DNA from: Caldimonas thermodepolymerans | GTDB lineage: Bacteria > Pseudomonadota > Gammaproteobacteria > Burkholderiales > Burkholderiaceae_C | Assembly (NCBI RefSeq): GCF_015476235.1 | Contig: NZ_CP064338.1 | Span: 3,782,001 to 3,846,000, forward strand | Direction: 5' to 3' | Length of the DNA: 64,000 nt | Part shown: positions 1-64,000 of the stretch, piece by piece | Position numbering within the stretch: the stretch's first letter is position 1 | How the letters are laid out: the number at the start of each line of letters is the position of its first letter | The notes under the pieces: generated by a model | Database searches by the model: none | What the model was told of the DNA's origin: nothing | The model's input: only the letters and a program-made list of their open reading frames with translations | Program-made: the position numbers and the translations under genes

Positions 1-1
1 G

Positions 2-967
2 AATGGCGGCTACATGATGCTGCGCGGGGTAGGCCCGGGCACGCTCTATGACGATTATGTCCGTGTGGCGGCTGTCGATCTCTCCCGCGTCTATGGCAGC
101 AGCAACCCGGCCCTCGCGCCCCATGTCACCATCGCCGGTGTCGGCGCCGCCAATGTCTCGGTCGGCTGGGGCAGCGCGGTAGGCCCGCAGGCCAATGCCG
201 GCGCCTACGCCTTCACCGATCCCGGTGTGCTTGACATCTCGACCGGTTCGCCGGGTGGGGTCTATGTGGACTATGGCTCGGGCACGCTGACGGTGACGCC
301 GCGCGCGATCACGGTGACGGCCTCCAACCTTTCTCGTCTCTATGGCGAGGCCAACCCGGCGCTGACCTTCGGCCCGATCGGCGGCGACGGGCTTGCCTCG
401 TTCCACGCCGATCTCGCCGCCGCCGGCTTCGGGCTTGTGACCGCTGCCGGGATGCAGTCGGATGTCGGCAGCTACGCCATCGACCTGACGGGAGCCAACG
501 GCAATTACGACGTGACCTTCACCCCCGGCACGCTGACGGTAACGCCGCGCGCCATCACAGTGACGGCGGATGATCTGCGCAAGCTTCTGGGGCAGGCCGA
601 TCCGGCGCTGACCTGGTCGATCACCGGTGGCAGCCTTGCCAGCTTCGATACGGAAGCTGGCGTGTTCGGGGGTGATCTGATGCGCGATCCCGGCGAAGGG
701 GTTGGCACATACAGCATCCGGCAGGGAACGCTTGTCGCCAACTCCAATTACGACGTGACCTTCGTAGACGGCACGCTGACCATCGCGCCGGTCGCGGTGA
801 GTGTGGCGAGCCTGTTCGAGCGCGCCCTGCCGTTGTCTTTGCAGGCCGACCCGACGGAAGGCGGCGCCCTTGTCCTGTGCGATACCGGCGTGCTGCCGGA
901 AGCGGAATGCGCAGCCTATCCCCATCCGGCCAATCGCGGCCTCGCCCATGTCGGGTTCGCTCAATAA
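2..967 (+). CDS. C-terminal end of a two-partner-secretion exoprotein (TpsA) with MBG-type repeats; start lies outside the window
   Basis: The reading frame is open from base 2, so this is the 3' end of a larger gene. It encodes about 321 residues made of three imperfect repeats of roughly 80 residues. Each repeat carries a core of the form (D/N)L-R-YG--NPAL (first at about residue 25, next near 110 and 195) and they are joined by the recurring linker GTLTVTPRAITVT. This pattern matches the MBG (mostly beta-strand) repeats found near the C-terminus of large filamentous haemagglutinin-like secreted proteins. The last 50 residues include two cysteines and no obvious anchor. It lies just upstream of a TpsB transporter gene, which would be its dedicated outer-membrane exporter. 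Because that transporter gene is disrupted by an insertion sequence, secretion of this protein is probably lost. The haemagglutinin N-terminal secretion domain cannot be checked here. Confidence 0.75.
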   Translation, partial: NGGYMMLRGVGPGTLYDDYVRVAAVDLSRVYGSSNPALAPHVTIAGVGAANVSVGWGSAVGPQANAGAYAFTDPGVLDISTGSPGGVYVDYGSGTLTVTPRAITVTASNLSRLYGEANPALTFGPIGGDGLASFHADLAAAGFGLVTAAGMQSDVGSYAIDLTGANGNYDVTFTPGTLTVTPRAITVTADDLRKLLGQADPALTWSITGGSLASFDTEAGVFGGDLMRDPGEGVGTYSIRQGTLVANSNYDVTFVDGTLTIAPVAVSVASLFERALPLSLQADPTEGGALVLCDTGVLPEAECAAYPHPANRGLAHVGFAQ

Positions 968-978
968 GGGGGCCTGCC

Positions 979-1013
979 ATGAAGCATCACCGCAGGATTG
1001 CCGCCGGCCTCTG
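979..1013 (+). pseudogene. 5' fragment of the TpsB gene (first half of the signal peptide) cut off by an ISL3 element
   Basis: An ATG at 979 opens a frame reading M-K-H-H-R-R-I-A-A-G-L before the insertion sequence begins at 1014. If the element (1014-2472) and one copy of the 8-bp target duplication are removed, the frame joins exactly to base 2481. It then continues W-A-S-V-S-L-A-A-L-I-G-L-A-G-I-A-H-A-Q, which completes a textbook signal peptide ahead of the TpsB mature sequence. The start is 12 bases after the stop of the exoprotein gene, as expected for a TpsA-TpsB operon. Confidence 0.88.
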
Positions 1014-2472
1014 GGCTCCATGTCGTTTCGTGTGGAAAGCAACACTGTCACTGGGGCATCGCCGGCGCGAATGGGCTGGCCGGCAGGTGCTTGAGCTTGG
1101 ACATGCGTAGATAGGCGATGGCGATGAAGTTCTGGCTCGTCCTGAAGCCGCGTGCGGCGCGCTTGGCCTGCTGCAGCAGCCCGTTCATCGCCTCGACGAA
1201 GGCGTTGCTGCGGTGATCGACCATGCCGCGCACCACCGCGTCGAACCGCTCCTTGAGCGTGGCGGCCAGCTTCTTGAACGGCTCGAGCCGACAGCGCCGC
1301 GCCCAGCTCAGCCAGGCCCTGAGGTCGGATGCGGCCTGTTCGATGCTGTTGTGCGCTGTGGCCCGCGCGTACACCTCGCGCAGCGCCATCTTCAGCCGCC
1401 ACGCCCGCGCGCTCTTGAGCGTCGAGCGCTGCAGCCAGTGCATGGCATCGAGCTGGCGGGCGCTCCAGGTGCTGGGGTTGCGCCGCATGCCCCACAGCAG
1501 CTGCCTGAGCGTCTTGCGGCCGCCAGCGCCCAGCGCGGCTCGCACCGCCTGCGCGTCGGTGGCCATCTCCGCGCGGCGCACCTGGTCCATCGCATCGATG
1601 GCCATCGAGACGACGTGAAAGCGGTCGTAGCTGATCTGCGCCTGGGGCAGCGCCAGCGCCACGCCCTTGGCGTAGGCTGCGCTCATGTCCATGCACACGT
1701 GCCGCACCTGGGCGGGATCGCCGCCATGGGCCTTCAGATCCTCGGCGAACTCCACCACCGTGCGGTGCTCGCGCCCCTCGGTGGCGAACAGCAGCCGCTT
1801 GCGATCCAGGTCGTGCACGACGGTGATGTAGTGCTGCCCGCGCCGCAGGCTGGTCTCGTCGATGCCCACCGTGCGCACGCCGGCGAAGTCTTCCAGCGCA
1901 CGCGCCTGCGCGACGTAGAACTCGATGCGCCGCCACAGCCGCTTGTCCTTGCAGCGCAGCAACTCGGCGGCCTGGCGCACCGGCAGGTCCAGGCACAAGG
2001 TCAGCGCCAGCGCTTCGAACGCCGCGGTGAAGCCCGAGCCCGGACGCGCCCAGGGCACGGCCACCTGCGTGGTCTTGCCGCAGGCACCGCAGGCCACGCG
2101 CGGCACGTCGCAGTGCAGCCAGGCCTCGAACTGGAAGAAGTCCAGGTGCCGCCAGGATCGGCGCAGCCGGTCGTGCACCGGTTGCGTGGCCGCATGCCGG
2201 GCAGGCGAGCCTGCTGGTGTGGCAGCCGATCTCGAAGTCGATACGCCGCTTAGCGGTGTCGAGCCTGACGTCATCGACGACCTACGGCGGCTGCAAGCCC
2301 AGCGCGCTGGTGAACAGAGCTTCCACGGCAATGCCCATGGACTCATCCTCCTGATCAAACCCGCCCGGTGGACATGTGCACAGGCCGGCCAGCGGCCTGC
2401 ACACATGCCCACCGGGCTCGACGACCAGGAGTCATTGTGACTGTTGGGTTCCACACGAAATGACGAAGAGCC
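1014..2472 (-). mobile_element. ISL3-family insertion sequence, complete ends, 8-bp target duplication
   Basis: The left end starts GGCTCCATGTCGTTTCGTGT and the right end, read inward on the minus strand, starts GGCTCTTCGTCATTTCGTGT, so the terminal inverted repeats match over about 25 bases with few mismatches. The element is flanked by perfect 8-bp direct repeats GGCCTCTG at 1006-1013 and 2473-2480. An 8-bp duplication and this type of end are typical of ISL3 elements. The element is 1459 bp and carries one transposase gene reading leftwards. A 76-bp copy of the left end (1014-1089) is also found at 16776-16851. Confidence 0.93.
1048..2338 (-). pseudogene. ISL3-family transposase with a broken N-terminal zinc-binding region
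   Basis: The long intact part encodes the DDE transposase body of ISL3 elements, with the motif VGIDETS, a second acidic site at CMDMSAAY, and the C-terminal FVEAMNGLLQ containing the catalytic glutamate. The natural start is the ATG at 2338, preceded by AGGAGGATGAGTCC. From there the frame reads MGIAVEALFTSALGLQPP and then hits an in-frame TAG at 2282-2284, where the family normally has tryptophan. It continues after the stop as VVDDVRLD and on to the cysteine pair C-P-A-C, then must shift frame near 2185-2200 to reach the intact downstream frame. A longer open frame starting at 2454 bypasses both lesions but has a meaningless first 80-90 residues. The copy therefore looks inactive unless the lesions are suppressed. 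Confidence 0.8.
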
Positions 2473-2480
2473 GGCCTCTG

Positions 2481-4194
2481 GGCCTCTGTCTCACTGGCCG
2501 CGCTGATTGGTCTGGCTGGCATAGCCCACGCCCAGTCCACGGCGATCGAGCGCAACCTGCCCCCTGCGTCGGTCACCTCTGGCGGCGAGATCAGGGTGGA
2601 CGAGACGATTGCCGGCTCGACTGACGAGACCCCGCTTGGCGTCGATGTCGCCGGCATCGCGCTGATCGGCCCCGATGCGCAGGTACCGGCAAGACCGCAG
2701 CCCGGCGTGTCGCTGGAGGGCATTGCGGAGAGCTATCATGATGCGGTCCGCGCTGCCTTGGCGCCGCTGATCGGCCAGCCGCTCAGCCCGGCGCTGATCG
2801 CCCGCGCGCAAGGCGTTGTCGCCGGCGTCTGGCGGCAGGCAGGCTACCCCTTCATGTCGGTTACCGTGCCGCCGCAGGAGGTCACGTCCGGCGTGCTCAC
2901 CCTGCGCGTGGTCGAGTTCGTCGCCGGCAATGTCTCGTCCGACCATGCCAGCCTGCCGCTGCATGTCCGGCAGCAACCGGGCGAAGCGATCTCGGCCGCG
3001 CAACTCTCCGAAGACCTTGCCTGGCTCAACCGCAATCCCTTCCGGCAGGTGGGCGCGGTCTTCGCCCCCGGCGATCAGCGCGGCGCCAGCGATATCGAGC
3101 TGACCGTCACGACGGACAAGCCGTTCGCGGTCTATGCCGGCTGGGACAATACCGGCAGCCCCGCCACCGGCCGCGACCGCTTCTATACCGGCGGCGGTGT
3201 CTGGATCCCCGCGCTCAACGACATGACGCTGTCCTGGCGCTATACGCGCTCGGACGAGTTGTGGGACGGCAATGTGTTCGGGCTCGATCCGGCAAAGCGC
3301 GGCTACCTCAGCCTTGCGGGCCGCATCGACCTGCCGACCCTGCCGAGACAAGCTCTGTCCATCGCACCGAACTTCGTCACCACCAACGAGTTCATTGCCG
3401 GCACGCCCTTCAGCTTCGAGAACACCACCTTCGAGCTGCCCATTCTCTACCGGACGGCCGTCTCCAACATGGTGCCCGGAACCTATTGGGGCGACCTTTA
3501 CTTCGGCATCGAGCCCAAATGGCTCCGGCGCACGACGCGCTTTGCCGGGATCGATGTCGCCGAGGGCGAAGCCGGGCTGGTCAATCTCGTCCTCGGCTGG
3601 TCGCACCTGCTCACCGACCCTCATGGCCGCACCTCCATCGACTTGCGGCTCAAGGCCAATCCCGGCGGCGTGCTCGGCACCAACACGGCCGCCGACTGGG
3701 CCGCCTTTACCGGTGGACGGGTCAGCGACCACACTTATGTCCATGCCGGCTTCGACATCGCCCGCTGGACGCGGCTCCCGAACGACTTCGCCTGGTCGAG
3801 CACCCTGACCGGCCAGATCGCCGGACAGGCACTGCCGGACACCGAGCGGCTGAGCCTTGGCGGGCATTATGCCGTGCGGGGGGTCGAGCACAATGACGTA
3901 TCGGCCGATGCGGGCGTCGTCTGGCGCAACGAACTGCGCCTGCCCGCCATGCGGCCGCTGGCAGGCGCCGGTCTTGCCGACACGCTCTCGCCCTTCGCCT
4001 TCCTCGATCTCGGCTGGGGCAAGGACAACGCATCGGGAACGAGCAATAGCCTTGCTGGTGCCGGGCTCGGCTTCGACTATGCCATCGGCACAAACTTCAA
4101 TGCCGGCGCCACCGCCGCAGTCGCGCTCACCGATGCGGGAACGACGCGCGCGGGCGACTGGTCCGTCACCACCAATATCCGCTTCACCTATTAA
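2481..4194 (+). pseudogene. TpsB outer-membrane transporter (ShlB/FhaC/HecB family), separated from its start by the insertion sequence
   Basis: This is the main body of a two-partner-secretion translocator. It would be 582 residues if joined to the 35 bases at 979-1013. The part after 2596 encodes about 532 residues: a polypeptide-transport-associated (POTRA) domain around residues 50-150 with the pattern G-V-L-T-L-R-V-V-E, then a 16-strand-type barrel. The barrel includes the conserved Y-A-G-W-D-N-T-G-S strand and a C-terminal T-T-N-I-R-F-T-Y ending in an aromatic residue, as in Omp85-superfamily barrels. It would sit in the outer membrane and export the upstream exoprotein. Without the first part of the signal peptide, any protein started internally (first ATG 2596) would not be exported, so the gene is most likely non-functional. 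Confidence 0.88.
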
Positions 4195-4202
4195 ACCCAG
4201 CC

Positions 4203-4772
4203 ATGGCAAGGCCGCCCAAAGACCCACACATGCCCCGCTCCCTCGCCCGCATCAAAGCCGTGCTGATCCTGCTCGCAGCTGCCACCGCGATGCTGCTGCC
4301 GTCCCTCCCCGCCGCCGCGCAGGACAACACGCCCACCCCGCAGGCCACTACAGCCACCTATCGCGACTGGACGGTGCGCTGCGATCATCTGCCGCAGACC
4401 CCGCCGCGCAGGGTCTGCGAGGTCGTACAGGCCGTTCGCGCCAATGACGGTCAGGCATTTCTCGCCCAGGTCGTCATCGGGAAGCCCGCGCCCGACCAGC
4501 CGACAAAGCTCATCGTCCAGCTTCCGGCTGGCGTCTGGCTTCCCGCCAACGTCACCCTGACCGCACCTTCGGGCGAAAGCGCCACTGCCACCTTCACCCG
4601 CTGCATGCAGCTCTGCGTCGCCGACGCCGATATCGCTCAACCTCTCGTCGACGCTCTCAAGGCCGCAACCGAACCGGCAAGGCTCACCTTCCAGGACGGA
4701 AACCGCAGACCCATCGAACTCCCAATATCCCTCAACGGGTTTACGGCAGCAATGAACGCAGCAGCAGAGTAG
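4203..4772 (+). CDS. Invasion-associated locus B (IalB)-family periplasmic protein
   Basis: The protein is 189 residues from ATG 4203, or 180 from ATG 4230, which gives a cleaner signal peptide (basic start, long Leu/Ala core, cleavage after AAAQ). The mature part has the IalB pattern: a short W-T-V-R-C opening, a C-E-V-V-Q motif, L-P-A-G-V-W-L-P, and paired cysteines in R-C-M-Q-L-C-V-A. IalB proteins are periplasmic or surface proteins of unclear biochemical role, named from Bartonella, and are commonest in Alphaproteobacteria. It follows the TpsB gene by 8 bases, so it probably belongs to the same transcription unit. Its presence with the secretion pair supports import of the whole locus. 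No clear ribosome-binding site separates the two candidate starts. Confidence 0.8.
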   Translation: MARPPKDPHMPRSLARIKAVLILLAAATAMLLPSLPAAAQDNTPTPQATTATYRDWTVRCDHLPQTPPRRVCEVVQAVRANDGQAFLAQVVIGKPAPDQPTKLIVQLPAGVWLPANVTLTAPSGESATATFTRCMQLCVADADIAQPLVDALKAATEPARLTFQDGNRRPIELPISLNGFTAAMNAAAE

Positions 4773-4797
4773 CCAGTTACAGCCGAACCGTTCGCCA

Positions 4798-4827
4798 TCA
4801 CGGTGCGCTCAAACCAGCACCGTGATC
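4798..4827. terminator. Strong 10-bp hairpin between the IalB gene and the converging ABC permease
   Basis: ATCACGGTGC and GCACCGTGAT form a perfect 10-bp stem with a 10-base loop. It lies 25 bases after the IalB stop and before the oppositely oriented ABC transporter genes. There is no long T-run on either side, so it is a possible but not classical terminator. The remaining bases between 4830 and 4978 hold nothing I recognise. Confidence 0.45.
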
Positions 4828-4978
4828 GATTTATGCTGGAAGCGCCATCTGGCACAAGAATCGTGCGCGGACAAGAAAGGGCAAGACCCGAAAGGCCTCC
4901 TGCGCCAGCGGAGCCGCCTCAAATCTCTATGGTCAGCATGTGTCTGGCTCGGTCAAAACCTGCCGGGGTCCGGGGGGT

Positions 4979-5806
4979 TCAGAGCTTCTCGGTCTCGCCC
5001 GAGCGCGGCTGCCACTTCATCAGGCGCCGCTCGACCCAGCCGACCACCTCGTCGAGCACCAGCGCGAAGATGGTCAGCACCAGGATGCCGGCCATCACCG
5101 TGTTGATGTCGAAGCTGCCTTCGGCCTGCAGGATCAGGTAGCCCACGCCGCTGGACGAGCCCAGGTACTCGCCCACCACCGCGCCGACGAAGGCCAGGCC
5201 CACCGAGGTGTGCAGCGAGCTGAACACCCAGCTCGTCGCGCTGGGCAGGTAGACGTGGCGCAGCAGCTGCTTCTGCGTCGCGCCCAGCATGCGCGCGTTG
5301 GCCAGCACCACGGGGCTGACTTCCTTGACGCCCTGGTAGACGTTGAAGAACACGATGAAGAACACCAGGGTGATGCCCAGTGCCACCTTGCTGGCCACGC
5401 CCAGGCCGAACCACACCGCGAAGATCGGCGCGAGGATCACGCGCGGCATCGAGTTCAGCGCCTTGATGTAGGGATCGAGGATGGCCGCGGCCATCGGGCT
5501 CAAGGCCAGCCACAGGCCCATCGCCAGGCCCATGACGGTGCCGATGCCGAAGGCCAGCAGCGTCTCCAGCAGCGTGATCCACAGGTGGCCGTAGATGTCG
5601 GCCGCAACGAAGAACCAGTTCCAGATGCGTTCGAACACCTTCAGCGGCTCGCCGAAGAAGAACGCGGCCTGGTCGTCGTTGTCGAACAGGAACGGGGGAA
5701 TCAGGCCCGGCTTGGTCATCACGTGCCAGAACACGAAGACCGCGACGAGCAGGCCCACCTGCCAGACGCGCAGGTTACGGGCATTGGGTTGGATATGACG
5801 CCACAT
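4979..5806 (-). CDS. ABC transporter permease, NitT/TauT (SsuC/TauC) type
   Basis: The protein has 275 residues with about six membrane helices and the BPD_transp_1 fold. The EAA-like cytoplasmic loop is around residues 170-190 (A-R-M-L-G-A-T...L-L-R-H-V-Y-L-P), where the ATPase docks. Relatives import sulfonates, taurine, nitrate, thiamine precursors or similar small organic ions; the substrate cannot be told from the permease. It is the last gene of a leftward group with its ATPase (gap 24 bases) and a binding protein further upstream, so all three form one importer. ATG 5806 is the only convincing start. Confidence 0.9.
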   Translation of the reverse strand: MWRHIQPNARNLRVWQVGLLVAVFVFWHVMTKPGLIPPFLFDNDDQAAFFFGEPLKVFERIWNWFFVAADIYGHLWITLLETLLAFGIGTVMGLAMGLWLALSPMAAAILDPYIKALNSMPRVILAPIFAVWFGLGVASKVALGITLVFFIVFFNVYQGVKEVSPVVLANARMLGATQKQLLRHVYLPSATSWVFSSLHTSVGLAFVGAVVGEYLGSSSGVGYLILQAEGSFDINTVMAGILVLTIFALVLDEVVGWVERRLMKWQPRSGETEKL

Positions 5807-5830
5807 GATGGATGAGCGAACAGGAGGGGA

Positions 5831-6643
5831 TCACGCCGCCAGCTGCTGCTGGTAGCCCTTGAGCACTTCCTCGCGCAGCACGCCCCAGATGGCCTGGTGC
5901 AGCTCGACGAAGCGCGGCGTCACGCGCACCTCGGCCACGTCGCGCGGGCGCGGCAGGTCGATCGTGAACTCGCCGATCGGGTGCGAGCCCGGACCGGCGC
6001 TCATCACCACCACGCGGTCGCTCATCGCGATGGCTTCGTCCAGGTCGTGCGTGATGAACAGCACGGCCTTGCGTTTCTCGGCCCACAGGGCCAGGACCTC
6101 GTTCTCCATCAGCTGCCGGGTCTGGATGTCCAGCGCGGAGAACGGCTCGTCCATCAGGATGATGTCCGGGTCCAGCACCAGCGTCTGCGCGAGGCTGGTG
6201 CGCTTGCGCATGCCGCCGGAGAGCTGGTGGGGGTAGCGGTCGCCGAACGCGCCCAGGCCCACGCGGCGCAGCCAGTCCTCGGCCTGCGCGCGCGCCTCGG
6301 CGGGCGGCACGCCGCGGAACTCCAGCCCCGCCATCACGTTCTGCAGCGCGGTGCGCCAGGGCATCAGCGACTCGGCCTGGAACATGTAGCCGGCGCGGAT
6401 GTTGATGCCCTGCAGCGGCTCGCCGAACACGTGCACGCTGCCGCTGCTGGGCGACAGCAGCCCGGCAGCCACGTTGAGCAGCGTGCTCTTGCCACAGCCC
6501 GTGGGGCCGACCACCGAGACGAACTCCCCGGGCGCGACGTGGAGGGTCACGTCGCGCACCGCGGTGTAGCGCTGGCTCCTGTCGTCCCGGCTGATGAAGG
6601 TGCAGGTGACGTCCTGCAAGGACAAGGCGTGAGGTGCAGTCAT
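5831..6643 (-). CDS. ABC transporter ATP-binding protein, NitT/TauT (SsuB/TauB) type
   Basis: This is the ATPase of the importer. It has Walker A GPTGCGKST near residue 46, a Q-loop region Y-M-F-Q-A-E-S, a degenerate signature LSGGMRKR, Walker B IILMDEP followed by the D-loop SALD, and the switch histidine in FITHDLDEA. The signature reads MRKR where most relatives have MRQR or QQQR. I place the start at ATG 6643 (MTAPHALSLQDV); an ATG 24 bases upstream adds only MPWCDNRR. It lies between the permease and binding-protein genes, all leftward, and would hydrolyse ATP on the cytoplasmic face of the permease. Confidence 0.92.
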   Translation of the reverse strand: MTAPHALSLQDVTCTFISRDDRSQRYTAVRDVTLHVAPGEFVSVVGPTGCGKSTLLNVAAGLLSPSSGSVHVFGEPLQGINIRAGYMFQAESLMPWRTALQNVMAGLEFRGVPPAEARAQAEDWLRRVGLGAFGDRYPHQLSGGMRKRTSLAQTLVLDPDIILMDEPFSALDIQTRQLMENEVLALWAEKRKAVLFITHDLDEAIAMSDRVVVMSAGPGSHPIGEFTIDLPRPRDVAEVRVTPRFVELHQAIWGVLREEVLKGYQQQLAA

Positions 6644-6677
6644 CCTACGATTGTCGCACCACGGCACCCGGCGCCGT

Positions 6678-7712
6678 TCATCCCCGCGGGTACTTGGCGT
6701 TGGCCTTCCTGACGAACTCGTTGGTGTAGACGGCGTTCAGGTCGACCTTCGCGTTGTTGAGCGCCGGATCGACGCTGGCGAGCGCGCGCAGCGCCGTGGC
6801 CGCGCCCTTCTCGGGGATGGTGCCGTCCGGCGACAGCGCCCCCTTGCTCTTCAGGAAGGCGTCGATGTAGACCGCGCGGTCGCCGAGCAGGAAGCCCTCG
6901 GGCACCACCTTGATGATGTCGCCCGGGCCGGCCGCCTGGATCCACTTGTTGGCCCGCACGATGGCGTTGGTCAGTGCCTGCACGGTGTTCGGGTTGCGGT
7001 CGATGAAGGCCTGCGGCGCGTACAGGCAGGCCGCGGGCATCGGGCCGCCGAACACCTTGTCGGCCTCGGCGACGATGCGGGTGTCGGTCACGATGCGGAT
7101 GTCGCCGGCGCGCTCCAGGATGGTGATCACCGGGTCGAGGTGCGACAGCGCGTCGATCTGGCCCTGGCGGATCGCCGCGATCGCCGCGTTGGTCGCGCCC
7201 ACGCCGATGAAGCTGACGTCGCTGGGCTTCAGGCCCGCCTGCGCGAGCACGAAGTTGGCCATCACGTTGGTCGACGAGCCCGGCGCGGTGACGCCGATCT
7301 TCTTGCCCTTGAGGTCGGCCACCGACTTGAAGTTGGGCATCGTGCGGTTGTTGACCGCCAGCACCACCTGCGGCGCGCGGCCCTGCAGCACGAAGGCACG
7401 CATGCGCTGGCCCTTGGTCTGCATGTTGACGGTGTGCTCGAAGGCGCCGGACACCACGTCCGCGCTGCCCCCCACCACCGCGCGCAGCGCCTGCGAGCCG
7501 CCGGCGAAGTCGACGATCTGCGCGTCCAGCCCCTCGGCCTTGAAGTAGCCGAGCATCTCGGCCACCGTCAGCGGCAGGTAGTACAGCAGGTTCTTGCCCC
7601 CCACGGCGATCGTGACCTTGGGCTTTTCGAGCGACTGCGCACGCACCAGCGACGGCGCGGCCACCGCGGTGGCCGCCGCCGCAGAGCTGAGGAGGAAATG
7701 TCGGCGTTGCAT
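6678..7712 (-). CDS. Periplasmic substrate-binding protein of the ABC importer, with a Tat-like signal
   Basis: The protein has about 344 residues. The start at 7712 is set by AGGAG eight bases upstream. It opens MQRRHFLLSSAAAATAVAAP with the twin-arginine pattern R-R-H-F-L and likely cleavage near S-L-V-R-A-Q, so export by the Tat pathway is plausible. The mature part resembles the SsuA/NMT1-type family: V-T-I-A-V-G-G at the first strand, then D-L-K-G-K-K-I-G-V-T-A-P-G-S-S-T-N in the ligand-gripping region. The group is divergent from the SDR gene at 7858. The ligand is unknown; sulfonates, taurine and pyrimidine-like compounds are all possible for this family. Confidence 0.9.
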   Translation of the reverse strand: MQRRHFLLSSAAAATAVAAPSLVRAQSLEKPKVTIAVGGKNLLYYLPLTVAEMLGYFKAEGLDAQIVDFAGGSQALRAVVGGSADVVSGAFEHTVNMQTKGQRMRAFVLQGRAPQVVLAVNNRTMPNFKSVADLKGKKIGVTAPGSSTNVMANFVLAQAGLKPSDVSFIGVGATNAAIAAIRQGQIDALSHLDPVITILERAGDIRIVTDTRIVAEADKVFGGPMPAACLYAPQAFIDRNPNTVQALTNAIVRANKWIQAAGPGDIIKVVPEGFLLGDRAVYIDAFLKSKGALSPDGTIPEKGAATALRALASVDPALNNAKVDLNAVYTNEFVRKANAKYPRG

Positions 7713-7857
7713 GGAGTGGGCTCCTGAATTCTGAACATCCAAGGGAACGCACTCTACCGCCACACCCGCGCGCGGCGCGCCCGGACTTGCCCTAGCGCTG
7801 CGCGCCGTCAAGGCCGGCGCTTCCCGCGGCGCGCAGAATGCGCACACAATCGGCGCC

Positions 7858-8604
7858 ATGACACCCATCACCCTCATCACCGGGGCCAGCCGCGGCATCG
7901 GCGCGGCCACCGCCCGCCTGTGCGCGCAGCACGGGCACCGCGTCGTCATCAACTACGCGCGCGACGCGCAGGCCGCCGAAGAGGTGGCGCGCCAGGTGCG
8001 CGCCGCCGGCGGCGAGGCGCTCACGGTGCAGGCCGACGTCTCGCAGGAAGCCGACGTGCTGCGCCTGTTCGACGCCATCGACCGCCACTGGGGGCGCCTG
8101 ACCGGGCTGGTCAACAATGCCGGGGTGGTCGACGTCGCCGCGCGCGTCGAGGACTACTCGATGGCGCGCCTGCAGCGCATGTTCGCGATCAATGTGTTCG
8201 GCTCGTTCCTGTGCGCGCGCGAGGCGGTGCGGCGCATGAGCACGCGCCACGGCGGCGCGGGCGGGGCGATCGTCAACGTCTCCTCGGTCGCCGCGCGCGG
8301 CGGCGGCGCCAACCAGTACGTGGACTACGCGGCCAGCAAGGGCGCGATCGACACCTTCACCATCGGGCTGTCCAAGGAAGTGGCCGCCGAGGGCATCCGC
8401 GTCAACGCGGTGCGCCCGGGCATCACCGACACCGAGATCCACGCCTCGGGCGGCCAGCCCGACCGGGCCTGGAACCTGGCTTCGCAGATCCCGATGCAGC
8501 GCCCCGGCCACCCGGAGGAAATCGCGCAGGCGATTTGCTGGCTGCTCTCCGATGCGGCGAGCTACACCACCGGCGCGCTGCTGGACGTCGGCGGCGGGCG
8601 CTGA
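7858..8604 (+). CDS. Short-chain dehydrogenase/reductase (glucose/ribitol dehydrogenase-like)
   Basis: This classical SDR of 248 residues has the cofactor motif TGASRGIG at residues 8-15, the N-N-A-G motif near 86, the catalytic serine in NVSSVA, and the Y-A-A-S-K catalytic pair. The C-terminal G-G-G-R is typical of the FabG-like group. An acidic residue after the second strand is missing (N-Y-A-R-D), which hints at NADP preference. The gene is divergent from the ABC importer and 12 bases upstream of a MarC gene. The substrate is not predictable from sequence. Confidence 0.9.
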   Translation: MTPITLITGASRGIGAATARLCAQHGHRVVINYARDAQAAEEVARQVRAAGGEALTVQADVSQEADVLRLFDAIDRHWGRLTGLVNNAGVVDVAARVEDYSMARLQRMFAINVFGSFLCAREAVRRMSTRHGGAGGAIVNVSSVAARGGGANQYVDYAASKGAIDTFTIGLSKEVAAEGIRVNAVRPGITDTEIHASGGQPDRAWNLASQIPMQRPGHPEEIAQAICWLLSDAASYTTGALLDVGGGR

Positions 8605-8616
8605 CGCGAAGGCGCC

Positions 8617-9252
8617 ATGGACCTGCTCAAGCCGCTGATCGCCCTGCTGGCCATCGTCAACCCGATCGGGGTGGTGCCCTTCTTCATCCACTTCACGCAG
8701 GGCTTCACGCCCGCGCAGCGGCGCAACACCATCCGCGTGGCGTCCTTCACCGCCTTCATGGTGGTCTCGGTCAGCGCGCTGGCGGGCCTGAAGATCATCC
8801 AGTTCTTCGGGATCTCGATCGCCTCGTTCCAGGTCGGCGGCGGCATGCTGCTGCTGATCAGCTCGCTGCAGATGCTGCAGGCCCAGCCGGCCGAGACGCG
8901 CAAGGAGGACGTGGCCGAGGGCGCCACACGCGCCGACGCGGGCGCCAGCATCGCGGTGGTGCCGCTGACCATCCCGCTGCTGACCGGCCCGGCAACCATC
9001 TCGACCATGGTGATCTACGCCCAGCAGACCAGCCACTGGTGGGAGCTGGGCGTGCTGGTCGGCTACGGGGTGGTGATCGGCGCGGCGGCCTTCCTCGCGC
9101 TGTCGGCGGCCGGGCGGATCGCACGGCTGCTGGGGCAGACCGGCATCAACATCATGACCCGGCTGATGGGCCTGATCCTGGCCGCGCTGGCGGTGGAGAT
9201 CATGGCCGACGGGCTGGTCCAGCTGTTCCCGGTGCTGGCCGGCACGAGCTGA
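8617..9252 (+). CDS. MarC-family integral membrane protein
   Basis: The protein has 211 residues with six predicted membrane helices. The family hallmark N-P-I-G-V-V-P-F-F near residue 15 is repeated in inverted form as P-L-L-T-G-P-A-T-I-S in the second half. MarC (UPF0056) proteins are inner-membrane proteins once linked to multiple antibiotic resistance, but no transport activity is established. The gene follows the SDR gene by 12 bases and is probably co-transcribed with it. The basic segment R-K-E-D-V-A-E-G between helices 3 and 4 should be cytoplasmic. Confidence 0.9.
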   Translation: MDLLKPLIALLAIVNPIGVVPFFIHFTQGFTPAQRRNTIRVASFTAFMVVSVSALAGLKIIQFFGISIASFQVGGGMLLLISSLQMLQAQPAETRKEDVAEGATRADAGASIAVVPLTIPLLTGPATISTMVIYAQQTSHWWELGVLVGYGVVIGAAAFLALSAAGRIARLLGQTGINIMTRLMGLILAALAVEIMADGLVQLFPVLAGTS

Positions 9253-9266
9253 AAAGCCGCTGCGCC

Positions 9267-9644
9267 TCAGCGGGCCTTGCGGCGGCCGGCGGCGCGCTGC
9301 CAAGGCGGCGGGGCGTCGCAGCGGTGCCTGATGCGCAGGATCGCATCCGCGGCCAGCCGCGCGGCCTGCGCCGCCTCGCGCTGCGGCGAGCAGCACAGCC
9401 CGGCGCGACGGTAGTGCAGGTTCTCGTACAGCTCGCGCGCGGCCGGAAAATCGTCCAGCAACTCGTACAGGGCACGGTCGGCCCGCACGGCCGCCAGTGC
9501 TTCGGTCAGGCACTGCACGATGAACAGGTACTGCTCGGCGTCCGCCCCGTCGACGCCGCACTCCAGCCGCTCGAGGCGGCGCGCCAGCATGTAGACCACC
9601 GCCAGGCGGGCGGGGACGTCGGGGATGCCGTAGAGAGGGTCCAT
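9267..9644 (-). CDS. Conserved hypothetical protein, 125 residues
   Basis: A small soluble protein beginning MDPLYGIPDVPARLAVVYML, mostly helical, with a basic C-terminus (R-R-K-A-R). It has no motif I recognise. An upstream ATG at 9689 would add 15 residues (MPTIDIAPHSLPVPA), and I prefer the internal start because the extension looks non-coding. It converges on marC with a 14-base gap. Strong GC bias at third codon positions supports real coding. Confidence 0.6.
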   Translation of the reverse strand: MDPLYGIPDVPARLAVVYMLARRLERLECGVDGADAEQYLFIVQCLTEALAAVRADRALYELLDDFPAARELYENLHYRRAGLCCSPQREAAQAARLAADAILRIRHRCDAPPPWQRAAGRRKAR

Positions 9645-9689
9645 GGCGGGGACGGGCAGGGAGTGGGGGGCGATGTCGATTGTGGGCAA

Positions 9690-10229
9690 GGACGCGCGCC
9701 CCGAACGCCGGAACAGACCCGCTTTCGCCGACCTTGTAACCGCGCCGCGGGCATGCCGCTTGCCTCATGCCCCGTTGTCGTGGCGCCGCCGACGCGCAGG
9801 CGCCGGGACGGCGGCGGGCCCGGCAAGTTGTCAGAACCGACAGGTGCCCGGCCCAGGCGCTTTGCCGAGAATCGCACACAGGCACCTTTCAGGGAGAAAA
9901 AGCAGCCGGTTTCCTGCCGGATGCCGGGCGTGGTCGCATACGACACCTGCGTCATGGGCTTTCCATGACGCAGGTGGCGGCTCGCCGAGCGTTGCTCCAA
10001 GGGGTTCCCCCGCCCCGACCCGCCTCCACGTCCTCCGCTGCCCCAGCCCCTGCTTACGGGCCTCGCAACTTCTCACGCTTTGCGTGCCTGAACGGCCCGC
10101 ACGCAGCGTTCATTTGCGCTTCTTGCTTTGCGTTACAGGCACACCCCCGGGGTGTCCCCGATGCTGCCGGTATCTTGCCGGCACCGCGGCCCGCCTGGCG
10201 GCCGCCGGCATCGAATCGGAAAGAACACA
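9690..10229. other. 540-base gene-free stretch upstream of the beta-helix lipoprotein
   Basis: The open frames here are weak and do not resemble proteins. The notable content is a perfect inverted repeat at 9944-9976 (listed separately) and a C-rich, purine-poor tract from about 10000 to 10060. The promoter of the gene at 10230 must lie here, but I cannot assign -35/-10 boxes with confidence. Confidence 0.5.
9944..9976. promoter_or_regulatory. Perfect 14-bp inverted repeat with 5-base loop
   Basis: CACCTGCGTCATGG and CCATGACGCAGGTG are exact reverse complements separated by GCTTT. There is no T-run after it, so it is not a classical terminator. It sits about 250 bases upstream of the lipoprotein gene and could be an RNA hairpin in a long leader, a protein-binding palindrome, or the residue of a mobile element. 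Confidence 0.6.
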
Positions 10230-12341
10230 ATGAAGTTGCGTCGTTGGGAATGGCAGGGCGCGGCCCTGGCCGCGATGTTGAGTCTGGCCGCTTGCGGCGG
10301 CGGTGGCGGAGGCGGCGACGAGCTCGCCCCGGCACCGCTGCCCGAGCAGCCCACGGGCCCGGCCCGGCCGCCGGCCCCCAGCCCGTATCCCAGTCCGTCT
10401 CCTGCCCCGTCCCCTGCCCCTGCACCTGCCCCGGCCGGGCCCGATACCGTGGCGCCCTCCACGCCCGCCAACCTCGAGGCGCGCGCGACCGCGTCCAGCC
10501 AGGTCGCGCTGTCCTGGACCGCGAGCACCGACAACGTCGGCGTGACCGGCTACCGCGTCGAGCGCTGCCAGGGCGCCGGCTGCAGCAGCTACACCCAGGT
10601 GGCCACGCCCACGGGCACCAGCTACAGCGACACCGGGCTGCTGCCCGGCACGAGCTACGGCTACCGGGTGCGCGCCCGCGATGCGGCGGGCAACCTGAGC
10701 GCCCCGGCCACGGCCAGCGCCACGACGCCGGCCTCCAGCAGCGGCGGCGCGAACGCGACCGTCGCCGGCACGGTCAGCACGCCCTACCCGACGCTGCACC
10801 ACATCACGATCGACTGGCCGGTCACCGGCGATGCCAACCAGAACGGCGTGGTCACGGTGCGCTACCGCAAGCAGGGCGACGGCACCTGGCGCCAGGGCCT
10901 GCCGCTGCGCCGCGTGCCCACCGGCAGCAACGCCGGGTTCTCGTGGGCCAACCGGCACTCGGGCAGCCTGTTCGACCTGCAGCCGGGCACCACCTACGAG
11001 ATCGAGCTGACGCTGACCGACCCGGACGGCGGCTCGACCACCCGCACCGTCACCGCGACCACGCGCAGCGTGCCCGCGCCGGCCGCCTCGGCCACCGTCA
11101 AGCAGGTCACGCCGGCCACCTTCGCCAGCGCCCTCAACAACGCCCAGCCGGGCGACATCCTGCAGCTGGCCGCGGGCACCTACAACGCCTTCACCGTGCC
11201 CAGGAGCGGCACGGCCGGCAAGCCCATCGTGATCCGCGGCACCAGCGGCGCGGTGGTCAACGGCAACATCGACCTGTTCAGCCAGCACCACGTGCACCTG
11301 GAGGGGCTGACGGTCAACGGCCGCATCCGCTTCAACAGCAGCAACCACGTCGCGATCATCCGCTGCACGATCAACGCGCAGGGCGACGGCATCGTCTCCT
11401 TCCTGCGCTCGGAGAACGCCTACATCGCCGACAACGTCGTCACCGGCCGCACCACCTGGGCCGAGAGCTCGCTGGGCGTCAACGGCAACAACGTCGGCGA
11501 AGGCATCCTGGTCACCGGCCCCGGCCACGTGATCATGAACAACCGCGTGCGCGGCTTCCGCGACGGCATCTCCTTCCTGGAGCAAGGCGAGGCGGTGGAC
11601 CAGTACAGCATCGACGTGCTGAACAACGACATCAGCAACGCCGCCGACGACGGCATCGAGGCCGACTACTGCTTCCACAACTGCCGCATCCTGCGCAACC
11701 GCATCACCAACGCGTTCGTCGGCATCTCGTCGCAGCCAAGCCTGGGCGGGCCGACCTACCACGTGCGCAACGTCATCTACAACGCCGTGCTGGGCGCCTT
11801 CAAGCTCAACAACACCAGCACCGGCGACGTGCTGCTGCACAACACGGTGGTCAAGAGCGGGGACGGCTTCGGCGTCTACGCCGGCGTGCCGGTGCGGCAC
11901 CTGTACACGCGCAACAACCTGTTCATCGGCGGCCCGGGCGGCAACTACGGCGGCTACAGCACCGGCAGCGGCCTGGTCGCCTCGCTCGACACGCTGGACA
12001 CCGCCACCGCCTCGCTGGACCACGACGGCTACGGCTCGACCACCGGCCGCTTCGAGGCGCGCATCGGCAGCGCCCGCATCAGCAGCCTGGCCCAGATGCG
12101 CAGCAGCACCACCGAGAAGAACGCCGTGCAGGTGGGCATGGACGTGTTCGCCGCCAGCGTCGCGTTCCCGTCCTCGCCGATGACCGCCTACCCCGCGCCG
12201 GACCTGCGCATCAAGGCCGGCTCGGCCGCGGCGGACGCCGGCGCCGTGCTGCCCAACATCAACGACGGCTACGGCGGCAGCGCCCCCGACCTGGGCGCCT
12301 ACGAGGCCGGCAGCGCGCTGCCGGTGTACGGCCCCCGCTGA
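10230..12341 (+). CDS. Surface lipoprotein with fibronectin-III-like domains and a right-handed beta-helix
   Basis: The protein has 703 residues. The start at 10230 is chosen because GGAAAG precedes it and a lipoprotein signal follows (MKLRRWEWQG..., lipobox L-A-A-C near residue 22). After the cysteine come a seven-glycine run and a Pro/Ser-rich linker with repeated P-S-P-A-P units to about residue 72. A fibronectin-III domain (about 75-165, with V-A-L-S-W-T and G-Y-R-V-R-A-R-D-A-A-G-N) and a second beta-sandwich (about 170-280) follow. From about 300 to 570 there are repeated short strands rich in Asn and Ile (D-N-V-V, N-N-R-V-R-G, L-N-N-D-I), typical of pectate-lyase-like beta-helices. The C-terminus has D-L-G-A-Y-E. 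It is likely outer-membrane anchored and acts on, or binds, a polysaccharide; no catalytic set could be assigned. Confidence 0.85.
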   Translation: MKLRRWEWQGAALAAMLSLAACGGGGGGGDELAPAPLPEQPTGPARPPAPSPYPSPSPAPSPAPAPAPAGPDTVAPSTPANLEARATASSQVALSWTASTDNVGVTGYRVERCQGAGCSSYTQVATPTGTSYSDTGLLPGTSYGYRVRARDAAGNLSAPATASATTPASSSGGANATVAGTVSTPYPTLHHITIDWPVTGDANQNGVVTVRYRKQGDGTWRQGLPLRRVPTGSNAGFSWANRHSGSLFDLQPGTTYEIELTLTDPDGGSTTRTVTATTRSVPAPAASATVKQVTPATFASALNNAQPGDILQLAAGTYNAFTVPRSGTAGKPIVIRGTSGAVVNGNIDLFSQHHVHLEGLTVNGRIRFNSSNHVAIIRCTINAQGDGIVSFLRSENAYIADNVVTGRTTWAESSLGVNGNNVGEGILVTGPGHVIMNNRVRGFRDGISFLEQGEAVDQYSIDVLNNDISNAADDGIEADYCFHNCRILRNRITNAFVGISSQPSLGGPTYHVRNVIYNAVLGAFKLNNTSTGDVLLHNTVVKSGDGFGVYAGVPVRHLYTRNNLFIGGPGGNYGGYSTGSGLVASLDTLDTATASLDHDGYGSTTGRFEARIGSARISSLAQMRSSTTEKNAVQVGMDVFAASVAFPSSPMTAYPAPDLRIKAGSAAADAGAVLPNINDGYGGSAPDLGAYEAGSALPVYGPR

Positions 12342-12400
12342 CAACCGGGGCTTGCGCTTCGCGCTGCAATGGGGGCTGCGCCACCGTCGCGAGGCCCCTC

Positions 12401-12883
12401 ATGCTGCTCGAAGGTTCCTGTCACTGCCAGGCGGTGCGGTTCAGCGTCGAATCGCACCAGCCCTGTCCCTTCATGCGCTGCTACTGCTCCATCTGCCGCA
12501 AGACGGCGGGGGGCGGCGGCTACGCGATCAACCTGGGTGCGGACTACCGCACGCTGAAGGTCACCGGCCGGCGCCACCTGGGCGTCTACCAGGCGCGGAT
12601 CGACGACGCCCGCGGCCGCCGCACCAGCACCGGCCAGCGCCACTTCTGCAAGCGCTGCGGCAGCGCGCTGTGGCTGTACGACCCGACCTGGCCCGAGCTG
12701 GTCCATCCGCACGCGAGCGCCATCGACACCCCGTTGCCCGCACCGCCCCAGGCCGTGCACGCGATGCTCGGCTCGCGGGCCGGCTGGGTGGAGGTGGCGG
12801 CCCGTCCGGGCGACGACTGCTTCGAGGACTGGCCGGACGTCTCGCTCGCCGCCTGGCACGAGCGGCACGGGCTGCGCCTGTGA
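12401..12883 (+). CDS. GFA-family zinc protein (glutathione-dependent formaldehyde-activating-like)
   Basis: The protein has 160 residues with the cysteine layout of the GFA fold. G-S-C-H-C is at residues 5-9, a middle group C-Y-C-S-I-C-R-K near 28-35, and F-C-K-R-C-G-S-A-L-W near 84-93. These bind structural and catalytic zinc. Family members were named for formaldehyde-glutathione condensation, but most have no proven substrate. The start at ATG 12401 removes a long out-of-register extension. It follows the beta-helix gene by 59 bases in the same direction. Confidence 0.88.
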   Translation: MLLEGSCHCQAVRFSVESHQPCPFMRCYCSICRKTAGGGGYAINLGADYRTLKVTGRRHLGVYQARIDDARGRRTSTGQRHFCKRCGSALWLYDPTWPELVHPHASAIDTPLPAPPQAVHAMLGSRAGWVEVAARPGDDCFEDWPDVSLAAWHERHGLRL

Positions 12884-13031
12884 GCGCAGTTTTTGCCGCC
12901 CCTGCGCAAGACTTGCACCCGCCGGTGCACAGGCCAGGGCGCACCGCAAGCGGCAGCGCTGCATGGCGCACCGGCATGGAATACGCTTGCGAGCACCAGA
13001 CGCTCATTCATCACAGGAGGACGACAGACCC

Positions 13032-13826
13032 ATGAAGATCGACCTCAAAGGCAGGACTGCCATCGTGACCGGCGCCACCCGCGGCATCGGCCACGCGATC
13101 GCCCGCGGGCTGCTCGATGCCGGCGCCTCGGTCGTCATCAACGCGCGCTCGCGCGACGAGGTGCACGCCGCCGTCGACACGCTGCGCCGCGGCGCGCTCA
13201 ACGTCGAGGTGCGCGGCGTGGCCGCCGACCTGGGCACGCCCGACGGCTGCGCGGCACTGGTCAAGGCCATCCCGGAGGCCGACATCCTGGTCAACAACGC
13301 CGGCATCTTCGAGCAGCGCGACTTCTTCGCCATCGAGGACGAGGACTGGCAGCGCATGTTCGACGTCAACGTGATGTCCGGCGTGCGGCTGGCCCGCCAC
13401 TACCTGCGCGGCATGTTGCAGCGCAACTGGGGCCGGGTGGTGTTCATCTCGTCCGAGTCGGCGCTGAACATCCCGGCCGAGATGGTCCACTACGGCTTCA
13501 GCAAGGCCGCCCAGCTGGCGGTCTCGCGCGGGCTGGCCAAGCTGACGCGCGGCACGCAGGTGACGGTCAACGCGGTGCTGCCCGGCCCGACCCGCACCGA
13601 GGGCGTGGAGCGCATGCTCGAGGCCATGGCGCGCGAGCGCGGCACCAGTGTCGACGAGCAGGCCGCCGCCTTCGTGCGCGAGCACCGGCCCAGCTCCATC
13701 ATCCAGCGCTTCGCCTCGCCGCAGGAAATCGCCCACATGGTGATCTACGCCTGCTCGCCGCAAGCCTCCGCCACCAACGGGGCGGCCCTGCGCGTCGAAG
13801 GGGGAATCGTCGACACGATAGGCTAG
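13032..13826 (+). CDS. SDR-family oxidoreductase
   Basis: A 264-residue short-chain dehydrogenase. The start at 13032 follows a strong AGGAGG (13015-13020). It has the cofactor motif TGATRGIG near residue 13, N-N-A-G-I near 88, catalytic serine in F-I-S-S-E-S, and the pair Y-G-F-S-K. The insert R-T-E-G-V-E-R-M-L-E-A-M after the catalytic region is the substrate lid. It is followed after 4 bases by the OB-fold gene at 13831. It differs clearly from the SDR at 7858, so the two are not a recent duplication. Substrate unknown. Confidence 0.9.
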   Translation: MKIDLKGRTAIVTGATRGIGHAIARGLLDAGASVVINARSRDEVHAAVDTLRRGALNVEVRGVAADLGTPDGCAALVKAIPEADILVNNAGIFEQRDFFAIEDEDWQRMFDVNVMSGVRLARHYLRGMLQRNWGRVVFISSESALNIPAEMVHYGFSKAAQLAVSRGLAKLTRGTQVTVNAVLPGPTRTEGVERMLEAMARERGTSVDEQAAAFVREHRPSSIIQRFASPQEIAHMVIYACSPQASATNGAALRVEGGIVDTIG

Positions 13827-13830
13827 GCCC

Positions 13831-14268
13831 ATGCACGCCCTGCCCACCCTTGCCCGGCTGGCGGTCCCGGTGATCTTCGGCGCCGCCACGCTGCTGGCAC
13901 GCGCCCAGGGCCCGGCGCTGGTCGACACGCCGCCGCCCCCGCCGCAGACCAGCGTGGCGGAAATCCGCACCGCCCCCACGCCCGGCCGCGAGATCCGCCT
14001 GCGCGGCCAGCTGGTGCGCGACCTGGGCGACGGCCTGCATTTGTTCTCCGACCCCTCGGGGACCATCCCGGTGAACGTCAACCACACCGTGCTGACGGTG
14101 GACCGCGAGGTGCGCGGCCCGCTGCCCGTGGAGGTGGTCGGCGAGCTGGACGGCCCGGCGGACGCGCCGCCCACGGTGCGCGCGCGCAGCCTGACGGTGG
14201 TGGCTCCCCCTGATGCGGCACAGCCCCCGGCTGTGCGAGACTTGCCCGCGGGAGGCAATTCACCATAA
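13831..14268 (+). CDS. YgiW/YdeI-like periplasmic OB-fold protein
   Basis: The protein has 145 residues. The N-terminal signal peptide (hydrophobic core, cleavage near L-L-A-R-A-Q) is followed by a proline run. The central part, about 45-115, has the bacterial OB-fold pattern R-E-I-R-L-R-G-Q-L-V, then F-S-D-P-S-G-T-I-P-V-N-V, then a strand with V-E-V-V-G-E-L-D. Relatives YgiW and YdeI are periplasmic stress-tolerance proteins of uncertain ligand. It is translationally close to the SDR gene (4-base gap). The match is by pattern only. Confidence 0.65.
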   Translation: MHALPTLARLAVPVIFGAATLLARAQGPALVDTPPPPPQTSVAEIRTAPTPGREIRLRGQLVRDLGDGLHLFSDPSGTIPVNVNHTVLTVDREVRGPLPVEVVGELDGPADAPPTVRARSLTVVAPPDAAQPPAVRDLPAGGNSP

Positions 14269-14328
14269 GGCCCGTGTGGCGATCGCCCCGCCCCAGCCGC
14301 TGCCGGCGCACGGGCCCAGGAGTGCACC

Positions 14329-16014
14329 GTGGCCCGGACGACCCCGCCTGAGTCCCCGACCTTCGACTACGTGATCGTCGGCGCCGGCACCGCCGGCTGC
14401 CTGCTCGCCAACCGCCTCAGCCGCGACCCGGCCGTGCGCGTGCTGCTGCTGGAGGCCGGCCGGCGCGACGACTACCACTGGATCCACATCCCGGTCGGCT
14501 ACCTCTACTGCATCGGCAACCCGCGCACCGACTGGCTCTACCACACCGAGGCCGACCCTGGCCTCAACGGCCGCACCCTGCGCTACCCGCGCGGCAAGGT
14601 GCTGGGCGGCTGCTCCAGCATCAACGGGATGATCTACATGCGCGGCCAGCGGCGCGACTACGACCACTGGGCCGCGCTGACCGGCGACGACGCCTGGCGC
14701 TGGGACCAGTGCCTGCCCTACTTCAAGCGGCACGAGAACCACTGGCGCCTCGACCCCGAGCGCCGCGACCAGGCCGGCGAGGCCTTCGCCGCGCTGCATG
14801 GCCACGGCGGCGAATGGCGCGTCGAGAAGCAGCGCCTGCACTGGGACATCCTCGACGCCTTCGCCCAGGCCGCCCAGCAGGCCGGCATCCCTGCCACCGA
14901 CGACTTCAACGGCGGCAACAACGAGGGCGTCGGCTACTTCGAGGTCAACCAGCGCGCCGGCTGGCGCTGGAACGCCGCCAAGGCCTTCCTGCGCCCGGTG
15001 TGCATGACCCGGCCCAACTTCCGGCTCTGGACCGACGCGCACGTCACCCGCCTGCTGTTCGAGCGCGACGGCGACGGCATGCTGCGCACCACCGGCTGCG
15101 AGGTGCGCACGCCCTCCGGCGTGCAGCAGGTCCGCGCGGCGCGCGAGGTGATCCTGGCCGCCGGCGCGATCGGCTCGCCACAGATCCTGCAGCTGTCGGG
15201 CATCGGACCGGCGGCGCTGCTGCACGAGCACGGCATCGAGGTCGTGCACGATTTGCCCGGCGTCGGCGAGAACCTGCAGGACCACCTGCAGATCCGCGCG
15301 GTGTATTCGGTGGAAGGCGTGAAGACGCTCAACACGCTGACGCGCCGCTGGTGGGGCAAGGCCATGATCGGGCTGGAATACGCGCTGCGCCGCACCGGGC
15401 CGATGAGCATGGCCCCCTCGCAGCTGGGCGCCTTCACCCGCTCCTCACCCGCGCACGAGTGGCCCAACGTCGAGTACCACGTGCAGCCGCTGTCGCTGGA
15501 GGCCTTCGGCGAGCCGCTGCACCCGTTCAACGCCTTCACGGCGAGCGTCTGCAACCTCAACCCGACCAGCCGCGGCCACGTGCACATCCGCTCCCCGCGC
15601 CCCGAGGACGCCCCGCGCATCCTGCCCAACTACCTCTCCACGCCCGAGGACCGCAAGGTGGCCGCCGACTCGCTGCGGCTGACGCGCCGCATCGTCGCCC
15701 AGCCCGCGCTGCAGAAATACCGCCCGCAGGAAGTCAAGCCCGGCGTGCAGTACCAGACCGACGAGGAACTGGCCCGGCTGGCCGGCGACATCGCGACGAC
15801 CATCTTCCACCCCGTGGGTACCTGCAAGATGGGCCGCCCCGACGACCCCACCGCCGTCGTCGACCCGCGCCTGCGCGTGCGCGGCGTGCGCGGCCTGCGC
15901 GTGATCGACGCCAGCGTGATGCCGACCATCACCAGCGGGAACACCAATTCGCCGACGCTGATGATTGCGGAGAGGGGGGCGGAGTGGATACTAAACAATA
16001 ATCCACTAGAGTGA
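14329..16014 (+). CDS. GMC-family flavoprotein oxidoreductase (choline dehydrogenase-like)
   Basis: The protein has 561 residues. The start is GTG 14329, with CAGGAG seven bases before it. It has the FAD dinucleotide motif GAGTAG at 18-23, then L-L-E-A-G, and the GMC signature V-L-G-G-C-S-S-I-N-G-M near 91. The C-terminal catalytic motif has a histidine in F-H-P-V-G-T-C-K-M-G and an asparagine in G-N-T-N-S-P. Enzymes of this type oxidise alcohols, including choline, aliphatic and polyethylene-glycol alcohols; the substrate is not clear and there is no betaine aldehyde dehydrogenase nearby. It is the last chromosomal-type gene before low-GC mobile DNA starts at about 16015. Confidence 0.9.
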   Translation: MARTTPPESPTFDYVIVGAGTAGCLLANRLSRDPAVRVLLLEAGRRDDYHWIHIPVGYLYCIGNPRTDWLYHTEADPGLNGRTLRYPRGKVLGGCSSINGMIYMRGQRRDYDHWAALTGDDAWRWDQCLPYFKRHENHWRLDPERRDQAGEAFAALHGHGGEWRVEKQRLHWDILDAFAQAAQQAGIPATDDFNGGNNEGVGYFEVNQRAGWRWNAAKAFLRPVCMTRPNFRLWTDAHVTRLLFERDGDGMLRTTGCEVRTPSGVQQVRAAREVILAAGAIGSPQILQLSGIGPAALLHEHGIEVVHDLPGVGENLQDHLQIRAVYSVEGVKTLNTLTRRWWGKAMIGLEYALRRTGPMSMAPSQLGAFTRSSPAHEWPNVEYHVQPLSLEAFGEPLHPFNAFTASVCNLNPTSRGHVHIRSPRPEDAPRILPNYLSTPEDRKVAADSLRLTRRIVAQPALQKYRPQEVKPGVQYQTDEELARLAGDIATTIFHPVGTCKMGRPDDPTAVVDPRLRVRGVRGLRVIDASVMPTITSGNTNSPTLMIAERGAEWILNNNPLE

Positions 16015-16586
16015 AAGAGTCGCAACAACGACCCGCCACCCAGCATACGATTCCATAGATCGCCATGAGAAATTTTACAGCGCTCTTCCTGACCACACTG
16101 GCTACCAACGGCTTCTTTTGCGAGAAGCGATAAGTGCTCCGCCCTTGCAAAACTCGCAGCCACAATATATGAGAACAGACAGTCCATCAACGAATATCAG
16201 ATGCTTCGCGGAATGGAGCACAAGTCCGCAGCTGTAGACTTCGCATTTATTAGGCCATTCTCTGGAATCGCTTATGGCGTAAACAAATCGCCCCCTCCAG
16301 ATTTCAAGCAGCGACCGAGAAATTCTGCAGACGCCTTGAAGCCGCCCTACCCTCTTAACAAGCTCATACCGCAGCAATCGGAATCCATCATGTGATTCGC
16401 CGGTTAGTCAGGCGAACATGATCAATGTGTTTCGTCAAACCGGGGACACTGCCACCTCACTACGGCGACATTTCGAAAAGACCGACAGCAAGAACGATTA
16501 TGGCGACCGTCTCGCAGCCGACTTCTTGCTCTTGTTATCAGAACTGCGGTTTTCGGAGGCCTTCAACAACTTACCAGACTCCTACT
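16015..16586. other. Low-GC foreign stretch with no convincing gene
   Basis: Base composition drops sharply after the GMC stop and codon bias is lost. The best open frame is 16418-16636 (+), 72 residues starting MINVFRQTGDTATSLRRHFE. It runs through the IS5-type end at 16587, so only about its first 56 residues precede the element and it looks like a truncated gene. Other short frames on both strands have no recognisable features. I read this as decayed imported DNA. Confidence 0.5.
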
Positions 16587-16775
16587 TCGTCGGCCCTGCA
16601 AAACGCCCTGAAGCCGCATGGACACTGAGTTGGTGAGGTGATGTTGCGGGGTTGGAACTCCCGAAGATGAATCGGCTCGATGCGAATTTCTGGGAGTTTG
16701 GAGACGGATTTCGATGAGCACGCCGGACTTTTTCCGCGCCCGACTGGACCAGATGATCGACCTGCGCCACCCGCT
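16587..16775. mobile_element. Truncated left end of the IS5-family element
   Basis: These 189 bases are essentially identical to the left end of the complete element at 19856 onward. They include the terminal GCCCTGCAAAACGCC, the untranslated leader and the first 23 or so codons of the transposase (MSTPDFFRARLDQ...). Identity stops at the point where an ISL3 end begins (16776), so an ISL3 element inserted here and the rest of this IS5 copy was lost. It is in the same orientation as the complete copy 3.3 kb away. Confidence 0.9.
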
Positions 16776-16851
16776 GGCTCCATGTCGTTTCGTGTGGAAA
16801 GCAACACTGTCACTGGGGCATCGCCGGCGCGAATGGGCTGGCCGGCAGGTG
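16776..16851. mobile_element. Truncated left end of the ISL3-family element
   Basis: These 76 bases match the left end of the element at 1014-1089 base for base, including the inverted repeat and the last codons of the transposase gene (P-A-S-P-F-A-P-A-M-P-Q). The match stops abruptly at 16851. The segment directly after it (16852-16870, GGCTCTATGCCGTTTTGTG) resembles another ISL3-type terminal repeat with three mismatches, so two related ends may abut here. Confidence 0.9.
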
Positions 16852-16873
16852 GGCTCTATGCCGTTTTGTGAGG

Positions 16874-16931
16874 CCTAACGCCCTGAATTCAGCCGACGCC
16901 GTAGGCGGTCGGCTGCGATAAATAGTTAGAA
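16874..16931 (-). other. attC site of the lipoprotein gene cassette
   Basis: The segment is bounded by the complementary cores GCCTAAC (left) and GTTAGAA (right), with an imperfect palindrome between (AGCCGAC...GTCGGCT). It lies immediately after the stop of the lipoprotein gene read leftwards. It differs in sequence from the two aadA-type sites further right. This is the outer end of the cassette array as preserved. Confidence 0.85.
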
Positions 16932-16934
16932 TCC

Positions 16935-17366
16935 TTATTTTGCTTCTTCTTGTTTTACATCGGCCGTTGCTGGTAATTCGTTCTTGGTTTCTATTGTTTT
17001 TGCCGGAGCAATAATTCCGGGACATTTTTTAGATATCGCTGCCTGCTGAATTGCATCATATTCTCCTTTAAGTCGGGCGTATTCCGCCTCTTGTTGCTTT
17101 GTTCCGCCAAGTGCAAAAAGTGCTGGCCAAAATAAAATCATGCCAACGCCAGCAATTGCTTTATCGTTAGAGGCAGCTTCGTCTAAGCGTGCACCAAGTT
17201 GGGTTACGCGTGCTTGAACTCTTTGTGACTCACTAATCAACTGTTCGCAATCGTATGATTGGTACTGTAAAGGAGAAACAGAAACTGCTGCAATATCTTT
17301 TGATGCTGTAGAGCAGCCAGCAAGAACCATGGTCATGGCGAGTGTCGAGGCGATAAATTTTTTCAT
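16935..17366 (-). CDS. Cassette-encoded small lipoprotein, function unknown
   Basis: The protein has 143 residues with a lipoprotein signal (MKKFIASTLAMTMVLAGCST, lipobox L-A-G-C). The mature part contains S-Y-D-C-E-Q-L, a helical stretch with R-V-T-Q-L-G-A-R-L-D-E-A, a short hydrophobic segment G-M-I-L-F-W-P-A-L-F-A-L-G-G, and a late cysteine (K-K-C-P-G). Similar small lipoproteins are frequent passengers of gene cassettes. Its codon use is far more AT-rich than the chromosome. The gene lies between attC sites 16874-16931 and 17390-17448, so it is one complete cassette read leftwards. Confidence 0.85.
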   Translation of the reverse strand: MKKFIASTLAMTMVLAGCSTASKDIAAVSVSPLQYQSYDCEQLISESQRVQARVTQLGARLDEAASNDKAIAGVGMILFWPALFALGGTKQQEAEYARLKGEYDAIQQAAISKKCPGIIAPAKTIETKNELPATADVKQEEAK

Positions 17367-17389
17367 GATAAGTTACAGGGTTGAAAAAA

Positions 17390-17448
17390 CCTAACGCTTG
17401 AATTAAGCCGCGCCGCGAAGCGGCGTCGGCTTGAATGAATTGTTAGAC
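17390..17448 (-). other. attC site (aadA-type 59-base element) of the AbiTii cassette
   Basis: The segment runs from CCTAACG to GTTAGAC with the palindromic core AAGCCGCGCCGCGAAGCGGC in between. It is nearly identical to the attC at 18388-18447. It directly follows the stop of the AbiTii-domain gene (17450) in the cassette reading direction. Sharing one attC type suggests that this cassette and aadA come from related integrons. Confidence 0.93.
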
Positions 17449-17449
17449 G

Positions 17450-18370
17450 TCATTTGAGGCCGTAGTACTTCAGGAGCGCTTCTTTGATAACGTCTGTAGC
17501 AACGGCCAATCCGACCTTCCAAGTGCCAGACCCTGCTTTCTTTAGGTTCTTAAGAAGCCACGCTTTAACTTTGGGTCCCATCGGCTCGGCAGGGCTTTCT
17601 GGTTTTTCCGTTGATGCCAGTTCCGCAAGTTCTTGCGCGTCAGCTGCGGAAATTCCTGCTTGCGTAAGGTACTGCGAAAGGGACTCTTTGTTGCCCGTGT
17701 CAATTGAAATCGTGACGGTCGCGCCGCTCTGTGCAGACACGGCGGTGTAGTTGCCATAGATGATCTGTTGCGCGATCTGCGTAGTGACGCCGGATGCATT
17801 TCCAGAAAGAACAGTGGATTCGCCTAGCGAAACCTCTGCAGCTCCAGGCACCGATTTCTCGATCTCGAGAGTCAGTTCTAGAACTCGATTGAGAACGGCA
17901 TGCCGAATTGCAGCCAGTGAGCCACGCGAGATAGTTCCAGTTACCGCATTGCACGCATAGTCCGGATAGATCTTTCCCTGCAGCAGGAGAATCAGATTGG
18001 CTGCCTCTATGGTGAATGTGCCAGATTTCTTTGAGCTAGCTAGCAGTTCGTCAACAGCGGCAATGCTCTCCCGCATTTCATAGTGCGTCCAACTTTTCCC
18101 TGCAAATTTCTCAATTAGGTAGGGAGAAATCGGAGCATTGTTAATGCCGGAGCCGAACGGCCCAGAGAACGTGCCCTTGTAGCTAACGCCCAGGACTCTA
18201 TAGTCAGGAACTTCTACTCCGCTCGGGTAGCCTTCCGATTCGTGTTTTACCCAATCTGCCAGCGGCTGGCTACCGAGGCGAGCAGCCAACATTCTGAGCT
18301 TTAGCAGAATTGGAGCGATATCAGATTGGTCGTGCAGTACTGCGCTCTGTATATCTAGCAGCAAGCCCAT
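17450..18370 (-). CDS. AbiTii-domain protein, likely abortive-infection phage defence, in an integron cassette
   Basis: The protein has 306 residues. The start at ATG 18370 follows GGGGACA. A TTG at 18382 would add four residues. The first 90 residues (MGLLLDIQSAV..., L-R-M-L-A-A-R-L-G, W-V-K-H-E-S-E-G-Y, V-P-D-Y-R-V-L-G-V) match the AbiTii domain seen at the start of abortive-infection proteins. The middle (about 95-200) is helical with L-L-L-Q-G-K-I-Y. The C-terminal 90 residues carry a Ser/Asp-rich strand region (T-V-T-I-S-I-D-T-G-N-K-E) and end in K-Y-Y-G-L-K. No nuclease or toxin motif is visible. It is a complete cassette behind aadA, and I infer a defence role from the domain. Confidence 0.8.
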   Translation of the reverse strand: MGLLLDIQSAVLHDQSDIAPILLKLRMLAARLGSQPLADWVKHESEGYPSGVEVPDYRVLGVSYKGTFSGPFGSGINNAPISPYLIEKFAGKSWTHYEMRESIAAVDELLASSKKSGTFTIEAANLILLLQGKIYPDYACNAVTGTISRGSLAAIRHAVLNRVLELTLEIEKSVPGAAEVSLGESTVLSGNASGVTTQIAQQIIYGNYTAVSAQSGATVTISIDTGNKESLSQYLTQAGISAADAQELAELASTEKPESPAEPMGPKVKAWLLKNLKKAGSGTWKVGLAVATDVIKEALLKYYGLK

Positions 18371-18387
18371 GACTGTCCCCAAATGAC

Positions 18388-18447
18388 GTCTAACGCCTGA
18401 ATTAAGCCGCGCCGCGAAGCGGCGTCGGCTTGAATGAATTGTTAGAC
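18388..18447 (-). other. attC site (59-base element) of the aadA cassette
   Basis: Bounded by GTCTAAC and GTTAGAC with the well-known aadA-type core palindrome. The aadA reading frame runs into it and terminates at 18402, so the site itself encodes the last residues of the protein. Confidence 0.95.
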
Positions 18448-19247
18448 ATCACTGGCATGGCACTAAGCAATTTAGTGGCTTCATGTTTCACGAAGTGAAC
18501 GAACGCCGCCAACTGATCCGCGCGTGAGGCCAAGCAATCTTCTCCTTGTCCAAGATAAGCCTGCCGGGCTTCAAGCAGTACGGGCTTATGTTGATCTGGC
18601 AGACGCTCCATTGCCCAGTTGGCAACGATATCCTTCGGTGCGATCTTGCCGGTTGCTGCGCTGTACCAAATGCGAGACAAGGTAAGCACTACATTCCGCT
18701 CATCGCCTTCCCAATCCGGCTGCGAATTCCATAGTTTCAGAGTGTCGCTCAATGCCTTGAATAGATCGCCTTCCGGAACTGGGTTAAAGAAATCCTCTGC
18801 GGCCGAACCTGCCAATGCAAGGCTATGCTGCCTTACTTTAGTTAGCAGAATAGCCAGATCAACATCGGTTGTGGCGGGCTCGAAGATGCCCGCAAGAATG
18901 TCCTTACGCTGCCACTCCCCGAATTGCAGTTCCCGTCTGGCCGGATAACGCCAAGGGACAACATCACCATGCACGACGATGGTAACTTCCAAGGCGCGGA
19001 GAGCCTCACTTTGGCCAGGGGAGGCAGAAATTTCCAAGAGATCTACGACCAGGGCTTGTCGGACAGTCTCATCGAGCCGTGCAGCCACAGTAACCAGCAA
19101 ATCAATATCACTGTATGGCTTCAGGCCACCGTCCAGTGCAGAGCCGTACAAATGCACGGCCAGCAACGTTGATTCCAGATGACGCTCGATGGCGTTGAGA
19201 GCCAGTGATAGCTGTACCGAAATCTCGGCGGGTACTGCGTTACTCAT
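18402..19247 (-). CDS. aadA: Aminoglycoside 3''-nucleotidyltransferase (streptomycin/spectinomycin resistance), integron cassette
   Basis: The 281-residue protein begins MSNAVPAEISVQLSLALNAI. It has the nucleotidyltransferase motif H-L-Y-G-S-A-L-D-G-G-L-K-P-Y-S-D-I-D-L-L with its metal-binding aspartates, then W-R-Y-P-A and L-T-L-S-R-I-W-Y. It adenylylates the 3'' hydroxyl of streptomycin and the 9 hydroxyl of spectinomycin. It belongs to the aadA6/aadA10/aadA11-like branch by its N-terminus, though I cannot fix the allele. The last residues (S-F-K-P-T-P-L-R-G-A-A) are translated from the attC site. The gene starts a few bases after the attI-like core, so it is the first cassette of the array and well placed for expression from an integron promoter. 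Confidence 0.95.
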   Translation of the reverse strand: MSNAVPAEISVQLSLALNAIERHLESTLLAVHLYGSALDGGLKPYSDIDLLVTVAARLDETVRQALVVDLLEISASPGQSEALRALEVTIVVHGDVVPWRYPARRELQFGEWQRKDILAGIFEPATTDVDLAILLTKVRQHSLALAGSAAEDFFNPVPEGDLFKALSDTLKLWNSQPDWEGDERNVVLTLSRIWYSAATGKIAPKDIVANWAMERLPDQHKPVLLEARQAYLGQGEDCLASRADQLAAFVHFVKHEATKLLSAMPVMSNNSFKPTPLRGAA

Positions 19248-19250
19248 GAT

Positions 19251-19312
19251 GTCTAACGTGTTATAGGGAGCAAAACTGCTGCATAACACCGACGGCTGTC
19301 TCCCTAACACCG
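19251..19312 (-). other. attI-like recombination site in front of aadA
   Basis: Reading leftwards, the segment contains GTTATGCAGCAG and ends in the core GTTAGAC directly before the aadA start, which parallels the arrangement of attI1 (GTTACGCAGCAG and a terminal GTTAGRY core). I cannot assign an integron class. No integrase reading frame is present on either side; the DNA to the right (19313-19465) is short and leads straight into a plasmid replication-gene relic. Confidence 0.65.
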
Positions 19313-19465
19313 GCGGCTCGATCGGGCGTAAAGCCGCGCCCAGCCTGCGTTTCCAGGCATTGACTGGATGTTTGTACAGTACTAAATTTCATGCAAATTG
19401 GCGCAACGTTCGTACCACGCACTTTGCCTGTGCGCGCGGGCGTGGGCAATCCCCCCCGAAAGGGG

Positions 19466-19855
19466 CTACCGCAGAGCCGGTGCAGCGTCTCGATCTTGAT
19501 CGGGAACGGCTTGGCGTGGCTGGCGTAGAAGCCATGCAGCCACTGCGCGAGCTGGTGGCCGTCCAGCGCATGGCGCACGGCCCATTCCACCTGCGTGAAC
19601 TGGTCGGCGGCGAACAGCGGGCGCAGCTTCTCGTCCAGCTCGATGACCCACTCCTGCGTTTCCTCGTCCTTCGCCGCGAAGCGAATCAGGCCGCCGATGT
19701 AGGTGAGCGGCCCTGCTTGACGGTCACGGCATTGGCTACAAGCCGCTCGATGCGCGTTTGCAGGGTCGCCCGGTTCTTGCCGGTGTCGGTCTTGCCCATG
19801 AGCTTCAGTAGGGCGTAGGACGTGACGCGGCACCGACTGCCCAGCTCCTGAGTCA
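19466..19855 (-). pseudogene. Relic of a plasmid TrfA-type replication initiator, truncated at both ends and frameshifted
   Basis: In two leftward frames the translation reads L-M-G-K-T-D-T-G-K-N-R-A-T-L-Q-T-R-I-E-R-L-V, then Y-I-G-G-L-I-R-F-A-A-K-D-E-E-T, and then Q-W-L-H-G-F-Y-A-S-H...T-L-H-R-L-C-G. The last motif is characteristic of TrfA-like initiators of IncP-type plasmids. The frames switch near 19708-19714, where one C appears to be missing from a GGCCCG run. The N-terminal side is cut by the IS5-family element at 19856 and the C-terminal side ends at about 19466 against integron sequence. It shows that the surrounding segment came from a plasmid. Confidence 0.75.
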
Positions 19856-21440
19856 GCCCTGCAAAACGCCCTGAAGCCGCATGGACACTGAGTTGGTGAG
19901 GTGATGTTGCGGGGTTGGAACTCCCGAAGATGAATCGGCTCGATGCGAATTTCTGGGAGTTTGGAGACGGATTTCGATGAGCACGCCGGACTTTTTCCGC
20001 GCCCGACTGGACCAGATGATCGACCTGCGCCACCCGCTGGCGGTGCTGGCCACGCGCATGCCGTGGCAGCAGATCGAAGCGAGCGTGGCGCCGCTGCTGG
20101 CGCGCAAGGACCGGCGCGGGCGCAGCATCGAAGGTGCAGACCTGTTCGGCCCCACGCTGCAGGTGGTCGGCGCAGGCGTGAGCGCGGCAGGCCGCCCGCG
20201 CCTGGCGATCCGCTTGATGGTGTCGCTGCTGTACCTGAAGCATGCCTATGGCCTGAGCGACGAGGCCGTGGTCGAGCGCTGGGCCGAGAACGTGGTGTGG
20301 CAGTTCTTCAGCGGGCAGGAGTACTACGAGCCGCGCCTGCCGTGCGATGCCACGCAGATCGGGCGCTTCAGGCGGGTGCTGGGCGAGGCCGGCGTGGAGG
20401 AGTTGCTGGCCAAGACGATCGAGGCGGCCGTGCAGATGCAGGCGGTGCGCAAGAGCGAACTGCAGCGGGTGATCGTGGACACCACGGTGCAGGAGAAGGC
20501 GGTGGCCTATCCCACCGACAGCCGGCTGCTGGAAGTGGCGCGGGCCAAGGCGGTGCAACTGGCGCAGCGCGCCGGGCTGCGGCTGAAGCAGACCTTCGAG
20601 CGCGAGGGCCGCAGCCTGCGCCGGCGTGCCGGCGGCTATGCGCACGCCAAGCAGTTCAAGCGGCTGCGCCGGGTGCTCAAGCGCCAGCGCACCGTGCTCG
20701 GGCGCGTGCTGCGCGACGTGCAACGCCGCCTGCTGGCAGCGCCGCAAGACGTGCGTGATCGCCTGCAGCCATGGCTGGATCGCGCCGAGCGCATCCGCTC
20801 GCAGCGCCCCAAGGACAAGCACAAGCTGTACGCGCTGCATGCGCCGGAGGTCGAGTGCATCGGCAAGGGCAAGGCCCGCCAGCCCTACGAGTTCGGCGTG
20901 AAGGTCAGCGTGGCCGTCACGGCCAAACAGGGCTTGATGGTCGGTGCGCGCAGCCTGCCGGGCAACCCCTACGACGGCCACACGCTGGCCGAGCAACTGG
21001 AGCAGACCACCGTCTTGCTGCAGGACCTGGGCGTCAAGCCGCACACGGCCATCGTCGACCTGGGCTACCGGGGGGCGGATGCCGACATTGGCGCGGTGAC
21101 ATTGATCCATCGCGGCAAGAGCCGCTCGCTCACGCGCAGCCAGCGGCGCTGGCTGAAGCGGCGTCAGGCGGTCGAGCCGGCCATCGGGCATGCCAAGCAC
21201 GATCACGGCATGAAGCGCTGCTGGCTCAAGGGCGCTGAGGGTGACGCGCTGCATGCGGTGTTGTGCGCAGCCGGCTTCAACATCCGCTGGCTGCTGCGTG
21301 CCATCGCCCGGCGGGGCATTGCTCCAGCCTTTTTGCGCTCGCTTTGGCTGCTGTCAGCGCTCGCAGCGTCCGCGAGTCGACTCGCTACTCTTGCACGTCC
21401 GGCGCTTCTCGTCGGCGCCGCGAGATGAATTTTGCAGGGC
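19856..21440 (+). mobile_element. Complete IS5-family insertion sequence
   Basis: The element is 1585 bp with short terminal inverted repeats: GCCCTGCAAAA at the left (19856-19866) and TTTTGCAGGGC at the right (21430-21440). It encodes one transposase. The immediate flanks (GTCA on the left, CGAC on the right) do not form a direct repeat, so one side has probably been rearranged since insertion. A second, truncated copy of the left end lies at 16587-16775. Confidence 0.88.
19977..21428 (+). CDS. IS5-family transposase
   Basis: The protein has 483 residues. It has an N-terminal DUF772-type domain (about 45-130, with L-F-G-P-T-L-Q-V and I-R-L-M-V-S-L-L-Y-L-K-H). The DDE catalytic domain has its first aspartate in V-I-V-D-T-T-V (near 164), its second in A-I-V-D-L-G-Y-R-G (near 360) and its glutamate in V-E-P-A-I-G-H-A-K-H-D. 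The frame is intact and ends 12 bases before the right end of the element. It catalyses cut-and-paste movement of the element. The C-terminal 40 residues are hydrophobic and of low complexity. Confidence 0.93.
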   Translation: MSTPDFFRARLDQMIDLRHPLAVLATRMPWQQIEASVAPLLARKDRRGRSIEGADLFGPTLQVVGAGVSAAGRPRLAIRLMVSLLYLKHAYGLSDEAVVERWAENVVWQFFSGQEYYEPRLPCDATQIGRFRRVLGEAGVEELLAKTIEAAVQMQAVRKSELQRVIVDTTVQEKAVAYPTDSRLLEVARAKAVQLAQRAGLRLKQTFEREGRSLRRRAGGYAHAKQFKRLRRVLKRQRTVLGRVLRDVQRRLLAAPQDVRDRLQPWLDRAERIRSQRPKDKHKLYALHAPEVECIGKGKARQPYEFGVKVSVAVTAKQGLMVGARSLPGNPYDGHTLAEQLEQTTVLLQDLGVKPHTAIVDLGYRGADADIGAVTLIHRGKSRSLTRSQRRWLKRRQAVEPAIGHAKHDHGMKRCWLKGAEGDALHAVLCAAGFNIRWLLRAIARRGIAPAFLRSLWLLSALAASASRLATLARPALLVGAAR

Positions 21441-21861
21441 CGACTACGTCGCTGTTCCGACGGACGCCAGGCTCGACCGTCTCGCCCCACACGAGCGCCT
21501 GTACATCGGCACCCAGACCCAGGACCTCATGTTCCGTGGCGACGGCCTCGCCGGCGACAACTTCCACCACGCAGACATGCGGCGAGGGCGAGGAGCCGAC
21601 AACCTGGAGGCCTACCTGCGCCACGACGGCGAGGTGAAGGTCTACCGCATCGCGACCATCGACATCCACGCCCTCGCGAAGGCGGATCCCGAGCTGCACC
21701 TGCTCCATCTGCTGATGCAGCAGCCGCTCCCGCGCCGTGCCCACCAGGGCTGGTGGCTGGAGCAATACGTCCTTCACCACGAGCATCCCTCGTGGCGCTG
21801 GAACCAGCAGGGCGCGGCTTCGAGCGTGGCGAGATGGCTGTCCAACCCGCCCCCTCCCTGA
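21441..21861 (+). pseudogene. C-terminal fragment of an unidentified gene, cut by the IS5-family element
   Basis: The frame is open through the element's right end and continues as about 140 residues. It includes H-E-R-L-Y-I-G-T-Q-T-Q-D-L-M-F-R-G-D-G, N-L-E-A-Y-L-R-H-D-G-E-V-K-V-Y-R-I and W-R-W-N-Q-Q. Third-position GC is chromosomal in character, so it was a real gene; its start is missing. I do not recognise the family. The start of the gene is not visible on the other side of the mobile region. Confidence 0.5.
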
Positions 21862-21975
21862 AGGGAGCCTTTCCGCTTCCCGGAGCCGCGTGAAGCCTGC
21901 GCGGCGGGCCGGGCCCGGCCTGGGGTCGGGTTACAGTGCGAAGGTTTTGCTGCACAGGCTTTCCGGGTACTTCAC

Positions 21976-22413
21976 ATGAGAACCAAGCACTGGGCCGCAC
22001 CGCTGGTGGCCGCGGCCACTGCCCTGATGTGCCATGCGGCCCAAGCGCAGATGCACATGGTGGTCGAGGCGACGGCCAAGGATGTCATCGGCAGCCGGCT
22101 GGCCTTCGCGGTCAAGGAGCGGGTCCGGACCTCGGCCGGCTTCAAGCTGGTCGGCACGCGCGAGGACGCGCTGTTTCGCATGTCCCTCGTGACGCTGGAC
22201 GACAAGGGCGGCTACTTCACGGTCTACTCGGCAGTGTTCTCGGCCTGGCAGCCGCAGACCGGCACCTGGACCTACCTCGACAACCTCGTCGGCACCTGCG
22301 GCACCAGCCGCATCGCCGAATGCGCCGACAGCCTGGTGGCCAGTGCCGACCAGGTGGCGGAAGAGCCACGGGCGTTCTACCGGGCCTACTTCAGCAAGGA
22401 AGGCCGCCGGTAA
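21976..22413 (+). CDS. Exported protein of unknown function, 145 residues
   Basis: It begins with a clear signal peptide ([20 protein letters not shown], cleavage near A-A-Q-A-Q). The mature part has a strand-rich core ([21 protein letters not shown]) and two cysteines in [11 protein letters not shown] that may form a disulfide. It is predicted periplasmic. I recognise no family. It stands alone between a gene remnant and the acetyltransferase at 22571. Confidence 0.65.
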
Positions 22414-22570
22414 GCGACCCGGTCGGCGGCGGCGCCAGCGGTCCGGCGCCGTGGCGGACCGCTGCATGGAGCGCCACGCACGCGCTCCATGGGCACCGCG
22501 CGCCGGTGCACGCAGGCGTAGCATGGCCCCACACGCTGCCGCGCCCGGCAGCCGCAACGAGGAGACGCCC

Positions 22571-23047
22571 ATGCCCGAGCCGCGCGACTTCGAGGTGCAG
22601 GTGCTCACGCGCCACGACGTCGGCACGATGCGCAGGATGCTCGCCCTGTTCGGCGAGGTGTTCGAGGACCGCAGGACCTACACCTCGGCCCAGCCCGACG
22701 ACCCGTACCTCGCCGCCCTGCTGGCCAGCCCCACCTTCATCGCGATCGCCGCGCGGCAGCAGGACGCGGTGATCGGCGGGCTGGCCGCCTACGTGCTGCC
22801 CAAGTTCGAGCAAGCCCGCAAGGAGGTCTACCTGTACGACCTGGCCGTGGCCGCCGCGCATCGCCGCCGGGGCGTGGCCACCGCGCTGATCGAGGCGTTG
22901 CGGCGCGTCGCGCGCGACATCGGCGCCTGGGTCATCTACGTGCAGGCCGACCGCGGGGACGACCCGGCGATCGCGCTGTACGGCCGGCTGGGCGTGCGGG
23001 AAGACGTGCTGCACTTCGACATCGCGCCCGCGGGAGGCGGGCACTGA
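22571..23047 (+). CDS. AAC(3)-I-like aminoglycoside N-acetyltransferase (GNAT fold)
   Basis: The protein has 158 residues. Its start follows GAGGAGACGCCC. It shows the hallmarks of AAC(3)-I gentamicin acetyltransferases: L-F-G-E-V-F-E-D near 25, [26 protein letters not shown], the acetyl-CoA motif [10 protein letters not shown], then [17 protein letters not shown] and a C-terminal H-F-D-I. Its codon use is fully chromosomal and it is not in a cassette, so this looks like a native gene related to the mobile resistance family. The predicted activity is acetylation at the 3-amino group of gentamicin-type drugs, unproven here. Confidence 0.87.
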
Positions 23048-23139
23048 ATCCACCGGCCGTGGAGAGGCCCAGGGGGATAGCTCCTGGCTATCCCGGCGAT
23101 GCCTTGCACCCCGCCGCGTGCCCCGCGACACTGCCGGAC

Positions 23140-23487
23140 ATGCATTTCGTCTACGTCAAGGTCCCGCAGCGTCGGCACGCCACGCCCGACCTCGAGGACC
23201 TGCACAACGCGCTGCAGCTGGCGCTCGACCAGGCCCAGGCCGGCGGCATCCTCGGCTGGGGCACGTCGCTGCCTGCGGCCGAAGCGGCGGCAGGGGCACC
23301 GGGCAGCTTCCATCGCATCGACATCGAGCTGCAGGTGCTGCGCGAGGCGCTGTCCCGGCTCGGGGCGCCCGCCGGCACCGAGCTGCACTACACGCAGGAC
23401 GGCACGGCCTGGCAGCAGTCGCTCTCGGTGCAGGGCTGGAGCGCGCCCATGCCCGGCAGCGGCACGCACCGCCCGCCCGACCGCTGA
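23140..23487 (+). CDS. Conserved hypothetical protein, 115 residues
   Basis: It starts MHFVYVKVPQRRHATPDLED and is small and soluble. Notable segments are G-W-G-T-S-L-P, F-H-R-I-D-I-E-L-Q-V-L-R-E-A-L and G-T-E-L-H-Y-T-Q-D-G. The pattern of a beta strand, helix, strand repeat suggests a ferredoxin-like fold, but this is inference. An upstream in-frame ATG at 23059 would add 27 residues that look non-coding. It lies between the acetyltransferase and the DHFR-family gene, same strand. Confidence 0.6.
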   Translation: MHFVYVKVPQRRHATPDLEDLHNALQLALDQAQAGGILGWGTSLPAAEAAAGAPGSFHRIDIELQVLREALSRLGAPAGTELHYTQDGTAWQQSLSVQGWSAPMPGSGTHRPPDR

Positions 23488-23604
23488 CCGAGCGGGGTGG
23501 CCACCCCGGGGCGGGCGGGGGCGTTCGTGCAGCGCGGCCGGGGCCGACTACCATGCGCGACGCACCCGGTCGACTCGCACGCACGCCCGCGCGGCGCCCC
23601 GCCC

Positions 23605-24165
23605 ATGAAGACCCAGTACTACACCGCCACCAGCCTGGACGGGTTCCTCGCCACCGAGGACGACTCGCTCGACTGGCTGTTCCCGCTCGGCGACCTCAAC
23701 GCCTCCAGCTACCCCGAGTTCATCGCCGGCGTCGGCGCGCTCGCGATGGGCGCCTCGACCTACGAGTGGATGCTGCGCCATGCCGAGCGGGTGGCTGCCG
23801 AGGCGGGGGCGCCGTGGCCCTACACGCAGCCGGCCTGGGTGTTCACGCACCGCGAGCTGCCGCGCATCGACGGCGCGCAGCTGCACTTCGTGCAGGGCGA
23901 CGTGCGCGCGGTGCATGCGCAGATGCGCGCCCGCGCGGGCGGCCGGAACCTCTGGATCGTGGGCGGCGGCGACCTGGCCGGGCAGTTCCACGACGCGGGG
24001 CTGCTGGACGAACTGATCGTGCAGGTGGGCTCGGTCACGCTCGGGCGCGGCAAGCCGTTGTTCCCGCGCCGGCTGCCGAGCTCGACGCTGCGGCTGCAAT
24101 CGGTGCGGCAGCTCGGCACCGGCATGGTGGAACTGCGCTATCACGTGCACCGGGAAGGACGATGA
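23605..24165 (+). CDS. Dihydrofolate reductase-family protein (RibD C-terminal domain)
   Basis: The protein has 186 residues beginning MKTQYYTATSLDGFLATEDD, the usual opening of the RibD-C/DHFR superfamily. A central M-G-A-S-T-Y-E-W-M carries the nucleotide-contact region. The pattern L-W-I-V-G-G-G-D-L-A-G-Q near residue 118 is the glycine-rich NADPH-binding turn. Members reduce pterin- or pyrimidine-like rings; the actual substrate is unknown and classical DHFR residues are not all present. The start is chosen at 23605 because upstream sequence is low in coding signal. Confidence 0.85.
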   Translation: MKTQYYTATSLDGFLATEDDSLDWLFPLGDLNASSYPEFIAGVGALAMGASTYEWMLRHAERVAAEAGAPWPYTQPAWVFTHRELPRIDGAQLHFVQGDVRAVHAQMRARAGGRNLWIVGGGDLAGQFHDAGLLDELIVQVGSVTLGRGKPLFPRRLPSSTLRLQSVRQLGTGMVELRYHVHREGR

Positions 24166-24422
24166 CGACGCAGGCGATCCGCCGGGCGCTGGCGGTCGGC
24201 GTAGCCGTCGCCGGACGGCTGACCGCGCCGTCCCGGGATCCGGAGCACGACGCAGGGCTCGCCCGCCAGCCCACCCGGCTGCCCCTGCCGGGCACCCGGG
24301 CCGGCGGGGTGCTGGGCCTGCTGTCCGTCGTGGTGCGGCAACGCCGCGGCCGGGACGATCGGCGCGCCTTCTCATGGATTGAAAACGCACCCGGGATCCA
24401 GCGGGATTTTGGCCACCGTTGA
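24162..24422 (+). CDS. Possible small protein overlapping the DHFR-family stop
   Basis: An ATG overlaps the preceding stop by 4 bases (ATGA) and opens an 86-residue frame rich in Arg and Gly, beginning MTTQAIRRALAVGVAVAGRL. The overlap fits translational coupling, but composition is uninformative and no domain is seen. It may equally be chance. Confidence 0.25.
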   Translation: MTTQAIRRALAVGVAVAGRLTAPSRDPEHDAGLARQPTRLPLPGTRAGGVLGLLSVVVRQRRGRDDRRAFSWIENAPGIQRDFGHR

Positions 24423-24674
24423 GGTGTTTTTCACCGAAAAAGCGCTGGAAAACCCCTAGTGTCACGCCGCGCCATCCGTCCTACAGTCTCGTCACTCGCA
24501 GCGGGCGCACCTTACAAACGGTGACCGGGCCCGCGATGGGGCGGGGACTGAGGAGACACAGAAAACCAGAACAGACTGCGTGACCGAATAACGAATGTCA
24601 CAATTCACGGGCGCTGGCCACAAGCCAGCGCCCTTTGCTTTTGCCCTCGCCTTTTCCGTCCCGCCTTTTCTCCC
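24423..24674 (+). ncRNA. Gene-free stretch ending in a terminator; possible small RNA or leader of the TSUP gene
   Basis: About 190 bases of non-coding sequence (24423-24608) end in an excellent intrinsic-terminator hairpin at 24609-24633. The hairpin lies 40 bases before the start of the permease gene. This layout fits a free-standing small RNA, or a cis-acting leader with premature termination. I could not match it to 6S RNA or to a known riboswitch family by eye, and no confident -35/-10 pair was found. Confidence 0.3.
24609..24640 (+). terminator. Intrinsic terminator
   Basis: GGGCGCTGGC and GCCAGCGCCC form a perfect 10-bp GC-rich stem with a 5-base loop (CACAA), followed by TTTGCTTTT. 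It ends a transcript coming from the left or acts as an attenuator before 24675. Confidence 0.8.
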
Positions 24675-25439
24675 ATGTTCGAGTTCGCGACCGTCACGCT
24701 GGCGTCCCTGTTTGCCGGGTTCATCGACGCCATCGTGGGCGGCGGCGGGCTGATCCTGGTGCCGGCCCTGTTCAGCGTGTTCCCGAACGCGGCACCGGCC
24801 ACGCTGTTCGGCACCAACAAGGGCGCTTCCGTGTGGGGCACGGCCTGGGCCACCGGGCAGTACGCGCGGCGCGTGCAGATGGCGTGGTCGGCACTGCTGC
24901 CGGCGGCGGTCGCGGCGCTGGCCGGCAGCGCGCTGGGTGCCTGGGCCGTGACGCTGGTGCCGCCCACCGGCCTGCGCAAGGCGCTGCCCTTCATCCTGCT
25001 GGCGGTATTCCTCTACACGCTGATGCGGAAGGACCTGGGGCGCGAGCACCGGCGCCGCTACACCGGCGCCCCGGAAGCGGCGCTGGCCTCGCTGATCGGG
25101 CTGGTGATCGGCTTCTACGACGGCTTCTTCGGCCCGGGCACCGGCAGCTTCTTCGTGTTCCTGTTCGTGCGCCTGCTGGGCTACGACTTCCTGCACGCGT
25201 CGGCGAGCGCCAAGCTGCTGAACACGGCGACCAACCTCTCGGCGCTGGCGCTGTTCATCAGCAAGGGCCATATCTGGTGGCACTACGCGCTGGTGATGGC
25301 GGTGGCCAACGTCGCGGGCAGCCTGCTGGGCACGCGGCTCGCGCTCAAGCACGGCGCGGGCTTCGTGCGCGCGGTGTTCATGGTGGTGGTGGGCGCGCTG
25401 ATCCTGAAGACCGGCTACGACGCCTACCGGCTGGGCTGA
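24675..25439 (+). CDS. TSUP (TauE/SafE)-family permease
   Basis: The protein has 254 residues and about eight membrane helices arranged as two related halves. The first carries F-I-D-A-I-V-G-G-G-G-L-I-L-V-P-A-L near residue 16 and the second F-Y-D-G-F-F-G-P-G-T-G-S-F near 148, which is the family signature. TSUP proteins are proposed to export or import small sulfur-containing or carboxylate anions such as sulfite or sulfoacetate. The gene is monocistronic, with a terminator-like hairpin just upstream, and converges on the enoyl-CoA hydratase gene. Confidence 0.9.
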   Translation: MFEFATVTLASLFAGFIDAIVGGGGLILVPALFSVFPNAAPATLFGTNKGASVWGTAWATGQYARRVQMAWSALLPAAVAALAGSALGAWAVTLVPPTGLRKALPFILLAVFLYTLMRKDLGREHRRRYTGAPEAALASLIGLVIGFYDGFFGPGTGSFFVFLFVRLLGYDFLHASASAKLLNTATNLSALALFISKGHIWWHYALVMAVANVAGSLLGTRLALKHGAGFVRAVFMVVVGALILKTGYDAYRLG

Positions 25440-25446
25440 GCCCGGC

Positions 25447-26238
25447 TCACTCGCCGCGGAACACCGGCGGGCGGCCCTCGAGGAACGAGGTCACGCCCTC
25501 GCGGTGGTCGGCGCTCGTCGCGTAGCGGAAATGCGCCTGGCGCTCGGCCTCGCCGAACGGCAGGCCGGCCTGCAGGCGGCGCAGGGTCTGCTTGTTGATG
25601 CGCGCGGCCTGCGGGGCGAGCGCGGCGATGCGCTCCAGCGTGCGCTCGGCCTCCTGTGCCACCTCGGCGTCGGGCACCACGCGGTGCACCAGGCCGCGCT
25701 GCAGGGCGGTCGCGGCGTCCAGCAGCCGGCCCTCGAGCAGCATCTCGCGCGCGGTCGCCGCCCCGGCGGCACGCAGCACCGCGGCCAGCTCGTCCGGCGC
25801 CATCGGGAAGCCCAGCCGCGCGATCGGCGCGCCGAAGCGGCTGCCGGCGCCGGCGATGCGCAGGTCGCAGCAGGCGGCGATCTCCATGCCGCCGCCCACG
25901 CACGCCCCCTCGATCTGCGCCACCAGCGGCACGTCGCAGGCCAGCAGCGCGTGCAGCGCCGGCGCGATGGTGTGCTCGTGGTAGCGGCGCAGCGAGGCTT
26001 CCTCGAAGCGGAAGCCGGGGAACTCGGAGATGTCGGCCCCGGCCGCGAACTGCCCGCCCTCGCCCTTGAGCAGCACCGCGCGCAAGCGCGGCTCGCGCTC
26101 GGCCAGCCCGTCGAAGATCTCGCGCAGACGGTGCCACATGGCCACCGAGATCGCGTTGAGCTTGCCCGGATGCGACAGCGTCAGCACCGCCACGTCGGGC
26201 AGGCGCGGGTGGGCAGCGAAATGCAGGGTGCCGCTCAT
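25447..26238 (-). CDS. Enoyl-CoA hydratase/isomerase-family protein
   Basis: A 263-residue crotonase-fold protein. The oxyanion-hole motif A-A-G-A-D-I-S-E-F is at about residues 65-73 and the second hole at C-V-G-G-G-M-E-I-A-A near 110-119. The position of the classical second glutamate is occupied in the region G-F-P-M-A-P-D-E-L, which differs from true enoyl-CoA hydratases (usually G-x-x-P-x-x-G-x-T), so hydratase activity is uncertain. The start at 26238 begins MSGTLHFAAHPRL. It is convergent with the TSUP permease and has no beta-oxidation partners nearby. Confidence 0.85.
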   Translation of the reverse strand: MSGTLHFAAHPRLPDVAVLTLSHPGKLNAISVAMWHRLREIFDGLAEREPRLRAVLLKGEGGQFAAGADISEFPGFRFEEASLRRYHEHTIAPALHALLACDVPLVAQIEGACVGGGMEIAACCDLRIAGAGSRFGAPIARLGFPMAPDELAAVLRAAGAATAREMLLEGRLLDAATALQRGLVHRVVPDAEVAQEAERTLERIAALAPQAARINKQTLRRLQAGLPFGEAERQAHFRYATSADHREGVTSFLEGRPPVFRGE

Positions 26239-26390
26239 CGGTGCGAGGGCGCGCGCAGGCGCCGGTGATGGGAAAGCCCGTAGTCTAGCCAGCCAGGGGG
26301 GCGTCGCGGTCCCGGGAACCGGCGGTGCGCGCGCCGGGTTCGAGGCATGGCGGCTGCAGGCAAGCGCGGCGGCGCGCCTGAGGCACGCCG

Positions 26391-27308
26391 CTAGGACGGC
26401 AATGCCAGCCGCGAGTCCTGGCGCAGGCGCTCGGCCGCGAACGCGACGAAGGCGCGCACCTTGGCCGCGGCGCGCCGGCCCTCCGGGTAGACCAGGTGGA
26501 TGGGGATGGGCCGCGGCTCGTACTCGGCCAGCACGATGCGCAGCGTGCCGGCCTGCACGTGCGGCGCGACCTGGTACGACAGCGCCCGCGTCAGCCCGAA
26601 GCCGGCGAGCGCAGCCTGGATGCCCACCTCGCTGCCGTTGACCTCCAGCCGCACGCGCGGCTGCACGGTCTGCGGCGGCGCCCGCTCGTCGGCGCGGAAC
26701 ACCCACGGCGCCGGCGCCCCGCCGGCCGGCGTGAAGCCGATCGCGTCGTGCTCGGCCAGGTCCGCCGGGGTGCGCGGCGTGCCGCGCGCGGCCAGGTAGG
26801 CGGGCGACGCCACCACCACGCGCCGCACCGCACCGACACGCACCGCGGTCAGCGAGGAATCCGGCAGCCGCGCGATGCGCACCGCCACGTCCAGCCCCTC
26901 GTCGATCAGGTTCACGACCCGGTCGACGAACACCGAGCGCACCCGCACCCGGGGATGCTGCGCCAGGAAGTCCAGCAGCAGCGGCGCCACGTACATCGGC
27001 CCGAACATCGCCGGCGCGGTGACGCCCAGCACCCCTTGCGGCTCGGCGTGCGCGCCGCCCACCGAGGCTTCGGCCTCCTCGACCTCGGCCAGGATGCGGC
27101 GGCAGTCGTCGAGGTAGCGCGCCCCGGCCTCGGTCACGCGCACCAGCCGGGTCGTGCGGTGCAGCAGCCGCACGCCCAGGTGCTGCTCCAGCGCCGCGAT
27201 CGAGCGCGTGACGGCCGGCGGCGAGAGGTTGAGCTGGCGCGCCGCCGGCGCGAACCCGCCGGCATCGGCCACGGCCACGAACACCCGCATCGCTTCAAGA
27301 CGGTCCAT
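26391..27308 (-). CDS. LysR-family transcriptional regulator
   Basis: The protein has 305 residues. The winged helix-turn-helix lies at residues 1-60 (M-D-R-L-E-A-M-R-V-F, A-A-R-Q-L-N-L-S-P-P-A-V-T-R-S-I, L-L-H-R-T-T-R). The effector domain covers about 90-300, with the usual V-A-V-R-I-A-R-L-P-D segment of the CrgA/DsdC-like group. It is divergent from the glutathione S-transferase gene with only 118 bases between starts. A perfect palindrome containing a T-N11-A LysR box lies there, so it probably controls that gene and itself. The start at ATG 27308 is the usual family start; an upstream extension of 42 residues reads through the operator. Confidence 0.92.
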   Translation of the reverse strand: MDRLEAMRVFVAVADAGGFAPAARQLNLSPPAVTRSIAALEQHLGVRLLHRTTRLVRVTEAGARYLDDCRRILAEVEEAEASVGGAHAEPQGVLGVTAPAMFGPMYVAPLLLDFLAQHPRVRVRSVFVDRVVNLIDEGLDVAVRIARLPDSSLTAVRVGAVRRVVVASPAYLAARGTPRTPADLAEHDAIGFTPAGGAPAPWVFRADERAPPQTVQPRVRLEVNGSEVGIQAALAGFGLTRALSYQVAPHVQAGTLRIVLAEYEPRPIPIHLVYPEGRRAAAKVRAFVAFAAERLRQDSRLALPS

Positions 27309-27316
27309 GGGAGCGG

Positions 27317-27335
27317 CATTCCGCGAAGCGGAATG
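27317..27335. promoter_or_regulatory. Candidate LysR operator between the regulator and the GST gene
   Basis: CATTCCGCGAAGCGGAATG is a perfect 8-bp-arm palindrome with a 3-base centre and includes the T-N11-A pattern of LysR-type sites. It begins 9 bases upstream of the regulator start, in position for autorepression and for control of the divergent gene. Confidence 0.65.
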
Positions 27336-27426
27336 GTGAAGTGTCGATGGCGGGGATTCTGCTTGCAGTCCGTGCTGAATAAGCTGACCCGCTCGAACAC
27401 CCCTGCACCGAGAAAGGAGGCCGTCG

Positions 27427-28068
27427 ATGCACACTGCCGCACGCCCCGAACAGCCGATCCGGCTGTACCGCTTCCGCTATTCCGGGCACTCGCACCGCGC
27501 CGAGCTGTTCCTGTCGCTGCTCGGCCTGCCCTACGAGCCGGTCGACGTGGACCTGGTGCGCGGCGCGCACCGCCAGCCGGACTTCCTCGAGCGCAACCCG
27601 TTCGGCCAGGTGCCGGTGATCGAGGACGGCGCGCTGACGCTGGCCGACAGCAATGCGATCCTGGTCTACCTCGCGCGCCGCTACGACGCGACCGGCCGCT
27701 GGCTGCCCGCCGACCCGGTGCTGGAGGCACAGGTGCAGCGCTGGTTCAGCGTCGCGGCCGGCCCGCTGGTCAACGGCCCGGGCAACGCGCGGGTGGCGCG
27801 CCTGTTCGGCCGGCCGCACGACCCGCGCACGCAGGAGACCGCGCAGCGCCTGTTCGGCGTGATGGAGCAGCACCTGGGCGAGCGCGAGGTGCTGGTCGGC
27901 ACGCACCACACGCTGGCGGACCTGGCGGTGTACACCTACACCGCGCACGCACCGGAAGGCGACATCCCGCTCGACCCCTACCCCTGCATCCGCCGCTGGC
28001 TGCAGGGCATCGAGGCCCTGCCCGGCTTCGTCCCGATGCCGCGCCCGCCGGCGCGCGCCGGCCGCTGA
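27427..28068 (+). CDS. Glutathione S-transferase-family protein
   Basis: The protein has 213 residues. The thioredoxin-like N-terminal domain (about 10-85) has L-Y-R-F-R-Y-S-G-H-S-H-R with the active-site serine region, N-P-F-G-Q-V-P-V-I-E-D-G with the cis-proline, and A-D-S-N-A-I glutathione contacts. The helical C-terminal domain has T-L-A-D-L-A-V-Y-T-Y. The enzyme would conjugate or reduce electrophiles with glutathione in the cytoplasm. AGAAAGGAGG precedes the start. It is divergent from the LysR gene and 10 bases upstream of the PNPOx-like gene. Confidence 0.92.
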   Translation: MHTAARPEQPIRLYRFRYSGHSHRAELFLSLLGLPYEPVDVDLVRGAHRQPDFLERNPFGQVPVIEDGALTLADSNAILVYLARRYDATGRWLPADPVLEAQVQRWFSVAAGPLVNGPGNARVARLFGRPHDPRTQETAQRLFGVMEQHLGEREVLVGTHHTLADLAVYTYTAHAPEGDIPLDPYPCIRRWLQGIEALPGFVPMPRPPARAGR

Positions 28069-28078
28069 GGAGGCCGCG

Positions 28079-29062
28079 ATGAACCCGTCCGCCCTGCCCG
28101 GCCGGCCGCATGCCGAGGATCCCTTCCACGCCGGCGAGCGCGAACTGCAGGCCCGCGCCGGCGTGCGTGAACGCCTGGCCGAGATCGGCCGCCGGGTGAT
28201 CCGCGATCACATGCCGGACCAGCACCGCGAGCTGTTCGGCAAGCTGCCCTTCCTCGTGGCCGGCAGCCTGGACGAAGCCGGCCGCCCCTGGGCCTCGCTG
28301 CTGGCGGGCACCCCCGGCTTCGTCACGACGCCGGACGCGCGCACCCTGCACGTGGGCGCGCTGCCGCAGCCGGACGACCCGCTGGCACGGCAGCTGGCCA
28401 TCGGGCAGCCGCTCGGACTGCTGGGCATCGAGCTGCCGACGCGCCGGCGCAACCGCGTCAACGGGCGCGTCCGCGCGCTGGACGCCGGGGGCATCACGGT
28501 GGCCGTGGAGCAGAGCTTCGGCAACTGCGCGCAGTACATCCAGGCGCGTTCGCCGCTGCCGCGTGCCGCGCCGCCGCGCGAGGCGCCTGCCCGGGTGGAA
28601 CGCGAAGGCGCGCGCCTGGGCGAGCGGGCGCGGGCGCTGGTCGCCGGCGCCGACACCCTGTTCATCGCCACCGCCGCCGCGGGCGGGGCGGACGTCTCGC
28701 ACCGCGGCGGGCGGCCCGGCTTCGTGCGGGTCGACGAGCGCGGCGGACGCACCGTGCTCACCCTGCCGGACTTCCGCGGCAACCACTTCTTCAACACGCT
28801 GGGCAACATCGCGCTGCACCCGCGCGCGGGGCTGTCGTTCGTCGACTTCGAGCGCGGCGACCTGCTGTTGTTGACCGGGCGCGCGTAGATCGTCTGGGAC
28901 GGCCCGGAAGTGCAGGCCTGCGCCGGCGCGCTGCGGCTGCTGCGCGTGGAGGTCGAGCAGGGCCTGTGGCTCGCCTCGGCCCTGCCCTGGGCCTGGTCGG
29001 CACCGGAACCGGCGCCCCAGCTGCAAGCCACCGGGACCTGGGAGGCGCCGCACCGTTCGTGA
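28079..29062 (+). pseudogene. Pyridoxamine 5'-phosphate oxidase-like flavin-binding protein with an in-frame amber codon
   Basis: The frame from ATG 28079 gives 269 residues up to a TAG at 28886-28888, then continues without shift as I-V-W-D-G-P-E-V-Q-A...L-R-L-L-R-V-E-V-E-Q-G-L-W and stops at 29060. In this family the motif reads L-L-L-T-G-R-A-E-I-W-W-like, so TAG has replaced a GAG. The intact part has two split-barrel segments: L-P-F-L-V-A-G-S-L-D-E-A-G-R-P-W-A-S near 56 and T-L-F-I-A-T-A near 198, with G-N-H-F-F-N-T-L-G-N-I. The missing tail is about 57 residues. Partial function or suppression is possible. The gene is 10 bases from the GST gene and was probably co-regulated with it. Confidence 0.85.
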
Positions 29063-29301
29063 CGCATTCCACGGTTTGCCGATACTTTTTGCTTTCCCTC
29101 ACACCCAAACTTACCGGCCATCCGCGACCCGCCTGGCCGTGCAGGCCGCCGGCCAGGCGCCCCCGCGGCGAGGCGCGGCTGGCACGTGATCTGCCCCGGT
29201 GCGCAAGTTCGTGCCCACTCGCACCGCCTGCCGCCGGTTCCGGCATCGGCCTTGCTGAAGTGCTCCCGCCGCACCGCCAGGCAACCGCAGGGAGCACGAC
29301 G

Positions 29302-29754
29302 ATGGCTGAGGACGACCTCGAAGTTCTGCTGACGGCAGGCATGCTGCTGCTGATGCCGGTCATCGCGACCTACTACTGGCGCGACAACCGGGCCATCTCC
29401 TGGGGCGCGCTCGGGCTGTGCCTGCTGATCCCGGAAGCGGCCAGCGAGCGGCCCGACGCCTCCGTGCTGCACACCATCATGGTCACCACCGCGCTGGCCG
29501 TGGTGCTGCAGCTGATGATCGACGCGCTGAAGGAACGCCGGCAGGCGCCCGACGACGCCGGGCGGCGCACCGCCTCGCCCGAGGAAGGCGACGAGGCCAC
29601 ACCCGGGCCGGCGCCCGACGCCCGAGCCCCGGCGGTGCCGCCGGAGCTGGCGCCGCCTTACGCCCCGACGCTGCAGGTGCGCCACGGTCCGGCCGGGGAG
29701 CCGCCGGCGGCCCCCTGGTCCGCCCGGCCCGGCCACCGGAAGTGGCGTCCTTGA
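29302..29754 (+). CDS. Small membrane protein of unknown function, 150 residues
   Basis: The start follows CAGGGAGC. The first 75 residues hold an N-terminal helix (V-L-L-T-A-G-M-L-L-L-M-P-V-I-A) and a second hydrophobic segment around H-T-I-M-V-T-T-A-L-A-V-V-L-Q-L-M. The rest is a disordered Pro/Ala/Glu-rich tail. It overlaps the probable start of the response regulator that follows, so the two may act together, for instance as a membrane-associated input, but this is a guess. No histidine kinase motif is present. Confidence 0.6.
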   Translation: MAEDDLEVLLTAGMLLLMPVIATYYWRDNRAISWGALGLCLLIPEAASERPDASVLHTIMVTTALAVVLQLMIDALKERRQAPDDAGRRTASPEEGDEATPGPAPDARAPAVPPELAPPYAPTLQVRHGPAGEPPAAPWSARPGHRKWRP

Positions 29755-30524
29755 GCGCGCGTGCCCCCGGCGGCGCGCTGGCCCCCACCGCCCCGGCGCC
29801 CTGGCCGCCCTGCCCCGTGGCGGACCCCTACCCTCACCCCGGCCACGGCATCCACCACATCCTGCTGCTGGAGGACATCCCGCAGGTGCGGCAATGGCTC
29901 AAGGGACTGGTCGCGGAGCTGTTTCCGCAGGCCCTGGTCACCGAGTGCGCGCGGGTGCGCGAGGCGCTGGAGCACATCACGCTGACGCGCTTCGAGCTGG
30001 CATTGCTGGACCTGGGCCTGCCCGACGGCTCGGGGCTGGAGGTGGTGGCGGCGCTGCAGGTGGCCCAGCCGAACGCGCGCTCGGTGGTCGTGACCATCCA
30101 TGCCGAGGACGACTGCCTGCTCCCGGCGCTGCAGGCCGGCGCCTTCGGCTACCTGCTGAAGGACCAGACGCACGACGAGATGGCAGCGCAGCTGCAGCGC
30201 ATCACCAACGGCGAGCCGCCGCTGACGCCCTCGGTGGCGCGGCGCGTGATCGCGCATGTCGCGGCCTACCGGCAGGCGCGCCAGGCAGCCCCCGGGCCGG
30301 CGCTGCCCGAGGTGCGGCTGACCGAGCGCGAATCCGACGTGCTGCTGCGCGTGGCCAAGGGCTACACGCTGCCCGAGATCGCGCAGCAGCTGGGCCTGTC
30401 GCGCCACACCATCTCGGACTACCTGAAGAACGTCTATCGCAAGCTCAATGTCTCTTCGCGCGCCGAGGCGGCGCTGGAGGCGCAACGGCTGGGCCTGTTC
30501 CGGCCCGCGGCGCGCACGCCGTGA
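29751..30524 (+). CDS. NarL/FixJ-type response regulator
   Basis: The protein has 257 residues if the TTG at 29751 is used (GGAAG upstream, 4-base overlap with the previous stop), or 235 from GTG 29817; the start is uncertain. It has an N-terminal receiver domain (H-H-I-L-L-L-E-D with the acidic pair, phospho-acceptor in L-A-L-L-D-L-G-L-P-D-G, and the lysine in G-Y-L-L-K-D). The C-terminal LuxR-type helix-turn-helix reads L-T-E-R-E-S-D-V-L-L-R-V-A-K-G-Y-T-L-P-E-I. It would bind DNA after phosphorylation. No cognate histidine kinase is encoded nearby. Confidence 0.9.
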   Translation: MSARAPGGALAPTAPAPWPPCPVADPYPHPGHGIHHILLLEDIPQVRQWLKGLVAELFPQALVTECARVREALEHITLTRFELALLDLGLPDGSGLEVVAALQVAQPNARSVVVTIHAEDDCLLPALQAGAFGYLLKDQTHDEMAAQLQRITNGEPPLTPSVARRVIAHVAAYRQARQAAPGPALPEVRLTERESDVLLRVAKGYTLPEIAQQLGLSRHTISDYLKNVYRKLNVSSRAEAALEAQRLGLFRPAARTP

Positions 30525-30539
30525 GGGCGGCACGCAAGG

Positions 30540-31028
30540 CTAGTGCTGCTGGCGCCGGGCGATGGCACGCATCACCAGGTGGCACAGGCTGGCGCTGTCG
30601 ACCGGCTTGGACAGGTGATGGTCGAAGCCCACGCGCCGCGCCTCGGCCTTGTCGCATTCGCTGGTCAGCGCGGTGAGCGCGACCAGCATCGGCGTGTGCT
30701 CGGGCAGTTCGCGGCGCAGCCGCTCGGCAAGCTGGTAGCCGTCCATCACCGGCATCGAGATGTCCAGCACCGCCATGTCGGGCTGGAACGCGACCGCCTC
30801 GCTCGCCCCCTGCTGGCCGTCGTAGGCCACGCGGGTCTCGCAGGCCAGCAGCCCGAACAGCATCGCCAGGCTGTCGGCCGCGTCGCGGTTGTCGTCGACG
30901 ATCAGCACGCGCAGCCGTTGGTCGACCTGGGTGCGTCGGGACTTGGCCCCCACTCCCGGGGTCGTCGCCCCCCCGCTGCCGCGCGGTGGCATCTCGTCCT
31001 GGGAAGGGTTGCTGGACTGCCGGTTCAT
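30540..31028 (-). CDS. Single-domain response regulator receiver protein
   Basis: The protein has 162 residues, with a disordered N-terminus of about 40 residues and one receiver domain: L-R-V-L-I-V-D-D-N-R-D-A-A-D, acceptor aspartate in M-A-V-L-D-I-S-M-P-V-M-D-G-Y, and the conserved lysine in H-L-S-K-P-V. There is no output domain, so it probably relays phosphate or binds a partner protein. It converges on the NarL-type gene with a 15-base gap. The start is ATG 31028; an ATG at 31109 is possible but adds weak sequence. Confidence 0.88.
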   Translation of the reverse strand: MNRQSSNPSQDEMPPRGSGGATTPGVGAKSRRTQVDQRLRVLIVDDNRDAADSLAMLFGLLACETRVAYDGQQGASEAVAFQPDMAVLDISMPVMDGYQLAERLRRELPEHTPMLVALTALTSECDKAEARRVGFDHHLSKPVDSASLCHLVMRAIARRQQH

Positions 31029-31193
31029 GTGTGGGTCGTAAGTCTTGCCGGCCGGGCTGTCCTTCTTACGGAAGACGGCCCGTGCCTGCCGGAACGCGGG
31101 CGCTGGCACGCTGGAGAAGCAAGGAGCGGTCCCGCCCTGCGGCCTGCAGCACCCGGAGGCATCAGGGCAGTGGCAGGACTCGTGCCCGCGGGC

Positions 31194-32240
31194 TCAGCGG
31201 CGCGCCACGACCGGCGGGGCATCGGGTGTGAGCAGGCCGGCGTCCTGCCAGGGGCTGCGCTTGCCGAACCAGCGCTCGCGCCGGTCCAGCGCCGCCCAGT
31301 ACAGCGGCGCGCGGCGCTCGGCGATGCCGGGCCAGGACAGCGGATCCAGCCCCGTCCAGGGCAGGAAGGGGTTGCGCCGCCCGTAGCCCCACAGCTCGAT
31401 GCGCAGCGCCGGCTTCAGCGACGGGCCGCGCGCATGGAAACCAAAGGTGTCGGCGACCACCAGCGTGTTGGCCGGCACCGCGAACAGCTTGGGCTCGGGC
31501 AGGCCCAGCGAGGACAGCGCATCGGCGCGGATGCGGAACGAGCCGCGCGAGGTGAGCCGGTCGGCCGAGCGTGCCACCAGGCTCATCTCGCGCTCCCAGG
31601 CCAGGCGCTCGGGCGTGAGCCGGTGCGAGCCCGGCACGTAGCTGAACGGGCCGGCGTCGGCCTCCACGTCGGTCAGGAAGTACCAGGCCTTGACCGTCGG
31701 GTGGAAGGTGTCGGCGTGCAGGTGGGTCTGCGGGTCGGGCGGCGCCTGGACGACCTTGGACAGGATGGACTGCACGTAGGTCACCGGCTCCTGGTCGAAG
31801 CTGCCGACGTAGCGCGTCAGTCCCCGCCACAGCGGCGCGTCGACGATCTCGCGCACCTCGGGCACGGCGCGCAGGAATGCCGGGTCGAGCGCGATGCGGC
31901 GGGTGATCGTGTCGCCCTGCACCATCTCGCGCGCCGGGGCGCGGTGCGCCAGCACGCGCTCGCGCAGGCGCTCGAAGGCCGTGCGGGGCAGCACGTCGTG
32001 GCGGATCACGAAGCCGTCGCGCTCGAACGCGGCACGGTCCTCGGGGCTGACCAGCGCCGCCAGCCGCGCGCGCCGGCGCTCGGCCAGCGCGTGGGCCGCG
32101 CGCACGCGCTTCTCGTGCAGCCCCCACTCGTTGAGCCGGCGCGAGCCGATCAGCGGGTTGTCACAAAAGGACTTGGCGCCGGTGAACAGCGCCAGCGCGT
32201 GCAGCGGGGCCAGGGCGATGTGTTTCAGGGAAGCGGTCAT
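31194..32240 (-). CDS. Phytanoyl-CoA dioxygenase (PhyH)-family protein
   Basis: The protein has 348 residues. The non-haem iron site is visible as H-L-H-A-D near residue 180 (H-x-D) and a distal histidine in F-G-F-H-A-R-G-P near 275, with a following arginine that would bind 2-oxoglutarate. The P-G-S-H-R motif near 210 is typical. Such enzymes hydroxylate diverse substrates with O2 and 2-oxoglutarate; the substrate is not known. It starts MTASLKHIALAPLHAL at ATG 32240 and stands alone. Confidence 0.85.
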   Translation of the reverse strand: MTASLKHIALAPLHALALFTGAKSFCDNPLIGSRRLNEWGLHEKRVRAAHALAERRRARLAALVSPEDRAAFERDGFVIRHDVLPRTAFERLRERVLAHRAPAREMVQGDTITRRIALDPAFLRAVPEVREIVDAPLWRGLTRYVGSFDQEPVTYVQSILSKVVQAPPDPQTHLHADTFHPTVKAWYFLTDVEADAGPFSYVPGSHRLTPERLAWEREMSLVARSADRLTSRGSFRIRADALSSLGLPEPKLFAVPANTLVVADTFGFHARGPSLKPALRIELWGYGRRNPFLPWTGLDPLSWPGIAERRAPLYWAALDRRERWFGKRSPWQDAGLLTPDAPPVVARR

Positions 32241-32352
32241 GCCGGAACGGAACGGGTCAACACCCGCTACGGTAGCAGGTCGCGACCCGTCCGGGACCGG
32301 GGTGCCGTCAACCGGCGGCCCGGCGCCGTGCGATGGCACGCCGCGCGGGGCG

Positions 32353-32655
32353 TCAGCGCAGCCGCCCGATGTAGCGCTGCTCGAGGCGCTCGCGGGCCGT
32401 GCGCGGGTCGTCCGCGCGCGGTGCCGGCGCGGGCGGCGGTGGCGGCGGCGGGGGAGCCAGCGGCTTGAGCGCCAGCTCCAGGCGCCCCGCCCAGTCGGCC
32501 AGCTCGGCGTCGTCCTGCTCGCGGCACAGGCGCACGATCGCGCGGCCGTACTCGAGGTTGCAGGCCATCCACTCGGTGTCGGTCACGCGCCCGAGCTTGC
32601 GCCGCAGCAGCACATGGAGGTGGGCTGCAATCGCCAGCCGCTGGGATTCGTTCAT
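32353..32655 (-). CDS. Conserved hypothetical protein, 100 residues
   Basis: A helical N-terminal part (MNESQRLAIAAHLHVLLRRK, then W-M-A-C-N-L-E-Y-G-R-A-I-V-R-L-C-R) is followed by a run of about eight prolines and an Arg-rich tail ending Q-R-Y-I-G-R-L-R. I recognise no named domain. It is leftward, upstream of the PhyH gene, and divergent from the gene at 32936. Confidence 0.65.
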   Translation of the reverse strand: MNESQRLAIAAHLHVLLRRKLGRVTDTEWMACNLEYGRAIVRLCREQDDAELADWAGRLELALKPLAPPPPPPPPAPAPRADDPRTARERLEQRYIGRLR

Positions 32656-32863
32656 CGCGGAAGTCCTTCACTGCGTCACACGGGACGGCCGACCCCGTTG
32701 CACCTCGCGTGCCAGCGCCCGGGCCCGGCCGCAGCCGCCGGCGCGGCCGCTGCGCGCACATCCGGCCCTGCCGTGGCGCGCCCCGGGCCTCCCCGGCTGC
32801 GCCTGGCGCACGCGTGCACCGGAGACGTGCCGCTATGCCGGCCATAGCGACGCCCGATTGGAT

Positions 32864-32882
32864 GCAAATGAGAATTAGTCGC
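32864..32882. promoter_or_regulatory. Fur-box-like sequence upstream of the DUF2061 gene
   Basis: GCAAATGAGAATTAGTCGC resembles the left half and centre of the ferric-uptake regulator site, in which AATGAGAAT is the common core. It lies 54 bases before the start at 32936. It may link the small membrane protein to iron status; the right half is poor. Confidence 0.4.
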
Positions 32883-32935
32883 AAACTATCCAGCAACGAC
32901 GTCCGGGACATCGACAGGAACCAGAGGATTTCATC

Positions 32936-33187
32936 ATGGCCAAGACCGCAGCTTTCGGCGTCATGCACCTGGGCATCGCGTTCGCGGTCAGCTACGCGCT
33001 GACCGGCAGCGCGGCCATCAGCGGCCTCATCACCATCGTCGAGCCGCTGTGCAACACCGTGGCGCACTACTTCTTCGACAAGTACTGGGGCGACCCCCGC
33101 CTCGTGACCCTGTTGCGGCGCCAGCTGCCGCGTGCCCTGCGCCCCGTGGTGCGCCCGGTGCGCCGCACGGCGTCGGCCCCGGTCTGA
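32936..33187 (+). CDS. DUF2061 small membrane protein
   Basis: The protein has 83 residues. The DUF2061 pattern is clear: H-L-G-I-A-F-A-V-S-Y-A-L-T-G-S near residue 11, the helix A-I-S-G-L-I-T-I-V-E-P-L-C-N-T-V-A-H, then Y-F-F-D-K-Y-W. It has two membrane helices and a basic C-terminal tail. The family has no assigned biochemical role. The gene stands upstream of otsB with a gap of 35 bases and may be co-transcribed with it. Confidence 0.85.
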   Translation: MAKTAAFGVMHLGIAFAVSYALTGSAAISGLITIVEPLCNTVAHYFFDKYWGDPRLVTLLRRQLPRALRPVVRPVRRTASAPV

Positions 33188-33222
33188 CGCCCGGCCGGCA
33201 GGTTTTGCCTTAGAGTCGGGCC

Positions 33223-34002
33223 ATGCCGCATCGCCCGACGACCGAGGTCCTGCCCCCCCTCTCCGCCGACGTCGCGCTGTTTCTCGACTTCGACGGCACC
33301 CTGGCCGAGATCGCGCCCCGGCCGGATGCCGTGAGCGTCCCGCCCGGCCTGATCGACACCCTGCAGCGGCTGCGCCACGCGCTCGACGGCGCGCTGGCCG
33401 TGGTCTCCGGCCGGCCGCTCGCGCAGCTCGACGAACTGCTGCACCCGCTGCGCCTGCCGCTGGCCGGCGTGCACGGCGTGCAGCGCCGCAGCGCCGACGA
33501 CCAGGTGCAGCAGCTGGCCGCCGCAGCCCTCGAGGATGTGCGGGCCGCCGTGCAGGCGCTCGCCGCGCGGCTGCCCGGGCTGCTGGTCGAGCACAAGCCC
33601 GGGGCGGTCGCGCTGCACTACCGCCAGGCACCCGAGTCCGGGCCGCAGGCCGAGGCGGCGCTGCGCGAGCTGCTCGCCGAGCGGCCGCAGCTGGCGCTGC
33701 TGCACGGCAAAATGGTGCTCGAGGTCAAACCCGCGCAGGCCAGCAAGGGCCAGGCGATCCGGGCCTTCCTGCGCGAGCCGCCCTTCCTCGGGCGCCGCCC
33801 GCTGTTCGTCGGCGACGACATGACCGACGAGGACGGCTTTGCCGCGGTGCAGGCTGCCGGCGGCCTGGGCGTCAAGATCGGCCCGGGACCGAGCGCGGCC
33901 GGCGCCCGCCTGCCTGACCCCGCGGCGCTGCGCGACTGGCTGGCGCGCTCGGCCGCCCGGCTGGCGCCGGCGTTCTCCGCCCCGCCGACGGCGGCTTCGT
34001 GA
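33223..34002 (+). CDS. otsB: Trehalose-6-phosphate phosphatase
   Basis: A 259-residue HAD-superfamily phosphatase. Motif I is F-L-D-F-D-G-T-L-A-E near residue 20, motif II is in V-V-S-G-R, motif III is the lysine in E-V-K-P-A-Q-A-S-K-G, and motif IV is V-G-D-D-M-T-D-E-D near 198. It removes phosphate from trehalose-6-phosphate to give trehalose, the second step after OtsA. otsA lies 2 kb downstream on the same strand with a GH15 enzyme between, a layout seen in several Proteobacteria. The length is normal for the family. Confidence 0.95.
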   Translation: MPHRPTTEVLPPLSADVALFLDFDGTLAEIAPRPDAVSVPPGLIDTLQRLRHALDGALAVVSGRPLAQLDELLHPLRLPLAGVHGVQRRSADDQVQQLAAAALEDVRAAVQALAARLPGLLVEHKPGAVALHYRQAPESGPQAEAALRELLAERPQLALLHGKMVLEVKPAQASKGQAIRAFLREPPFLGRRPLFVGDDMTDEDGFAAVQAAGGLGVKIGPGPSAAGARLPDPAALRDWLARSAARLAPAFSAPPTAAS

Positions 34003-34116
34003 TACCGTGCCTGCACGCGAGCGGGCCGGCCCGGCCCTCGCGGAGCGGCACGCCGTTGCCTGCTGGCACGGGCCTTGCGCGGCCGGTGCCCGTTTCAGGT
34101 CCATCCGACAAGAACG

Positions 34117-35925
34117 ATGAGCATGGCCACACCTACATTGCCCAGCACCTCCACGCTGGAACTCGGCGCGATCGGCAACTGTGCCTACAGCGCGCTGGTC
34201 GACCGCTACGGCCGCATCGTCTGGTGCTGCCTGCCCCGCTTCGACGGTGACCCGGTCTTCAACGCGCTGGTCGACCCGTCCGACAACGGCGCGCTGTGGA
34301 GCTTCGAGCTGGAGGACTTCGCCCGCAGCGAGCAGTTCTACGAACCGAACACCGCGATCCTGCACACCCGCCTGTTCGACGTGCACGGCCAGGGCGTGGA
34401 GATCGTCGACTTCGCGCCGCGCTTCTACCACCGCAACCGCATGTTCCGGCCGATGACGCTGGTGCGCCGCGTCACCCCGATCGCCGGGGCGCCGCGCCTG
34501 CGCGTGGTGCTGCGCCCGCGCTTCGAGCTGGGCACGGTCAAGCCGACGCTCACGCAGGGCAGCCACCACATCCGCTACGTCGGCCCGAACCTGACCCTGC
34601 GGCTGACCACCGACGCGCCGATCAGCTACATCCTCGGCGAGACGGTGTTCGTCGCCAAGCGCCCGCTGGACTTCATCCTCGGGCCCGACGAGACGCTGGC
34701 CGAAGGCATCCACGAGGTGGCGCGCTCGTTCCAGCAGAACACCTCCGACTACTGGCGCACCTGGAGCAGCCGCCTGCACATCCCGCTGGAATGGCAGGAC
34801 GACGTGATCCGCGCCGCGATCACGCTCAAGCTCTCGCTGTTCGAGGACACCGGCGCGATCATCGCCGCGATGACCACCAGCATCCCCGAGGCACCGCACA
34901 GCGGGCGCAACTGGGACTACCGCTACTGCTGGCTGCGCGACGCCTTCTTCGTCGTGCGCGCGCTCAACAGCCTGTCCGAGATCGGCACGATGGAGGACTA
35001 CCTGCGCTGGCTGGGCAACGTGGTCTCGCAGGCCGCGGGCGGCCACATCAAGCCGCTGTACGGCATAGGGCTGGAGACCGAGCTGACCGAGCGCATCGTG
35101 CCGCACCTGCCCGGCTACCGCGGCATGGGGCCGGTGCGCATCGGCAACCAGGCGCACGAGCACTTCCAGCACGACGTCTACGGCAACATCATCCTCGGCG
35201 CCGCGCAGGCCTTCCACGACCGGCGCCTGCTGCGCCCGGCCGGGCTGGCCGAGTTCGAGCAGCTCGAGCGCGTCGGCGAGCAGGCCTGGCGCATCTACGA
35301 CACCCCGGATGCCGGCATGTGGGAGCTGCGCACGCGCGCGCGCGTGCACACCTCCTCGGCGCTGATGAGCTGGGCCGCCTGCGACCGGCTGGCCAAGATC
35401 GCCGCACGCTTCGGCGTCACCGAGCGGGCGCGCTTCTGGCACGAGCGGGCCGACACGATACGGCAGCGCATCCTGCAGGAGGCGTGGAACGAGGAGCGCC
35501 AGGCCTTCGCCGAGAGCTTCGGCGGCCGTGACCTGGACGCCAGCGTCCTGCTGATGGCCGAAGTGGGCTTCATCGACCCGCGCGACCCGCGCTTCGTCTC
35601 GACGGTCGACGCCCTGGAGCGCACGCTGTGCGACGGCCCGTACATGCGCCGCTACGAGGCGCCGGACGACTTCGGCAAGCCGGAGACGGCATTCAACATC
35701 TGCACCTTCTGGCGCATCGACGCGCTCGCGCGCATCGGCCGCAAGGAACAGGCGCGCGAGATCTTCGAAGCGATGCTCGCGGCGCGCAACCACCTGGGGC
35801 TGCTGTCCGAGGACACGCACCCGGTGACCCGCGAGATGTGGGGCAACTTCCCCCAGACCTATTCCATGGTGGGCCTGATCAACGGCGCGGTGCGCCTGTC
35901 GGCCCCCTGGGACACGCAGATCTAG
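34117..35925 (+). CDS. Glycoside hydrolase family 15 protein (glucoamylase/trehalase-like)
   Basis: The protein has 602 residues. An N-terminal beta-sandwich (about 10-230, beginning I-G-N-C-A-Y-S-A-L-V-D) is followed by an alpha/alpha barrel (about 240-600) with the GH15 signature R-N-W-D-Y-R-Y-C-W-L-R-D-A near 268. General acid/base glutamates are likely in the G-L-E-T-E-L and D-A-G-M-W-E-L-R regions. GH15 enzymes cut terminal alpha-glucose units; some bacterial members act as trehalases. Its place between otsB and otsA favours a role in trehalose or alpha-glucan turnover. No signal peptide is seen, so it is cytoplasmic. Confidence 0.92.
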   Translation: MSMATPTLPSTSTLELGAIGNCAYSALVDRYGRIVWCCLPRFDGDPVFNALVDPSDNGALWSFELEDFARSEQFYEPNTAILHTRLFDVHGQGVEIVDFAPRFYHRNRMFRPMTLVRRVTPIAGAPRLRVVLRPRFELGTVKPTLTQGSHHIRYVGPNLTLRLTTDAPISYILGETVFVAKRPLDFILGPDETLAEGIHEVARSFQQNTSDYWRTWSSRLHIPLEWQDDVIRAAITLKLSLFEDTGAIIAAMTTSIPEAPHSGRNWDYRYCWLRDAFFVVRALNSLSEIGTMEDYLRWLGNVVSQAAGGHIKPLYGIGLETELTERIVPHLPGYRGMGPVRIGNQAHEHFQHDVYGNIILGAAQAFHDRRLLRPAGLAEFEQLERVGEQAWRIYDTPDAGMWELRTRARVHTSSALMSWAACDRLAKIAARFGVTERARFWHERADTIRQRILQEAWNEERQAFAESFGGRDLDASVLLMAEVGFIDPRDPRFVSTVDALERTLCDGPYMRRYEAPDDFGKPETAFNICTFWRIDALARIGRKEQAREIFEAMLAARNHLGLLSEDTHPVTREMWGNFPQTYSMVGLINGAVRLSAPWDTQI

Positions 35926-36016
35926 GTGGAAGCAGCGCGGGAGCGACGCGCCCGGACCGGGCGCGGGCTCCCGCATTGCTTCCGTGGACGGAAACGCGAC
36001 ATGAAAGGAGCGGTTG

Positions 36017-37396
36017 ATGGCACGCGTGGTCGTGGTCTCGAACCGCCTGGCGGATCCCCGCAAGGCGGCAGCGGGCGGGCTGGCTGTCGCGCTGGGCGAA
36101 ACCCTCAGTGCAACCGGCGGCCTGTGGTTCGGCTGGAGTGGCAAGGTCGTGGAGGACGGCACGCCCGGCGAAGGCGAGCTGCACCTGCAGCAGGCGGGCA
36201 ACGTGACGCTGGCCACCGTGGACCTGTGCCGCGAGGACCACGACACCTACTACCTCGGCTACGCCAACCGCGTGCTGTGGCCGATGTTCCACTACCGGCT
36301 CGACCTGGCCGACTTCAACAAGCAGTCGCTGGACGGCTACCGGCGCGTCAACCGCATGTTCGCGCGCAAGCTGATGCCGCTGCTGCAGCCCGACGACCTG
36401 ATCTGGATCCACGACTACCACCTGATCCCGCTGGCCGCCGAGCTGCGCTCGATGGGCTGCGGCAACCGCATCGGCTTCTTCCTGCACATCCCGCTGCCGC
36501 CGCCGCTGCTGCTGGCCGCGCTGCCCGGCCATGAATGGCTGATCCGCGCGCTGTTCGCCTACGACCTGGTGGGCTTCCAGGCCAAGGCCGACGTCGACCA
36601 CTTCGAGCGCTACGTGCAGGCCGAAGCGGGTGCCGAGCTGCTCGGCGACGGGCGCTGCCGCGCCTTCAACCGCACGGTGCTGGCGCGCGCCTTCCCGATC
36701 GGCATCGACGTCGACGAGTTCTGCCAGCTCGCGCAGGGCAAGGAAGCGCGCGAGACCTACGAGACCATGCGCGAGCAGTACTCGAGGCGACGCCTGCTGA
36801 TCGGCATCGACCGGCTCGACTACTCCAAGGGCCTGCCGCAGCGCATCCGCGCCTTCCAGGAGCTGCTGGCCAGCTACCCGGAGAACCGGCGCAGCGCGAC
36901 GCTGATCCAGATCGCCTCGCCGACGCGCGAGAGCGTCGACGCCTACGCCGACATCCGGCGTGAGCTCGAGCACCTGTGCGGGCAGGTCAACGGCGACTAC
37001 GGCGAGCTGGACTGGATGCCCGTGCGCTACATTCACCGCACCGTGGCCCGCAAGCGGCTGCCCGGGCTGTGCCGCGCCGGGCGCGTCGCGCTGGTGACGC
37101 CGCTGCGCGACGGCATGAACCTGGTGGCCAAGGAATACATCGCCGCGCAGGACCCGCAGGACCCCGGCGTGCTGGTGCTGTCGCGCTTCGCGGGCGCGGC
37201 CGAACAGCTGCGCGAGGCGCTGCTGGTCAATCCCTACGACATCGAAGGCACCGCGCAGGCCATCCAGCGGGCATTGCAGATGCCCCTGGAGGAACGCCGC
37301 GCGCGCCACCAGAAGCTGCTCGAACGCATCCGCGCGCAGGACGTGCACTGGTGGCGCCGCACCTACCTGGAAACGCTGCAGAGCGTGGAACCCTGA
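36017..37396 (+). CDS. otsA: Trehalose-6-phosphate synthase
   Basis: The protein has 459 residues, glycosyltransferase family 20. The start at ATG 36017 has AAAGGAG six bases upstream. The N-terminal S-N-R-L-A-D-P and G-G-L-A-V-A-L glycine-rich loop bind UDP-glucose. The motifs [30 protein letters not shown] and D-G-M-N-L-V-A-K-E follow in order. It joins glucose from UDP-glucose to glucose-6-phosphate, giving trehalose-6-phosphate for OtsB. The R-R-L-D-less loop is of normal length. It is followed after 30 bases by an MscS channel, which fits an osmotic-stress cluster. Confidence 0.95.
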
Positions 37397-37426
37397 CAAC
37401 GACACCTCAAGGAGCAAGACCCCGAC

Positions 37427-38377
37427 ATGGACAACGACCTCTTCGCCACCCTGCAGCACGCCTGGGCCAGCATGGGGGCCGCCGCCACCACCGCCGTGCG
37501 CATCGTGCTGATCCTGCTGGCCGCCTGGCTGGTGCTGGCGGTGACGCTGCGCATCATCCACGGCTTCCGCGACCGCGTCGCCGCGCGCATCGCCGACCGC
37601 GAGCAGGTCAAGCGCGCCGAGACGCTGGCGCGCGTGGCGCGCTACGTGGCCACGGTGATCGTCTACCTGATCGTCATCATGCTGGTGCTCGCCGAGCTGG
37701 GCGTCTCGGTCGCGCCCATCCTCGGGGCCGCCGGCGTGGTCGGCCTGGCCGTCGGCTTCGGCGCGCAAAGCCTGGTCAAGGACTACTTCACCGGCTTCTT
37801 CCTGCTGCTGGAGAACCAGGTGCGCCAGGGCGACGTGGTCACGGTCGGCGGCCACTCGGGGCTGGTGGAGGAAGTGACGCTGCGCTACATCCAGCTGCGC
37901 GACTACGACGGCAACGTGCACTTCGTGCCCAACAGCGAGATCACCACCGTGATCAACATGAGCCGCGGCTTCGCGCAGGCGGTGATGGACATCCGCGTGG
38001 CGTTCCGCGAGGACGTCGACGAGGTCATCGAGGTCATCAAGCAGGTCGGCGCCGAGCTGCGTGCCGACCCGGCCTACGCGGTGCGCATCCTCGACGAGCT
38101 GGAGATGGCCGGCGTCGACCGCTGGGAGGACTCGGCCGTGATCGTGCGCTGCCGCTTCAGGACCGCGCCGCTGGAGCAGTGGGCGGTGCGGCGCGAGTTC
38201 CTGCGCCGGCTGAAGAACGCCTTCGACGCGCACGGCATCCAGATGCCCTACCCGCACCGCGTGCTGTACGCCGGCGAAGCGACCGACGGCACCGCGCCGC
38301 CGTTCCGCATGCAGGCGATCGAGGCGGCCAACGGCCCCGACCCGCACGAGGCCGGCAGGGCGCGCCTGATGCGCTGA
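37427..38377 (+). CDS. MscS-family mechanosensitive channel
   Basis: The protein has 316 residues with three membrane helices. The pore-lining helix contains G-A-A-G-V-V-G-L-A-V-G-F-G-A-Q-S-L-V-K-D near residue 103, the MscS hallmark. The beta domain follows (R-Q-G-D-V-V-T-V-G-G-H-S-G-L-V-E, then F-V-P-N-S-E-I-T-T-V-I-N). The start follows AAGGAGCAAG. It opens under membrane tension to release solutes on hypo-osmotic shock. It sits with the trehalose genes otsB and otsA, which would supply the solute to be released. Confidence 0.95.
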   Translation: MDNDLFATLQHAWASMGAAATTAVRIVLILLAAWLVLAVTLRIIHGFRDRVAARIADREQVKRAETLARVARYVATVIVYLIVIMLVLAELGVSVAPILGAAGVVGLAVGFGAQSLVKDYFTGFFLLLENQVRQGDVVTVGGHSGLVEEVTLRYIQLRDYDGNVHFVPNSEITTVINMSRGFAQAVMDIRVAFREDVDEVIEVIKQVGAELRADPAYAVRILDELEMAGVDRWEDSAVIVRCRFRTAPLEQWAVRREFLRRLKNAFDAHGIQMPYPHRVLYAGEATDGTAPPFRMQAIEAANGPDPHEAGRARLMR

Positions 38378-38401
38378 AACGTGCCGGACCCGGCCGCGCC
38401 T

Positions 38402-38656
38402 TCAGGCGGCGGTCGCCCGCTCCATCCAGGCCAGCCACTGCAAGGCGTGCTCGCGACCGGTGCCGCACATCTGCGGCTCGGGCTGCAGCGAGGCACACAC
38501 CGCCGGCCGCTCCGGCCGGCCGAACAGCCGGCACCTGAGCCGCTCATCGAGCTGCACGCAGGGCACGCCCGCCGGCTTGCCGTCGGGCATGCCCGGAATC
38601 GGGCTCGAGATGGAAGGCGCGATACAGCAGGCCGCGCAGCCCGGCCGGCAGTTCAT
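38402..38656 (-). CDS. YkgJ-family cysteine-cluster protein
   Basis: The protein has 84 residues with the YkgJ motif [15 protein letters not shown] at the N-terminus, a middle C-V-Q-L and [10 protein letters not shown], and C-A-S-L-Q-P near 55. The cysteines probably bind zinc or iron. The family has no proven function. It converges on the MscS gene. Confidence 0.88.
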
Positions 38657-38714
38657 GGGGCGAAGAAGGGTCCGGAACGTTGGCGTGAGCTCGCCACTGT
38701 AGCGCAGCGCCCCG

Positions 38715-39068
38715 CTACCAGCGGCAAGCGCCGGGCGCGAAGCGGAAGTCGTCGCCGCTCACCTGCAGCGGCGCCTCGGCCGCGAGCCGGAAGGCTTCAT
38801 CGGTGGGCGGCTTGCCCAGCGCCTCGGTCTGGGCCTCCAGCGCCCGCACCCGCGCTTCCAGCGCGACGGTCCAGGCACCCGGGCGGCCGCTGAAGTAGCC
38901 GCCCAGCACCAGCAGGCGCTGCTCCCAGGACAGCTGCGGCGCGCCGCGCCGGTGCAGCAGCGTCCAGGCACGGCTCAGGTCCGCGGCGCACACCGCACCG
39001 GGCTGTCCCACCGGCGGGGGGAACAGCGGTTCCAGGGTCTGCGACAACGAACCTGCGACGGCGGCCAT
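38715..39068 (-). CDS. Hypothetical protein, 117 residues
   Basis: It starts [20 protein letters not shown] and contains [17 protein letters not shown] and a helical stretch rich in Ala/Leu/Glu that could form a short coiled coil (about 65-95). I recognise no family. Third-position GC bias supports coding. It is divergent from mnmG. Confidence 0.55.
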
Positions 39069-39325
39069 GGCGGTTTCTTTCTCTTCTTGCTTGCCGGGAC
39101 AGCAACACCGGAGCGGCCATTCTCGGAAGCCCTCCGGCCTGCCGCAAGGCTTTTGGCCCGCTTTCCCCCATCAGGGGGACCCTTCCGTGAGGAATCCCCG
39201 GCGCGGACGCGGAAGGGGCACGAAACTTAGAATTGGAAGTTTGCCCACGCTCCGCCCCGGGAGCACACTCGGGCATCCGGGCCCAGGCACTGGCACTTGC
39301 GCCAAGGCGGCCCAGCGAGGTGCAC

Positions 39326-41308
39326 ATGCTCTACCCCAAGGAATTCGACGTCATCGTGGTCGGCGGCGGCCACGCCGGTACGGAAGCGGCCCTCGCCGCC
39401 GCGCGCATGGGCTGCGCGACGTTATTGCTCACTCACAACATCGAGACCCTGGGCCAGATGAGCTGCAACCCGTCGATCGGCGGGATCGGCAAGGGCCACC
39501 TGGTCAAGGAGATCGACGCGCTCGGCGGCGCGATGGCCGCGGCCACCGACGAGGCCGGCATCCAGTTCCGCATCCTCAACAGCTCCAAGGGCCCGGCCGT
39601 GCGCGCCACGCGCGCCCAGGCCGACCGGGTGCTGTACAAGGCCGCGATCCGCCGGCGCCTGGAGAACCAGTCCAACCTGTGGCTGTTCCAGCAGGCCGTC
39701 GAGGACCTGATGGTCGACGGCGACCGCGTGGTCGGCGCCGTGACCCAGGTCGGCATCCGCTTCCGCGCCCGCGCAGTGGTGCTGACCGCCGGCACCTTCC
39801 TCGACGGCCGCATCCACGTCGGCCTGCAGAACTACGCCGGCGGCCGCGCCGGCGACCCGCCCGCGGTGTCGCTGTCGGCGCGCCTGAAGGAGCTGAAGCT
39901 GCCGCAAGGCCGGCTCAAGACCGGCACGCCGCCGCGCATCGACGGGCGCACGATCGACTTCTCGAAGCTGACCGAACAGCCCGGCGATCTGGACCCGGTG
40001 CCGGTGTTCAGCTTCCTCGGCACGCCGGAGCAGCACCCGCGCCAGGTGCCGTGCTGGATCACGCACACCAACGAGCGCACGCACGAGATCATCCGCTCCG
40101 GCTTCGACCGCAGCCCGATGTTCACCGGCGTCATCGAGGGCGTCGGCCCGCGCTACTGCCCGAGCATCGAGGACAAGATCAACCGGTTCGCGGACAAGAC
40201 CTCGCACCAGATCTTCCTGGAGCCCGAGGGGCTGACGACCCACGAGTTCTACCCGAACGGCATCTCGACCTCCCTGCCCTTCGACATCCAGCTCGCCGCG
40301 GTGCGCTCGATGCCCGGGCTGGAGAACGCCCACATCCTGCGCCCGGGCTACGCGATCGAGTACGACTACTTCGATCCGCGCGAGCTGAAGCCCAGCTTCG
40401 AGACCCGCGCGATCCGCGGCCTGTTCTTCGCCGGGCAGATCAACGGCACCACCGGCTACGAGGAGGCCGCCGCCCAGGGGCTGTACGCCGGGGTGAACGC
40501 CGCCCTGCAGGTGCAGGAGCGCGAGCCCTTCGTGCTGCGCCGCGACCAGGCCTACCTCGGCGTGCTGGTCGACGACCTGATCACCAAGGGCGTGACCGAG
40601 CCGTACCGCATGTTCACCAGCCGTGCCGAGTACCGGCTGCAGCTGCGCGAGGACAACGCCGACTTCCGCCTCACCGAGCTGGGCCGCCAGCTGGGGCTGG
40701 TCGACGACGTGCGCTGGGAGGCCTTCAACCGCAAGCGCGACGCTGTTTCACGTGAAACAGAGCGCCTGAAGTCCACCTGGGTGCATCCGGGCATCCTGCC
40801 TGCGGACGCCGCCGAGCGGGTGGTCGGCAAGGCGCTGGAACGCGAGTACGCGCTGGTCGACCTGTTGCGCCGCCCCGGTGTCGGCTTCGACCAGGTCGCC
40901 GAGGTCGCCGCGATCGCCCGCCCCGAAGCCGGTGTTTCACGTGAAACACTGCGTGCCGAGCTGGGCCCCGCGCTGGCCGACGCCGTGATCGAGCAGGTCG
41001 AGATCAGCGTCAAGTACGCCGGCTACATCGAGAAGCAAAAGGAAGAGGTGACCCGCGCCGCGCACTACGAGTCGCTCAAGCTGCCTGCCGACCTCGACTA
41101 CATGGAGGTGAAGGCACTGAGCTATGAGGTGCGCCAGAAGCTGAACAAGCACCGCCCCGAGACCCTGGGCCAGGCCTCGCGCATCTCCGGCGTGACGCCG
41201 GCGGCGATCTCGTTGCTGCTGGTGCACCTGAAGAAGGGTCGCTTCAAGGGGTTCGAGCGCATCGCCACCGAACCCGCCACCGAAACCCCTTCCTCCGCGG
41301 ACGCCTGA
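39326..41308 (+). CDS. mnmG: tRNA uridine-5-carboxymethylaminomethyl modification enzyme MnmG (GidA)
   Basis: The protein has 660 residues. The FAD motif [10 protein letters not shown] is at 13-22. Also clear are [33 protein letters not shown] and the C-terminal Y-A-G-Y-I-E-K-Q-K helix that contacts MnmE. With MnmE it installs the carboxymethylaminomethyl group at U34 of several tRNAs. Start ATG 39326 with GCGAGG upstream. Two perfect parS sites lie within its coding sequence. The rsmG start overlaps its stop by one base, so they are translationally coupled. Confidence 0.97.
40744..40759. promoter_or_regulatory. parS centromere site 1
   Basis: TGTTTCACGTGAAACA is a perfect 16-bp palindrome identical to the consensus for chromosomal ParB binding. 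It lies inside mnmG, encoding V-S-R-E-T in the reading frame, and 4 kb from parB. Confidence 0.93.
40933..40948. promoter_or_regulatory. parS centromere site 2
   Basis: A second exact copy of TGTTTCACGTGAAACA inside mnmG, 189 bases after the first. The spacing is a multiple of three, so the site encodes the same V-S-R-E-T residues in both places. Confidence 0.93.
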
Positions 41309-41988
41309 TGACCGACGCCACCCCCCTGCCCGCCGGCCCGCTGGCCGAACGCCTGCGCGCCGGCGCGGCCACCCTGGGCGTGCCCCTCGACGGGCAGCAG
41401 CAACAGCAGCTGCTCGACTACCTGGCGCTGATCGCCAAGTGGAACAAGGTCTACAACCTGACCGCGGTGCGCGAGCCTTCGGAGATGCTGACCCAGCACC
41501 TGCTGGATTGCCTCGCGGTCGTGCCGCCGCTGCGCCGCGAGACAGGCGGCACGCCCTTCACCCTGCTGGACGTGGGCAGCGGCGCCGGCCTGCCCGGGGT
41601 CGTGGTCGCACTGGCGATGCCGCAGGCCCGGGTGGTGTGCGTGGACACGGTCGCCAAGAAGGCCCTGTTCATCCAGCAGGTCGCCGCCGAGCTGCGCGTG
41701 CCCAACCTGCGCGCCGAGCACGCCCGCATCGAGGCCCTCGCCCCGCAGGGCGCGGACGTGATCACCTCCCGTGCGTTCGCCTCGCTGGCGGACTTCGTCT
41801 CGCTGACCGCGGCGCACCTGGCCCCCGGCGGGCGCTGGATGGCGATGAAGGGGCGCCCCACCGAGGACGAGCTGGCCCAGGTGCCGGACGACCTGGAGGT
41901 GTTTCACGTGGAACAATTGACCGTCCCGGAACTGGACGCGGACCGCTGCCTGGTCTGGATCCGCCCGGTCCAGACTGCCCTGATTTGA
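41308..41988 (+). CDS. rsmG: 16S rRNA (guanine-527-N7)-methyltransferase
   Basis: The protein has 226 residues. It has the GidB motif Y-L-A-L-I-A-K-W-N-K-V-Y-N-L-T-A-V near residue 44 and the SAM-binding strand and loop L-L-D-V-G-S-G-A-G-L-P-G-V near 90. V-C-V-D-T-V-A-K-K then follows, and S-R-A-F-A-S-L closes the site. It methylates G527 of 16S rRNA; loss causes low-level streptomycin resistance. It is coupled to mnmG by a TGATG overlap. A near-perfect parS site lies near its 3' end. Confidence 0.95.
   Translation: MTDATPLPAGPLAERLRAGAATLGVPLDGQQQQQLLDYLALIAKWNKVYNLTAVREPSEMLTQHLLDCLAVVPPLRRETGGTPFTLLDVGSGAGLPGVVVALAMPQARVVCVDTVAKKALFIQQVAAELRVPNLRAEHARIEALAPQGADVITSRAFASLADFVSLTAAHLAPGGRWMAMKGRPTEDELAQVPDDLEVFHVEQLTVPELDADRCLVWIRPVQTALI
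41900..41915. promoter_or_regulatory. parS-like site 3 (one mismatch)
   Basis: TGTTTCACGTGGAACA differs from the other two copies at one base. It is in the 3' part of rsmG, encoding F-H-V-E-Q. Such single-mismatch sites still bind ParB in other species. Confidence 0.85.
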
Positions 41989-42002
41989 CGCCTGGAGCCC
42001 CC

Positions 42003-42614
42003 ATGTTCGGCATCTCCGACTACCCCGCCTTCTGCTTCGCCGTCCTGCTGTTCCTGGCCCTGCCCGGCCCCGGCACCTTCGCGCTGCTGACCGCCACCGG
42101 CAAGGGCGGGCTGCGGGCCGGCACGGCCGCAACCTTCGGCATCATCGCCGGCGACCAGGTGCTGATGTGGCTGGCGGTCGCGGGCGTGGCGGCGCTGCTG
42201 GCGGCCCACCCCACGGTGTTCAATCTCGTGCAGTACGCCGGCGCCGCCTACCTGTGCTGGATCGGCTTCAAGCTGATCCGCGCCCGCGACGGCGCCGCCC
42301 CGGTGATCGACATGCAGCCCGGCCACTACTTCCGCCAGTCGCTGCTGATCACCCTGCTCAACCCCAAGGCCATCGTGTTCTACATGGCCTTCTTCCCGCT
42401 GTTCATCGACCCGGCCACCCACCAGGGCGCGACCACCTTCCTCGCGATGGCCACCACCATCGCCGCGATCACGCTGGGCTACTGCCTGACCCTGTGCACC
42501 TTCGCCAACGCCATCGCCGCGCGCCTGCGTGCCCACCGGCGCCTGGCCAAGTGGCTGGAGCGCCTGGCCGGGGTGTTCCTGGTCGGCTTCGGCATCAAAC
42601 TGACGACGCAGTGA
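42003..42614 (+). CDS. LysE/RhtB-family exporter
   Basis: The protein has 203 residues with six membrane helices. The family signature is near the N-terminus (A-L-P-G-P-G-T-F-A-L-L-T) with G-L-R-A-G-T-A-A-T-F-G and the conserved L-L-N-P-K-A-I-V-F-Y-M-A-F-F-P near residue 118. These export amino acids or their derivatives. The gene sits between rsmG and parA on the same strand with short spacers. Confidence 0.9.
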   Translation: MFGISDYPAFCFAVLLFLALPGPGTFALLTATGKGGLRAGTAATFGIIAGDQVLMWLAVAGVAALLAAHPTVFNLVQYAGAAYLCWIGFKLIRARDGAAPVIDMQPGHYFRQSLLITLLNPKAIVFYMAFFPLFIDPATHQGATTFLAMATTIAAITLGYCLTLCTFANAIAARLRAHRRLAKWLERLAGVFLVGFGIKLTTQ

Positions 42615-42769
42615 CGCATCGTCCTTGACGCGGGCACAGCCGCGCCGGGAAAATCCCGCGGCTCACCCGCCCCGCCGGCGCTGCCGGGTCACAGCGCCCC
42701 ACCCGACACTGCGACGGCCCCGCTCCGCTCCCGCGGGCCGCCCGCTTCCTGTTGCATCACACCACCTGC

Positions 42770-43540
42770 ATGGCCAAGATCTTCTGCATTGCCAACCAGA
42801 AAGGCGGCGTCGGCAAGACGACCACCGCCGTCAACCTCTCCGCCGGGCTGGCCCAGGTCGGCCAGCGGGTGCTGCTGGTCGACCTCGACCCGCAGGGCAA
42901 TGCGACCATGGGGTCGGGGGTGGACAAGCGCACCCTGCCGACCTCGGTCTACGACGTGCTGATCGAGGCCGCCACCGTCGCCGAGGCACGCGCCCGCTCC
43001 GAGCTGGGCGGCTACGACGTGCTGGGCGCCAACCGCGAGCTGGCCGGCGCGGAGGTCGAGCTGGTCGACCAGGAGCGCCGCGAGCGCCGGCTGAAGCAAG
43101 CCCTGGCCGCCGCCGATGCGGACTATGACTTCGTGTTGATCGATTGCCCGCCGTCGCTGTCGATGCTGACCCTCAACGGCCTGGTCAGCGCCCACGGCGT
43201 GATCGTGCCGATGCAGTGCGAGTATTTCGCGCTCGAGGGGCTGTCGGACCTGGTCAACACGATCAAGCAGGTGCACGCCAACCTCAACCCGGACCTGAAG
43301 ATCATCGGCCTGCTGCGCGTGATGTTCGACCCACGCATCACGCTGCAGAGCCAGGTCAGCGAACAGCTCAAGCAGCACTTCGGCGACAAGGTGTTCAACA
43401 CCGTGATCCCGCGCAACGTGCGCCTCGCCGAGGCGCCCAGCTACGGCCAGCCGGGCGTGGTGTTCGACCCGTCGGCGCGCGGTGCGCAGGCCTACGTCGA
43501 GTTCGCCCGCGAGATGGTGGCGCGCATCGCCACGATGTGA
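42770..43540 (+). CDS. parA: Chromosome-partitioning ATPase ParA
   Basis: The protein has 256 residues. It carries the deviant Walker A K-G-G-V-G-K-T-T-T at residues 11-19 with the signature lysine, Walker A' V-D-L-D-P-Q-G-N-A-T near 39, and Walker B V-L-I-D-C-P-P-S near 119. It forms an ATP-dependent gradient on the nucleoid that moves ParB-parS complexes. An upstream in-frame start at 42752 adds six residues and I prefer 42770 (M-A-K-I-F-C-I-A-N-Q). parB is 1.1 kb downstream, with two unrelated genes in between. Confidence 0.96.
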   Translation: MAKIFCIANQKGGVGKTTTAVNLSAGLAQVGQRVLLVDLDPQGNATMGSGVDKRTLPTSVYDVLIEAATVAEARARSELGGYDVLGANRELAGAEVELVDQERRERRLKQALAAADADYDFVLIDCPPSLSMLTLNGLVSAHGVIVPMQCEYFALEGLSDLVNTIKQVHANLNPDLKIIGLLRVMFDPRITLQSQVSEQLKQHFGDKVFNTVIPRNVRLAEAPSYGQPGVVFDPSARGAQAYVEFAREMVARIATM

Positions 43541-43557
43541 CCCGCTGCGAACCCCCG

Positions 43558-44076
43558 ATGCGCCTCGTCATCCTGCTGCTGATCCTCGCCGGTGTTGGCA
43601 CTTACTACTGGAAAGACCGGCGAGAAATCAGCGAAACCAAGATCGAGCGCTACGTGCGCGCCCACGTGGACGCGATGCAGCGCCGCGACGCCGAAACCCT
43701 GTGCCGGCAGCTCGCGCCGGACTTCCAGGGCCGCTACCTGCAGGTGGCCGGCGGCTCCCTCGTGCCCCAGACCCTCGACCGCGAGCAGGCCTGCGCCAAC
43801 ATGCGCGAGTTCTTCGAGCTCAAGACCGAGATGGACCGCACCCTGCCGGCCGGCTCCCAGTTCTCGATCGGCTACGCGTTCAACCTCGACCGCATCGAGA
43901 TCAGCGAGGACCGCAAGCAGGCCGTCGTGCAGGCCCGCTCGCGGCTGACGCTCGCCAACCTGCTGGTCATCGACTCGACCACTACCGACACGCTGCGCAT
44001 GCACGACGGCAAGGTCGTGATGGAGGCCTCGGAGGGCAGAATCCGCATGTCCGGCCGCGCCGCCGGCCGCCGTTGA
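43558..44076 (+). CDS. Membrane-anchored hypothetical protein, NTF2-like
   Basis: The protein has 172 residues with a single N-terminal membrane helix (MRLVILLLILAGVGTYYW) and a periplasmic or cytoplasmic domain. The domain has I-E-R-Y-V-R-A-H-V-D-A-M-Q-R-R-D-A-E-T-L and D-F-Q-G-R-Y, the beginning expected of an NTF2/DUF4440-type fold. It lies between parA and a hydrolase gene and has no proven role. The start follows a short spacer after parA. Confidence 0.7.
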   Translation: MRLVILLLILAGVGTYYWKDRREISETKIERYVRAHVDAMQRRDAETLCRQLAPDFQGRYLQVAGGSLVPQTLDREQACANMREFFELKTEMDRTLPAGSQFSIGYAFNLDRIEISEDRKQAVVQARSRLTLANLLVIDSTTTDTLRMHDGKVVMEASEGRIRMSGRAAGRR

Positions 44077-44098
44077 ACCGCAACGCCCAGGCACCCCG

Positions 44099-44647
44099 AT
44101 GAACACGCCCTCGCCCAGCATCCTGATCCTGCCCGGCTGGCTGAACTCCGGCCCCGACCACTGGCAAAGCCGCTGGGAGGCCCGCTACGGCGACCAGCGC
44201 GTGGAGCAGGACGACTGGGAATGGCCCAAGCGCGGCGACTGGATGGCGCGCCTCGAGGAGGCGCTGCTGGCCGACCCGCGCCCGGCGGTGCTGGTCGCGC
44301 ACAGCCTCGGCTGCCAGCTGGTGGCCGCCTGGGCCGCCCACACCCGCCACGCCGACCGCGTGCGCGGCGCGCTGCTGGTCGCCCCGCCCGACACCGAACG
44401 CGACGACGCCCCGCCGCAGCTGTACTCCTGGCGCCCCATCGCGCGCCAGCGCCTGCCCTTCCCCGCCACCGCGGTCATCAGCACCGACGACCCGTTCTGC
44501 AGCCCCGAGCGCGCCGCCGAGATGGCCGCGCAATGGGGCGCCACGCTGGTGAACCTCGGACCGCGCGGCCACATCAATGCCGAATCGGGCCTGGGCGACT
44601 GGCCCGAAGGGCGCGCGCTGCTGCAGGCGCTGTGCGTCACCGACTGA
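44099..44647 (+). CDS. RBBP9/YdeN-family alpha/beta hydrolase
   Basis: The protein has 182 residues. The nucleophile elbow A-H-S-L-G-C is near residue 65, the aspartate is in S-T-D-D-P-F-C near 128, and the catalytic histidine is in G-H-I-N near 158. The opening L-I-L-P-G-W-L-N-S-G-P-D-H-W-Q-S-R-W is the family hallmark. The substrate is unknown. It is immediately upstream of parB. Confidence 0.9.
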   Translation: MNTPSPSILILPGWLNSGPDHWQSRWEARYGDQRVEQDDWEWPKRGDWMARLEEALLADPRPAVLVAHSLGCQLVAAWAAHTRHADRVRGALLVAPPDTERDDAPPQLYSWRPIARQRLPFPATAVISTDDPFCSPERAAEMAAQWGATLVNLGPRGHINAESGLGDWPEGRALLQALCVTD

Positions 44648-44670
44648 CGACACCCAACCGGATACCACCC

Positions 44671-45570
44671 ATGGTCACGAAGAAACCCAAGGGCCTCGGC
44701 CTCGGCCTGGAAGCCCTGCTCGGCCCCAAGGTCAGCGACACCCCGGCCGCCGGCGCACAGAAGGACGGCACGCCCTCGACCCTCAAGCTCGCGCAGCTGC
44801 AGCCCGGCAAGTACCAGCCGCGCACCCGCATGGACGAAGGCTCGCTGTACGAGCTGGCCGAAAGCATCAAGTCGCAGGGCATCATGCAGCCCATCCTGGT
44901 GCGCCCGGTGCGCGACGGCAGGTACGAGATCATCGCCGGCGAACGCCGCTCGCGCGCGGCCAAGCTGGCCGGCCTGGACGAGGTGCCGGTGCTGGTCAAG
45001 GAGGTGCCCGACGAAGCCGCCGCGGCAATGGCGCTGATCGAGAACATCCAGCGCGAGGACCTCAACCCGCTGGAAGAGGCGCAGGGCCTGCAACGCCTGA
45101 TCCACGAGTTCGGGCTCACGCACGAGCAGGCCGCGCAGGCCGTGGGCCGCTCGCGCAGCGCCGCTTCCAACCTGTTGCGCCTGCTGAACCTGGCCGAGCC
45201 GGTGCAGCAGATGCTGATGGCCGGCGACATCGACATGGGCCACGCCCGCGCGCTGCTGTCGCTGGATGCCGCGCAGCAGATCCTCACTGCCAACGAGATC
45301 GTCGCGAAGAAGCTCAGCGTGCGCGAGGCCGAGAAGCTGGTCGCGCGCCAGGGCCACGCGCGCCAGTCCCCCTTGCTGCGCGTCAAGCAGGACAAGCCGC
45401 GCGACATCGCGCGCATCGAGGAAGAACTGTCCGACCACCTGACCGCCCAGGTGGAGATCCGGATCAAGAAGCGCACCAAGCGGGGCGAACAGGGCGAGAT
45501 CGCGATCTCGTTCGGCTCGCTCGACGAGCTCAACGGCGTGCTCGAGAAGCTCGGCCTCCAGGGCCGCTGA
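44671..45570 (+). CDS. parB: Chromosome-partitioning protein ParB (CTPase)
   Basis: The protein has 299 residues. The N-terminal K-P-K-G-L-G-L-G-L-E-A-L-L-G segment stimulates ParA. The ParB/Srx-like CTPase domain follows with I-I-A-G-E-R-R-S-R-A-A-K near 90-101 and E-N-I-Q-R-E-D-L-N-P near 126. The helix-turn-helix is at about 150-180 (T-H-E-Q-A-A-Q-A-V-G-R-S-R-S-A-A-S-N), and the C-terminal dimer domain ends the protein. It loads at the three parS sites in mnmG and rsmG and spreads along DNA. Start ATG 44671. Confidence 0.96.
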   Translation: MVTKKPKGLGLGLEALLGPKVSDTPAAGAQKDGTPSTLKLAQLQPGKYQPRTRMDEGSLYELAESIKSQGIMQPILVRPVRDGRYEIIAGERRSRAAKLAGLDEVPVLVKEVPDEAAAAMALIENIQREDLNPLEEAQGLQRLIHEFGLTHEQAAQAVGRSRSAASNLLRLLNLAEPVQQMLMAGDIDMGHARALLSLDAAQQILTANEIVAKKLSVREAEKLVARQGHARQSPLLRVKQDKPRDIARIEEELSDHLTAQVEIRIKKRTKRGEQGEIAISFGSLDELNGVLEKLGLQGR

Positions 45571-46246
45571 CCGGCAGTCCGTCCGACGCCCCGGCGGCGC
45601 CGGCGTGCACTCCGCCTTGCCCCGCAGGCGCGCGGCGCGGGGTGACGGCAACGCCGGCCCTGGCGGCACGATTCAGGCGTCCGCCCTCAAGAGTGCCGCA
45701 AGCGGCACGGCCATTGTTCTCCTGACTGCAAAACTACCCGGACGGCACCTCCTCTTCCCGACGTGCGCGATGCCGAGGCGTCCGCGCGCCAACACGGTGC
45801 AGGCAAACCGCGCAGCCGGCTGCACCGTATCGGACACGCACATCGCCGATGCCGGCACCACCTCGACCTCGTCCTGACGCGCAGCTGACGGCACGTGCAA
45901 CGCCGCGCGCGTGACGCGGCGTGACGACATGCACACCGGCGACGCGCACACACGCCTGCACGCAACTTATCTCACACACGATCGTGGGATGCATGGCACA
46001 TACCCGATGGAACTTTCCCCTGTGCTGTGCTCTCCTTCGAGGCATGAGCCCTGTGGTGCTGCAGCATGCGCGTGACCCCCTCTTCCCAGGGCACGCTCCT
46101 TGCACTACAAGAGTTGCTAACGCCGTTTGTGTTTCAACCACTGTCCACGGCATGTAGGCGATATGTCCGGTCCATGCTGAAACGATGACGAGGCGCCGTG
46201 CCCTCTGCGGCCACGTCGAGTCGGAAAGGGATCTAGGAGGTCTGCG
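45571..46246. other. Non-coding stretch between parB and prkA, with the operon promoter
   Basis: No open frame here looks protein-like. It holds a sigma-54 -24/-12 element at 46090-46103 (listed separately) and a 10-bp palindrome CACGATCGTG at 45977-45986. From about 45600 to 45900 the sequence is GC-rich and featureless to me. A ribosome-binding site AGGAGG precedes prkA. Confidence 0.55.
46090..46104 (+). promoter_or_regulatory. Sigma-54 promoter candidate for the prkA operon
   Basis: GGCACGCTCCTTGCA matches the -24/-12 consensus GGCACG-N4-TTGCA, with the invariant GG (46090-46091) and GC (46102-46103) exactly 10 bases apart. It is about 145 bases upstream of prkA. In Escherichia coli yeaGH expression is linked to nitrogen starvation and sigma-54, so the position makes sense. 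Confidence 0.75.
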
Positions 46247-48169
46247 ATGGATGTCATCAGCAACTTCGCCGCTCGATACGAGCGCACCCGCGAGGAGGAG
46301 TACTCCCTGGAGGAGTACCTCGAGATCTGCAAGCGCGACCCCCTGGCCTACGCCACTGCGGCCGAACGCATGCTCAAGGCCATCGGCGAGCCCGAACTGG
46401 TCGACACGCGCAACGACCCGCGCCTGTCGCGCATCTTCGCGAACAAGGTCATCAAGATCTACCCGGCCTTCCGCGAGTTCTATGGCATGGAAGACGCGAT
46501 CGAGCAGGTCGTGTCCTACTTCCGCCATGCCGCGCAGGGCCTGGAGGAGAAGAAGCAGATCCTCTACCTGCTGGGCCCGGTGGGCGGCGGCAAGAGCTCG
46601 ATCGCCGAGCGGCTCAAGCAGCTGATGGAGCACGTGCCCTTCTACGCGATCAAGGGCTCGCCGGTGAACGAGTCGCCGCTGGGCCTGTTCGACCCCAACG
46701 AGGACGGCCCCATCCTCGAGAAGGAATACGGCATCCCGCGCCGCTACCTGCAGCGCATCCTCTCGCCCTGGGCGGTCAAGCGGCTGGAGGAGTTCGGCGG
46801 CGACATCCGCAAGTTCCGCGTGGTCAAGCGCTATCCCTCGGTGCTCAAGCAGATCGCCGTGGCCAAGACCGAGCCGGGCGACGAGAACAACCAGGACATC
46901 TCCAGCCTGGTCGGCAAGGTCGACATCCGCAAGCTCGAGACCTACGCGCAGGACGACCCCGACGCCTACAGCTACTCCGGCGGCCTGTGCCTGGCCAACC
47001 AGGGCCTGCTCGAGTTCGTCGAGATGTTCAAGGCGCCGATCAAGGTGCTGCACCCGCTGCTGACCGCCACGCAGGAAGGCAACTTCAAGGGCACCGAAGG
47101 CTTCGGCGCGATCCCCTTCGACGGCATCATCCTCGCGCACTCCAACGAGAGCGAGTGGAAGAGCTTCCGCAACAACAAGAACAACGAGGCCTTCCTCGAC
47201 CGCATCTACATCGTCAAGGTGCCGTACTGCCTGCGCGTGAGCGAGGAGATCAAGATCTACGAGAAGCTGATCCGCAACTCGTCGCTCGCCCATGCGCCGT
47301 GCGCGCCGGGCACGCTGAAGATGATGGCGCAGTTCTCGGTGCTCACGCGGCTGAAGGAGCCGGAGAACTCCAGCATCTTCAGCAAGATGCAGATCTACGA
47401 CGGCGAGAACCTCAAGGACACCGACCCCAAGGCCAAGTCGATCCAGGAGTACCGCGACTACGCCGGCGTCGACGAGGGCATGAGCGGCATTTCGACGCGC
47501 TTCGCGTTCAAGATCCTCTCGAAGGTGTTCAACTTCGACTCCACCGAGGTCGCCGCCAACCCGGTGCACCTGATGTACGTGCTCGAGCAGCAGATCGAGC
47601 GCGAGCAGTTCCCCGCCGAGGTCGAGCAGAAGTACCTGTCCTACGTGAAGGAGCTGCTGGCGCCGCGCTATGCTGAGTTCATCGGCAAGGAGATCCAGAC
47701 CGCCTACCTGGAAAGCTACAGCGAGTACGGCCAGAACATCTTCGACCGCTACGTCACCTACGCGGACTACTGGATCCAGGACCAGGAGTACCGCGATCCG
47801 GACACCGGCGAGATCTTCGACCGCGCCTCGCTCAATGCGGAGCTGGAGAAGATCGAGAAGCCCGCGGGCATCAGCAACCCGAAGGACTTCCGCAACGAGA
47901 TCGTCAACTTCGTGCTGCGCGCGCGCGCCAACAACGGCGGCAAGAACCCGAACTGGACCAGCTACGAGAAGCTGCGCACGGTGATCGAGAAGAAGATGTT
48001 CTCGAACACCGAGGAACTGCTGCCGGTGATCAGCTTCAACGCCAAGTCCAGCGCCGACGAGCAGAAGAAGCACGAGGACTTCGTCAACCGCATGGTGCAG
48101 AAGGGCTACACGCCCAAGCAGGTGCGGCTGCTGTGCGAGTGGTACCTGCGCGTGCGCAAGAGCTCGTGA
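46247..48169 (+). CDS. prkA: PrkA serine protein kinase (YeaG)
   Basis: The protein has 640 residues, beginning MDVISNFAARYERTREEEYS. The PrkA AAA-type domain carries Walker A G-P-V-G-G-G-K-S-S at 110-118 and the kinase-like C-terminal region follows. AGGAGG lies ahead of the start. It phosphorylates proteins on serine and works with YeaH and SpoVR in starvation and stress responses. It is the first gene of a three-gene operon (prkA, yeaH-like, spoVR-like), spacing 36 bases to the next. Confidence 0.95.
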   Translation: MDVISNFAARYERTREEEYSLEEYLEICKRDPLAYATAAERMLKAIGEPELVDTRNDPRLSRIFANKVIKIYPAFREFYGMEDAIEQVVSYFRHAAQGLEEKKQILYLLGPVGGGKSSIAERLKQLMEHVPFYAIKGSPVNESPLGLFDPNEDGPILEKEYGIPRRYLQRILSPWAVKRLEEFGGDIRKFRVVKRYPSVLKQIAVAKTEPGDENNQDISSLVGKVDIRKLETYAQDDPDAYSYSGGLCLANQGLLEFVEMFKAPIKVLHPLLTATQEGNFKGTEGFGAIPFDGIILAHSNESEWKSFRNNKNNEAFLDRIYIVKVPYCLRVSEEIKIYEKLIRNSSLAHAPCAPGTLKMMAQFSVLTRLKEPENSSIFSKMQIYDGENLKDTDPKAKSIQEYRDYAGVDEGMSGISTRFAFKILSKVFNFDSTEVAANPVHLMYVLEQQIEREQFPAEVEQKYLSYVKELLAPRYAEFIGKEIQTAYLESYSEYGQNIFDRYVTYADYWIQDQEYRDPDTGEIFDRASLNAELEKIEKPAGISNPKDFRNEIVNFVLRARANNGGKNPNWTSYEKLRTVIEKKMFSNTEELLPVISFNAKSSADEQKKHEDFVNRMVQKGYTPKQVRLLCEWYLRVRKSS

Positions 48170-48205
48170 CGCTGCGGCGCCGAACCCACGAAAGGACCGC
48201 CCCTT

Positions 48206-49495
48206 ATGCCCATGCTCCAGCAGATCATCGATCGGCGGCTGTCGGGCAAGAACAAGTCCATCGGCAACCGCGAGCGCTTCCTGCGCCGGTACCGCGACCA
48301 GATCCGCGAGGCCGTGCGCAAGGCGGTCAGCGGCCGCGGCATCCGCAACCTCGAGCAGGGCGAGGACATTTCGCTGCCCCGCCGTGACGTGTCCGAGCCC
48401 GTGTTCGGCCACGGCGACGGCGGCATCCGCGACTACGTCCACCCGGGCAACCGGGAATACGTCAAGGGCGACCGCATCGCGCGACCGCAAGGCGGCGCGG
48501 GTTCGGGCGGCGGCTCCAGCGCCAGCGACAGCGGCGAGGGGGAGGACGACTTCGTCTTCCACCTCACGAAGGAAGAGTTCATGCAGATCTTCTTCGAAGA
48601 TCTGGCCCTGCCCCACCTGATCCGCACCCAGCTGGCCGAAGTGCCCGAGTGGAAGACCCACCGCGCCGGCTTCACCAGCGACGGCACGCCCAACAACCTG
48701 CACGTGGTGCGCTCGATGCGTGGCGCGCTGGCGCGTCGCATCGCGCTGGGCGGCGACACCCGCCGCGAACTGCGCCACCTGGAACACCGGCTCGAACGCC
48801 TGCTCGAGCGCCCCGGTCCGCCGGACGCGCTGATCGAGCGCGAGATCCGCGAGACCGAGGCACGCATCGAGGAACTGCGCGCGCGCCTGAAGAAGATCCC
48901 CTACCTCGACCCGATCGACCTGCGCTACCGCAGCCGCGTGCGCGTGCCGGTGCCCAGCGCCAAGGCGGTGATGTTCTGCCTGATGGACGTCTCCGGCTCG
49001 ATGGACGAAGGGCGCAAGGACCTGTCCAAGCGCTTCTTCATGCTGCTGTACCTGTTCCTGACGCGCCACTACGAGAAGATCGACCTGGTCTTCATCCGCC
49101 ACCACACGCAGGCCGCCGAGGTCAGCGAGGACGAGTTCTTCCACGCCACCGAGACCGGCGGCACCGTGGTCTCCAGCGCGCTGACGCTGATGCACGACAT
49201 CATCAAGGCGCGCTACCCGAGCAGCGAGTGGAACATCTACGGCGCGCAGGCCAGCGACGGCGACAACTGGCACCACGACAGCGGCCGCTGCCGCGAGCTG
49301 CTGGCCAACGACATCCTGCCGCTGTGCCGCTACTACGCCTACGTGCAGGTCGCCGAGGCCGAGCAGAACCTGTGGGAGGAATACACCCAGCTGCTCGAGG
49401 CGCACAAGAACTTCGCGATGCGCAAGGTCACCGAGCCCTCGGAGATCTACCCGGTGTTCCGCGACCTGTTCAGGAAAGAGGGGGCACCCGCATGA
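48206..49495 (+). CDS. YeaH/YhbH-family protein (DUF444, VWA-like)
   Basis: The protein has 429 residues. The N-terminal 150 residues are charged, with a Gly/Ser/Asp-rich linker (about 92-112). The C-terminal half is a von Willebrand factor A-like domain with the metal-ion motif D-V-S-G-S-M-D-E near residue 260. It partners PrkA. The start ATG 48206 lies 36 bases after prkA; the next gene overlaps its stop by 4 bases, so the three are translationally linked. Confidence 0.93.
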   Translation: MPMLQQIIDRRLSGKNKSIGNRERFLRRYRDQIREAVRKAVSGRGIRNLEQGEDISLPRRDVSEPVFGHGDGGIRDYVHPGNREYVKGDRIARPQGGAGSGGGSSASDSGEGEDDFVFHLTKEEFMQIFFEDLALPHLIRTQLAEVPEWKTHRAGFTSDGTPNNLHVVRSMRGALARRIALGGDTRRELRHLEHRLERLLERPGPPDALIEREIRETEARIEELRARLKKIPYLDPIDLRYRSRVRVPVPSAKAVMFCLMDVSGSMDEGRKDLSKRFFMLLYLFLTRHYEKIDLVFIRHHTQAAEVSEDEFFHATETGGTVVSSALTLMHDIIKARYPSSEWNIYGAQASDGDNWHHDSGRCRELLANDILPLCRYYAYVQVAEAEQNLWEEYTQLLEAHKNFAMRKVTEPSEIYPVFRDLFRKEGAPA

Positions 49496-51009
49496 ACGAA
49501 CGCGCCCGCGAGCCCCTGCCCAGTCCGTCGGACTGGACCTTCGAGCTGATCGAGACCTACCACGACGAGATCGCGCGCGTCGCGGCGGAATACGGGCTCG
49601 ACACCTATCCGAACCAGCTCGAGATCATCACTGCCGAGCAGATGATGGATGCCTATGCGTCCGTGGGCATGCCGGTGATCTACCGCCACTGGTCCTACGG
49701 CAAGCAGTTCATCGCCACCGAGAAGAACTACCGCCGCGGCTACATGGGCCTGGCCTACGAGATCGTCATCAACTCCGACCCCTGCATCGCCTACCTGATG
49801 GAGGAGAACACGATGGCGATGCAGGCGCTGGTGATTGCCCACGCGGCCTACGGGCACAACAGCTTCTTCAAGGGCAACTACCTGTTCCGCATGTGGACGG
49901 ATGCCTCGTCCATCATCGACTACCTGGTCTACGCGAAGAACTACATCACCGAATGCGAGGAGCGCCATGGCGTCGATGCGGTCGAGGACGTGCTCGACTC
50001 CTGCCATGCGCTGATGAACTACGGCGTGGACCGCTACCGCCGCCCGCAGAAGCTGTCGCTGGCCAAGGAGCAGGCACGCCGTGCCGAGCGCGAGGCCTAC
50101 CTGCAGCAGCAGATCAACGACCTGTGGCGCACCGTCCCGCGCCGCGCCGACCGCACCGCCGAGGAAGACGATGCGGCACGGCGCTTCCCGCCCGAGCCGC
50201 AGGAGAACCTGCTTTACTTCATCGAGAAGAACGCGCCGCTGCTCGAGCCCTGGCAGCGCGAGATCGTGCGCATCGTGCGCAAGGTCGCGCAGTACTTCTA
50301 CCCGCAGCGCCAGACCCAGGTGATGAACGAGGGCTGGGCCACCTTCTGGCACTACACGCTGCTCAACACCATGTACGACCGTGGCCTGCTGGCCGACGGC
50401 TTCATGCTGGAGTGCCTGAAGTCGCACACCAACGTGATCTACCAGCCGCCCGTCGGCCACCGCGCCTACAGCGGCATCAACCCCTACGCGCTGGGCTTCG
50501 CGATGTTCAGCGACATCCGGCGCATCTGCGAGCACCCCACCGAGGAGGACCGCCGCTGGTTCCCGGAGATCGCGGGCACGGACTGGTTGACCACGCTCGA
50601 CTACGCGATGCGCAACTTCAAGGACGAGAGCTTCATCGGCCAGTTCCTCAGTCCCAAGCTGATGCGCGACTTCCGCTTCTTCGCCATCCGCGACGACGAG
50701 GACGAGGCCGAGCTGGAAGTCACCGCGATCCACGACGACAGCGGCTACCGCCAGCTGCGCGAGGCGCTGTCCCGCCAGTACGACATCAACCACCGTGAAC
50801 CCAACATCCAGGTCTGGAACGTCAACCTGCGCGGCGACCGCTCGCTGACCCTGCGCCACACGCAGCACAACAACCGCCCGCTCAACGAGAACACCCAGGA
50901 AGTGCTCAAGCACGTGGCGCGGCTGTGGGGCTTCGACGTGCACCTGGAAAGCGTCAACAGCCACGGCGACGTGACGCACCAGTGGACCGTGCACGCCCCC
51001 AGGCATTGA
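49492..51009 (+). CDS. SpoVR-family protein (YcgB)
   Basis: The protein has 505 residues with the SpoVR pattern: Y-G-L-D-T-Y-P-N-Q-L-E-I-I near 35, R-H-W-S-Y-G-K-Q-F near 65, and H-A-A-Y-G-H-N-S-F-F-K-G-N. E-G-W-A-T-F-W-H-Y then supplies a likely metal-ligand set. SpoVR in Bacillus acts in spore cortex formation, but Gram-negative members act in stress or nitrogen-starvation survival. It is the third gene of the prkA operon, start overlapping the previous stop (ATGA). Confidence 0.95.
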   Translation: MNERAREPLPSPSDWTFELIETYHDEIARVAAEYGLDTYPNQLEIITAEQMMDAYASVGMPVIYRHWSYGKQFIATEKNYRRGYMGLAYEIVINSDPCIAYLMEENTMAMQALVIAHAAYGHNSFFKGNYLFRMWTDASSIIDYLVYAKNYITECEERHGVDAVEDVLDSCHALMNYGVDRYRRPQKLSLAKEQARRAEREAYLQQQINDLWRTVPRRADRTAEEDDAARRFPPEPQENLLYFIEKNAPLLEPWQREIVRIVRKVAQYFYPQRQTQVMNEGWATFWHYTLLNTMYDRGLLADGFMLECLKSHTNVIYQPPVGHRAYSGINPYALGFAMFSDIRRICEHPTEEDRRWFPEIAGTDWLTTLDYAMRNFKDESFIGQFLSPKLMRDFRFFAIRDDEDEAELEVTAIHDDSGYRQLREALSRQYDINHREPNIQVWNVNLRGDRSLTLRHTQHNNRPLNENTQEVLKHVARLWGFDVHLESVNSHGDVTHQWTVHAPRH

Positions 51010-51016
51010 CCCCTCA

Positions 51017-51034
51017 CGCCCGGCGCGCCGGGCG
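51017..51034. terminator. 18-bp perfect GC palindrome after the prkA operon
   Basis: CGCCCGGCGCGCCGGGCG is fully self-complementary and lies 8 bases after the spoVR stop. It has no T-run, so it is at most a weak or Rho-assisted terminator. Confidence 0.4.
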
Positions 51035-51232
51035 AGCACGACTCGTCGTTCGCCGCGCCGCAGCGCCGTGGCACCTCCGCCGCGGTCCGCATGGCGCACC
51101 CGCGTGAGGGTGCGCTGCCGTTTTCCCTAGGTCAGCCTGCAGGCGTCCTTCCTATGCTTGGTTGGCAGCGCCGGGCGGCGTGCCCGCGCGTCCTGCTTCC
51201 CCCCACCAAGCAACACACCCCAGGAGACCATC

Positions 51233-52066
51233 GTGCTGCAGATGCTCACCGCATCCCGAAGGATTGCTTCCGCCCTCGTGCTCTCGCTGGCCGGGACGCT
51301 GCTCGCCGGCTGTGCCACCGCGCAGCCGCGGCCCAAGGTCAACGCCCTGCCCGGCCAGCCGCCGACGTCGATCCTCTTCATCGGCAACAGCTTCTTCTAC
51401 TACAACAACAGCATGCACGGCCACCTGCTGCGCATCGCCAACGCCGACCAGCCCAAGGCGGTGCCGAACCTGCGCGCGACCTCGGTGACCATCAGCGGCT
51501 CGGGCCTGAACTGGCACAACGTCGAAGCCTACTTCGACCCGACCGGCATGGCGTCGTACTCGTTCAACGCCGACAACTCGGTGTCGTTCAACAAGTTCGA
51601 CCGCATCTTCGACGCGGCGATCATGATGGACTGCAGCCAGTGCCCGGTCCACCCGACGCTCAAGCCGCTGTTCCACGAGTACGCGAAGAAGCACAGCGAC
51701 ACGGTGCGCAAGCACGGGGCCCAGCCCGTCCTGTTCATGTCCTGGGCCTACCAGGACAAGCCGGAGATGACCGCGCAGCTGGCCGAGGCCTACACCATCG
51801 CGGGCAACGACAACGATGCGCTGGTGATCCCCGCGGGCCTGGCCTTCGCGGCCTCGGTCGCCAAGCGCCCGGACATCAACCTCTACGTGCCCGACAAGCG
51901 CCACCCGAGCCTGGCCGGCACCTACCTGGCCGCGGCCACGGTCTACGCCACCCTCTTCAACCGCTCGCCGGTGGGCAACAGCTACACCGCCGGCCTCGAC
52001 CCCGAGGTCGCCAGGCACCTGCAGACGGTGGCCTGGGAGACGGTGCAGCGCTACCACGGGCGCTGA
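51233..52066 (+). CDS. Lipoprotein with an SGNH/GDSL-like hydrolase domain
   Basis: The protein has 277 residues. The start is GTG 51233 with CAGGAG six bases before; an internal ATG at 51242 is too far from that site. The signal is lipoprotein-type (lipobox L-L-A-G-C). The hydrolase pattern begins I-L-F-I-G-N-S-F-F-Y-Y-N with the nucleophile serine. The C-terminal block is P-D-K-R-H-P-S-L-A-G-T-Y-L with Asp and His, so the Ser-Asp-His set is complete. Substrate unknown; it may act on surface glycans or esters. It follows the prkA operon on the same strand. Confidence 0.85.
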   Translation: MLQMLTASRRIASALVLSLAGTLLAGCATAQPRPKVNALPGQPPTSILFIGNSFFYYNNSMHGHLLRIANADQPKAVPNLRATSVTISGSGLNWHNVEAYFDPTGMASYSFNADNSVSFNKFDRIFDAAIMMDCSQCPVHPTLKPLFHEYAKKHSDTVRKHGAQPVLFMSWAYQDKPEMTAQLAEAYTIAGNDNDALVIPAGLAFAASVAKRPDINLYVPDKRHPSLAGTYLAAATVYATLFNRSPVGNSYTAGLDPEVARHLQTVAWETVQRYHGR

Positions 52067-52096
52067 ACGTGCCTGGCGCCGCCCGCGCCGCGGCCT

Positions 52097-52663
52097 TCAG
52101 GCGGCGGCCGGCGCGGCCGCCTCCAGTTCCCACACCCAGGCCGGCGGCGCGTTGCGCCACACCCAGGTGCGCCGCCGCCAGGCGAGCCGGTCCGCATGCA
52201 CCAGCTCGAAGGGCACGCGCGGCTGGTAGGTGTACTGCACCAGGCGGCAGCGCGGGTGCGCGACCAGGAAGGTCTCGATCGCCTCGCGCGCGGCCTCGCG
52301 CCATGGCGCCGGCAGCGAGCGGAACGGCAGCGACGACACCAGCGCGACGGCGTCGTCGCCCGGGTCGATCTGCTGCAGCACCTCGTGGGCCGGTTGCTCG
52401 ACGATGGTCGCCCCGGGAAAGCGGCGCCGCAGCAGGCGCGCCAGCGCCGGCTGCAGTTCCACCACCGTGGTCGGCACCTCCGGGTAGCGCGCGCGCAGGG
52501 CCTGGGTGATCGCGCCGGTGCCCGCCCCGAGCTCCACGATGGCCTGCGCGCCCTGCGCCCCGTCGGCCATCGCCTGCGCGAGCCGCCGCGACGACGGCAG
52601 GATCGCGCCCACCACCATGGGGCGGGCCACGGCCAGCATCAGGAAGGCAGCAGCTGTACGCAT
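52097..52663 (-). CDS. Class I SAM-dependent methyltransferase, PmtA-like
   Basis: The protein has 188 residues. It starts at ATG 52663 (MRTAAAFLMLAVARPMVVGA), the amphipathic N-terminus typical of phospholipid N-methyltransferases. The SAM motif is I-V-E-L-G-A-G-T-G-A-I-T near 44, followed by V-V-E-L-Q near 67 and S-S-L-P-F-R near 109. It would methylate phosphatidylethanolamine towards phosphatidylcholine at the membrane surface; rRNA methylation is an alternative reading of this fold. It converges on the lipoprotein gene. Confidence 0.8.
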   Translation of the reverse strand: MRTAAAFLMLAVARPMVVGAILPSSRRLAQAMADGAQGAQAIVELGAGTGAITQALRARYPEVPTTVVELQPALARLLRRRFPGATIVEQPAHEVLQQIDPGDDAVALVSSLPFRSLPAPWREAAREAIETFLVAHPRCRLVQYTYQPRVPFELVHADRLAWRRRTWVWRNAPPAWVWELEAAAPAAA

Positions 52664-52763
52664 GGCAGGGGCCGCCCGCGGGTGCGGCCGGAAAAAGCGA
52701 TCCGGGCACTGTAGGGCCGGCGTGGCGCGGCCCACAAGGCGGCGTAAACCCTGCTTGCGGGAC

Positions 52764-54188
52764 TTACTGCCAGGTGAAGATCTTGCCCGGGTTCATGATG
52801 TTCTTCGGGTCCAGCGCCTGCTTGATCGAGCGCATCAGCGCCACCGCACCGGCCCCGGCCTCGTCGAGCAGGAAGTCCATCTTGTGCAGGCCGATGCCGT
52901 GCTCGCCGGTGCAGGTGCCTTCCAGCCGGATCGCGCGCGAGACCACCTGGCGATTCAGCGTCTCGGCCAGCTCGCGCTCCTCGGGGCGCGCCGGGTCGAT
53001 CAGGTAGCCGACATGGAAGTTGCCGTCGCCCACGTGCCCGACGATGAAGTACGGCAGGCCCGCCGCATCGGCCTCGGCCGCGGTCTCCAGCAGGCATTCG
53101 GCCAGGCGCGAGATCGGCACGCAGGCGTCGGTGGTCACCGCGCGGCAGCCCGGCTTCATCTGCAGGGCCGCGAACAGCGCACGGTGGCGCGCGGTCCACA
53201 GCCGGGTGCGCTCTTCCGGCGTCGAGGCCCATTCGAAGTCCTGCCCGTCGTGCTCGCGCGCGATCTCCTGCACCATCTCGGCCTGCTCGCGCACCGAGCC
53301 CGGGGTGCCGTGGAACTCCATCAGCAGCATCGGGCCCTCCAGCAGCGTGAGCTTGTCGTAGCGGTTGAGCGCGCGCACCGCGTTGGTGTCGAGCAGCTCG
53401 CAGCGCGCGATCGGCACGCCCATCTGGATCAGCTGGATCGTCGTGCGCACCGCGCCTTCCAGCGTCGGGAAGCTGCAGATCGCCGCCGAGATCGCCTCGG
53501 GTTGCGGGTACAGCCGCACCGTGATCTCGGTCATCACGCCCAGCGTCCCCTCGCTGCCGACGAACAGGCGCGTGAGGTCGTAGCCGGCGCTGGACTTCTT
53601 CGCGCGCGTGCCGGTGCGCAGGATCTCGCCGCCGGCCGTCACCACGGTCAGGCCCAGCACGTTCTCGCGCATCGTGCCGTAGCGCACCGCGTTCGTGCCG
53701 CTGGCGCGCGTCGCGCTCATGCCGCCGATGGTCGCGTCCGCCCCGGGGTCGATGGGGAAGAACAGCCCGGTGTGGCGGATCTCGTTGTTCAGCTGGGTGC
53801 GCGTCACGCCGGCCTGCACCGTGACGGTCAGGTCCTCGGCATTGACGCTCAGCACCTTGTTCATGCGCGACAGGTCGATGCTGATGCCGCCCTGCACCGC
53901 GAGCAGGTGCCCTTCCAGCGACGAGCCGACGCCGAACGGGATCACCGGCACCGCGTAGCGGTTGGCCAGCTTCACGACCTCGGCCACCTCCTCGGTGCTT
54001 TCGGCGAACACCACCGCGTCGGGCGGCGGCACGTCGAACGGCGATTCGTCGCGGCCGTGCTGCTCGCGCACGGCCTGGGCGACCGAGCAGCGGTCGCCGA
54101 AGCGCGCCTTCAGCGCCTCGATCAGTTCCGGGGGCGCGTTGCGCGGTTCGAGCTTGGGCATCAGCTGGGAAGGCAGGGGGGCATTCAT
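52764..54188 (-). CDS. FAD-linked oxidase, D-lactate dehydrogenase (LDHD/GlcD) type
   Basis: The protein has 474 residues. The start at ATG 54188 has GGAGATG upstream. The N-terminal FAD-binding PCMH domain has P-V-I-P-F-G-V-G-S-S-L-E-G-H near residue 74 and P-G-A-D-A-T-I-G-G-M near 125. The C-terminal oxidase domain has G-H-V-G-D-G-N-F-H near 374 and G-E-H-G-I-G near 422. It would oxidise D-lactate or a related 2-hydroxy acid to the keto acid, passing electrons to cytochrome or quinone. It is divergent from the adenosyltransferase gene. Confidence 0.93.
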   Translation of the reverse strand: MNAPLPSQLMPKLEPRNAPPELIEALKARFGDRCSVAQAVREQHGRDESPFDVPPPDAVVFAESTEEVAEVVKLANRYAVPVIPFGVGSSLEGHLLAVQGGISIDLSRMNKVLSVNAEDLTVTVQAGVTRTQLNNEIRHTGLFFPIDPGADATIGGMSATRASGTNAVRYGTMRENVLGLTVVTAGGEILRTGTRAKKSSAGYDLTRLFVGSEGTLGVMTEITVRLYPQPEAISAAICSFPTLEGAVRTTIQLIQMGVPIARCELLDTNAVRALNRYDKLTLLEGPMLLMEFHGTPGSVREQAEMVQEIAREHDGQDFEWASTPEERTRLWTARHRALFAALQMKPGCRAVTTDACVPISRLAECLLETAAEADAAGLPYFIVGHVGDGNFHVGYLIDPARPEERELAETLNRQVVSRAIRLEGTCTGEHGIGLHKMDFLLDEAGAGAVALMRSIKQALDPKNIMNPGKIFTWQ

Positions 54189-54300
54189 CTGGACATCTCC
54201 TCGGGGCGCGCCGGCGCGCCAGCCGCTATGGTGCCCGATGGCGGCGCCATGGGCACGAACGCGCATGTCGCCCGGGCACCGGGTGCACTAGCATAGGCCC

Positions 54301-54873
54301 ATGGGCAACCGACTCACGCAAATCGCCACGCGCACCGGCGACGACGGCACCACCGGCCTGGGCGACGGCACCCGGGTACGCAAGGACCACCTGCGCGTGC
54401 AGGCCATGGGCGACGTCGACGAGCTGAACTCGCAGCTGGGCGTGCTGCTGGCCGAGCCGCTGCCGGACGAGGTGCGCCAGCTGCTGCGGGCGATCCAGCA
54501 CGAGCTGTTCGACCTGGGCGGCGAGCTCTCGATGCCGGGCAGCGAGCTGCTCCAGCCCGAGGCCGTGGCGCGCCTGGACGAGGCGCTGGCGCGCCACAAC
54601 GCCACCCTGCCCCGCCTGAAGGAATTCATCCTGCCCGGCGGCACCCGCAGCGCGGCGCTGGCCCACGTGGCGCGCACCCTGGCGCGCCGTGCCGAACGCT
54701 CGGTGGTCGCGCTGGGCGCGGTGGACGCGGTGCGCGACACCCCGCGCCACTACCTCAACCGGTTGTCGGACCTGCTGTTCGTGCTGGCACGCGTGCTCAA
54801 CCGCGCCAACCTGGACGGGCTGGGCGGCGACGACGTCTACTGGAACAGCGAACGCCTGAAGCGGCAGGACTGA
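54301..54873 (+). CDS. Cob(I)alamin adenosyltransferase, PduO type
   Basis: The protein has 190 residues. The ATP-binding N-terminal motif T-R-T-G-D-D-G-T-T-G-L-G-D-G is at 10-23 and V-D-E-L-N-S-Q-L-G near 39-47. The C-terminal R-A-E-R-S-V and Y-L-N-R-L-S-D-L-L-F close the active site at the trimer interface. It converts cob(I)alamin to adenosylcobalamin. Cobalamin links nearby genes, since a BtuF-like protein lies 4 kb downstream. Confidence 0.93.
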   Translation: MGNRLTQIATRTGDDGTTGLGDGTRVRKDHLRVQAMGDVDELNSQLGVLLAEPLPDEVRQLLRAIQHELFDLGGELSMPGSELLQPEAVARLDEALARHNATLPRLKEFILPGGTRSAALAHVARTLARRAERSVVALGAVDAVRDTPRHYLNRLSDLLFVLARVLNRANLDGLGGDDVYWNSERLKRQD

Positions 54874-54886
54874 ACGCGCCGGGCGC

Positions 54887-55213
54887 TCAGCGCATCGGCG
54901 CGGTGGCCCCGGCGTGGAATTCGTCCGGGTCGAGCCGGCCGTCGTGGTCCGCGTCGATCTCGTCGAAGCGCTCGGCGATCGCCGGCAGCCGCTCGGCTTC
55001 CTGCCGGCTCAGCCGGCCGTCGCCGTCCGTGTCCACGCGCAGGAACAGGCGCTGGATCGCCTCGCGGCCGGGGCTGGCGTAGCCGGGGGCACCGGCCGCG
55101 GCGGTCACCTGGGCCTGCGCCGGCAGGGCCAGCGCGCCCAGCGCCACGGCCAGGAGCGGGCGCACCCGCCACCCGGTGTGACGATCTTGCGGACGCTCGG
55201 TGGTACGGCTCAT
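54887..55213 (-). CDS. Exported EF-hand calcium-binding protein
   Basis: The protein has 108 residues. The start at ATG 55213 gives a signal peptide (hydrophobic core L-L-A-V-A-L-G-A-L-A-L-P, cleavage near A-Q-A-Q). Two EF-hand loops follow: D-T-D-G-D-G-R-L-S-R-Q-E near 62 and D-A-D-H-D-G-R-L-D-P-D-E near 88. The ligand positions 1, 3, 5 and 12 are complete. It is a small periplasmic calcium-binding protein of unknown role, convergent with the adenosyltransferase gene. Confidence 0.85.
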   Translation of the reverse strand: MSRTTERPQDRHTGWRVRPLLAVALGALALPAQAQVTAAAGAPGYASPGREAIQRLFLRVDTDGDGRLSRQEAERLPAIAERFDEIDADHDGRLDPDEFHAGATAPMR

Positions 55214-55625
55214 GCGGATGTCCTCGTTGCTGCGCACAGCACGCATTGGATCGGGGCGCCGCCCGCGCGGCCAGCGCTTTTGCCACGCTTTACCCGCGTT
55301 ACATCCCGGTGGCAAAGCCTCACATCGAGGCGAGCGCGCACTCACGAGGCAAGGCCGACAAAAAAAGACCCGCCGCGATCCTGGTGGAGACCGGGGCGGG
55401 CGATTTCCCACTCGACGTGGGCTCTGCTGAGGGAATCAGTTCAACAACAAGGAGACCGGCAGCCGGCCATGCCCTCGCCGGCGGCCTTGCGACCCCGCTT
55501 CCGGGCACCCCGACGTGCCGCGTTCGACCCGGAGGCCGCTGGCCGGAATTGCACTACGGCGCGGCGGCCAAGGCCAGCGTTCTTGCCGCCGCTTACCGGC
55601 CTTACAAACGGGGTGACGCAGCCTG
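55214..55625. other. Gene-free 412 bases between the EF-hand gene and DAHP synthase
   Basis: No credible coding frame is present. The DNA carries an A-rich run near 55365 (AAAAAAA) and a GC-rich stem-like area around 55380-55400. It must hold the end of the DAHP synthase transcript (coming from the right) and the promoter of the EF-hand gene, but I see no definite site. Confidence 0.4.
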
Positions 55626-56744
<1,119 letters not shown>

Positions 56745-56815
56745 GGGAAGCAGACTCCTGGTTGAAGTGGTTGTCGGGGAGCGTTCCTGGATCGAGGCTG
56801 CGCGGGCCGGAGGCG

Positions 56816-56845
56816 AAAAAAAAACCGCCGGGGGTCGCCCGGCGG
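56816..56845 (-). terminator. Attenuator terminator of the DAHP synthase gene
   Basis: On the minus strand CCGCCGGG and CCCGGCGG form an 8-bp stem with a 5-base loop (CGACC), followed by nine T's. It lies between the leader peptide stop (56875) and the gene start (56744), exactly where a transcription attenuator belongs. Confidence 0.92.
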
Positions 56846-56874
56846 TCACTCGGATTCGGTTCGCTCGTGTTCGG

Positions 56875-56952
56875 TTACGCGCTGCCCTCTCCTCCGCCGG
56901 TGCGGTGCGAGAACCAAAAGTAAAAGAAGAAGAAATAGACAGCGCGAAGCAT
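56875..56952 (-). CDS. Phe/Tyr-rich leader peptide controlling DAHP synthase
   Basis: The 25-residue open frame reads M-L-R-A-V-Y-F-F-F-F-Y-F-W-F-S-H-R and ends G-G-G-E-G-S-A. It has six phenylalanines, two tyrosines and one tryptophan in nine consecutive positions. It lies 130 bases before the DAHP synthase start with an intrinsic terminator in between. This is the arrangement of ribosome-mediated attenuation, in which stalling at Phe/Tyr codons prevents terminator folding. The codons are UUC and UUU for Phe and UAU and UAC for Tyr. Confidence 0.9.
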   Translation of the reverse strand: MLRAVYFFFFYFWFSHRTGGGEGSA

Positions 56953-57008
56953 GGTCCGTACTGTAGCACGCGCCGACCGACCGGCGTCAAGCCGCAGGCG
57001 GACCTGCG

Positions 57009-57500
57009 TCACACGATCAGGTCCGGGTCGCCCGGATGGCGATGCCCTTCGCGGGCCTCCTCGGGACGCAGGCCGCGCGTGATTGCCGACCACCAGCTCG
57101 GCTTGCGCCCGGGCGGATGCAGCGCCGGGTCGGGCTGGCGCAGCACCTCCAGCTCGCCGAGCATGCGCGTGGCCACGTCGATGAAGTCGCGCCGGAACTC
57201 CTGGTCGTCGCCGTTGCGTTCGGTGGCTTCGATCCACACGTCGAGCAGCCACTGCACCTCGGTGAACGTGACCGCATAGTGGCGCAGCGGCTCGGGGATC
57301 ACGCCGCCGCCGAGCAGCGCGGCGCGCTCGGCCTCCAGCCGCTCGCGCATGTCATGCTGCAGCTTCACGCGCACGGGACCCGTGGCCGTGCGCACCTGGC
57401 GCACGAACTTCATCAGGTCGTTGTTGACGCGCTCGGCCCGCTCCAGCATCGCCGGATCGGGCTGGGGGCGAGGCGCGGGAGACGGCGTGTGCTCGGACAT
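57009..57500 (-). CDS. Conserved hypothetical protein, 163 residues
   Basis: It starts MSEHTPSPAPRPQPDPAMLE. A disordered Pro-rich start is followed by a helical region (about 20-120) with R-V-N-N-D-L-M-K-F-V-R-Q-V-R, H-Y-A-V-T-F-T-E-V-Q-W-L-L-D-V-W-I-E-A and F-R-R-D-F-I-D-V-A-T-R-M-L-G-E-L. No named domain is recognised. It lies upstream of the DAHP leader, same strand. Confidence 0.6.
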   Translation of the reverse strand: MSEHTPSPAPRPQPDPAMLERAERVNNDLMKFVRQVRTATGPVRVKLQHDMRERLEAERAALLGGGVIPEPLRHYAVTFTEVQWLLDVWIEATERNGDDQEFRRDFIDVATRMLGELEVLRQPDPALHPPGRKPSWWSAITRGLRPEEAREGHRHPGDPDLIV

Positions 57501-57628
57501 GGCGAAGGCCCCGGGGTCCACACCCCGGAACGCACCAGCGTAGCCGCTCGGACACGCCGCGGCAAGGCGCATGGCGCCGGAACGGCCTCAGGCGTGAGAA
57601 AGCTCTCGCAGGGCCCCTGTCAGAGTTT

Positions 57629-59092
57629 TCAAGCGGTGCCGCCGACGGTCAGCCCGTCGATGCGCAGCGTGGGCTGGCCGACGCCCACCGGCACGCTCTG
57701 CCCTTCCTTGCCGCAGGTGCCCACGCCGGTGTCCAGCTCCAGGTCGTTGCCGATCATCGTCACGCGGGTCAGCGCATCCGGGCCGTTGCCGATGATGGTC
57801 GCGCCCTTGACCGGGTACTGGATCTTCCCGTTCTCGACCCAGTAGGCCTCGCTGGCCGAGAACACGAACTTGCCGCTGGTGATGTCGACCTGGCCGCCGC
57901 CGAAGTTGGTCGCGTACAGGCCCTTCCTGATGGACGCGACGATCTCCTCTCGGGTCTTGTCGCCGGCCAGCATGTAGGTGTTGGTCATGCGCGGCATCGG
58001 CACGTGGGCGTAGCTTTCGCGGCGGCCGTTGCCGGTGGGCTTGACCTTCATCAGGCGCGCGTTCATCGCGTCCTGGATGTAGCCGCGCAGGATGCCGTCC
58101 TCGATCAGCACGTTGCGCTGGGTCGGGTTGCCCTCGTCGTCGATGTTGAGCGAGCCGCGCCGGTCCGGCAGCGTGCCGTCGTCCAGCACCGTCACGCCCT
58201 TGGCCGCGACGCGCTGGCCGATGCGGCCCGAGAAGGCGCTCGAGCCCTTGCGGTTGAAGTCGCCCTCCAGCCCGTGGCCGACCGCCTCGTGCAGCAGCAC
58301 GCCGGGCCAGCCCGGGCCCAGCACCACGGTCATCTCGCCAGCCGGGGCCGGGCGGCTTTCCAGGTTGGTCAGCGCGGCGTCGACCGCGTCGTCCACGTAG
58401 CGCCGGATCACCTCGTCCTGGAAGTAGCCGAGGCCGAAGCGCCCGCCACCGCCGCCGGAGCCCACCTCGCGGCGCCCGTTCTGCTCGGCGATCACGGTCA
58501 CCGACAGGCGCACCAGCGGCCGCACGTCGGCCGCGATGGTGCCGTCCGCCCGCGCGACCAGCACCACGTCGTACTCGCCCATCAGGCCGGCCATCACCTG
58601 CACGATGCGCGGGTCGCGTGCCCGCGCCATGCGCTCGACCTTCTCGAGCAAGGCGACCTTCTGCGCGCTGTCGAGCGTGGCGATCGGGTCCATCGGCGCG
58701 TACAGCACGCGGCTGCCGGCCACCTGGGAGGCGCCGCCCACCTTCACGCGGCGGCTCTGTCCGGCCGCGGCGATGGTGCGCACGGTGCGCGCCGCATCCA
58801 GCAGCGCCGCCTCGGAGATGTCGTCGGAATAGGCAAAGGCGGTCTTCTCGCCCGCCACCGCGCGCACGCCGACGCCCTGGTCGATGCCGAAGCTGCCGGA
58901 CTTCACGATCCCTTCTTCCAGGCTCCAGCCTTCGCTGCGGGTGTACTGGAAGTACAGGTCGGCATCGTCGACGCGGTGCTCGCCGATCACCTTCAGGGCC
59001 CGGGCGAGTTGCGTCTCGTCCAGCCCGAACGGTTCGAGCAGCAGCGACCTGGCGATGGCCAGGCGTTCGAGGGTGGGTTCGCGCGAGATCAT
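57629..59092 (-). CDS. tldD: Metalloprotease TldD
   Basis: The protein has 487 residues. The metal-binding motif H-E-A-V-G-H-G-L-E-G-D is near residue 257, a glutamate-assisted zinc site. The start at ATG 59092 (MISREPTLERLAIARS) removes a long out-of-register extension. TldD works with TldE (PmbA) in peptide maturation, such as of microcin B17, and in degradation of antitoxins. No tldE is present in this window. Confidence 0.94.
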   Translation of the reverse strand: MISREPTLERLAIARSLLLEPFGLDETQLARALKVIGEHRVDDADLYFQYTRSEGWSLEEGIVKSGSFGIDQGVGVRAVAGEKTAFAYSDDISEAALLDAARTVRTIAAAGQSRRVKVGGASQVAGSRVLYAPMDPIATLDSAQKVALLEKVERMARARDPRIVQVMAGLMGEYDVVLVARADGTIAADVRPLVRLSVTVIAEQNGRREVGSGGGGGRFGLGYFQDEVIRRYVDDAVDAALTNLESRPAPAGEMTVVLGPGWPGVLLHEAVGHGLEGDFNRKGSSAFSGRIGQRVAAKGVTVLDDGTLPDRRGSLNIDDEGNPTQRNVLIEDGILRGYIQDAMNARLMKVKPTGNGRRESYAHVPMPRMTNTYMLAGDKTREEIVASIRKGLYATNFGGGQVDITSGKFVFSASEAYWVENGKIQYPVKGATIIGNGPDALTRVTMIGNDLELDTGVGTCGKEGQSVPVGVGQPTLRIDGLTVGGTA

Positions 59093-59153
59093 GCGATCGA
59101 TTGTAGGCGGCCCCCCAACCCCGTGCGACCGGCAGGGCCGCCCGCGCCGCCGC

Positions 59154-59939
59154 TCAGCCGGCCTCGCGCGCCAGCGCGCGCAGGTAGGCGATGCCGTCGG
59201 CCGCGCGCGGGCCGTACCAGCTGAGCAGCTCGGCGTCGACCAGCCGCACCCGGCCCCGCCCACCGGCGGCCTGCAGCCACCGCCGCACCTCCTCGACGTG
59301 GGACGGCCCGAAGCGGTACGGCTCGCTGCCCAGGAGCACCTCGTCCACCTCGCGCAGCCACGGCGCCTGCACGTCGAACACGGGATAGCGTGCCGCACCC
59401 TGCGGGCCGCCCTCGACGTCCGGCAGCGTCTGCCAGCCCACCAGCGCGAGCATGCGCGAGATGTAGGTGTCGCGCGCCACCGTCATCCACGGCTCGCGCC
59501 AGATGCAATAGAGCACGCGCTTCGGCGGCCAGGGCTGCGCCGCGGTGCGCTCGAGCTCGTCCTGCAGCCGTTGCGCCAGGGCGGCGGCGCGCTCGCGCAC
59601 GCCAGGCACCGCGCCGAAGGCCTCGACCATCTGCGCATGGAGCACCAGGTTGTCCTGCGGCGCGCACGGGTGCGTGACGATCACCTGCGGCACGAACTCG
59701 CGCAGCGCCTGCACCGTGGGCCATTCGTTCTCGTCCACGTTGACGACCACGTGGGTCGGGGCCAGCTCGCGCAGGCGCGCGAGGTTCACGTCCTTGGTGC
59801 CGCCGACCTTGGGCACGTCCTGCAGGGCCTCGCGCGGGCGCACGCAGAAGCCGGTGCGGGCCACCAGCCAGGGGGCCAGCCCCAGCGCGACGAGCAGCTC
59901 GGTGACCGACGGCACCAGGCTCGCGATGCGCAGCTTCAT
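59154..59939 (-). CDS. BtuF-like helical-backbone metal-receptor protein (cobalamin-binding family)
   Basis: The protein has 261 residues. It starts M-K-L-R-I-A-S-L-V-P-S-V-T-E-L with the BtuF opening. T-H-V-V-V-N-V-D-E-N near 62, the long inter-domain helix, and L-L-S-W-Y-G-P-R-A near the C-terminus follow. There is no signal peptide, unlike periplasmic BtuF, so export is doubtful. The start overlaps the stop of the membrane-protein gene by 4 bases (ATGA). The family binds vitamin B12 or haem/siderophore-like ligands. Confidence 0.8.
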   Translation of the reverse strand: MKLRIASLVPSVTELLVALGLAPWLVARTGFCVRPREALQDVPKVGGTKDVNLARLRELAPTHVVVNVDENEWPTVQALREFVPQVIVTHPCAPQDNLVLHAQMVEAFGAVPGVRERAAALAQRLQDELERTAAQPWPPKRVLYCIWREPWMTVARDTYISRMLALVGWQTLPDVEGGPQGAARYPVFDVQAPWLREVDEVLLGSEPYRFGPSHVEEVRRWLQAAGGRGRVRLVDAELLSWYGPRAADGIAYLRALAREAG

Positions 59940-61165
59940 CGTGGCGCCGCCTCGGGCCGGTCGCCGTCCAGCGGCGCACCGCAGGTGCCGCAGTAGTGGT
60001 CGCCCGGCTGCACCGCATGCTGGCAGGCCGGACAGCAGGCCACGGTGGCCACCAAGTCCAGCGGCACGTCCACCTCGGTGGTGGAGGCCAGCGGCGAGCG
60101 CGCCATCGTGATGGTGGTCTCGAGTGCCGACGCCTCCGGGGCCACCGTGGCCAGGATGCCGCGCGACCGTGCGGCGCCGGCGGCCGCCCCTGCCGCCTTC
60201 GTGCCCGCCGCTGCACCACCGGGCCGGGCCGGGTCGTGCCCGGACGCGGCCTCGTCCTCCGCATCCGCATGGGCCAGGTAGACCTCGCAGGCCCCGCGCA
60301 GGTAGACCAGCCCGGGCAGCACCGAACCGACCACCGCCACCACCCCGCCACCGATCACGCCGGCGGCCGCATAGGCGCTGGCACCCACGTTGACCCCGGC
60401 GCCTGTCAGGCTGCGCAGGCCGAAGCCGAACAGCCCGGCCATCAGCTGCTGCGCCGGCGCCTGCGGGCCCAGGATCCAGGCCGACAGGCGCGCGACCACC
60501 TGGCCGCCGACGGCGACGACGAACATCACCAGGGCGCCGACCACGCTGGCCAGCAGCCCCACGACCAGCATCAGCAGCACCACCTCGAGCAACCGGCGCC
60601 GCGCGATCGCGAACAGCCGGCTCACGCATTGCAGGGTGTCGGCCCCCTCCCAGACCGCCGGCGCGGCCAGCGGCACCACCACGGTAGGCAGGACCAGCAG
60701 GGCCAGCCCGGCGATCACCACCGCCACCGGCAGCACCACGGTGTAGGCCGCCGGCCCCAGCACGGGCGCCTTGCAGACCACCAGCACCAGCGCCAGCAGC
60801 AGCGCCCCGGCCGCGTAGGCGATCGCGATCAGCAGCAACGCCCCGAGCAGGCGGTGCGCGGTGCGCAACGCGGTGGCGAGCGCATCCACGATGCCACGCC
60901 GCGGTTGCCCACGCGCGTCGTCCATGACCATCAGGCCGGCCGCATTGCCGCCATAGAACGCGACGAGGAAGGCCAGCACGCCGTACAGCACCATCGTCGC
61001 GCCCTGTCCGCGGGCCACCGCCTGCGCCAGCATCGCCAGCAGCAGCCCGGCCGCGGCGAAGGTGCCCAGCAGCACCGCCAGCGCCGGCAGGTGGCGTACC
61101 CCGTCGACGCACGCCAGCACGGCGCGCAGGGATCGGAGCGGGTCACGTGGGGGGATGGAAGTCAT
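59936..61165 (-). CDS. Multi-spanning membrane protein with a C-terminal zinc ribbon
   Basis: The protein has 409 residues. About six hydrophobic segments fill residues 25-290. The last 45 residues form a double-cysteine zinc ribbon (C-C-P-A-C-Q and H-Y-C-G-T-C-G-A-P). The intervening stretch is a flexible Ala/Gly-rich linker. Such zinc ribbons at the ends of membrane proteins (DUF-type) are common but uncharacterised. The gene is coupled to the BtuF-like gene by a 4-base overlap. It may form a system with the next zinc-ribbon protein. Confidence 0.7.
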   Translation of the reverse strand: MTSIPPRDPLRSLRAVLACVDGVRHLPALAVLLGTFAAAGLLLAMLAQAVARGQGATMVLYGVLAFLVAFYGGNAAGLMVMDDARGQPRRGIVDALATALRTAHRLLGALLLIAIAYAAGALLLALVLVVCKAPVLGPAAYTVVLPVAVVIAGLALLVLPTVVVPLAAPAVWEGADTLQCVSRLFAIARRRLLEVVLLMLVVGLLASVVGALVMFVVAVGGQVVARLSAWILGPQAPAQQLMAGLFGFGLRSLTGAGVNVGASAYAAAGVIGGGVVAVVGSVLPGLVYLRGACEVYLAHADAEDEAASGHDPARPGGAAAGTKAAGAAAGAARSRGILATVAPEASALETTITMARSPLASTTEVDVPLDLVATVACCPACQHAVQPGDHYCGTCGAPLDGDRPEAAPR

Positions 61166-61219
61166 GGGAGACCAGGTGCACCGCGGCCCGTTCCAGGGCC
61201 GGCGGTGCAGGCAGGAACG

Positions 61220-62212
61220 TCAGCGCAACTGGTTCTGCTGCTCGCGTCGCCGCTCGGCTTCCAGGAACTCGACGCAGCGCGGATGCCTGGCCTTGACCGG
61301 ATCCTGGCATTCGTTCTTCAGGCAGTTCAGCAGGGCCAGGAACACCCGTCCGCCGCACACCTCCGCCGGGACGGCGGCCTGGGCCGGCCGGGCCGCCGGC
61401 GCCGGTGCCGGGGCGGGTGCAGCAGATGCCGCGGCCGCCTTGCGGCTCGCTTCGGCGCGCGCGGCGGCTTCCGCGCGGGCACGCGCTTCGGCCTCGGCCT
61501 TCTCCTTGGCCGCCCGGGCCCGCGCCTCGGCGCGCGCCTTGGCCCGTGCCGCCTCCTCGGCCCGGCGCGCCGCCTCGTCTTGGACCGACGGCACCACGGG
61601 CGGGGTCTCGGCGACCGCGGGCGCCGCGTCCTCCACCGCAGGGGCGGCCTCGACCGGCGCCGCCGGCGGCTCCGACGACGGCTCGGGAAGGGCCGCGAGC
61701 GGTTCCGAGGCCGGCGCTTCCAACGCGACCGGCGGCTCGGCCGGCGCCGTGGGCGCGACGGGCTCGGGCGGCGCGGCCGGTGCCGGCGCCGCCTCGGCCT
61801 GGCGGTCGCCCCCCGCGGGCTGCGACATCCACCAGGCGCCGCCGCCGACCAGCACGGCCAGCACCACCAGGGCACCCACGATCAACGGGGACTTGCGCCG
61901 GCCCGCAGGCGGCTCGTCCATGAAGCTGGGCGCCGCGGGCGGTTCGGCAGGCGGCGGCGGGGCACTGGGCGGCTCGACCGGCGGCAGCACCGACAGCGGA
62001 TCGAGCGAAGCGTCGGGTGCGGGCGCGGGTGCAGGCGGCACCGGTGCGGCCGGCGAGGACGCCGGGACCACGACGGTGGCATCGGGCGCAGCAGACGGGG
62101 CGGGCGTCGCCGGCGCCGGGGGCGCCACGCTGGCCAGCGAGGTCCCGCAGCCCCGGCAGAACTTCGCGGTGTCCCGGTTGTCGGTTCCGCATTTCGGGCA
62201 GGTCTTGCTCAT
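61220..62212 (-). CDS. Zinc-ribbon membrane-anchored protein with an Ala/Arg/Glu-rich coiled coil
   Basis: The protein has 330 residues. The N-terminal zinc ribbon (M-S-K-T-C-P-K-C-G, then F-C-R-G-C-G) is followed by a Pro/Ala-rich linker to about residue 105. One membrane helix lies near 110-130 (L-I-V-G-A-L-V-V-L-A-V-L-V-G-G), then a long low-complexity region with a predicted coiled coil (A-R-A-K-A-R-A-E-A-R-A repeats, about 210-260), and a C-terminal cysteine-containing domain (C-G-G-R-V-F...L-K-N-E-C). Its role is unknown. It is leftward, upstream of the other zinc-ribbon gene, 54 bases apart. Confidence 0.65.
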   Translation of the reverse strand: MSKTCPKCGTDNRDTAKFCRGCGTSLASVAPPAPATPAPSAAPDATVVVPASSPAAPVPPAPAPAPDASLDPLSVLPPVEPPSAPPPPAEPPAAPSFMDEPPAGRRKSPLIVGALVVLAVLVGGGAWWMSQPAGGDRQAEAAPAPAAPPEPVAPTAPAEPPVALEAPASEPLAALPEPSSEPPAAPVEAAPAVEDAAPAVAETPPVVPSVQDEAARRAEEAARAKARAEARARAAKEKAEAEARARAEAAARAEASRKAAAASAAPAPAPAPAARPAQAAVPAEVCGGRVFLALLNCLKNECQDPVKARHPRCVEFLEAERRREQQNQLR

Positions 62213-62527
62213 CTCGTCCTCCAGCATCCCGCGTCACCCGGGTGCCTCCTGCACGGCAGGCACGCCGCGCACCCCTTCTGGCGCGGGCGATGATAACGAG
62301 CCGTTTCCCGATCACCAATCGCCGCTTCAGGGTTTACACGGAGAAAAACTCCCCTTCGACCTGATTTACCGCATCCAAACAACAATTTTTCACAAAAGGG
62401 GCCCACACGCCCCCCGGCTGCCCACATAATGGCCCTTCGAATGTCTGGAAGCGGCGCCTCGATCTGAGTGGTTCATGAGGGTGGTAGCTCCAACTGACTG
62501 TGACGTGTATTTGAAAGGGGCTCTCTC
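62213..62527. other. Promoter and leader region between the zinc-ribbon gene and the RRM gene
   Basis: 315 bases without a credible gene. The right half has a drop in GC with A/T-rich patches (ACAACAATTTTTCAC near 62380) that should hold the promoter and a long untranslated leader of the RRM gene, as expected for cold-inducible RNA-binding proteins. CATAAT near 62426 could be a -10 box; I cannot pair it with a good -35. Confidence 0.4.
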
Positions 62528-62926
62528 ATGGGCAACAAGCTTTACGTGGGCAATCTGGCCTACAGCATCCGCGACGAAGAACTGAACGAGGCCTTCTCGC
62601 AATTCGGCAACGTGACCTCCGCCAAGGTCATGATGGACCGCGACACCGGCCGCTCCAAGGGTTTCGGCTTCGTCGAAATGGGTTCGGATGCCGAGGCGCA
62701 ATCCGCGATCAACGGCATGAACGGCCACCCGCTGGCCGGCCGCGCCATCGTGGTCAACGAAGCGCGCCCGCGTGAAGAGCGCCCGGGCGGTTTCGGCGGT
62801 CCGCGCGGCGGTGGCGGCTTCGGCGGCCGTCGTGAAGGCGGCTTCGGCGGCGGCGGCCGCGGCGGCTACGGCGGTGCCGGTGGCGGCGGCCGTGGCGGTT
62901 TCGGTGGCGGCCGCGGCGGCTACTGA
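62528..62926 (+). CDS. Glycine-rich RNA-binding protein with one RRM domain
   Basis: The protein has 132 residues. The RRM is at about 3-78 with RNP2 K-L-Y-V-G-N-L and RNP1 K-G-F-G-F-V-E-M. The last 50 residues are a G-G-F/G-G-Y/R-G-G low-complexity tail. This is the bacterial version of cold-inducible RNA chaperones, probably binding single-stranded RNA. An intrinsic terminator lies after the stop. Confidence 0.93.
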   Translation: MGNKLYVGNLAYSIRDEELNEAFSQFGNVTSAKVMMDRDTGRSKGFGFVEMGSDAEAQSAINGMNGHPLAGRAIVVNEARPREERPGGFGGPRGGGGFGGRREGGFGGGGRGGYGGAGGGGRGGFGGGRGGY

Positions 62927-62969
62927 TCGATGATCCCGGGTGGCGGCGCAGCCGCGACCCCTGCGACGA

Positions 62970-63000
62970 AAGCGGCGAGGCTCCGGCCCGCCGCTTTTTT
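62970..63000 (+). terminator. Intrinsic terminator of the RRM gene
   Basis: AAGCGGCG and CGCCGCTT form an 8-bp stem with a GC-rich loop, followed by a T-run. It lies 44 bases after the RRM gene stop. Confidence 0.85.
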
Positions 63001-63021
63001 CATTTCCAGCCGGCGGCGCTT

Positions 63022-63330
63022 TCAGAATTTCTGCGGCCGCAACACCTGCACGTCGGTGAAAAACAGCGTCACGCCGTAATGCGGCGCGTACGTGGCGAGC
63101 ACATGCTCGGCAATGCGGTCGGCCACGCCCGCCTCGCAGATCACCTTCATCTCGATCGTGCGGTCGGCCTCCCAGGCGCCCTCGCGCACGCCGGACGTGC
63201 CCTCGCCGCGCACGTCGTAGACCGTGTAGCCTTGCGCGCCCAGTCGCTTGACGTCCTGCACCAGGCGCTTTTCGAGCACCGCCTCGGTGATGATCACCAG
63301 CAGCTGTCGCGGATGTTTGGTCAGCGCCAT
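63022..63330 (-). CDS. PII-like SbtB-type regulatory protein
   Basis: The protein has 102 residues. The PII core has L-L-V-I-I-T-E-A-V-L near residue 10 and the loop G-A-Q-G-Y-T-V-Y-D-V-R-G-E-G near 31, followed by a T-loop-like stretch. The C-terminal region is Y-A-P-H-Y-G-V-T-L-F-F-T-D-V-Q-V-L-R-P. It lies 16 bases downstream of an SbtA-like permease, the arrangement of the bicarbonate system SbtA-SbtB. SbtB binds adenine nucleotides and controls SbtA; I cannot see the exact ligand residues. Confidence 0.8.
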   Translation of the reverse strand: MALTKHPRQLLVIITEAVLEKRLVQDVKRLGAQGYTVYDVRGEGTSGVREGAWEADRTIEMKVICEAGVADRIAEHVLATYAPHYGVTLFFTDVQVLRPQKF

Positions 63331-63346
63331 CGCGTGCCTCTTTCTC

Positions 63347-64000
63347 TCAGCTCAGGGCCGTTGCCAGCCGGATGTACAGCGGGATGCCGAACACGATGTT
63401 GAACGGGAAGGTGATGCCCAGCGCCGCGGTGATGGACAGCGCGGCATTGGCCTCGGGCACCGCGATGCGCATCGCGGTCGGCGCGGCAATGTAGCTCGCG
63501 CTGGCCGCCAGCGCCGCCATCACCGCCACGCCCCCGGTCGACAGCCCCATCGCGAGGCCGACCAGCGCGCCGACCGTGGCCAGCACCGGCGGCACCAGCA
63601 GGCCCACGCCGATCACGACCAGCCCGAAGCGCCGCACCTCCGCCAGGCGCGCGCCGGCGACCAGCCCCAGCTCGAGCAGGAACAGCGCCAGCACGCCCTT
63701 GAACGGCGCGACGAACACCGCCTCGATCGGCTGCGTGCCCTCCACGCCCGCGACCAGCCCGATCAGCAGGCCGCCTAGCAACAGCAGCACGCTCTTGCCG
63801 AACAGCACCTCGTGCAGCAGCGCACCCCAGCGCACGTCCTTCAGCTGCGACAGGCGCGCGAGCAGGATGCCGGCCACCACGCCCGGCGCCTCCATCACCG
63901 CGACCCACAGCGGCGCGTGCGTCTCGTAGGCGATGCCCTGGCGGGTCAGCGCCGCGGTGGTCACCGCGAAGGTCACCACGCTCACCGAGCCGTAATGCGC
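63347..64000 (-). CDS. SbtA-family sodium-dependent bicarbonate permease; start beyond the window edge
   Basis: About 217 residues of the C-terminal side are visible and the frame stays open to the last base. The protein is mostly hydrophobic, with H-Y-G-S-V-S-V-V-T-F-A-V near the window edge, a conserved E-T-H-A-P-L-W-V-A segment, G-I-L-L-A-R-L-S and A-S-Y-I-A-A-P-T-A-M-R. These match SbtA. It is followed by the SbtB-like gene. It would import bicarbonate with sodium; in a non-photosynthetic betaproteobacterium this suggests carbon fixation or pH/anaplerotic supply. Confidence 0.8.
   Translation of the reverse strand, partial: AHYGSVSVVTFAVTTAALTRQGIAYETHAPLWVAVMEAPGVVAGILLARLSQLKDVRWGALLHEVLFGKSVLLLLGGLLIGLVAGVEGTQPIEAVFVAPFKGVLALFLLELGLVAGARLAEVRRFGLVVIGVGLLVPPVLATVGALVGLAMGLSTGGVAVMAALAASASYIAAPTAMRIAVPEANAALSITAALGITFPFNIVFGIPLYIRLATALS

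What the first reader, a model, noticed from the sequence alone, without database searches (positions are those of the whole stretch)
979..4194. IS element precisely splits the signal peptide of a two-partner-secretion transporter
Removing 1014-2472 and one copy of the 8-bp repeat restores a continuous 582-residue TpsB with an ideal signal peptide. Gene disruption is therefore readable to the base, and the secretion system is likely off in this isolate. It shows recent, possibly phase-like, inactivation.
Basis: seen in the sequence. Interest (0 to 1): 0.8.

Follow-up and report, generated by a model that had tools for sequence, protein, structure and literature searches.

The report
Jumping DNA splits a secretion gene
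A 1,459-base jumping DNA element whose own transposase gene is broken sits inside the predicted signal-peptide codons of an outer-membrane export gene that was likely gained from another class of bacteria, so this strain likely cannot send out the partner surface protein; it is an ordinary kind of bacterial gene loss, with the twist that the element was likely moved by intact sister copies in the same genome.

Summary
An ISL3-family insertion sequence (1014-2472) with imperfect 40-nt terminal repeats and an exact 8-bp target duplication lies 35 nt into a tpsB gene (POTRA_2 + ShlB), directly after an open tpsA (TPS domain, GLUG stretches, MBG). Export of this TpsA is likely off.

One detail is wrong: the uninterrupted site should hold GGCCTCTG twice in tandem, not once, because one of the window's three copies is a native neighbour.

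"Phase-like" is not supported. The element's own transposase gene has an early stop and a 5-bp deletion, and an identical dead copy lies 1.98 Mb away. Three other copies in the genome keep an intact 431-aa transposase and near-identical ends, so movement in trans is likely. Excision in trans is not excluded; none was seen.

The tpsAB locus is likely foreign: it sits beside a decayed serine recombinase, relaxase and TraD remnants, its named relatives are Alphaproteobacteria, and its DNA matched 1 of 399 family genomes, the window's own.

Overall: an ordinary but cleanly readable gene loss.

The parts
1..967 (+). 3' end of tpsA (whole open frame is L040 13835-18967, 1710 codons from a TTG, first ATG at codon 6)
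   Evidence: Pfam TPS, Glug (10 stretches), MBG_2
979..1013 (+). 5' piece of tpsB (35 nt; reads on into the element and stops after 43 codons, stop at 1108)
   Evidence: same start in relatives P0118 and P0002
1006..1013 (.). left copy of the 8-bp target duplication
1014..2472 (-). ISL3-family insertion sequence, 1459 bp, transposase on the minus strand
1014..1053 (.). left terminal inverted repeat
   Evidence: I1, 75% complementary
2433..2472 (.). right terminal inverted repeat
   Evidence: I1
1048..2454 (-). broken transposase gene: the start used by the intact copies (2338) runs 18 codons to a stop at 2284-2282, and a 5-bp deletion near 2190-2199 shifts the frame; the HTH and DDE domains remain in one open frame
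2473..2480 (.). right copy of the 8-bp target duplication
2481..2488 (.). further GGCCTCTG, taken as native to the gene
   Evidence: relative P0118 reads GLWAS here
2481..4194 (+). 3' piece of tpsB, open; first ATG/GTG/TTG in frame is GTG 2596
4203..4772 (+). IalB-family gene directly after tpsB
   Evidence: PF06776, 94.4 bits, cut-off 22.1

Best explanation
An ISL3-family insertion sequence whose own transposase gene is broken lies inside the predicted signal-peptide codons of a likely horizontally acquired tpsB gene, which likely stops export of the TpsA partner that is still encoded. Shown: the insertion, the 8-bp duplication, the two open tpsB pieces, an uninterrupted natural relative, the broken transposase frame, and intact sister copies in the same genome. 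Inferred: (1) the copy was moved by transposase from the intact copies, since an identical dead copy lies elsewhere and the ends are near-identical; (2) with no usual start codon between the element and position 2596, TpsB loses its signal peptide and does not reach the outer membrane; (3) TpsA is therefore not secreted by this route; (4) the event is recent, and it is not a switch that the element can run by itself.
For: Exact 8-bp duplication and inverted repeats. ISL3 transposase above curated cut-offs. Five full copies in the own genome. The window copy and L002 are identical over 1459 bp and share the lesions; L003, L004 and L005 have a 431-aa open transposase. Left 40 nt of the window copy and L003 differ at one base, right 40 nt not at all. 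Two left-end remnants in the genome carry the dead subtype's variant. Uninterrupted relative P0118, 59 of 64 and 250 of 251 residues; P0002, 582 aa. In-frame stop at 2461 inside the element and no ATG, GTG or TTG before 2596. Foreign origin.
Against: L002, the identical dead copy, has no target duplication, so recombination between copies has happened and gene conversion is an alternative to movement in trans. A 468-codon minus-strand frame keeps the HTH and DDE domains, so a shortened or altered transposase with some activity cannot be excluded. A second TpsB-like frame exists in the genome (1024460-1025032, 26% over residues 36-219) and might in principle serve TpsA. The tool shows no source for P0118, and only its protein was seen. 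No expression or secretion data.
Confidence: 0.85

Rival explanations
1. Reversible, phase-like switch: the element is excised precisely from time to time, driven in trans by sister transposase, and secretion returns in part of the population.
For: Three copies with an open transposase frame. Circular forms are reported for ISL3 members, and transposition through a circle for ISPst9 (PMC3812183, passages). An uninterrupted allele exists (P0118).
Against: The element cannot drive itself as far as its transposase frame shows. P0118 differs at 6 residues from the window's pieces, which points to another strain rather than an excised form of this one. No mixed state could be seen: only one assembled sequence is held.
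Confidence: 0.07
2. The insertion was made by an intact copy, and the lesions were copied in later by gene conversion with L002 (or the other way round), so the dead copy was never mobilised in trans.
For: L001 and L002 are identical over 1459 bp, and L002 has no target duplication, which shows recombination at that site.
Against: The window copy has a clean duplication, and two remnants carry the dead subtype's left end, so that subtype seems to have spread to several places.
Confidence: 0.2
3. TpsB is still made from a downstream start (GTG 2596, or CTG 2494 as in the database call P0001) and keeps some function.
For: The 3' piece is open to its end; a database gene call begins at 2494 (P0001).
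Against: GTG 2596 lies beyond the predicted signal peptide; the CTG start would lack the charged residues, and nothing like a strong ribosome-binding site is seen in the 20 nt before it (by eye).
Confidence: 0.05
4. Assembly artefact: the IS was placed in tpsB by a misjoin between repeat copies.
For: The copy is identical to another one 1.98 Mb away.
Against: An exact 8-bp duplication in otherwise unique sequence, and a single-contig genome listed as 100% complete and 0.01% contaminated; a misjoin would not make a target duplication.
Confidence: 0.03

Closest known systems
ISL3-family insertion sequences (ISPst9, ISPpu12, IS1411; names from PMC3812183 passages and reference list)
   Same: DDE_Tnp_ISL3, HTH and zinc-ribbon domains in the intact copies; inverted repeats; 8-bp duplications
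   Different: The window copy has a broken transposase gene; no circle or excision was seen here
Two-partner secretion transporters (TpsB: CdiB 6wim, FhaC 4qky)
   Same: POTRA_2 and ShlB domains above cut-off; sequence matches to CdiB (1.1e-8, query residues 55-194) and FhaC (2.3e-5, residues 396-496); tpsA next door
   Different: Split by an IS in the predicted signal peptide; distant from the solved members
MBG-domain TpsA / ShlB-family TpsB pair of Nitratireductor sp. OM-1 plasmid pOM-1 (NZ_CP029209.1)
   Same: Same order; TpsB 46.8% identical over 99% of the query
   Different: Uninterrupted; no IalB gene beside it; other neighbours
bcpAIOB locus of Burkholderia thailandensis E264 inside an IS2-like composite transposon (PMC6350997, passages)
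   Same: A two-partner-secretion locus shaped by insertion sequences in the same order of bacteria
   Different: There the IS elements carry the locus about; here one IS breaks it

Membership tests
ISL3-family insertion sequence | ISL3-type DDE transposase | tested here: met
   PF01610 227.4 bits (cut-off 23); NF033550 304.8 bits (cut-off 180); intact copies 318.1 and 307.4
ISL3-family insertion sequence | 8-bp target duplication (family value recalled) | tested here: met
   Window copy and L004: 2 of 5 full copies in the own genome; a copy in G160 also, TATAGCAC, read from flanks printed. L002, L003 and L005: none
ISL3-family insertion sequence | terminal inverted repeats | tested here: met
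   40 nt, 75% complementary
ISL3-family insertion sequence | own working transposase (autonomous copy) | tested here: not met
   early stop and 5-bp deletion in this copy; open in L003, L004, L005. This bears on autonomy, not on family membership
TpsB of two-partner secretion | POTRA and ShlB/FhaC barrel domains | tested here: met
   PF08479 33 bits (cut-off 24), PF03865 101.8 bits (cut-off 22.7)
TpsB of two-partner secretion | partner TpsA with TPS domain next door | tested here: met
   PF05860 94.1 bits (cut-off 33.5) in L040 13835-18967
TpsB of two-partner secretion | continuous N-terminal signal peptide | tested here: not met
   gene split at 1013/1014; continuous in P0118 and P0002
TpsB of two-partner secretion | secretes its TpsA | not testable with these tools
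   needs an experiment
Phase-variable locus | both states found in one population | not testable with these tools
   one assembled sequence, no reads

The most novel reading that the evidence does not exclude
A secretion cassette brought from Alphaproteobacteria on a mobilizable element was silenced in its new betaproteobacterial host by a transposase-dead ISL3 copy that parasitises intact sisters, and it comes back on only when those sisters are active: an off-switch run in trans.
Probability: 0.1. Interest if true: 0.5.

Novelty: new member of a known kind. Interest (0 to 1): 0.25.

Why it matters
It is a clean, base-level case of a gained secretion cassette being lost again: the vehicle has decayed, the cargo stayed open and close to its relatives, and an IS then split it. 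Identical dead IS copies next to intact ones make movement in trans within one genome testable. It does not change what is known about insertion sequences or two-partner secretion.

Tried and rejected
Phase variation run by the element itself: rejected, its transposase frame is broken. Composite transposon around tpsAB: the only other match to the IS that one search lists in the window is a 76-bp left-end remnant at 16776-16851. An IS-supplied start for TpsB: an in-frame stop lies at 2461 inside the IS, and no ATG, GTG or TTG follows before 2596.

Uninterrupted gene in sister species: protein search in 60 genomes (own included) gave 34 with a match at E <= 0.001, outside the own locus at most 37% identical, mostly over parts of the protein. 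DNA of the 3' piece: 1 of 399 family genomes, the own one, at E <= 1e-20. Protein in 398 genomes of the phylum: 4 at E <= 1e-40, own included, best other 49%. Scan of genome contigs: 11 loci, 23-31% identity; near records of the window's own genome may be left out there. Plasmids: 48 records, all below 60% identity. So the uninterrupted allele was seen only as proteins.

The IS elsewhere: 2 plasmid records with 10% and 7% of its length; in 299 family genomes 134 had some match at E <= 0.001, mostly short; outside the own genome only G160 had full-length copies at 97% (two), and G005 of the same genus had fragments at 97-100% (two candidates scored per genome).

Island ends: only a shared 10-bp word, not taken as an attachment site. 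Empty site of the island: of five relatives fetched, only G002 aligned on both outer sides; there other DNA lies between, 399 nt of it also in G008, so it is not a clean empty site. Papers: searches were seen as listings; passages of PMC3812183 and PMC6350997 were read; the primary ISL3 papers are not held. I make no claim that anything is absent from print.

Full report
What is there. The window begins in the 3' end of a long gene that, read in the neighbouring DNA (L040), is an open tpsA frame of 1710 codons with a TPS secretion domain, ten GLUG stretches and MBG_2. Eleven bases after its stop a tpsB gene begins at ATG 979. After 35 nt it is cut by a 1459-bp element, 1014-2472. The rest of tpsB, 2481-4194, is open and carries POTRA_2 and ShlB domains above Pfam's cut-offs. 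An IalB-family gene follows at 4203.

The element. Its ends are imperfect inverted repeats (40 nt, 75% complementary). It lies between two exact copies of GGCCTCTG (1006-1013, 2473-2480). Its transposase belongs to the ISL3 family. In the same single-contig genome of 3.86 Mb, one search lists eight matches: five full copies, two left-end remnants (76 and 43 bp) and one marginal match (33 bp, 88%). Two of the five full copies have an 8-bp duplication: the window copy and L004; L002, L003 and L005 have none. A copy in a genome of another genus of the family (G160, L048) has one too, TATAGCAC, read from the flanks printed.

The empty site. After the right duplicate comes a further GGCCTCTG (2481-2488), taken as native. 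The natural relative P0118 runs uninterrupted through both flanks. The window's two pieces, compared with it separately, match 59 of 64 residues (the five mismatches lie in its first ten residues) and 250 of 251, and it reads GLWAS there. P0002 is 582 aa and 93% identical. The tool shows no source for P0118. Its 6 differences argue for another strain rather than an excised form of this one.

What the split does. The 5' piece reads into the element and stops after 43 codons. The 3' piece has an in-frame stop upstream at 2461 and no ATG, GTG or TTG before 2596, which lies past the predicted signal peptide by alignment with relatives. A database gene call starts at CTG 2494 (P0001), without the charged N-terminus. 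Loss of TpsB from the outer membrane, and failure to secrete TpsA, are inferred from established knowledge of two-partner secretion; nothing was measured. A second TpsB-like frame lies at 1024460-1025032, 26% identical over residues 36-219.

Is it a switch? The window copy and L002 are identical over 1459 bp and share an early stop and a 5-bp deletion in the transposase gene. L003 and L004 are identical to each other and open (431 aa), as is L005. The window copy differs from L003 by 23 substitutions and 5 gap columns. The left 40 nt of the two types differ at one base, the right 40 nt not at all. The likeliest reading is that a dead copy was moved by transposase from intact copies. Against it: L002 has no target duplication, so recombination between copies has occurred and gene conversion could have made the two dead copies alike; and a 468-codon frame in the dead copy keeps the HTH and DDE domains, with a weaker zinc-ribbon match (32.3 against 46.0 bits). 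For it: both remnants carry the dead subtype's left-end variant. Either way it does not look like a self-driven switch. Circles are reported for ISL3 members (PMC3812183, passages), so excision in trans stays open.

Where the locus came from. In a Nitratireductor plasmid the pair has the same order, with an MBG-domain TpsA. The host's 16S matches Burkholderiales replicons at 92-95% in the 10 rows listed of 527, so the host is likely a betaproteobacterium. The 3' piece of tpsB matched 1 of 399 family genomes, the own one. Left of tpsA lie a serine recombinase in two frames, a HicB-like and a PIN-domain frame, about 120 residues of a TraA/MobA-type relaxase, and TraD-family frames: likely a decayed mobilizable element. 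The outer neighbours are a pterin-4a-carbinolamine dehydratase gene (L040 9482-9838) and an ABC permease (window 4979-5806). In G002 both are present 2.6 kb apart without the island, with other DNA between; in the other four relatives fetched only the permease side aligned, apart from one distant 65% match in G008.

Verdict. It is an ordinary kind of event. What the tools added: the third 8-mer, the dead transposase with intact sisters, an uninterrupted relative, and the likely foreign origin of the locus.

Noticed in passing
L040 9880-13285 (left of the window; window base 1 = L040 18001): Remains of a mobilizable element beside tpsA: serine recombinase in two frames, HicB-like and PIN-domain frames, truncated TraA/MobA-type relaxase, TraD-family frames.
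   Followed up: partly
window 16776-16851 (L006): 76-bp left-end remnant of the same IS, identical to the dead subtype, followed by a second end-like stretch; it lies in a patch of lower GC (16001-20000: 0.51-0.56).
   Followed up: partly
genome 2046460-2049393 (L003, L005): Two IS copies, 35 substitutions apart, head to tail with 5 bp between them and no target duplication on the outside. Circle- or end-targeted insertion is possible; unexplained.
   Followed up: no
genome 1799645-1812716 (L041): Between two IS copies (L002, L004) lie a GmrSD-type restriction gene with a RAMA domain and a WYL-domain gene, a possible defence patch; an IS3-type integrase frame lies beside L004.
   Followed up: no
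genome 1024460-1025032: A second, distant TpsB-like gene (627-codon open frame, 26% identity over residues 36-219).
   Followed up: no
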